Shown: piece after piece, positions 1-25,222 of the stretch
Position numbering within the stretch: the stretch's first letter is position 1
Layout: each line of letters opens with the position of its first letter
Virus record (IMG/VR): IMGVR_UViG_3300031784_000188
Span: 1 to 25,222 of that record
Strand: one strand, 5' to 3'
Length of the DNA stretch: 25,222 nucleotides
DNA from: a virus
Notes under the pieces: generated by a model
Databases searched by the model: none
What the model saw: only the letters and a program-made list of their open reading frames with translations
What the model was told of the DNA's origin: nothing
Position numbers and translations under genes: made by a program

Positions 1-454
1 CATAAAGTTCCCATTTCTCTAATACTGTTGGTGTAGCTAAACCATTTCCGCCATCTAGTACTTCATAGTTTATTTCAAACTTATAATCTTGTGCAGTTGC
101 GGCACTAGCTTGTTCAACAAAATCCATTTGTTTCTGAATTTGTTGACCTACTAATTTACTAACGTTACCACCTGCGTCATCACGCATGTTGATAGTTGTA
201 GTGGTCCACTCATGTTTACCAGCTAGATATATTTTACTATTGTAAATATCAATTGGTATTTCCGTAAATGAAACACTGGGTCTTGCAATATCAATAACTT
301 GTTTGGTTAGCTCTTGTGTAGAGCCACCTGTACCAAAGTTCAAAAATAATGCTCTGAAACGATATTGCAATTTAGGCATCAATAGGCCCTGAGAGCTAGG
401 TGTGTTGTCTGCTCCTACGGTCATATTGAACAGTGATTGTGAGGCTGTTGCCAT
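1..454 (-). CDS. gp19: Tail tube protein, gp19-like (3' end cut by window edge)
   Basis: This encodes the subunit of the inner tube of a contractile tail, through which DNA passes. About 151 residues are visible and the C-terminus runs off the left edge. A central stretch (SFTEIPIDIYNSKIYLAGKH, followed by EWTTTTINMRDDAGG) fits the T4 gp19 pattern of a Pro-Val segment, 'NRKINVAGDRTF' and 'WTVTVMNDE'. Position directly after the sheath gene on the same strand matches T4 gene order 18-19 and is strong support. The start was chosen because AGGAGA lies 6 bases upstream of the ATG and a late promoter lies 20 bases upstream. The gene is expected to be strongly expressed late. Family assignment is by pattern and context only. 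Confidence 0.85.
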   Translation of the reverse strand, partial: MATASQSLFNMTVGADNTPSSQGLLMPKLQYRFRALFLNFGTGGSTQELTKQVIDIARPSVSFTEIPIDIYNSKIYLAGKHEWTTTTINMRDDAGGNVSKLVGQQIQKQMDFVEQASAATAQDYKFEINYEVLDGGNGLATPTVLEKWELY

Positions 455-473
455 GTTATTTCTCCTATATAAT

Positions 474-481
474 TATTTATC
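474..481 (-). promoter_or_regulatory. T4-type late promoter (GATAAATA) for tail tube
   Basis: GATAAATA on the minus strand, one base different from the T4 late element TATAAATA. It sits between the sheath terminator and the tube gene, 20 bases before the ATG, so a transcript from it would have a short leader containing AGGAGA. Confidence 0.75.
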
Positions 482-487
482 TTATCA

Positions 488-509
488 TAAAAGTCCCCCG
501 AGGGGGACT
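488..509 (-). terminator. Rho-independent terminator after tail sheath gene
   Basis: An 8-bp perfect stem (AGTCCCCC / GGGGGACT, positions 492-499 and 502-509) with a tight loop is followed on the minus strand by TTTT. It lies 4 bases past the sheath stop codon and just before the tube's late promoter, so it separates the two late transcripts. Confidence 0.8.
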
Positions 510-512
510 ATA

Positions 513-3500
513 TTATGCTGATGCTGATAAGGCCCCAGTGTTAACAATACGAACCGGGATGTAAATGAATTCAGCCGCTTTCACTGGCTCAATTGCAATA
601 TCAATCCATAATTCATTTCTATCGATTCGTGCTGGTGTGTTATTTTGTGTATCACACTGTACGATGTAGTCATATAAACCACGTTTTGCAACTAGGTCAA
701 TAAACAATGTTTGTACAACACCTGCAATTTGATTACGTGTTAATGCATCATTAGGCTCAAACACAAATGGTCTTGCAAGAACTTGTAGACGTTCACGGAT
801 GTAGCAAACTAAACGTGCTACGTTTGTTCTATCCATCGCACTCATTGTGTCTTTACTGTTCTTATTACCATAGTTTAGTAATCCAACACCTGTAAAGAAT
901 GCTAATGGGTTGATTTGATTTGTATACAATACATCACGAATGCCTTGACGATTCTTGATAACTTGGAATTCACCAGTAGTTGCATCTAAGTAACCAATAT
1001 TCAATGCGTTGTCAATAGTACCACGACGTGTACCTGCTGCCGCTAACCAAGGATAAGCTACAGCATCGTTTCGTAAGAATGTACGTAACATCATATGACT
1101 TGCAGGAACAACAACTTGTGCACCAGTTGTATCTGTTGTGATACCACTTGGATAGAATACACCTAAGTATTCGTTGCGTGTAACCCAACCATCTTCACCT
1201 GATGAGCTTGCACCGGCTGCATTTGTAGCCCAATTCTGAATATCAGTTGCTTGGTCTGCTAAACGCAATGGAGTGTCACCAACGATATACGCTGTATTGT
1301 TTCTCTCATTGTTCAATGTAACCATGTCAGGCTGTAATTCAACATAGTTAGGAGCAGCCATTAAGTTGAAATATGTGTCCTCTTCACGAATTGACATATT
1401 TGTAGATACTGCTGAACGCAATGCTTGTACAACTATGTTACGTTGAGCTTTACGACCCATATATGGTGAACCGTTAGTGTTTAGACCACTTGCGGATACC
1501 CATGTATATGATTGACTCGGTAATGAACCACTTGGATAGTTGTTTGCAGTGAAATAGTTTGTTCTAAACTGTTTTACATTGTAGCCACTACGGCGTGTGT
1601 TGAATAACAACATACCTGTTGGGTACAAATCAGGGTCTGGACAATCTAAATCTGTAAAGTTGCTTGTTAGCATAGAAACGATTGTTGGGATCGGATCGTT
1701 AACTGGATCAACTGCGCCAGAACTAGCCCAACGTGCATCAGCAAACAATACACCTTCACTACTTACTTGGTCAGTAGTATCAACTAACACCCATTGATCT
1801 ACACCGTCAACTGATTGCCAACGACTTAATACTGGATAGTTTTCTAGGTCAGCAGCACTTGTGCTAATCCATAGATCACCATATACCAACGCAGTACCGT
1901 CACTTTGTTCAGTTGGAGCAACTGCGGCACAGATTGGACCATCGGGATCAGTTGCAGGTGAACCAGTTGCTGACGGGAAACCATCGCTATTGAAGTTTAC
2001 ATTTCTGTAACCTTTCCAAGTACCTGATTGGTTAACCATAATATCAACTTCATCAGCTACTGAATAGAACCAGTTAGTGTTGTTGAGTGGATTAGATGCA
2101 GGAGCACCTTCATTAGCTGTATAATCTAAACTTATCCAGTTACTTATTTGAGTAGTATATCTAGCTTTAGCAACACTTGTTTGCAATACGCTAGCACTAA
2201 TAATAGCACCAGATAGTGTATCAACTGCAGTTACTATCAAAGAGCAATTGTTAGCAGGAGCATCACCGCCTAGTTGAGTACCTGTAATAGTCAATACGTC
2301 ACCTACTGAATAGTTTTCACCGGCATTTACTGGAGTAGCATTTGCAGTATAACTAAGACCAGCTGCAGTAATAGTAAACGTTGCTGGACCAGCTGGTTCA
2401 GCTTGTCCGGTACCGCCTGTTGTTTCGCCTACTGCTGTAAACACACTGAAAGGACCAAATCCTGCATTAATTGCACCATCTAAACCTGAATCAGAAATAG
2501 TTCCATTGCTAGTACCTTGCACAACACCAAAATTATTAACATAGTCATCAATGATAATCTGACCACCTTGAGTGTGTGAAAGTTGAATTGAACCTTCATT
2601 CGTAACAATTGCTGTAGTATTTGGTATACCAGCAGCTTGCCATGCAGTAACAAAATCTACTGCATCAACTGTACCACTTGATGGCATTTGCACTGTGTAG
2701 ACACTCGACAAACTGCTACTACCCGGTACACTAACTTGTACATTAATACATGCATTGTTAGTAAATGTTGGGCTTGTGTCTGTACCAGTCGCTACTGTAG
2801 CACCTGTTGCCAGTCTTTCTTTAAGAATAACAGGAGCACTGGTCCAACTATTCATATAACCATATTGACCATAAGTAGAACCAGCTGGAATAGCTTTTCC
2901 TCCTGTACTGTCTAACGCATATGTAGCTGCCCAATCAGAAGAATACATATTGCAATTTTGTACAATATACTGATCTAGTATACTATTGTACTTAGAAAGT
3001 AATAGATTTGCACCACTGCCTGTAACACTTGTCTTAATCCATACTGAACCTGATATTCTAGGTTGAGATTGTGAGCTACCCCATAATGGCATCTGAGCAG
3101 ATGTGCCATATGTAGTAAGTGATTGGTAATACGTTTTACCATCTACTAACCCTAAATCTTCTAAAGGAGTTCCTGTTAGATTGTTTACAGTAACATAAGA
3201 ATTAGCACTTACTTGTGCAGAATATATGTATAACTTGTTACCTACATTTTCCGCAAATACTTCATCGATTCCATAATCATTGATAGCAGATACTACACCA
3301 TCAATATCGTTATTAGGACTGTTAGGTACTGTAATTTCTAATGTAAAATTAGAAGTAATAATTTCAAACTTGTCACCCACTGTTACTGTAGGATTGTAAG
3401 TTGCACCGATCGCAGTAGGGACACTCTTCTTCCAGTCAACACCACCCAATTGAACCCAGACATTATCCAAGTTTTTATAAAAATAAGTAGAATTACTTGT

Positions 3501-4088
3501 AGGACCTGTTGTTGGTTGGGATGCAATAACTGCGTAACTACCAACATTACCTAAACTAACTTTTGGATAGTCGCCAGTCAAATCTGTACTGTCAGTAATT
3601 ACTAACGGAGTCTTCTCTACAAATTTCTGTGTTGTACTGTTCCATTCGTAAATTCCCCAATCACTTGATGTAGTATCTAACCAATAAGTGCCATCAGCTG
3701 GGTCACCCAATGGACGGGAAATAGATCCTGTTAAACTTGCTAAGTCTACGTCTGCACGTAGTACAAAGCAACGATTTGTTGTACCCAATAATGAGTAAGC
3801 GGCTAGTAGACCATATTCATTTAACTCATACCCTTGAATAGGTACATTTGTACTTGTCTTATAGAAAAATGGATTTCCGTATAAGTTTACTAAGTCACGT
3901 TGACTTGTTACTTGATATAATTTATTAGCGTTAGCTTTTGTAGTTGCCGCTGCTACCCCAGTACCGGCTGCATTTGTTTTATTCTGTGCGGTAGCTAAGA
4001 TAATTAAAGGGACTGAATTTGAGGCTGATGGAACGTATTGACTTTCGTCAATGATCGTAACTTGTACGCCTGGTGATACTAGTGCCAT
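513..4088 (-). CDS. gp18: Contractile tail sheath protein, gp18-like, unusually long
   Basis: This is the subunit of the contractile tail sheath. The N-terminus (MALVSPGVQVTIIDES, residues 1-16) and the segment to about residue 118 (ending near LLGTTNRCFVLRADVDL) are typical of T4-like sheaths. The last 330 residues or so carry the conserved C-terminal domain, including ARLVCYIRERLQVLARPFVF, CDTQNNTPARIDRNELWIDI and a final β-rich strand region. At 1191 residues it is much longer than T4 gp18 (659). The extra length lies between about residues 120 and 860 and is rich in Thr, Ser, Gly and aromatic residues, as expected for surface domains. The ATG has AAGGA about 8 bases upstream. A late promoter lies 53 bases upstream and a terminator follows the stop. 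The family call is secure; the role of the insertions is unknown. Confidence 0.92.
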   Translation of the reverse strand: MALVSPGVQVTIIDESQYVPSASNSVPLIILATAQNKTNAAGTGVAAATTKANANKLYQVTSQRDLVNLYGNPFFYKTSTNVPIQGYELNEYGLLAAYSLLGTTNRCFVLRADVDLASLTGSISRPLGDPADGTYWLDTTSSDWGIYEWNSTTQKFVEKTPLVITDSTDLTGDYPKVSLGNVGSYAVIASQPTTGPTSNSTYFYKNLDNVWVQLGGVDWKKSVPTAIGATYNPTVTVGDKFEIITSNFTLEITVPNSPNNDIDGVVSAINDYGIDEVFAENVGNKLYIYSAQVSANSYVTVNNLTGTPLEDLGLVDGKTYYQSLTTYGTSAQMPLWGSSQSQPRISGSVWIKTSVTGSGANLLLSKYNSILDQYIVQNCNMYSSDWAATYALDSTGGKAIPAGSTYGQYGYMNSWTSAPVILKERLATGATVATGTDTSPTFTNNACINVQVSVPGSSSLSSVYTVQMPSSGTVDAVDFVTAWQAAGIPNTTAIVTNEGSIQLSHTQGGQIIIDDYVNNFGVVQGTSNGTISDSGLDGAINAGFGPFSVFTAVGETTGGTGQAEPAGPATFTITAAGLSYTANATPVNAGENYSVGDVLTITGTQLGGDAPANNCSLIVTAVDTLSGAIISASVLQTSVAKARYTTQISNWISLDYTANEGAPASNPLNNTNWFYSVADEVDIMVNQSGTWKGYRNVNFNSDGFPSATGSPATDPDGPICAAVAPTEQSDGTALVYGDLWISTSAADLENYPVLSRWQSVDGVDQWVLVDTTDQVSSEGVLFADARWASSGAVDPVNDPIPTIVSMLTSNFTDLDCPDPDLYPTGMLLFNTRRSGYNVKQFRTNYFTANNYPSGSLPSQSYTWVSASGLNTNGSPYMGRKAQRNIVVQALRSAVSTNMSIREEDTYFNLMAAPNYVELQPDMVTLNNERNNTAYIVGDTPLRLADQATDIQNWATNAAGASSSGEDGWVTRNEYLGVFYPSGITTDTTGAQVVVPASHMMLRTFLRNDAVAYPWLAAAGTRRGTIDNALNIGYLDATTGEFQVIKNRQGIRDVLYTNQINPLAFFTGVGLLNYGNKNSKDTMSAMDRTNVARLVCYIRERLQVLARPFVFEPNDALTRNQIAGVVQTLFIDLVAKRGLYDYIVQCDTQNNTPARIDRNELWIDIAIEPVKAAEFIYIPVRIVNTGALSASA

Positions 4089-4140
4089 GTTGTTTTCCTT
4101 TTGTGTTATGATTTTGAGGGTTAACGCCCTAACGTACTAA

Positions 4141-4148
4141 TATTTATC
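4141..4148 (-). promoter_or_regulatory. T4-type late promoter (GATAAATA) for tail sheath
   Basis: GATAAATA on the minus strand, 53 bases upstream of the sheath ATG. The leader it would produce contains a small AGGG/CCCT stem (around 4117-4130) and the AAGGA ribosome binding site. Confidence 0.7.
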
Positions 4149-4208
4149 AGAAGGACGTAAAAACTGCCGAAAATGGTGCCTTCGAAGGTTCCTATCATAA
4201 ATATCACT

Positions 4209-4553
4209 ATGAGACCTATATGTAAGCAATGCAATAAGAACTTTTGCGCTATTAATTACAAACGTAATGACATAATACACTATCGGTCTAAATGTGATGA
4301 GTGTGGTCGTAAGAATAATAAGAAAAAAGCTAGAGTACCCAGCTGGCAAAAAGCAGGATACAAGAAAAAAGCCGCATGTGATTTATGCGGCTTTAAGGGA
4401 TTGTTTACTAGTCAGCTTACCGTCTTCTACATTGACGGTAACTTAGATAATAACGAACTAATAAACTTACGTAGTATCTGTCTTAACTGTGTAGAAGTTG
4501 TCAAACGTAAAGAAGTTACTTGGCGTAGGGGTGACTTAGAAGTTGACTACTGA
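4209..4553 (+). CDS. Small protein with two zinc-ribbon CxxC pairs, degenerate HNH-like
   Basis: A 114-residue basic protein of a type common in aquatic T4-like phages; its function is unknown. Four CxxC pairs are visible: C5/C8 with C29/C32, and C57/C60 with C91/C94, so two zinc-binding knuckles are likely. The second half has an HNH-like layout (YIDGNLDNNELINLRSICLNC) but lacks the first His expected before the DGN motif, so nuclease activity is doubtful. The protein ends in WRRGDLEVDY. An in-frame ATG exists at 4173, but 4209 is preferred because the conserved part begins at MRPICKQC. It lies alone on the plus strand between two minus-strand genes, and its last 18 bases overlap the 3' end of the kinase gene. 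A possible promoter is TTGAGG (4114-4119) with TAATAT (4138-4143), which is weak. Confidence 0.75.
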   Translation: MRPICKQCNKNFCAINYKRNDIIHYRSKCDECGRKNNKKKARVPSWQKAGYKKKAACDLCGFKGLFTSQLTVFYIDGNLDNNELINLRSICLNCVEVVKRKEVTWRRGDLEVDY

Positions 4554-5168
4554 GTTTACTTGCCCGTGTAATGAATCAATACTTCCGTTGTTGTCAATAT
4601 AGTAGTCGTACAACAATCCTACACTACTGTACTCACTTGCATGAACATTGTGCCCTTCTAGTATTAACTTGGCTTTTTGATATTGTTCGCTACTTTCAGA
4701 TTCATTGTTGTAATCAACTGCGGCACTATACCATACTGGACGTGACCCACGATTAACTCTCATAGTCACACCACCTACACTTTTAATTGAATTAACTTCA
4801 TTTGCAAATCTGCAATCAGTAATAACAATATTTTCGTCTGTCTGACGTAGTTTGTTCTCTACACTAGCAACCCAGATATCTTTATGAAATCCATTACGAC
4901 AAACTTCTGTTCCCCAATATTGTAGTACCCATCTAGGTGTAATTTCCATACCTAATCGGTCACTCCACCAGTCATCACGTTTTTCACGCCATTCTCTACT
5001 AGACTTAGTTGAACCCTCTAGTAAATCTCTATTCCAACCAAATACTGCGGCTACTGCGTCTTTCAATGAGGCCGCAAAACTAACACGTTTGAATCCGTGA
5101 AATGTGCAAAGATAGTCAGCAATTGTATCTTTACCTGACCCAATCAATCCTGTAACTCCAATAATCAT
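4536..5168 (-). CDS. gp1: Deoxynucleoside monophosphate kinase, gp1-like
   Basis: The protein is predicted to phosphorylate dNMPs to dNDPs to feed phage DNA synthesis in the cytoplasm. From the chosen ATG it has 210 residues. It begins MIIGVTGLIGSGKDTIADYL, a P-loop (G7-L-I-G-S-G-K13-D) with the Asp after the Lys typical of dNMP kinases. A segment with WREKRDDWWSDRLGMEITPRW and the following LQYWGTEVCR matches the gp1 family, and DCRFANEVNSI fits its later part. T4 gp1 is slightly longer (241). ATG 5168 was chosen because AGGAG sits 7 bases upstream. The in-frame ATG at 5189 directly follows the -10 box and would lie upstream of the transcription start. The gene has its own sigma70-like promoter, so early expression is inferred. 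Confidence 0.85.
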   Translation of the reverse strand: MIIGVTGLIGSGKDTIADYLCTFHGFKRVSFAASLKDAVAAVFGWNRDLLEGSTKSSREWREKRDDWWSDRLGMEITPRWVLQYWGTEVCRNGFHKDIWVASVENKLRQTDENIVITDCRFANEVNSIKSVGGVTMRVNRGSRPVWYSAAVDYNNESESSEQYQKAKLILEGHNVHASEYSSVGLLYDYYIDNNGSIDSLHGQVNSVVNF

Positions 5169-5189
5169 ATGGTAACTCCTGTAATACAT

Positions 5190-5218
5190 ATTGTACTACA
5201 GGAGAGCGGTAAAGTAAA
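5190..5218 (-). promoter_or_regulatory. Sigma70-like early promoter for dNMP kinase
   Basis: On the minus strand TTTACT (5213-5218), a 17-base spacer ending in GTAG, then TACAAT (5190-5195). Spacing and -10 box are the same as in the promoters at 9388-9416 and 18087-18115. The predicted start, near 5183, leaves a leader of about 15 bases with AGGAG. Confidence 0.7.
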
Positions 5219-5242
5219 GAGTTTAGGTTATCTTTAATTATA

Positions 5243-5860
5243 TTATTTACCACTATCAGAGTTAACTAACTTGATGTTAGATATTTGCTGTTGTGGGTAA
5301 AAACAAACGCCTTGTCTAAACCCATAATCAACAGAATGCGGGGTATATATAACCCCGTCATACCCAGCTGCCTTTATCTTTGGAAGAGAGTCTGTAGCAT
5401 GACCTTCGTACCCTGCTTTCTGATCCAGCACGACATAAGGATTTTTCAAAGTTATCTTTATTTTGTAAAGATAGTTTCCTTCCCATGTGTATCTATCATC
5501 ACTGAAATAAAATTCGTCTGTTGGGAGAATTTTTTTTATTTCTGAATCAGAAGAATGGTAGGCTGTAAAAGTAATCGGCTTACCAAATTTGAAGGAATCA
5601 AAATTGCCCTCCGCCACACCTTGAACATGTTTACCTTCTCGTAAGCTTATTTGGTCAATAGGTAAACTAGCAAAATTGCCAGAGTTACCGTAAGATGCAA
5701 AAGGTTTAAAAATAACTCTATCACCATTAATTTCACCGGTGGCAATACCTACTAATTTGCCTTTATAGAAAACTTTATTGCCGGCTTTTAATTTTTCTGC
5801 TTTAGATAAAAACTTATTAGGCGGAGTTAAGCTCTCTTGTAAAAATTCAATAGCTCTCAT
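5243..5860 (-). CDS. Putative head-packaged ADP-ribosyltransferase-like protein
   Basis: A 205-residue protein with an N-terminal peptide MRAIEFLQE-S that closely parallels the T4 capsid-targeting peptide MKTYQEFIAE-A. A gp21-type protease site (L/I-x-E) would cut after E9. Residues 30-85 look like a small β domain. Residues 99-199 follow the layout of ART-fold proteins of the polyvalent/phage type: AYHSS (H102), FYFSDD (118-122), a strand LYKIKITLKNPYVVLD (131-146), AAGYDGVIY (164-172), and FYPQQQISNIKLV near the end, where the last catalytic position (usually E) may be Q190 or Q191. T4 Alt is a packaged, gp21-cleaved ART, so the role would be modification of host proteins or RNA soon after DNA entry. 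This is an inference. It starts directly after the gp13-like stop (TAAATG), so it is a late gene. Confidence 0.6.
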   Translation of the reverse strand: MRAIEFLQESLTPPNKFLSKAEKLKAGNKVFYKGKLVGIATGEINGDRVIFKPFASYGNSGNFASLPIDQISLREGKHVQGVAEGNFDSFKFGKPITFTAYHSSDSEIKKILPTDEFYFSDDRYTWEGNYLYKIKITLKNPYVVLDQKAGYEGHATDSLPKIKAAGYDGVIYTPHSVDYGFRQGVCFYPQQQISNIKLVNSDSGK

Positions 5861-6622
5861 TTAGCCTTGTACCCAAGTCAATGGTTGACTATAATCTACA
5901 TAACGCTTTAAGTCTTCTAGTAACTGTGCTTGCATCTCTTTGGATTCTGCTTTCATGGCTGCACCGTTCAAACTTGTACCGCCACCTGGTCCTGCAATGC
6001 TAGCAAACTTCTCACGTGCTTCACCGATGATGCCCTTAAGGATAGCTAAGATCCAGTCGCTAATCCAAACACCTGCACCCGGATCCTGTAGCAATACTGC
6101 TTCAGGCTTCTGAATGTCTGCCCAAATCAATACATGCTCTCCGCTACCTTTTACATCACGTACAATACGTAATTCTTTAGTTACTGGATTAAATGTGAAT
6201 ATTACATATCCACCGAACATACGTGCGGCTAGTTCAACATATCCTGCATACATGTCATATGTAGCTAGACCACCTGCATAATTATAGTTAAGCAAGTATG
6301 TGTTCAAAATAGCACTTGAGAATGGATCAAATGCTGATGCACCAGGACCAGTCTCCATCCCGATACTTCTACGAAATAACTGTCTTACGTTAATGAATTC
6401 GCTAGGCAAAGTGTAAACATCTACATTCTTTTCTAACGTCAATAATGTATAAGATTCTTCAGTAGAATTCTGTGCCCTTTGACGATAGATACTAATAGCA
6501 TATCTATATGCTGATTCAAAGTGTTCGGGTCCAATCTCAAGGTCAACTATTCCGTCACCTAAACGTAGTCGTAAATTTCTAAATAAGTCTTCTTTTAATT
6601 GGTCTAATGTAGCACCTGCCAT
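5861..6622 (-). CDS. gp13: Neck (head-completion) protein, gp13-like
   Basis: A 253-residue protein resembling the gp13-type neck proteins of T4-like aquatic phages. These complete the filled head and form the site for tail attachment. The N-terminal half is helical (YRYAISIYRQRAQNSTEESY), followed by a conserved YTLPSEFINVRQLFRR segment, a GGLATYDMYAGYVELAARMF segment, FNPVTKELRIVRDV, then a late helix GEAREKFASIAGPGGG and the end SQPLTWVQG. The ATG is preceded by GGAG at 7 bases. That ribosome site lies inside the 3' arm of a perfect 15-bp hairpin overlapping a late promoter, so late-only translation is inferred. The ART-like gene follows without a gap. The gp13 assignment is from remembered family wording and could be another connector protein. 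Confidence 0.65.
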   Translation of the reverse strand: MAGATLDQLKEDLFRNLRLRLGDGIVDLEIGPEHFESAYRYAISIYRQRAQNSTEESYTLLTLEKNVDVYTLPSEFINVRQLFRRSIGMETGPGASAFDPFSSAILNTYLLNYNYAGGLATYDMYAGYVELAARMFGGYVIFTFNPVTKELRIVRDVKGSGEHVLIWADIQKPEAVLLQDPGAGVWISDWILAILKGIIGEAREKFASIAGPGGGTSLNGAAMKAESKEMQAQLLEDLKRYVDYSQPLTWVQG

Positions 6623-6623
6623 A

Positions 6624-6658
6624 ATAATCTCCAGATAATGTATTTATCTGGAGATTAT
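6624..6658 (-). promoter_or_regulatory. Hairpin hiding the gp13-like ribosome site in read-through RNA
   Basis: A perfect inverted repeat with 15-bp arms (6624-6638 and 6644-6658) and a 5-base loop. On the minus strand the 3' arm contains the GGAG ribosome site (6629-6632) of the gene starting at 6622. The 5' arm starts 3 bases past the upstream early gene's stop. The late promoter at 6641-6648 spans the 5' arm and loop, so RNA begun there lacks the 5' arm. This matches the known design of T4 e, soc and 49. Confidence 0.8.
6641..6648 (-). promoter_or_regulatory. T4-type late promoter (GATAAATA) for gp13-like gene
   Basis: GATAAATA on the minus strand, 18 bases before the ATG and embedded in the inverted repeat. 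Transcripts would begin around 6635, leaving a short open leader with CTGGAG. Confidence 0.75.
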
Positions 6659-6661
6659 CAA

Positions 6662-7381
6662 TCAAAGAAATGTAAAGTTACTAGAAAATGCGTCTGCTGA
6701 TTTTGCCCTAGTAGCAAGGTGTTTCATGTTCTTATGTGAGATTCTAAAGTTAACTCCTGAATCACGCACATCTAACAAGAACAATGATTCAGGTCCTGCA
6801 CTAATAGTAAAATCAGCTTTATAGATTTCATCATAATCCAACAGTTCACCCTTAAACAATGCCATCATACCTCGTTCTGAAACGATTGATTGCAGTTCAT
6901 CGTAAGACTTTTCTAAATCTTCCTGAATGTGGTCATAGTCAAAATAGTAGACATTTACATCAGTAATAGCACACAAATTATTGTCATACCATACATCAAT
7001 ATGACCTTGCATTTTTTTATAAACATCTGACTGTCTATAAGATTTATTTACTAAATCATACCATTTAGAATGCCCAATTGTAGTCGCATTATCTGCAATA
7101 GATGTAGCGTTATGGGACTTGATATCTAGCCCATATTCTAATACATCAGGACCCTTTTTAGTTTCACCATTACGGCAAACTGGATCAAAAAATTCAAGAA
7201 CCATTCGTTCAATTTCTCTACCAGTACTGCCATGTGGGTTTGCAATACCCACATGTTGTTTAGGAACTGATTTTCCAATCAATTGATCTCTCAAAAACTC
7301 AATACCCTCTTGTGTAATCCTACGTGTAATTTTAGGATACTTACTAGGGCCATGTACTACGTCTTCATATAATGCTGTCAT
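6662..7381 (-). CDS. Putative PD-(D/E)XK endonuclease, early operon
   Basis: A 239-residue protein with a restriction-endonuclease-like motif: E57 in GREIERMVLEFF, then GPDVLEYGLDIKSHN giving P78-D79 and D86-I87-K88, as in PD-(D/E)XK enzymes of the MutH/type II kind. The rest (SKWYDLVNKSYRQSDVYKKM, VNVYYFDYDH, a C-terminal FRISHKNMKHLATRAKS) fits a mixed α/β fold. A role in cutting host or unmodified DNA is possible but is inference; no specificity can be read. It is the last gene of the five-gene operon from the promoter at 9388. Its ATG overlaps the MazG-like stop (ATGA). No terminator follows, so RNA should run on into the hairpin before the gp13-like gene. Confidence 0.6.
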   Translation of the reverse strand: MTALYEDVVHGPSKYPKITRRITQEGIEFLRDQLIGKSVPKQHVGIANPHGSTGREIERMVLEFFDPVCRNGETKKGPDVLEYGLDIKSHNATSIADNATTIGHSKWYDLVNKSYRQSDVYKKMQGHIDVWYDNNLCAITDVNVYYFDYDHIQEDLEKSYDELQSIVSERGMMALFKGELLDYDEIYKADFTISAGPESLFLLDVRDSGVNFRISHKNMKHLATRAKSADAFSSNFTFL

Positions 7382-7791
7382 AAATCACCTTCTTTTCTGT
7401 TTTCACTATAAAATGCATCAAAGTGTCCTCCTGGATATCGGGATTCTAACTTTGATACGTTCTCTGCAATGATATCATTGGGATCATAGTTCAATGCTCG
7501 GCAAGCATTAGTCCAATACCAAATGATATCTCCCAACTCACGCTTCATGTGAAAACGATTTTCTTCAGTAAAAGGTTTACCCTGGAACATCATCTTCTTA
7601 ACAATCTCGCTAAACTCTCCACCTTCACTGGCTAACCCTGTGCTTGCTGTCATAAGCAATGCAGGATTAATGTTAGAGTGTTGCTTCAACTCTCTTAGTC
7701 TGGCTATAAGTGTCTCTGTATCATTACTAGCATCACTAGTAACAGCTTGTACAAAATCTTTGTATTTGTTTAAATCAATGTTTTGTGACAT
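7378..7791 (-). CDS. mazG: MazG-like nucleotide pyrophosphohydrolase
   Basis: A 137-residue protein of the all-helical MazG/dUTPase-like superfamily, which hydrolyses nucleoside triphosphates to monophosphates and pyrophosphate. The metal-binding signature is clear: E56-G-G-E59 in GLASEGGEFSEIVKK, then E85-L-G-D88 in KRELGDIIWYW. Length fits single-domain phage MazG proteins. Phage MazG has been linked in other systems to dNTP pool cleaning or to ppGpp metabolism; which applies here cannot be told. The gene overlaps its upstream neighbour by TAATG and its downstream neighbour by ATGA, so translation is probably coupled within the early operon. Confidence 0.85.
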   Translation of the reverse strand: MSQNIDLNKYKDFVQAVTSDASNDTETLIARLRELKQHSNINPALLMTASTGLASEGGEFSEIVKKMMFQGKPFTEENRFHMKRELGDIIWYWTNACRALNYDPNDIIAENVSKLESRYPGGHFDAFYSENRKEGDL

Positions 7792-8012
7792 TACTTTCCA
7801 ATCAATCCGTACAAACCCTTAGCAAGTGATTCTAACTCACTCTCACTCATATAAAAACTGTAAGTTGAACTCATGTCAACATCACCTTTTTTATCTTTTG
7901 TTTCCTGAATAAACTCAACTGCATAGAGATCATTAGGATTAATAGCTCTCCATTGCTTCACACGCAATCTAAAAGCTTCGTTATCTTTAACTGTAAATTC
8001 TTTCACTTCCAT
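7791..8012 (-). CDS. Small conserved protein of unknown function, early operon
   Basis: A 73-residue protein without a recognised catalytic motif. The middle reads NPNDLYAVEFIQETKDKKGD, followed by STYSFYMSESELESLAKGLY, which suggests two or three β-strands and a C-terminal helix. Similar short proteins are familiar in aquatic T4-like phages, but no function is known to me. It is joined to both neighbours by one-base TAATG overlaps, which supports it as a real, co-translated gene. Not a membrane protein by eye. Confidence 0.7.
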   Translation of the reverse strand: MEVKEFTVKDNEAFRLRVKQWRAINPNDLYAVEFIQETKDKKGDVDMSSTYSFYMSESELESLAKGLYGLIGK

Positions 8013-8194
8013 TATACTAGGTCCTTAAACATGTTTTTTCTACCTTCTTCCCCTACAAGCATGTCAAATACTTCTTTGACACGCTGTAACATAGCGCAAT
8101 TAAGCATAAGCAAGTCACGCCTATCATCGCACATCATAATTTGCTGGTCAATCGGCTTGACTAACTCAGTCATACGTTCTTGAATATCATTCAT
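8012..8194 (-). CDS. Small helical protein of unknown function, early operon
   Basis: A protein of about 60 residues, MNDIQERMTELVKPIDQQIM followed by a helical stretch CDDRRDLLMLNCAMLQRVKE and FDMLVGEEGRKNMF. It is predicted to be almost wholly α-helical with an acidic-basic pattern typical of small phage regulators or partner proteins. ATG 8194 was chosen over the TTG at 8197 because the ATG shares its A with the upstream TGA stop (TGATG), a common coupling arrangement. Its own stop overlaps the next ATG (TAATG). Function unknown. Confidence 0.7.
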   Translation of the reverse strand: MNDIQERMTELVKPIDQQIMMCDDRRDLLMLNCAMLQRVKEVFDMLVGEEGRKNMFKDLV

Positions 8195-9360
8195 CAAAAT
8201 GCTTTCAAAATAATCATACCTTCATTAAAGCGGCCATTAGGTGTAGTACTGACTGCTTTAATATCTTTAAAGTACTTACGAGCGGCTGGCTTGCTACCCA
8301 TAATTTCTTTAATCTGCTCTGTTGGTTTACGTAATGTTTTTATTTCACTTTGTGCAGTATCAAATCCTAACAACGTATTACCTTTGACAGTAAATGTTTT
8401 GCTGTAATCATCTGCAACATAATGATGTAACTTGCGTTTTGCTGTATCATATACCCAAGCTTCACTTGCACCATGAAGTTTTGTGGGATGTACGCTTGCC
8501 AAATCTAACTTACTTGCTGTATCTTTAAATACTTTCAAGTACTTCAATTTTGCTACCTGTTTCTCTACAGGAACAGCTTTTCGGGCACGTGGGGCTTTTG
8601 CCGCTTTCTTAACACTAACGTAACTGTTCAGGTCTCCCAGAACTTGTTCGATAAACTTAAGTATATTCTTAATTTGAGTTTTTGTCAAATGCTGGTAACC
8701 CTGAACAAGTTGTGCATCCTTGCCCTTTGCAACCTCATCAAACTCGTTTTGTTTCTTTTTCCATACATCAGCTAACAAACTGATATGTTGTGGCATTACG
8801 TTCTTTTTTGCTACTTCATCCATAGGCTTAAATGAATGTTTTGTGGGTGCGCCTGCTGTAATAAAATCATCAAACATACCTTCAAGTTCGCCTGCCGCAT
8901 CACGTGCTTTATCTTTCAGAATGTCCTGAATATTCGGACGTGTAGCTGATTCTTCTTTTTCTTTAGGTATTTCGGGTTTAACTAAACACTTTAATACTCG
9001 GGAAATCTCGTTCTGTAATGTAGCTTCCTCATGTTCTGACAGTTCTAACCCTCTAAGATTCATACGTGCCAACCAGCAGAATGTCATTAGGAATTCACTT
9101 TCATGAACCTTACGCATCTTTTTAGCATCTTCTGTGCGGTTGTTATAATCTAAGTATTGACTTAGTAGTTCCTTAGCATCTTTTTTAGTATAGAAACGGT
9201 TATACCAATTGAAGCTTCGGGCTAGTGTAACATTTCGTTTATCCTCATCGGGTTGCAATGGGAAGAAGGGTTCGTCACCTAAATATTTTGTATCTGCATC
9301 TCTTGGGTTCAATGCCTTGACAAAGTGGTCTTCTGTATGTTTGCCTTTACGTGTAGCCAT
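8194..9360 (-). CDS. Conserved lysine-rich protein of unknown function, first gene of early operon
   Basis: A 388-residue soluble protein that I do not recognise by function. The N-terminal half is helical and charged, with SFNWYNRFYTKKDAKELLSQ and LMTFCWLARMNLRGLELSEH. A basic linker (KKAAKAPRARKAVPVEKQ) separates it from a C-terminal region with β-strand character (EAWVYDTAKRKLHHYVAD, FTVKGNTLLGFD) ending in NGRFNEGMIILKAF. Proteins with this C-terminal style occur in other aquatic T4-like phages. ATG 9360 was chosen because AGGAGA lies just upstream and the predicted transcript starts near 9381, which excludes the in-frame GTG at 9396. It heads a five-gene overlapping operon expected to be early. 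The basic linker could bind nucleic acid; that is speculation. Confidence 0.75.
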   Translation of the reverse strand: MATRKGKHTEDHFVKALNPRDADTKYLGDEPFFPLQPDEDKRNVTLARSFNWYNRFYTKKDAKELLSQYLDYNNRTEDAKKMRKVHESEFLMTFCWLARMNLRGLELSEHEEATLQNEISRVLKCLVKPEIPKEKEESATRPNIQDILKDKARDAAGELEGMFDDFITAGAPTKHSFKPMDEVAKKNVMPQHISLLADVWKKKQNEFDEVAKGKDAQLVQGYQHLTKTQIKNILKFIEQVLGDLNSYVSVKKAAKAPRARKAVPVEKQVAKLKYLKVFKDTASKLDLASVHPTKLHGASEAWVYDTAKRKLHHYVADDYSKTFTVKGNTLLGFDTAQSEIKTLRKPTEQIKEIMGSKPAARKYFKDIKAVSTTPNGRFNEGMIILKAF

Positions 9361-9387
9361 GCGCTCTCCTAGTTGATAATACTTAGT

Positions 9388-9416
9388 ATTGTACACTAGA
9401 TTCCAATTAAATGCAA
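9388..9416 (-). promoter_or_regulatory. Sigma70-like early promoter for five-gene operon
   Basis: On the minus strand TTGCAT (9411-9416), a 17-base spacer, then TACAAT (9388-9393). The predicted start near 9381 leaves a 21-base leader with AGGAGA. It is the best match to the bacterial consensus in the window and lies back to back with the rightward late promoter at 9439. Confidence 0.75.
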
Positions 9417-9438
9417 GAATTTTTTCACCTTACAACAC

Positions 9439-9446
9439 GATAAATA
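9439..9446 (+). promoter_or_regulatory. T4-type late promoter (GATAAATA) for gp14-like gene
   Basis: GATAAATA on the plus strand, 20 bases before the ATG at 9467. It is the only clear plus-strand late element seen and probably serves the gp14-like, gp15-like and Nudix genes. Confidence 0.75.
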
Positions 9447-9466
9447 CTACACAATTGGATTAAACG

Positions 9467-11125
9467 ATGCCAAAACTCTCACTTTATAGACCACAAAAAT
9501 CAAACGATTTTAAGTTTTTGGATAAAACAATATCCGAAATGTTTACTATCGGCGCTACCGACTTGTTTGTTCACAAATATATTGGGATTAAGAATAATGG
9601 ACCAAGCAATGATCTTACTCAACCGCAATATACTACACCAAACGTAACAGATATTCAGGACTTACTATTCTTAGAAAATCGTGACAGAAAATATGATCCG
9701 GATATTTATAGAATACGTGGACATTATAATGTGCAGAATCTAGATTTTGATTTGAGTCAGTTTGGATTATTCTTAAACAACGATATTATCTTTATCACGG
9801 TTCATTATAATGATATGATGAATATTATAGGTAGAAAGTTAATAGTTGGTGACGTATTAGAATTACCGCACCTAACTGATTATCATCCATTAAATGAAAC
9901 TATACCAGTTGGATTAAGAAGATATTATCAAGTTACTGATGGTAATTATGCTAGTGAAGGGTTTAGTCCTACATGGTATCCGCACTTATGGCGTATCAAA
10001 TGCGAACCATTAGTAGATTCACAAGAATATGCAGATATTATGAATCAACCAATTAATAAGGATAATTACTTAGGTGATTGGGATAATACAAAAGAGTATC
10101 CAGTTGGATATACAGTAACATATGGTGGCACAACTTATACAGTAATAGCGCCCGGGCCAGCACCAGTTGGCGTACCATGTACTGATACAGAATATTGGGA
10201 GGTCGATACGGCTAGCACACTACAAGATATTATTGGTAGGTACAATAAGAACATTGAAATCAATGATGCTGTTATTGCAGAAGCTATGAGAATAGTTCCA
10301 AAATCAGGTTACGATAGAAGTCAATTATATGTTGTACCTACATATGATAACAATGCACCGGCACCCCCAGTCAATGTTGTTATAACTAAAGAAGCTCCTA
10401 CAGTTCAAGGCACTGTTACATTTGTAACTAGCTCATTGTACGGAAACCCTAGTCCTGTACTAAAGATTAGTGCAGCCGCATTAAAGAGTTTGTGGGACTT
10501 AACTGCTGATGATACATCTGCATTACGTGCATTCATTCAAGCAAGTTTACAGATTGCTGAGATACCACCTGAAGTAACTGATAGTGGTAGTGGAGCACTT
10601 GAGGGTACAACAGTATTAACTGTTAAATCTATGGGAGAAATCACTGGCCCATATGGTACATCAGATAATACATATATTACCAGTGACCAAGATCCAGTAG
10701 CGCCCGGATTTAACAGTGAGATTATACCTGGCATCATTGACTATCGTGCTGATACTGATCCTAGATTCAGATATATTAAACGTCAAAGCCCAAGAAGCTT
10801 TGGTTATATTGATGGATACTTGACAGGTGATGGCACAGCTCCTAATGGTGAACCAGTTGCAGCGGGAACTAACTTCCCAGCTACAGCCGAGATAGGTGAT
10901 TACTTCTTACGTACTGATTATTTACCGCAACAATTATTCCGTTGGGATGGTGTATTGTGGATCAAGATAAGTGAGAATGTAAGAACTGGACTAGGATTTA
11001 CTAGCGATGATAAATCACAGCTAAGTACATTCATTAACAATAGCAATGTAACTGTATTGACTAACGGTACGACAATACCTGAGAGACAAGCATTGTCGTC
11101 TATACTTAGAATTCAAACAGATTAA
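9467..11125 (+). CDS. Neck/connector protein, tentatively gp14-like, with inserted CBM-like module
   Basis: A 552-residue late structural protein. Residues 62-190 hold the best family signal: DIQDLLFLENRDRKYDPDIY, QNLDFDLSQFGLFLNNDIIF, then GRKLIVGDVLELPHL, a YYQVTD strand and TWYPHLWRIKCEPLVDSQEY. This layout resembles the gp14 neck proteins of T4-like phages ('GDLIYLP', 'FEI', 'L.CE.F'). Residues 201-246 look like a type 3 chitin-binding (CBM5/12) module (see finding). Residues 474-501 carry a W-rich β module (GDYFLRTDYLPQQLFRWDG). No strong ribosome site precedes the ATG (only GGATTAAACG). It is followed by the gp15-like gene after a homing-endonuclease interruption, consistent with T4 order 14-15. 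The gp14 label is tentative. Confidence 0.6.
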   Translation: MPKLSLYRPQKSNDFKFLDKTISEMFTIGATDLFVHKYIGIKNNGPSNDLTQPQYTTPNVTDIQDLLFLENRDRKYDPDIYRIRGHYNVQNLDFDLSQFGLFLNNDIIFITVHYNDMMNIIGRKLIVGDVLELPHLTDYHPLNETIPVGLRRYYQVTDGNYASEGFSPTWYPHLWRIKCEPLVDSQEYADIMNQPINKDNYLGDWDNTKEYPVGYTVTYGGTTYTVIAPGPAPVGVPCTDTEYWEVDTASTLQDIIGRYNKNIEINDAVIAEAMRIVPKSGYDRSQLYVVPTYDNNAPAPPVNVVITKEAPTVQGTVTFVTSSLYGNPSPVLKISAAALKSLWDLTADDTSALRAFIQASLQIAEIPPEVTDSGSGALEGTTVLTVKSMGEITGPYGTSDNTYITSDQDPVAPGFNSEIIPGIIDYRADTDPRFRYIKRQSPRSFGYIDGYLTGDGTAPNGEPVAAGTNFPATAEIGDYFLRTDYLPQQLFRWDGVLWIKISENVRTGLGFTSDDKSQLSTFINNSNVTVLTNGTTIPERQALSSILRIQTD

Positions 11126-11736
11126 GCTTTTTTAAGTTTACAATTATCAAAGTGCCATCTTGGCATTGTACAAGAACCGCCTTGTTTTAGACAATGAGGG
11201 CACTCTACTATTTTGTATTTCATACCTGTGCGAGTTTTTGCACTTTTATCAATCCATTCTTGCGGAAGTGGACGACCTTTATTTTTATTAGGACTGCTTC
11301 GTATTTTAGGTTTTTTATATTTTTTACCTATCTTTTTTGCAAGATATTCCTGAGAACGTTTTATCCCGGTTTGTCTTTTACTTTTATTCACATTTTCTTC
11401 AAAAGTATGCTTTCTTCCTGTTTGGGCCTTTGAAATTTTGCTACGACCTATTGGTCCTGGATCACCGCCATCACCTGATTCTGTCTTTAAATTAGCCCAA
11501 TCATTACTGCTAACTACATTCCATAATATACTGTAATATTCTCCCCATTGTTTAACTTCATCATTAGTTGCACATTCTCTTAAAATTTCAGTATCATAAT
11601 CAGATCCATGTTTTTTTAGATGTGATTTCCAATATTTACCAGATCCGGTATATGAGTGAGGGTCGTTTGATGTAGTTTTACCTAAGTACTGTAATCCAGT
11701 AATACGATGGGTCTTTTTATAAAGATAAATAGTCAT
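11122..11736 (-). CDS. GIY-YIG homing endonuclease (Seg-like), free-standing
   Basis: A 204-residue nuclease of the GIY-YIG family. The N-terminal domain has IYLY (3-6) and YLG (17-19) for the two name motifs, and a likely catalytic Glu at E67 in QWGEYYSILW. Residues 95-130 (GRSKISKAQTGRKHTFEENV and on) look like NUMOD3-type DNA-binding repeats. A C-terminal zinc knuckle is formed by C179, C182, H195 and C199 (RWHFDNCK), a common ending in phage GIY-YIG enzymes. Such enzymes cut a related phage's DNA near their own locus and so spread the gene. It lies opposite in strand to, and exactly between, the gp14-like and gp15-like genes, overlapping the former's stop. AAGGAG precedes the ATG by 8 bases; a TATAAATA late element lies 60 bases upstream. 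Confidence 0.9.
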   Translation of the reverse strand: MTIYLYKKTHRITGLQYLGKTTSNDPHSYTGSGKYWKSHLKKHGSDYDTEILRECATNDEVKQWGEYYSILWNVVSSNDWANLKTESGDGGDPGPIGRSKISKAQTGRKHTFEENVNKSKRQTGIKRSQEYLAKKIGKKYKKPKIRSSPNKNKGRPLPQEWIDKSAKTRTGMKYKIVECPHCLKQGGSCTMPRWHFDNCKLKKA

Positions 11737-11795
11737 GCTGATGCTCCTTGATAGCTTTAGAGTAACTGGGTGTCCGAAACCGCGAGTTACACTAT

Positions 11796-11803
11796 TATTT
11801 ATA
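11796..11803 (-). promoter_or_regulatory. Canonical late promoter (TATAAATA) for homing endonuclease
   Basis: TATAAATA on the minus strand, the exact T4 late consensus, 60 bases before the endonuclease ATG. It lies within the leader of the opposite-strand gp15-like gene. All other strong late elements seen here read GATAAATA. Confidence 0.65.
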
Positions 11804-11817
11804 CAAGGGACTTAATT

Positions 11818-13203
11818 TTGGCTTCTTACTTTTATGATAATCAGATCCGCAGGTTTCTGGTTCAATTCGCAAGAATCTTTAGTAACTGGCAAGTTACTAA
11901 AGGGAAAGACCCTGCAGGCAATGACATTCAAGTACGTGTGCCAATCATGTACGGTGATCAAAGTCGTATGGCAGCTACTCAAATAGCTGAAAACAGTCCT
12001 AGCAGTTTGCCTAGCGCACCACTGATTACTTACTATATTACCGGACTTGAATACGACCAACGTAGAACACAAGATCCTTATTTTATTGAACAACTTGATG
12101 TTCGTCAAAAGACATTCAATCAGCAAACAGGTCAATATGAAACAACACAAGGTCAAGCATTTAGTGTTGAACGTATCATGCCTGTACCCTATACGTTAAG
12201 AATTACCGTAGACTTTTGGACTACGAACTATAATCAGAAATTAGAATTAATTGAGCAATTAGGTGTATTGTTTAATCCAAGCATGGAAATACAAAGCACT
12301 GATAACTTTATTGATTGGACTAGTTTAAGTGTTGTATATCAAGATGGATTAACATTTAGTAGTCGTGTTATTCCACAAGGTAGCGGCAATCCTGTTGATG
12401 TGATGACTTGGAAATTCTACATGCCTATATGGATTAGTAGTGCGGCTAAGATTACTAAGATGAATATCATCTACAAGATTATTGCTAGTATCTTTAAGGG
12501 TAATGCACTGTCAGATATGCAAGACGATGAATTACTATTAGGTACTCGTCAAAAGATAACTCCATATGGATATAAAATATTACTATTAGGTAATACACTA
12601 CAAGTATTACCAGATGGTGCAGCATTTACACCTGGCAACAATACATTAGATACACCTGCAGGTCCTAATAGTGAGGTTATATGGGAAAGCTTTTTAAATG
12701 TATACGGTACTGTTAGACCGGGTATCAGTCAGATATGGTTACAAAACCCATATATGGATACTGATATTGTAGGTACTATAGCATTTAACCCAACAGATGA
12801 TAGATTATTAATATATAACATTGATACTGATACCTTACCGGCCAACACTATGGATGCAGTTGATAGCGTTATAAATCCATTGCAAAAAGGACCTAGCACT
12901 CCTAGTGAAGAAAATGGATTACCTGAACCTGTAATTGGTCAGCGTTATTTGATTGTTGAAGATATCGGTAGTGATAACAATATTGAAACATCAAACGCAT
13001 GGGGTAACTTAGTTGCACATGCAAATGACATTATTGAGTTTGATGGTACTAATTGGATAGTAAGTTTTAATTCTACGATAATTAGCGATATTCAATTTGT
13101 TACTAACTTAACCACTGGTGTACAATATCGTTTTGATGGTATGTCATGGATGAAAGCGTATGAAGGATGGTATGCTCCAGGAGATTTTAGCATAGTGATT
13201 TAA
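11818..13203 (+). CDS. gp15: Tail terminator / sheath-stabilising protein, gp15-like, extended
   Basis: The protein caps the tail tube and sheath and joins the tail to the neck. The first 235 residues or so match the gp15 pattern of T4-like aquatic phages: ASYFYDNQIRRFLVQFARIF, MYGDQSRMAA, YITGLEYDQRRTQDPYFIEQ, the strand ERIMPVPYTLRITVDFWT, LFNPSMEIQ.TDNFIDWTSL and WKFYMPIWISSAAKI. The C-terminal 200 residues or so are extra compared with usual gp15 lengths near 270. They include two small W-rich modules (about 374-416 and 433-450). The start is taken as TTG 11818, preceded by AAGGGA at 7 bases, because the family begins right before ASYFYD. An upstream in-frame GTG at 11770 has no ribosome site. 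A TTG start is unusual for a structural gene. The length is 461 residues. Confidence 0.8.
   Translation: MASYFYDNQIRRFLVQFARIFSNWQVTKGKDPAGNDIQVRVPIMYGDQSRMAATQIAENSPSSLPSAPLITYYITGLEYDQRRTQDPYFIEQLDVRQKTFNQQTGQYETTQGQAFSVERIMPVPYTLRITVDFWTTNYNQKLELIEQLGVLFNPSMEIQSTDNFIDWTSLSVVYQDGLTFSSRVIPQGSGNPVDVMTWKFYMPIWISSAAKITKMNIIYKIIASIFKGNALSDMQDDELLLGTRQKITPYGYKILLLGNTLQVLPDGAAFTPGNNTLDTPAGPNSEVIWESFLNVYGTVRPGISQIWLQNPYMDTDIVGTIAFNPTDDRLLIYNIDTDTLPANTMDAVDSVINPLQKGPSTPSEENGLPEPVIGQRYLIVEDIGSDNNIETSNAWGNLVAHANDIIEFDGTNWIVSFNSTIISDIQFVTNLTTGVQYRFDGMSWMKAYEGWYAPGDFSIVI
11877..11902. repeat. Perfect 11-bp inverted repeat within gp15-like gene
   Basis: CTTTAGTAACT (11877-11887), loop GGCA, then AGTTACTAAAG (11892-11902). 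It lies in the coding sequence for residues 20-29, downstream of the homing endonuclease insertion. A related AGTAACTGG string occurs at 11761-11769 on the other side of the gene start. Confidence 0.8.
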
Positions 13204-13219
13204 ACAGATAAATTACTAT

Positions 13220-13639
13220 ATGCACAAAAATATTTCAGCGGGCGTATTCTTCTATTGTTCCCAAACTAAACGATTGCTATTCTTATTAAGAAGCGATGAA
13301 AAGAACATTGGTAATTGGGGACTGCCCGGTGGAAAGCTTGAAGAAGGTGAAACACTAATAGAAGGTGTTGAACGTGAGTGCAGTGAAGAAATTAACTTCT
13401 TTCCAGAACATGCAAAACTAATACCTATACAGAAATTTGTGAATAACACATTCACTTATCATACATTCTTTTGTATCATTGAGAATGAATTCATTCCTAT
13501 ATTAAATGAAGAACATGTAGGTTATGCTTGGGTAGATTATAGAAGATATCCTAAACCACTACATCCTGGTTTATTCAACACAGTAAACTTTGAAGTGGTT
13601 CAAGAAAAGATACAGAAGATAATAAAAAAAGCGACCTAA
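13220..13639 (+). CDS. Nudix hydrolase
   Basis: A 139-residue enzyme predicted to hydrolyse a nucleoside diphosphate linked to another group. The Nudix box is clear: GLPGG leads into G-K-L-E-E-G-E (first Gly and Glu of GX5E), then seven residues and R-E-C-S-E-E-I-N, with the usual final Gly replaced by Asn. The N-terminus (MHKNISAGVFFYCSQTKRLL) and the later part (TYHTFFCIIENEFIPILNEE, WVDYRRYPKPLHPG) fit small phage Nudix proteins. The substrate cannot be read; candidates are oxidised or dinucleoside nucleotides, ADP-ribose or NADH. It follows gp15 by 16 bases without a strong ribosome site. Its stop lies inside the loop of the following terminator. Co-transcription with late tail genes is likely. 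Confidence 0.85.
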   Translation: MHKNISAGVFFYCSQTKRLLFLLRSDEKNIGNWGLPGGKLEEGETLIEGVERECSEEINFFPEHAKLIPIQKFVNNTFTYHTFFCIIENEFIPILNEEHVGYAWVDYRRYPKPLHPGLFNTVNFEVVQEKIQKIIKKAT

Positions 13640-13652
13640 GTCGCTTTTTTTT
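13624..13652. terminator. Bidirectional rho-independent terminator
   Basis: AAAAAAGCGAC, a CTAA loop, GTCGCTTTTTT. The stem plus flanking A and T runs work in both directions, between the converging Nudix (plus) and 13665-14123 (minus) genes. The Nudix stop codon is in the loop. Confidence 0.85.
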
Positions 13653-13664
13653 ATTATGTTGATA

Positions 13665-14123
13665 TTAATCGTTGTTTTCAACTGATACTTTTTCATAATC
13701 AGTACCAGGAGTAGTACCAGCAGCCGCTGTAGTAAAGAATGACAACAAATACTTAGTATCTGAAAAGTCTAATGCCCATTTGTTTGTCATAGTAGAAAAA
13801 CGAATTGGGTCTCCGTTATTATCAGTTGCAGTGATTGTCATGTCATCATCTGCTAAACTATCATCAGCAACATCAGCCAATGTACATACACCGGTATTTA
13901 CACCGTCAGTGACTAAGTACTTACGTTTTGCTTTTTGACGTAAGATATACCCGTCTGCTTCTGCGTTTGCGCCAATCTTTACACGTACTACTACGTTAAG
14001 ACTTACGTTATTTCCACCAACTACTCCTATTCCGTTACCGTTAAATCCGTTATCTGTTGTACCGTCATTTGGGAATCCGATATCGATTGTTGAGTCTTTT
14101 GCTATTTTAAGTGGTCTTGCCAT
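13665..14123 (-). CDS. Putative virion structural protein (small β-rich)
   Basis: A 152-residue protein, MARPLKIAKDSTIDIGFPND at the start, followed by a Gly/Asn-rich segment and alternating β-strands (NVSLNVVVRVKIG, ADGYILRQKAKRKYLVTDG, GVCTLADV, NKWALDFSDTKYLLSFFTTA). No enzyme motif is visible. The composition and a strong late-type ribosome site (AAGGAG, 9 bases before ATG) point to an abundant virion component such as a decoration protein. Similar proteins occur in other aquatic T4-like phages, without assigned function to my knowledge. It follows the fibre gene on the same strand, with its own late promoter 82 bases upstream and a terminator downstream. Confidence 0.65.
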   Translation of the reverse strand: MARPLKIAKDSTIDIGFPNDGTTDNGFNGNGIGVVGGNNVSLNVVVRVKIGANAEADGYILRQKAKRKYLVTDGVNTGVCTLADVADDSLADDDMTITATDNNGDPIRFSTMTNKWALDFSDTKYLLSFFTTAAAGTTPGTDYEKVSVENND

Positions 14124-14204
14124 TTGTTTTCTCCTTGAATATTGTGGGTTCTATCCACTACGCGGGGGGACCGCATAAACTCCCCGAATTGAGAGTGTAT
14201 TATA

Positions 14205-14212
14205 TATTTATC
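14205..14212 (-). promoter_or_regulatory. T4-type late promoter (GATAAATA) for 13665-14123 gene
   Basis: GATAAATA on the minus strand directly after the fibre stop codon. The leader of about 75 bases can form GC-rich stems (GCGG/CCGC near 14160-14175, and GTGG/CCAC near 14145-14159) before AAGGAG. Confidence 0.7.
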
Positions 14213-14215
14213 TAA

Positions 14216-17200
14216 TTACCTAGCAATTGGTACCGGAACGCCTACATTACCGGCTACATCAACTCCAACTGTTATTTTATAGACACCGAAGCCATCTGTA
14301 ATATACAATCCATCTGCCCCACCTAATAGTTGCCAGTTAGGTGCTGTTGGCCAGTTAGAAGTATTTGCATCAGATGTATCTTTAATCACAACACTAGCTA
14401 AGTATGCATTTCTAAAGAATGAACTACCTAATGCTTCATCCTCACTATCACCCAAGTTAGTAGTAAAGTCGCTTACTGGAATAAACGAATGTGAGTTAGG
14501 TGCTGTTGAATCATTCTTTGCTAATACTATTGCATCCGTGTTAGCAGTATTTGCTAACTGGGGAGCTCCAAAGCCTGCAGCTTGTAATGGTACTATCCCT
14601 ACTAATGCATCAAATACTAATATACCTGAACCTGAATGTGCAGGCTTATCAAGTATACTGAATCCAGTAGGATCAGTCGATATATACATATTGGTCACTG
14701 AACCATCTAATATCAAAGCATCAGTTGAATTTATACTATTTGTGCCTGATATACGTAATGAAGTTAAGTTACCTACACTAGTAATATTACTTTGTTGTGC
14801 TCCTGTAACATATCCAGCATACGCAGAATAGTTTGCGTTTGCTACGTCACCGCTAATAGCATTTCCATCAATACCGGTTATGTTGCTACCATCACCATAC
14901 AAGTAATTTGCAGTTACAATATTAACTGTTTCGATGTTACCGATATTAGCATTACCGGTTACTTCTAACACTGTTAGATTACCAAGACTAGTAATGTTAG
15001 GCTGTGCATTTACTGAAACAGTATTTGCAATATCAGCGTTAGATACTGCACCTAATATGTTACCTGCAGGCAAGTTTATTAAATTAGCACCGCTACCGAT
15101 AAAGAAGTTAGCAATAACTGCATTACCTAAGTTAGCATTACCACCAGTAATATTACCAGTTACTGTCAAGTTTGTTAAGTTACCTACACTAGTGATATTA
15201 GGTTGTGCATTAGTTGTTAGCGTACCAGTCATTAAGGTTACTGCTAATGTGTTTGTAGAATTGTTAAATGTAAAGTCTGCACTACCAGTAAATGCACCAC
15301 TTACATTAAACTGTACAGAATTTGCGTTAGAGTCAGGAGATTGAGCCGATACCCAAGTTAAATTGCCGGTTCCATCTGTTCTTAAGAATTGACCATTTGC
15401 TCCACCCGTAATATTAACATTACCTACATTACCCAGTGTGGTAATACCTGATACAGTTAAGTTAGATAATGTACCTAAACTAGTTATATTAGGTTGAGCA
15501 TTATCATTAACTGTATTTGCAACTAATGCAGAATTAGCAGAGCCTGCATATGACGCAAAGTTTGCATTTGCAACTTGTCCTACATTAGCGCCATTGATAT
15601 TAGTTAGATTAGCACCACTACCAACAAAGAAGTTAGCAACAACTGCATTTGCACCACTTAAATTACCTGCAGTGATATTACCAGTGACAATTAAACTTGT
15701 TAAGTTACCCACACTAGTAATATTAGGCTGTGCGGCTGTTGTAATAGTACCTGCTATGTTAGCTACTGTTAATGTATTTGAACCACTATTGAAAGTGAAG
15801 GCTGAACTTGCACCAAATGCACCAGCATCATTAAATTGAATTTCGCTATTAGCACCGCCGGGTGTGCCACCACCACCACCAGGTGTAGCCCATGTTAAAG
15901 TACCTGCACCATTTGTTCTTAAGAATTGACCACTAGTACCGCCGGGTATCTTAACGTTAGAAACGCTAGCTGTCTGTAGTATACCATTAACAGTTATATT
16001 TGGTACGGTTGCTAAGAAATTTATAGGATCATATGTTAATGCGGCGTCGCCACCGAATGACCCATTATTGTTGAATTGAATGAATGTGTTTGAACCGCCC
16101 GGTGGTGTAGAAGTAGCTAATGCCGGCTCCCATGATAGTCCACCTAATCCATTAGTAGTTAACACATAACCATTAACACCACCTGAAATTCTAACATTGG
16201 CTGCATTACCTAAATAACTAATACCATCTACAGCTAATGTGCTTAGATTACCAATACTAGTAATGTTAGGCTGTGCGGCTGTAGTTAATGTACCGCTTAC
16301 TGTATTTGCAGTTACTGATGCAACATTGATAGTGTTGGTTGAAAGATACAAGTTACCTGTTATACTAACACCATTAGTGTTAGATGAAATATTTTGTGTT
16401 CCTAAGTTGATTGTAGTTCCACTTAGATACAAATCTCTCCACTTAAGTGAACTAGAACCCAAGTCAAAAGTTTCATCAGATGAAGGGACTAGGTTAGATT
16501 GTACACGACTTGTAACTCTAAGATTACCTACGTTTGCTAAACCAGTACTGAATAAATTACCGACGTTAGCATTACCTGTTACTGCTATTCTACCTGAAAT
16601 ATTAGCGTTGCCACCAGTAATGTTTCCTGTAATAGTTGCATTATTAGCTACAATAATACTAGTGAATGCACCTGTGTTAGGTGTACCTGCACCCACTGTA
16701 CCGTTATGTGGACCTATCAAATTACCGTATATATTACCTGATGTAACATTAATATTACCGGCGTTAGTAAGTTCGCCGGTAACTTCATTGTATACAAAGC
16801 CGGAACTACCACCAAAGGTAGTACCACCTTGATTGTATTGAATTTGACTGTTAGCACCACCTGGTGTTCCAGAAACAACGTTGCCAGTTAAGAATGCTGC
16901 CCAAGTTAAGTTACCTGTACCGTCTGTTTGTAATATATAACCGTTAGTACCGCCGCCTAACTTAACGTAGTCAGCATGACCTAAGTGAACATTGACATTA
17001 TTATATTGACTAGTATTACCAGGCTGTTTAGCGTTTCCACCTGCATTAACCCACTCTAAGTTAGTAGAGTTTGCGATGTTTTTAGCAACAACTAACTGCC
17101 CGGGAACAACGTTTGATAAATTAATATTGCCGTTACCAGTACCTGTAATTTTTCCGAAACTTAAATTACTAACCTCAGTGAGAATTTCTGTTTGTGTAGT

Positions 17201-17356
17201 AGTACTTGAATTAGCGGCAGGATGTATTACAGGATCGTTACCTATATATATACGCCTGTCATCAGTTGCAAAACCGATCTCCCCGATATCTAATTGGGGT
17301 AAGTCAACGTTTGCACCTGTACGGTGTTGAATTTTGGAGATTTGTACGATAGCCAT
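14216..17356 (-). CDS. Repetitive tail-fibre-like structural protein
   Basis: A 1046-residue, Asn/Gly/Thr-rich protein. Residues 1-45 (MAIVQISKIQHRTGANVDLP, then LDIGEIGFATDDRRIYIGND) resemble the N-terminal domain found in phage fibres and tropism-determinant proteins ('IQ.R.G', 'GE.G...D...yiG'). The body is made of interleaved repeats. At least six copies have the form QPNITSxGNLTxLxVTGN, four the form NGQFLRTDGTGNLTW, and four the form GGANSxIQFNxxGxFGG. These suggest a long β-structured shaft. The C-terminus (WQLLGGADGLYITDGFG and on) has no repeats and may be the tip. It probably forms host-recognition or whisker-like fibres, but its place in the virion is not shown by the sequence. The start codon lies in a hairpin overlapping a late promoter. 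No good ribosome site is visible (only AAAGA about 10 bases upstream). Confidence 0.75.
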   Translation of the reverse strand: MAIVQISKIQHRTGANVDLPQLDIGEIGFATDDRRIYIGNDPVIHPAANSSTTTQTEILTEVSNLSFGKITGTGNGNINLSNVVPGQLVVAKNIANSTNLEWVNAGGNAKQPGNTSQYNNVNVHLGHADYVKLGGGTNGYILQTDGTGNLTWAAFLTGNVVSGTPGGANSQIQYNQGGTTFGGSSGFVYNEVTGELTNAGNINVTSGNIYGNLIGPHNGTVGAGTPNTGAFTSIIVANNATITGNITGGNANISGRIAVTGNANVGNLFSTGLANVGNLRVTSRVQSNLVPSSDETFDLGSSSLKWRDLYLSGTTINLGTQNISSNTNGVSITGNLYLSTNTINVASVTANTVSGTLTTAAQPNITSIGNLSTLAVDGISYLGNAANVRISGGVNGYVLTTNGLGGLSWEPALATSTPPGGSNTFIQFNNNGSFGGDAALTYDPINFLATVPNITVNGILQTASVSNVKIPGGTSGQFLRTNGAGTLTWATPGGGGGTPGGANSEIQFNDAGAFGASSAFTFNSGSNTLTVANIAGTITTAAQPNITSVGNLTSLIVTGNITAGNLSGANAVVANFFVGSGANLTNINGANVGQVANANFASYAGSANSALVANTVNDNAQPNITSLGTLSNLTVSGITTLGNVGNVNITGGANGQFLRTDGTGNLTWVSAQSPDSNANSVQFNVSGAFTGSADFTFNNSTNTLAVTLMTGTLTTNAQPNITSVGNLTNLTVTGNITGGNANLGNAVIANFFIGSGANLINLPAGNILGAVSNADIANTVSVNAQPNITSLGNLTVLEVTGNANIGNIETVNIVTANYLYGDGSNITGIDGNAISGDVANANYSAYAGYVTGAQQSNITSVGNLTSLRISGTNSINSTDALILDGSVTNMYISTDPTGFSILDKPAHSGSGILVFDALVGIVPLQAAGFGAPQLANTANTDAIVLAKNDSTAPNSHSFIPVSDFTTNLGDSEDEALGSSFFRNAYLASVVIKDTSDANTSNWPTAPNWQLLGGADGLYITDGFGVYKITVGVDVAGNVGVPVPIAR

Positions 17357-17383
17357 AGTATAATCTTTATATGATTATACTAT
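17355..17383 (-). promoter_or_regulatory. Hairpin over the fibre gene start in read-through RNA
   Basis: A perfect inverted repeat with 11-bp arms (17355-17365 and 17373-17383) and a 7-base loop. The 3' arm on the minus strand includes the AT of the fibre ATG. The 5' arm overlaps the last three bases of the late promoter at 17381-17388, so RNA begun there would lose most of that arm. The upstream gene is an early exonuclease. Confidence 0.7.
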
Positions 17384-17388
17384 TTATC
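17381..17388 (-). promoter_or_regulatory. T4-type late promoter (GATAAATA) for fibre gene
   Basis: GATAAATA on the minus strand, between the exonuclease stop (17394) and the fibre ATG (17356), 24 bases before the latter. Confidence 0.75.
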
Positions 17389-17393
17389 AACTA

Positions 17394-18080
17394 TTATAGG
17401 AACTGTGAATAGTATTTGTCTAAACGTTCGAACCAGACAGTAGAATATTTGTCGAACTCAGAGCCTTCTAAGATAAACTCCTGATAGATATTGTCAGCAG
17501 AACACATGAAAATGACACCTTTACGTATCTTTGTACCGTGTACTTCATTATGTGCGTTAGCATAGGCTGCTAATTGAACAAAGTAGTCTTCGATCCACTC
17601 ACGCTTTTTAGGTTTATTAGTTTGTTTATGATCCATGATAGCTTCATTGCCATCATGTATACCTACTAAGTCTGTCGTCCCTGCATAAATCTTCGGAAAG
17701 TAGAGCGGCACTTCTGTACCCCACCATTCACTGCAGTTAACAAGACCTTGATTAATGATAGTTTGCGCCATAATATGGCTTTGCAAGCTATACGGATTGC
17801 TTCCGGGCTCACCTGTTGCTCCTGTCTTAATATAATTCTCAAGCCATTTGTGCATTCGTGTTCCACGGCCTGCGGCTTCAGTTGTAATCTCTTGTGCTTT
17901 TTGATGTCCTACTCGGTTACGCCACTCTTGCAAAGCTTTTTTACTTTCTTCACTTTTAGTAGCTTCTAATACAGTAGTAACACTGGGTAGTTTTTCACCA
18001 TCCGGAGTAGCATAGCGGCGTTTGCCGTCTACTTCCACTCTACTCATGGGAACGTAGTTATATTTATTTGGTATGTACAT
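17394..18080 (-). CDS. PD-(D/E)XK exonuclease (RecB/Cas4-like fold)
   Basis: A 228-residue nuclease of the PD-(D/E)XK superfamily. Visible motifs in order: RGTRMHKWLE with H77, GTEVPLYFPKIYAGTTD with E123 and D137, MDHKQTNK with D150 and K152, and QLAAYA with Q169 and Y173, the RecB-family Q...Y signature. Very similar exonucleases are found in T4-like aquatic phages and probably act in DNA recombination or host DNA degradation. ATG 18080 was chosen because family members extend upstream of the next Met (codon 12) through the 'Y.Y.P..R.EVDGKR' segment. It has no ribosome site, and the -10 box ends just 6 bases before the ATG, so the mRNA may be leaderless. It is expressed early by inference. 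Confidence 0.85.
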   Translation of the reverse strand: MYIPNKYNYVPMSRVEVDGKRRYATPDGEKLPSVTTVLEATKSEESKKALQEWRNRVGHQKAQEITTEAAGRGTRMHKWLENYIKTGATGEPGSNPYSLQSHIMAQTIINQGLVNCSEWWGTEVPLYFPKIYAGTTDLVGIHDGNEAIMDHKQTNKPKKREWIEDYFVQLAAYANAHNEVHGTKIRKGVIFMCSADNIYQEFILEGSEFDKYSTVWFERLDKYYSQFL

Positions 18081-18086
18081 ATGGTA

Positions 18087-18115
18087 ATTGTACTACACTT
18101 TTACATGTAATACAA
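18087..18115 (-). promoter_or_regulatory. Sigma70-like early promoter for exonuclease
   Basis: On the minus strand TTGTAT (18110-18115), a 17-base spacer ending in GTAG, then TACAAT (18087-18092). The expected start coincides with the A of the ATG at 18080. Confidence 0.7.
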
Positions 18116-18124
18116 TCTAAAAGG

Positions 18125-18445
18125 TCAATTTAATGCTTTGTTTGCCATTTGTTTACGAATTTTTTCGTTTTCGTCCGGGCTCGGATCTGGTCCAATTTGT
18201 TCATCGCCCTTAAATGTAACTGTGTCATCGTTAATATCAGCTATGATATTTTTAAGTGGCTCTTTTTTTACGATATCAAAAAGATCAGATTTGCCTAGTG
18301 CAACACCCTGATCTTTTAACATTCTTAAGAATTCGTCTGTTGATAATGGTTGTTGCGAACCTTGAAATAGGCTTTTAAGTTGACTAGTAACTGCCGTCAA
18401 CTTAACACGCAACGGATCATTATCCGCGAATTCGTATATTCTCAT
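18125..18445 (-). CDS. Late-region protein of unknown function with MRIYEF N-terminus
   Basis: A 106-residue protein, MRIYEFADNDPLRVKLTAVT at the start, then a helical region (STDEFLRMLKDQGVALGKSD, LFDIVKKEPLKNIIADINDD) and a charged end. No enzyme motif is visible. The opening M-R-x-x-E-F matches the style of the T4 capsid-targeting peptide and of three other late proteins in this window, but no L/I-x-E cut site follows closely. The ATG begins one base after the upstream stop, so translation is probably coupled to the 18447-19202 gene. Related proteins occur in other marine T4-like phages. Location in the head core is a guess from the N-terminus and pairing with its neighbour. Confidence 0.65.
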   Translation of the reverse strand: MRIYEFADNDPLRVKLTAVTSQLKSLFQGSQQPLSTDEFLRMLKDQGVALGKSDLFDIVKKEPLKNIIADINDDTVTFKGDEQIGPDPSPDENEKIRKQMANKALN

Positions 18446-18446
18446 T

Positions 18447-19202
18447 TTAGCGTTTAGCTCTGCCGACTGGAGATTCTGGTTCTTCTTCAGGCTCTTCTGG
18501 TAATTCAGGACCAGCATCTGCTCCCATATCACCACCGACTTCAAGGTCGTCACCTGACATGTCTTGCCCGCCCATATCAGCACCCATGTCACCACCCATG
18601 TCACCACCCATGTCAGCACCCATGTCACCACCCATTTCTCCACCACCGAAACCACCACCTTGACCAGTGATAGAACCTAGTGCACCTTGCAATCCTGTTT
18701 TAGATTGTGTTAGTGATTGTTGTAATGCGCTCAATGCTTCGGATACTTGGCTGTTAAATTGCTCACCTTCGCTTGTACCAAACTCGCTGTTGACACCGTC
18801 AACAACTGCAGGTAGTTCTTTGACTAGCATGTCAGATACTTGCTCAATCATTTTTTGCATTGCATCGACCATTTCTTGTGCGGCTAAAACAACCTGTGAC
18901 TTCTCAACTTCTTCGTTTTCTACAACGATGCGTTGATTGTACATAGGCATTGCTTTAAGTTCACCGTAGTGATGAGTTAATGCTTGTTCCATGAATATCA
19001 ATTTAAGATACGCTGAATTCTTTTCTGTACCAACTCCGCTTTTATTGGATTTGGTCTCGTTAATCAAGCCTCGTACCTTGTTTAGCATACGCTTAGTCTC
19101 AAAAGGTCCTAACTTATCCACACTGAATGTTTGGTTAAATTGTTCTTTTAAGGCTTGCTTAGCCATTAAACTTGGTTTCATGTTAAATTCTGTAAGTTTC
19201 AT
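18447..19202 (-). CDS. Late-region protein with helical body and Gly-Asp-Met repeats, possible head core protein
   Basis: A 251-residue protein starting MKLTEFNMKPSLMAKQALKE. Residues up to about 185 are helical, with MLNKVRGLINETKSNKSG, YLKLIFMEQALTHHYGELKA, RIVVENEEVEKSQVVLAAQE and a coiled-coil-like stretch MVDAMQKMIEQVSDMLVKEL. The C-terminal part is an acidic, Gly/Asp/Met-rich repeat (GGDMGADMGGDMGG and on), ending in a Glu/Pro-rich tail with PVGRAKR. The helical, acidic make-up and the M-K-x-x-E-F start are reminiscent of scaffold/core proteins of T4-like heads, but no identity with gp22 or gp67 can be claimed. ATG 19202 was chosen because GGGAA lies upstream and a late promoter lies 27 bases upstream. 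The in-frame upstream extension overlaps the promoter. Confidence 0.65.
   Translation of the reverse strand: MKLTEFNMKPSLMAKQALKEQFNQTFSVDKLGPFETKRMLNKVRGLINETKSNKSGVGTEKNSAYLKLIFMEQALTHHYGELKAMPMYNQRIVVENEEVEKSQVVLAAQEMVDAMQKMIEQVSDMLVKELPAVVDGVNSEFGTSEGEQFNSQVSEALSALQQSLTQSKTGLQGALGSITGQGGGFGGGEMGGDMGADMGGDMGGDMGADMGGQDMSGDDLEVGGDMGADAGPELPEEPEEEPESPVGRAKR
18571..18642. repeat. Six 12-bp tandem units encoding Gly-Asp-Met repeats
   Basis: Six consecutive variants of CCCATGTCACCA (plus strand), coding on the minus strand for the GGDM/GADM repeats of the 18447-19202 protein. The unit number could vary between relatives through slippage. Confidence 0.85.
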
Positions 19203-19228
19203 AGTGTTTTCCCAGAGTACTAATATTG

Positions 19229-19236
19229 TATTTATC
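19229..19236 (-). promoter_or_regulatory. T4-type late promoter (GATAAATA) for 18447-19202 and 18125-18445
   Basis: GATAAATA on the minus strand in the 43-base gap between the 19246 stop and the ATG at 19202. The leader contains GGGAA. Confidence 0.75.
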
Positions 19237-19245
19237 AGTTTTGAA

Positions 19246-19725
19246 TTATTTTGTGGTTTGCTCGGCAAATTTGCTCTGCTGCCACTTTTGCATTTTTCTT
19301 ATATGAAGGTCCAATTCACATGTTAATTCTTTTTTCTTTATAGTGTTGGTCTGTAACTTATTCAAGTAGATAGCTTTCATATCTACATCTTTGGATTTTT
19401 TGTACATTTTTTTGTATAACTCTATATTGAATTCAGAACTATTTATTTGCTTATCAAGCATACTGACTTTATTAGATTCCATTATAAGATTTCTATGATC
19501 CATAGTAGCCCATGTTACTGCCGTCTTTAAGTCGCTGAAAGTGTTAATCTGTTCATTTCCTATATGTACGCTATAACAATCTCTTTCTTTAAGTATCACA
19601 TATATACCAAACAACAAATATTCCCCATTACCATTGGGCAGTATCAATGACTTGAGTAGTTTTGTTGTTCTAGGAGAACTAATAATGTTAGTTAGTGCTG
19701 TGAACAGCTTATTTTCATCAATCAT
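19246..19725 (-). CDS. Conserved phage protein of unknown function
   Basis: A 159-residue protein, MIDENKLFTALTNIISSPRT at the start. The first half has β-strands (YLLFGIYVILKERDCYSVHI) and a FSDLKTAVTWATMDHRN segment. The second half is a charged, long helical region (LDKQINSSEFNIELYKKMYK, KKELTCELDLHIRKMQKWQQ) likely to form a coiled coil. No catalytic motif is visible. ATG 19725 was chosen because GAGG stands 6 bases upstream; the alternative TTG at 19737 would include that site in the coding region. The gene overlaps the end of the upstream gene by 8 bases, so the two are probably co-expressed. Similar pairs occur in other aquatic T4-like phages, to my memory, with no known role. Confidence 0.65.
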   Translation of the reverse strand: MIDENKLFTALTNIISSPRTTKLLKSLILPNGNGEYLLFGIYVILKERDCYSVHIGNEQINTFSDLKTAVTWATMDHRNLIMESNKVSMLDKQINSSEFNIELYKKMYKKSKDVDMKAIYLNKLQTNTIKKKELTCELDLHIRKMQKWQQSKFAEQTTK

Positions 19726-20179
19726 GTAACACCTCAAAGTATATATTTTTAAGCTCAGGACTTATATCTAAGAAATTAGGTAACTTGTCCCACTCATTCA
19801 ATTTAGTAAGCATTGGTACGCTATCACAGTCAGTGTACAATGCTCCTAATTCTGTTATCCCATCGTCAAATACACTATAGTAATTTACAGTGAAATTAAA
19901 TGCCCATTTAGGTACAGGTTTATCTTCAGTAGAATCAAACAAAAATCCAAAATGCTGAAACTCTGTAAATGTAATATCTTGTTTTTCAGGTACTGTTATG
20001 TCTTCAGGTTGTGAGCGCAATGATATAACTTGCAGTACTGTGTCAAAATTACATTGACGGTTTCTATCATTATTCCATCGCTTCAAAGCATTCTCATCTA
20101 AGTTAGATGGTGGTTTTCTATTTAATACACCAGTATTTGTAATATCAAATAATGTGTGGCATCTAATTTTAGTAGTCAT
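19718..20179 (-). CDS. Conserved phage protein of unknown function
   Basis: A 153-residue protein, MTTKIRCHTLFDITNTGVLN at the start, followed by a segment with NLDENALKRWNNDRNRQCNF and DTVLQVISLRSQPEDITVPE, and then a β-rich region (FGFLFDSTEDKPVPKWAFNF, YYSVFDDGITELGALYTDCD). The opening RCHTLFDITNTGV followed by an R/N-rich helix is familiar from other aquatic T4-like phages. No function is known to me, and no enzyme motif is visible. It has no ribosome site before its ATG. The only upstream signal is an AATAAATA late-like element ending 4 bases before the start. A terminator for the next unit lies 49 bases upstream. Confidence 0.65.
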   Translation of the reverse strand: MTTKIRCHTLFDITNTGVLNRKPPSNLDENALKRWNNDRNRQCNFDTVLQVISLRSQPEDITVPEKQDITFTEFQHFGFLFDSTEDKPVPKWAFNFTVNYYSVFDDGITELGALYTDCDSVPMLTKLNEWDKLPNFLDISPELKNIYFEVLHD

Positions 20180-20183
20180 GCTG

Positions 20184-20191
20184 TATTTATT
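20184..20191 (-). promoter_or_regulatory. Possible late promoter variant (AATAAATA)
   Basis: AATAAATA on the minus strand, ending 4 bases before the ATG at 20179. With T4-like geometry, transcription would start at or next to the start codon, so either the mRNA is nearly leaderless or this match is accidental. Confidence 0.3.
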
Positions 20192-20227
20192 GAAAATAGG
20201 TGAATTAGAATATTAAGTTATAGCCAC

Positions 20228-20257
20228 AAAAAAACCCGAGAGACTCGGGTTTTTTAA
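20228..20257 (-). terminator. Rho-independent terminator after 20270-20623 gene
   Basis: A stem AAAAAACCCGAG / CTCGGGTTTTTT (20229-20240 and 20244-20255) with an AGA loop. It lies 13 bases past the stop of the small structural gene. A and T runs on both sides allow action in either direction. Confidence 0.88.
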
Positions 20258-20269
20258 GTAAACTAAAGA

Positions 20270-20623
20270 TTAGTTTGTGAAAGTTGCACCGTTAGATGTT
20301 GTCCCGCCTGTTGCAGTATCCAATGTACCTGTTGTCCAAGCACCTGTTGGGTATACTGCAATTGCTAGAGTGTCAGTAGAGGCGTCTGTAACTTCATAGA
20401 TGTATACAGTAGCTAATTGCTGAATTGCATCCATAGCTCCCTTTAATACTGCGCCGCTAGTAGCCACATTAGCTAAAGCGATAGTAAAAAAGTCTAATTT
20501 AGGACCTTGTGGTTGAACTGTGGCTGCCGATGTAGCTGCGTTAACTGCGCCAACTGTATAGCTAGCTGTGTCATAATTCATTACTGGCTTAAAGTCGCCA
20601 TGTGTACGTGTTGTTGATGCCAT
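20270..20623 (-). CDS. Putative small virion structural protein
   Basis: A 117-residue protein, MASTTRTHGDFKPVMNYDTA at the start, rich in Ala, Thr and Gly, with short β-strands (KLDFFTIALANV, LATVYIYEVTD, TLAIAVYPTGAW) and a Gly/Thr-rich end. No enzyme motif, membrane segment or signal peptide is visible. It is a self-contained late unit. It has a CATAAATA promoter, a strong leader hairpin, an AAAGGAAAAA ribosome site, and a strong terminator. This suggests an abundant virion protein such as a capsid decoration or tail-associated protein. The function is not recognised from sequence. Confidence 0.65.
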   Translation of the reverse strand: MASTTRTHGDFKPVMNYDTASYTVGAVNAATSAATVQPQGPKLDFFTIALANVATSGAVLKGAMDAIQQLATVYIYEVTDASTDTLAIAVYPTGAWTTGTLDTATGGTTSNGATFTN

Positions 20624-20637
20624 GATATTTTTCCTTT

Positions 20638-20667
20638 AAAAGTATGAGTCATATAGACTCTACTTTT
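20638..20667 (-). promoter_or_regulatory. 5' leader stem-loop before the 20270-20623 gene
   Basis: Arms AAAAGTA-T-GAGTC (20638-20650) and GACTC-TACTTTT (20656-20667) pair over 12 bp with one bulged base and a 5-base loop. The stem lies between the late promoter and the ribosome site, close to the predicted mRNA 5' end, where it may protect the mRNA. Confidence 0.6.
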
Positions 20668-20674
20668 ATTTATG
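20667..20674 (-). promoter_or_regulatory. Probable late promoter variant (CATAAATA)
   Basis: CATAAATA on the minus strand, 44 bases before the ATG at 20623, in an 85-base gap after the 20709 stop. The first base differs from the common GATAAATA form in this window. Confidence 0.55.
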
Positions 20675-20708
20675 CCAGGTACAAAAAAATGTTGGTTTTG
20701 GGTTAACT

Positions 20709-22016
20709 TTAGCCACGTCCAGCTAAGTGCTGTGCGCTAAAACCACCCAAACGGTCTACATATTTGACACCGTGTGCTACATAGCCTTCTTGGCTCTCTG
20801 CACCACCCTGTAAGTATCCCTTGACTGGACTTTGCTTCCCAGCAATGTCTAAGTCATTATATATGTGCATTTTTAACTTGTATATCTCACCCCAAACTCT
20901 ATACAAATATAGCATACCTTTTTGATTAGCTTGGATGTGATTCAATATCATTTGTTTATTGTTATCTGTCATCTTTGCAGTAGCTAATTTTGTTTGAACA
21001 TAGTTCATAAAATCTTTACCCATCATCTTTAATGCATTATTGATAACAGCATCACGTTGTTTGGGTGTTTGACTAGCACTTAAGCTAGGTGCAATCTTTC
21101 GTACTTCATAGTTAATATAGCTGGTAAGAAATCCACGGAAAGCATCATTTGTTGTTTTGTTGGCTAAGGGTATTCCAGCTACAAACTTGTCAATGCTAGG
21201 AGCTAGTGGTGCTAACATTTTCTTAACTCGTTCAATAGCATCATCCCATCCTCCGGAATTCATTTCAGGAGTGATTGCCATCTTACTAGGAAGTATAGCT
21301 ATACTAGACTTTGGTGGAACTTGAAGTTGTCCTAAGCTACCATTGAGTGATTGTGCAAAATCAGTTGCTTTGTACGTTTCTTTTTTACCCTGTCGTCTAG
21401 CTTCTTGTGTAGCTTCTATTGCTTTTTGATGTGCATCAGCAGGTATGAACTGATGTATAGCTATACCAGCACGTTTACCTGTTATGTGTTGTTTTGCAAA
21501 ATCACTATTTGCTTGAATCTTGTACTCAATACCTGTAGGATTAGGTCTAAAAATATAGAATCCATTTGTGTCTGCTAACGGAGCACCAAACAGTACATCA
21601 CCCCAATAATACCCTAGTGTTTTAGGAGTTGCTTTTTGTAATCCAGGCCATAGATTAGTAACATCCTGTATCATAGTACCCCTGTCTACACCTCTGTTAA
21701 CATCATATTGTGCAAACTGTTTAGGGCTGAATACATTTCTACCACTGTCATCTACTTTGTCAAACATATGCTTGTCCATGACTCTGAATTTACCATCAGG
21801 ACCGTATCCAAATATCAATGCAGGACTACCGTCCCATTTGATTGTAGCTTGATCTGGCTGTTGTATAGTAGCTGTCATGTGTTTCAATGCGGTATCTAGC
21901 CCTCGACTACCTTGCATGATAACAATATCTTCAGGATGCGTTAAATGGGCTTTGGCTAATTCAGCCTCAGTCAATAGTAGTGCTGAAAGTTTATCAACAA
22001 TGTTACTTAGATCCAT
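20709..22016 (-). CDS. KWDG nucleotidyltransferase-like protein (ligase/capping superfamily motif)
   Basis: A 435-residue protein. Residues 59-64 read IKWDGSP, with K60-W-D62-G63 matching motif I (KxDG) of the ATP/GTP-dependent DNA/RNA ligase and mRNA-capping superfamily, where the Lys carries the nucleotide. Near the C-terminus, EGYV (410-413) and K418 in GVKYVDR fit motifs IV and V, but the gap from motif I is long and filled by a helical insert (about 250-390). Proteins of this kind occur in other T4-like phages without known activity. The N-terminus MDLSNIVDKLSALLLTE-A contains an L-x-E site as cut by T4 gp21-type protease, so packaging in the head is possible. It overlaps the upstream gene by TAATG. 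Whether it is active, and on what, is unknown. Confidence 0.6.
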   Translation of the reverse strand: MDLSNIVDKLSALLLTEAELAKAHLTHPEDIVIMQGSRGLDTALKHMTATIQQPDQATIKWDGSPALIFGYGPDGKFRVMDKHMFDKVDDSGRNVFSPKQFAQYDVNRGVDRGTMIQDVTNLWPGLQKATPKTLGYYWGDVLFGAPLADTNGFYIFRPNPTGIEYKIQANSDFAKQHITGKRAGIAIHQFIPADAHQKAIEATQEARRQGKKETYKATDFAQSLNGSLGQLQVPPKSSIAILPSKMAITPEMNSGGWDDAIERVKKMLAPLAPSIDKFVAGIPLANKTTNDAFRGFLTSYINYEVRKIAPSLSASQTPKQRDAVINNALKMMGKDFMNYVQTKLATAKMTDNNKQMILNHIQANQKGMLYLYRVWGEIYKLKMHIYNDLDIAGKQSPVKGYLQGGAESQEGYVAHGVKYVDRLGGFSAQHLAGRG

Positions 22017-23083
22017 TATCTTCTCTTAAACTTTTTAGACTCTTTTGGTTGTATATCACTAACATCTTGTGGTCTACTACCTGGACGGTATGCTTTTGAA
22101 ATAGATGGATCTCTAGGTAAATTAGATTTCATTTTACGTGACAATTCATCGGCAGCTTTATTATATCCCGGCATTGATTGTTCAGCATCTTTAGGGGGTG
22201 TAGTAGACTGAGTACTTGTTGGTCTAGTATTTTGTTGTGTTCCTTGATCGCCGGGATAAGGTGTACCTTTAGTTCCGGCTGCGCTTGAACCACCTATACC
22301 TGAAGTTAAATCTTTGATTACATGAGCATATCTTGAGGCATCTTTTCTGCTTAGTAGATACGCAACATCTCGTAAAATCTTGTCTAAATCACTAGCTGAA
22401 TTTGGTGTCCTATATAGTTGACCCAATGCATCCATTATCTTCTCAGCAGTTACACTAGTTTGATTAGGTGTACTAGTTGAAGCTTCGGGTTTGGCATTTA
22501 TTTGTTTATTTAGAGGTGCGACCGGTGAAGTGAGTGCAGGAGAATTTTTTGAATTAGGTGTCGTTGGTCCTGTTGGGCTAGGTGTTGTAGGACCAGTAGG
22601 TGTCGTAGGGCTAGGTGTTGTAGGACCAGTAGGTTGAGTTGGTGCACCACCTCCACCACGTCTCGGAGTAGATCCACCTGAAGCTTCTGGTGCACCACCA
22701 GTTTTTCTAGAGTCACGGTATTTGTCTGCTAATATATACATATAATTAGCAACTTTTTGTAAAGATCCTGCGCCTGGATTAGGTCCGGCTTGTGTAGAAA
22801 GTTTAGTTAAATTCTCTATTTCTATAGGAGTTAAATTCCAACCATATTGTGCGGCATATGTTTTTAAATAATCATCTAAATCAAATCCACCTACTCCTGC
22901 ACTTTTTGAAGATTTAACATTTAATGCTAATTGATTGGCAAATTTCTTTATAAAATTATTTTTAAGTGCAGCCTGTTGACCAGTCTGACCATATAATCCA
23001 CCGCCAGTTACTTTATATAAACCGGATTTAATTGTATCGGCTAGGTCTTCTTTAACAACTGGTCTAATCTCACTGATTTTCAT
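22016..23083 (-). CDS. Late-region protein with Pro/Thr/Gly-rich linker, unknown function
   Basis: A 355-residue protein. Residues 1-125 form a helical domain (MKISEIRPVVKEDLADTIKS, NNFIKKFANQLALNVKSS, YMYILADKYRDS). Residues 130-215 are a low-complexity linker rich in Pro, Thr, Ser and Gly with repeated TGPTTPSP units (152-176). A second small helical domain follows (AEKIMDALGQLYRTPNSASD, ILRDVAYLLSRKDASRYAHV), and the tail is basic (KESKKFKRR). No enzyme motif was seen. The M-K-I-S-E-I start resembles those of three other late proteins here. ATG 23083 is taken because the AGGA site is 6 bases upstream; ATG 23086 is also possible. It overlaps both neighbours, so the 23070-23318, this and the KWDG gene are likely one late operon from the promoter at 23339. 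Confidence 0.65.
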   Translation of the reverse strand: MKISEIRPVVKEDLADTIKSGLYKVTGGGLYGQTGQQAALKNNFIKKFANQLALNVKSSKSAGVGGFDLDDYLKTYAAQYGWNLTPIEIENLTKLSTQAGPNPGAGSLQKVANYMYILADKYRDSRKTGGAPEASGGSTPRRGGGGAPTQPTGPTTPSPTTPTGPTTPSPTGPTTPNSKNSPALTSPVAPLNKQINAKPEASTSTPNQTSVTAEKIMDALGQLYRTPNSASDLDKILRDVAYLLSRKDASRYAHVIKDLTSGIGGSSAAGTKGTPYPGDQGTQQNTRPTSTQSTTPPKDAEQSMPGYNKAADELSRKMKSNLPRDPSISKAYRPGSRPQDVSDIQPKESKKFKRR

Positions 23084-23318
23084 CATTTTTCCTTATACTT
23101 TTAGAAAATCTGCTCTTATCACGTGATTTAATAGCACTTAATAGTTTTTTCTCTAAAATAGATGCTTTTTCATTATCATAGTTCTTACCTATCATTTCTA
23201 ATAAGTTGATAGCACTGGTAATAATATGCTCGGCACGACTCTCAATGAGGTACTTAGTATCTTTTTGATCGCCAATGGCTTGTAGTTCTTCTAACAGGCT
23301 ACGTGTCTTTTTTTGCAT
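23070..23318 (-). CDS. Small conserved helical protein downstream of gp41
   Basis: An 82-residue, mostly helical basic protein (MQKKTRSLLEELQAIGDQKD, then KYLIESRAEHIITSAINLLE, and a Lys/Arg/Ser-rich C-terminus). A very similar short protein lies beside gp41 in T4-like aquatic phages, to my memory; its function is unknown. AGGGAA precedes the ATG by about 10 bases. Its late promoter overlaps the gp41 stop codon, and its own end overlaps the next gene by 14 bases. This suggests late co-expression with the 22016-23083 gene. Confidence 0.7.
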   Translation of the reverse strand: MQKKTRSLLEELQAIGDQKDTKYLIESRAEHIITSAINLLEMIGKNYDNEKASILEKKLLSAIKSRDKSRFSKSIRKNDENQ

Positions 23319-23338
23319 AATGCAGATTCCCTATTGAG

Positions 23339-23346
23339 TATTTATC
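23339..23346 (-). promoter_or_regulatory. T4-type late promoter (GATAAATA) after gp41
   Basis: GATAAATA on the minus strand, overlapping the gp41 stop codon and 21 bases before the ATG at 23318. It probably serves three overlapping late genes (23318 down to 20709). Confidence 0.7.
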
Positions 23347-24772
23347 ACTTTTTAAGATTGTTCAACATTGATTTTAATTTACTGCCCTGAACATCTGCCA
23401 TAACACGATTTGTAACTGGTTCTAATTCTGATTCTATTTTATTATTAAATTCAACATTATTGTCAACTACAGTAGATTGAGTCCGTAATTTACTCATAAT
23501 GTCATTGGGACTTGAATGAGATTGTTGCTTATCCCCATATCCCTCAGGATCGCTATCTGTGATACGCATGGTATCAATACTATATTCTAAATCAATTTTC
23601 TGACCTACGCCTGTTGAGCTACGTGATTTCATGCATTGAATCTGATACTTCCCACGCTCACGCATACTACGACTTGTAAAGATACCAAACACATTATCTG
23701 CTGTATTAATCTTACTGATACCACCTGCAATGTGACTATGATCGAACTCAATTTCTTCAACAGCACTACGATTTAACTGAGATGCTGTGACCATAAGAAT
23801 ACCTAATTCTTTTGCTAAATTACGTAATTCTTCTGAAACATATTTGTCTTTAATAAACTGATCGTTAGGATTAACTTTGACTGATACAGGCATAACGAGA
23901 TCCAAATAGTCAATCATTACAAAGTCAACTTTGATTCCTGTCTGAATCTGAACTTCTTTCAAATATGAACGAATGTCATTAACATTACTTTGTGCAGGCA
24001 AACCTTTGACACGATATTGTCCTGACTTCTTACCTACCATCTTAACTCTAAGTTCAGTGCCCTCAATATCTTTACGAATATCTCGGGTACTCATACTTGT
24101 TAACATTGCATCTGTACGCAATGACGTTAGTTCTTCGCTAAGTTCCAATGAAACATAAACACCACTTAATCCTTGTTGTAACCAGTTCAATGCAATGTTC
24201 ATCATGACCAATGATTTACCTGAACCTGAGCCACCTGCAAAGATATTCAATTCACCACGACTAAAGCCACCATACAACAATCTATCCATCTGGGGCCAAC
24301 CTGTACTAACTTGTCCACCTGCATTAAAATATTTGTTGATACGACTTTTAGGATCAGCGAAATAATCTGTACCCATGTCTCTTTGCAAACTGATTTGTAC
24401 CGCATCTTTGATTAGTTTCTCAACAGGACCAAAATCTCCCTTCTCAAGCATATCGGCTGACTTAAGAATTGCACGTTCTAGTTCTTGTCGTTTAGTAAAG
24501 GATTCAAATTCTTCTAAGAACCATTCTGTATGTTTTTCTCCGAATTCTTCGATTAGTGCAATGTCCATTCCTGTTGTTGCTTTAATCTGTGATATATCCG
24601 GAAGTATACTATACTTCTCGCTGTATTCTTTCATAAACTCAGCGACTGGTCTTATCGATTTATCAAAGTTGTCAGCATTCATAATGTTCATAACTCGGGT
24701 ATACAATTCCGAATTAGTTAACATCATCTGCAAAAACAATCTTTGTACGTCTACGTTATAGTCCTTTAGCAA
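23345..24772 (-). CDS. gp41: Replicative DNA helicase, gp41-like (DnaB family)
   Basis: A 475-residue hexameric 5'-3' helicase that unwinds DNA at the phage fork and works with the primase encoded just upstream. The RecA-like core starts near residue 155 (STGWPQMDRLLYGGFSRGEL). Walker A is GGSGSGKS (180-187, K186). Walker B is FVMIDYLDL (284-292, D288). TASQLNRSAVEE (329-340) contains the sensor Gln, and HIAGGISKINTADNVFGI follows. The N-terminal 150 residues are helical as in the family, and the C-terminal 70 or so are hydrophilic. Length matches T4 gp41 (475). The start is a TTG at 24772, preceded by AGGAAG, overlapping the primase end by 17 bases. A later start cannot be excluded. Confidence 0.93.
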   Translation of the reverse strand: MLKDYNVDVQRLFLQMMLTNSELYTRVMNIMNADNFDKSIRPVAEFMKEYSEKYSILPDISQIKATTGMDIALIEEFGEKHTEWFLEEFESFTKRQELERAILKSADMLEKGDFGPVEKLIKDAVQISLQRDMGTDYFADPKSRINKYFNAGGQVSTGWPQMDRLLYGGFSRGELNIFAGGSGSGKSLVMMNIALNWLQQGLSGVYVSLELSEELTSLRTDAMLTSMSTRDIRKDIEGTELRVKMVGKKSGQYRVKGLPAQSNVNDIRSYLKEVQIQTGIKVDFVMIDYLDLVMPVSVKVNPNDQFIKDKYVSEELRNLAKELGILMVTASQLNRSAVEEIEFDHSHIAGGISKINTADNVFGIFTSRSMRERGKYQIQCMKSRSSTGVGQKIDLEYSIDTMRITDSDPEGYGDKQQSHSSPNDIMSKLRTQSTVVDNNVEFNNKIESELEPVTNRVMADVQGSKLKSMLNNLKK

Positions 24773-25222
24773 TTTTCTTCCTGTTCATTTCTATTTTAAT
24801 TTTACTATTTGTTGCACTCTGTAGTATACTCATTAGGGTTGGTAACTTCCCATATCTTACTACAGCATCATTAACATCTTTGATATCAGCTTCCCAATTA
24901 GGTAAGCTAACTTGATAACCCAATTCTAATGCTCTGTCACACATCTTTAGTCCTGTCTTATCTCTGTCAGGAACTACAATAATTTGTTTATTTAATGTTG
25001 ATATTAATTGTGCTTGGTCATTGCTAATGTCATCGTGCATAACTGCGATACCGTCAATGCTTAATGCGTCAAATATACCTTCTGTCAATATACACACACT
25101 CCATTGATTCTTCTGTATATCAATATTGAATACGTAACCGGGTTGTTGTTCGTTAATGTATTTGGGGATTTTGTTGTCTAAGAATCTACTAGTGTGACCA
25201 ACGATTTTATTCTTATATGTAT
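24756..25222 (-). CDS. gp61: DNA primase, gp61-like (5' end cut by window edge)
   Basis: The protein makes RNA primers for lagging-strand synthesis in complex with gp41. About 155 C-terminal residues are visible. The TOPRIM core is clear: CILTEGIFDALSIDGIAVMH with the catalytic Glu in EGIFD, and IIVVPDRDKTGLKMCDRALE with the DxD of DRD. It ends with the family's ADIKDVNDAVVRYGKLPTL and a basic tail (NRKKIAKGL). The reading frame is open to the right edge (YKNKIVGHTSRFLD upstream), and the zinc-binding N-terminus is outside the window. Position directly before gp41 is as in T4. Confidence 0.92.
   Translation of the reverse strand, partial: TYKNKIVGHTSRFLDNKIPKYINEQQPGYVFNIDIQKNQWSVCILTEGIFDALSIDGIAVMHDDISNDQAQLISTLNKQIIVVPDRDKTGLKMCDRALELGYQVSLPNWEADIKDVNDAVVRYGKLPTLMSILQSATNSKIKIEMNRKKIAKGL

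Follow-up and report, generated by a model that had tools for sequence, protein, structure and literature searches.

A promoter-embedded hairpin as a probable translational gate at a viral neck gene, with a mirror-image arrangement at the adjacent dNMP kinase gene

The leader of the neck gene in a 25,222-nucleotide stretch of viral DNA (IMG/VR record IMGVR_UViG_3300031784_000188, positions 1 to 25,222; hereafter the window) contains a perfect inverted repeat that overlaps both a late-type promoter motif and the ribosome site of the gene. Judged from the sequences of the window and its relatives, we consider it very likely that this repeat is a translational gate with a promoter embedded in it, and that a mirror-image gate operates at the next gene, which encodes a deoxynucleoside monophosphate (dNMP) kinase. 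Early run-on RNA from the operon upstream of the neck gene would carry both arms of the repeat and fold into a stem of 15 to 17 bp, hiding the GGAG ribosome site so that neck protein would not be made from early read-through RNA. A gp55-like sigma factor would then activate the promoter GATAAATA, and late RNA would begin inside the 3' arm; lacking the 5' arm, it would have an open ribosome site and be translated. At the kinase gene, a sigma70-like promoter would lie within a stem that can form in late read-through RNA alone, and since run-on late RNA would form this stem, the kinase ribosome site should be hidden in it. With such reciprocal gates, neighbouring early and late genes on the same strand would each be translated only from the RNA of their own promoter.

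The neck gene (5861..6622, minus strand) encodes a product that matches PHROG 211, head-tail adaptor Ad2 (E 1.5e-22), and its relatives are annotated as neck protein, gp13-like. Named relatives of the protein comprise 61 records, mostly from jumbo phages, with 24–46% identity in the 60 rows listed. The minus strand between the end of the upstream gene (6662) and the neck start (6622) reads GATAATCTCCAGATAAATACATTATCTGGAGATTATT-ATG. The 5' arm of the repeat (6644..6658), which is expected solely in read-through RNA, and the 3' arm (6624..6638) are 15 nt each, 100% complementary and separated by a 5-nt loop, making this the longest perfect repeat of the 51 inverted repeats in the window with arms up to 40 nt apart (the 25 longest are listed). 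The 3' arm holds the GGAG ribosome site at 6632-6629, 6 nt before the ATG at 6622, and the motif GATAAATA at 6648-6641 comprises the final five 5'-arm bases and three loop bases. An earlier sequence-only reading had placed a 15-bp repeat between an operon and the neck gene, the ribosome site within its 3' arm, and the late promoter over 5' arm plus loop; all three were recovered here. Folding of 121 nt around the repeat gave −31.3 kcal/mol against −19.0 ± 3.1 for shuffled sequences (z −4.0; 1/200 shuffles as low). On a 180-kb contig with a near-identical locus, whose neck protein is 100% identical to that of the window, the neck hairpin scored 36.5, the highest of 160 gene leaders, where 0.2 scores of 30 or more were expected from shuffles. 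A blastn comparison of the leader region with named phages gave no match, and a scan of bacterial genomes for relatives found none.

By analogy with T4, whose spacing we assume applies here, the late RNA would start near 6634, 6 nt past GATAAATA. The motif ATAAATA occurs 16 times in the window against 12.4 expected, a number reached by 21 of 100 shuffles and so not clearly above chance; across six relative contigs, GATAAATAC gave 64 matches and the reversed pattern 9. Three of the six contigs encode a homologue of a gp55-like late sigma factor, and the contig nearest to the window is one of them. The genes before the neck gene form a co-directional operon (6662..9360, minus strand) that encodes a protein of unknown function (6662-7381), a MazG-like pyrophosphatase (7378-7791), two small ORFs and a PHROG 11903 protein. 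It is preceded by a weak sigma70-like promoter, TTGCAT-17-TACAAT (9388..9416, minus strand), which was read by eye and, with 3/6 and 5/6 consensus matches, falls under the limit of our scan. Gene function and this promoter together suggest that the operon is early, and it is the presumed source of read-through RNA. Consistent with the sequence-only reading, according to which the operon has no terminator, a simple scan lists no terminator-like site on the minus strand between these co-directional genes and the neck gene. The promoter and terminator scans gave counts within about 2 standard deviations of shuffles and served only for checking named sites. In one relative, the gene upstream of the neck gene (L022:3758-3946) matches the histone H1-like protein Hc1 (Pfam PF07432).

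A scan of viral contigs yielded 116 relatives of the locus, of which the best 80 were kept. Two of these (L063, L068) had no usable neck start, leaving 78 scorable leaders; for L018, L032 and L067 the neck start was reassigned manually. Every one of the 78 carries TAAATA within 45 nt upstream of the start. Pairing of the arms was then assessed by a swap test, from which L001 and L020 were left out because their upstream sequence is too short. Leaders were cut at the predicted RNA start, placed 6 nt past the motif for both promoter types, and each upstream segment was joined to each downstream one. For 52 distinct neck leaders, opening the ribosome site cost 14.2 kcal/mol with the leader's own upstream segment against 8.3 kcal/mol with a foreign one, and the mean cost in the predicted late RNA was 2.3 kcal/mol. 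The leader's own segment ranked in the top 10% of donors in 31/52 cases and in the top 25% in 40/52. When the set was reduced to 22 representatives of less than 80% identity, the values were 14.4 own against 7.7 foreign, a difference attained in none of 20000 permutations. The sequence-only reading had named relatives with arms not kept complementary as evidence that would count against it and had suggested folding both RNA forms; on each point the outcome of the swap test favours it.

Changes on both sides of the stem can be read directly in individual relatives, for example CTCCGTATAAATAC..TATACGGAG in L022, CTCCCGATA..TATCGGGAG in L036, GTACTCC..GGAGTAC in L015 and CCTGATA..TATCAGG in L034. 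An alignment of 28 neck leaders of the same geometry shows changes on both sides at 7 of 12 pairs (20 cells; 0/500 shuffles), bearing out the expectation of paired changes in the arms, and structures slid along the alignment pair 29–50% of cells against 89.6%. These 28 rows, which are the pairing class with L034 added and with L049, L050 and short rows removed, were largely selected because they pair, and the unselected swap test therefore carries more weight. At least 6 of the 18 bases of the initiation region are paired in 51/52 neck leaders, and in 46 of these 51 the ribosome site pairs with bases that precede the predicted RNA start. The stem covers the start codon in L044, L045 and L077. 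Sense and antisense neck hairpins do not differ in stability (sense lower in 28/52, p 0.52), so strand asymmetry offers no argument for RNA at this gene.

The gene that follows the neck gene has a hairpin of the reverse kind, a device that the sequence-only reading had overlooked. It encodes a dNMP kinase (4536..5168, minus strand; PHROG 139, Pfam DNMK; start chosen by relatives), an early-type gene by its presumed timing, and is preceded by the inverted repeat CTCCTGTAGTACAATATGTATTACAGGAG at 5176-5204 on the minus strand. The 5' arm (5192..5204) overlaps the −10 hexamer TACAAT (5195-5190) of a sigma70-like promoter, TTTACT-17-TACAAT (5190..5218, minus strand; 9/12 matches), which is thus built into the hairpin, and the 3' arm (5176..5188) holds the kinase AGGAG (5180-5176). 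Because the −10 lies inside the repeat and AGGAG in the 3' arm, RNA from the gene's own promoter would lack the 5' arm. Both arms are changed in relatives, to GCCCTTGTAATATAATAAGTATTACGAGGGC in L019, L040 and L068 and to GCTCTGTATAATACAACGATACGGAGC in L071, and further variants are GGTTGATGTATAGTATCAACC-ATG (L061) and ATCTCTTTGTTAT..ATAACAAGGAGAT (L038). Among 50 kinase leaders, 20 fit the sigma70 pattern with no more than two mismatches, against 0.9 expected. The swap test on these 50 leaders gave 10.0 kcal/mol for own and 6.4 for cross combinations, and 2.2 kcal/mol for the predicted early RNA; the own segment was in the top 10% in 24/50 and in the top 25% in 38/50, and for 21 representatives none of 20000 permutations did as well. 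A reciprocal gate calls for a covarying stem that contains a sigma70 promoter and whose 3' arm includes the ribosome site, and this is the arrangement seen here. Here the hairpin is more stable in sense than in antisense orientation (39/50, p 0.0002), and this strand asymmetry argues for action as RNA at the kinase. In most of these relatives the kinase gene therefore appears, from its leader sequence, to be closed in late run-on RNA.

Kinase leaders without a good promoter tend to lack the stem (L034, L054, L056, L067, L078-L080), and most of them sit behind other inserted genes; L039 (a spurious start), L079 and L080, which had no promoter candidate, belong to the rows dropped or set by hand. 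Three leaders combine a promoter candidate with a weak stem (L015, 3.6; L021, 4.5; L069, 2.0 kcal/mol).

The tail-sheath gene served as a control. For 45 sheath leaders outside the L057-L067 group, the swap test gave 4.1 own against 3.7 cross, with the own segment in the top 10% in 5/45 and in the top 25% in 16/45. The near-flat outcome indicates that the swap test yields little signal by itself. Most of these leaders have a terminator-like hairpin upstream, as judged by eye. In the window, two terminator-like hairpins lie between the kinase and the sheath gene (4328..4394, minus strand), and termination, in place of a ribosome-site hairpin, seems to set this next late gene apart. A gated sheath gene was accordingly rejected for the window's own group, in which terminator-like sites are present and the stem is absent.

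Not every neck leader has a strong stem, and most of the weak or decayed ones belong to nine distinct leaders in which a conserved non-coding element of about 390 nt (L021:908-1355, L040:3479-3924, L009:2233-2624 and relatives) separates the neck gene from the genes before it and lies no more than about 250 nt from the neck start. A stem of at least 9 kcal/mol is found in 2/9 leaders with the element directly upstream against 39/43 without it, the other 4/43 likewise having no strong stem. Sister rows that differ in element and stem are L023/L045, L054/L035 and L072/L075. After correction for the tree, five independent pairs remain, of which about 3.5 agree and none disagrees at 9 kcal/mol, which is not significant. 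A second set was drawn by element sequence, starting from a 19-base core that occurs in 65 viral contig stretches. Of these, 64 were read (the 65th, L054, is in the first set) and 63 matched the element; with 10 lacking a neck gene, two lacking a start and L186 set apart, 50 neck leaders remained. Nine of the 50 reach 9 kcal/mol, in agreement with the first set, among rows of which nine are first-set contigs, many are near-copies and some starts are uncertain and probably miscalled. In L186, where the element lies 368 nt from the neck gene, the stem costs 18.2 kcal/mol. The element is upstream of the neck gene in 51/51 stretches with a measurable distance, at 41–184 nt in 50 of them. Its consensus fold over 10 rows has 56 pairs, 30 of them with compensatory changes. 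Searching it against Rfam gave no match at gathering score (one chance match, E 0.53), neither a tRNA nor a tmRNA was found in it, and blastn against named phages gave no match. A known RNA was rejected on the Rfam, tRNA and tmRNA searches, and the element is probably an undescribed structured RNA.

We compared 18 named phage records, 12 of which keep the order neck, kinase, sheath. Strong neck stems with TAAATA inside are present in GAP32, CBB, XbC2, BF, pEa_SNUABM_19, XaC1, Muenster, Munch and fENko-Kae01, with opening costs of 17–24 kcal/mol and, in several, a T run before the ATG; comparison scores in XaC1, GAP32 and CBB were 27.5–29.5. Four distant phages (Atu_ph07, Vibrio phage 2.275.O, Phosso and SCTP-2) have their upstream gene on the opposite strand, and no high-scoring neck stem was found in any of them (scores 4–16), as the idea of a gate predicts. 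PA5oct has a co-directional upstream gene, yet its neck stem is weak (8.8 kcal/mol). Neck values of RaK2, 121Q, PBECO4 and Kaldavass were left out on account of unsuitable starts, the ones we set ourselves for RaK2 (1456) and 121Q (1532) being off by some bases. Relative to the ATG after the hairpin, the annotated neck start is downstream in PBECO4 (L157), and it falls inside the stem in RaK2 (L155), 121Q (L166) and Kaldavass (L170).

At the tail-sheath gene of the named phages, 11 of 12 leaders, a number that includes several identical pairs, carry AATCCTCCAA or a close variant just before AATAAATA. AATCCTCCAA is complementary to TTGGAGGATT at the sheath ribosome site, with some G-U pairs and with one mismatch in XbC2 and Kaldavass; the PA5oct sheath leader differs. 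By this complementarity, the named relatives show a putative use of the gate design at the tail-sheath gene too. No strong kinase gate was found in 12 named phages (1.3–8.3 kcal/mol), and in 9/12 a terminator-like hairpin precedes the kinase gene, as judged by eye; it is annotated in the Munch record. From these contrasts, it seems that some lineages place a hairpin at this boundary and others a terminator or the non-coding element. We lean slightly towards the broader view that these jumbo phages insulate early and late genes of the same strand by hairpins working in both directions, and elsewhere by terminators or the ~390-nt RNA.

Several other functions were considered for the neck repeat. 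It might be an intrinsic terminator or attenuator that ends the upstream operon, its overlap with the late promoter being incidental, and in some relatives, where the stem ends in or precedes a T run, transcription termination is a possible alternative: at least five T come before the ATG in L049-L053, L056, L070 and L071, such a run is also found in GAP32, CBB, XaC1, XbC2, BF and pEa_SNUABM_19, and there is a T tail at the kinase in L019, L040 and L068. In the window, however, the stem is followed by TATG and a T run is absent at 6623-6616; the combination of G+C-rich stem and T run was not found at the neck stem, where the terminator scan lists nothing. Moreover, most relatives of the same geometry keep the ribosome site paired without such a tail, and three stems cover the ATG. 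We therefore regard termination as an unlikely function, although it is the least improbable of the alternatives. That the repeat is a DNA operator, at which a dimeric protein bound to the dyad controls the late promoter, is considerably less likely. The dyad has the promoter at its centre, many relatives share the core CCAGATA/TATCTGG and the neck hairpins have no sense-strand bias, all of which an operator would explain, but the arms vary while staying complementary, which a fixed operator does not allow. Stem length and register are also variable, the position of the stem follows the ribosome site or start codon, and the same arrangement occurs with a different type of promoter (sigma70) at the kinase.

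On general grounds, nucleases could plausibly target a long perfect stem at the edge of an operon, and the neck stem could thus be an element for RNA processing or stabilisation (an RNase III or RNase E site, or protection of a 5' end). Such an element needs neither a promoter inside the stem nor a ribosome site in one arm, and it gives no reason for a weak stem where the non-coding element intervenes; we rate this possibility marginally below the operator. Chance and composition, by which leaders that are AT-rich and share a fixed promoter and a fixed ribosome site would merely look complementary, can claim that four stem bases (GATA) are part of the promoter and that the genome-wide excess described below is modest. 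This account is contradicted by the swap test, the representatives of less than 80% identity and the sheath control, at the neck and kinase genes alike, and its probability is negligible. Translational gating is thus the reading we prefer for both hairpins.

In phage T4, soc encodes a capsid protein, and genes 25 and 26 are virion (baseplate) genes. The notion in the sequence-only reading that guarding a virion protein is new hence does not hold, genes 25 and 26 being listed among those with a sequestered ribosome site, together with 39, segB, mobE, I-TevII and I-TevIII, in the text available from PMC2988022. In T4 e, soc, 49 and I-TevI, hairpins silence the long early RNA and spare the short late RNA, and the e stem cuts synthesis about 100-fold (PMC3014915, in the portion available). 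That this logic is established for e, soc and 49, as the sequence-only reading had it, is thus borne out, and the neck hairpin is a new instance of it. As in these four T4 genes, a late promoter lies in the DNA of the stem's 5' strand, and the ribosome site and/or start codon lies in its 3' strand; unlike them, the present case concerns a neck or head-tail adaptor gene in relatives of RaK2-like jumbo phages. Comparable neck stems occur in named phages at about 40% neck-protein identity. A hairpin of this kind also precedes a gene of a relative (L126) for which PHROG gives a weak homing-endonuclease match, resembling the T4 homing endonucleases. What would be a handful of T4 examples may in this way become a design principle that can be traced over many phages by covariation.

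The kinase hairpin is a different matter. All T4 genes under such control are late genes according to the available part of the review PMC2988022, and the kinase hairpin, which would guard an early gene from late RNA, departs from that remark; a case of an early gene guarded against late read-through is missing from the same part of the review. For the ATAAATA-type late promoter and the gp55-like sigma factor, the closest parallel is CBB/GAP32: in CBB, 35 sites ahead of structural genes carry ATAAATA, and a gp55-like sigma factor is present (PMC5259590, available sections). Hairpins at the late promoters of CBB and GAP32 find no mention in those sections, and we describe them here for the neck gene. 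Among the matches listed in our literature search, in which subscription journals are mostly outside coverage, no title or abstract reports a gated early gene or jumbo-phage hairpins of this type. The nearest logic to the kinase case is fold-back inhibition in IS10/Tn10, where the promoter lies in an inverted repeat and read-through RNA from outside hides the ribosome site of the transposase. There, a mobile element is set against outside promoters, whereas here a phage would separate its own early and late genes. Gates of the two kinds would explain how early and late genes can be interleaved on one strand without terminators, and the late-gene gate is open to culture tests in the named relatives 121Q, PBECO4 and Munch.

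How widely the design is used was surveyed in six relative contigs, on promoter-bearing records with 40 shuffles each, a few genes entering twice because each promoter type makes its own record. Of the records whose upstream gene is co-directional, 22/246 surpass every one of their shuffles in hiding the ribosome site (6.0 expected), against 1/71 with a divergent upstream gene (1.7 expected). The 22 include four neck genes and one kinase gene; without those neck and kinase matches, 17/241 remain against 5.9 expected. Among co-directional late-promoter records, 9/98 beat all shuffles (2.4 expected), and 4/9 are neck genes. A gate at every late promoter was rejected on this count of 9/98 records; the design is confined to selected boundaries. 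Leaders whose value was reached by at most one of 40 shuffles include those of baseplate-wedge genes (two contigs), a head protease and a weak homing-endonuclease match.

Hairpins at other genes were also observed. On the minus strand of the window, an 11-bp perfect hairpin at 17355-17383 adjoins GATAAATA ahead of a gene for 1046 amino acids (14216-17356); this gene comes after the exonuclease gene and is a candidate for gating. The exonuclease leader itself (upstream of 18080, minus strand) has the stem TTGTATTAC/GTAGTACAA right before the start, together with TGTAGTACAAT, as at the kinase. On the plus strand, the hairpin ATAGTGATTTA/TAAATTACTAT lies directly 5' of a NUDIX gene at 13220, which follows a tail-sheath-stabiliser-type gene. 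In a relative (L113:3242-3592, minus strand), a hairpin overlaps a perfect TTGACA-17-TATAAT promoter: its 5' arm falls in the promoter spacer, most of the −10 is in the loop, and GGGAG is part of the 3' arm, ahead of a small protein that matches the SWIM domain.
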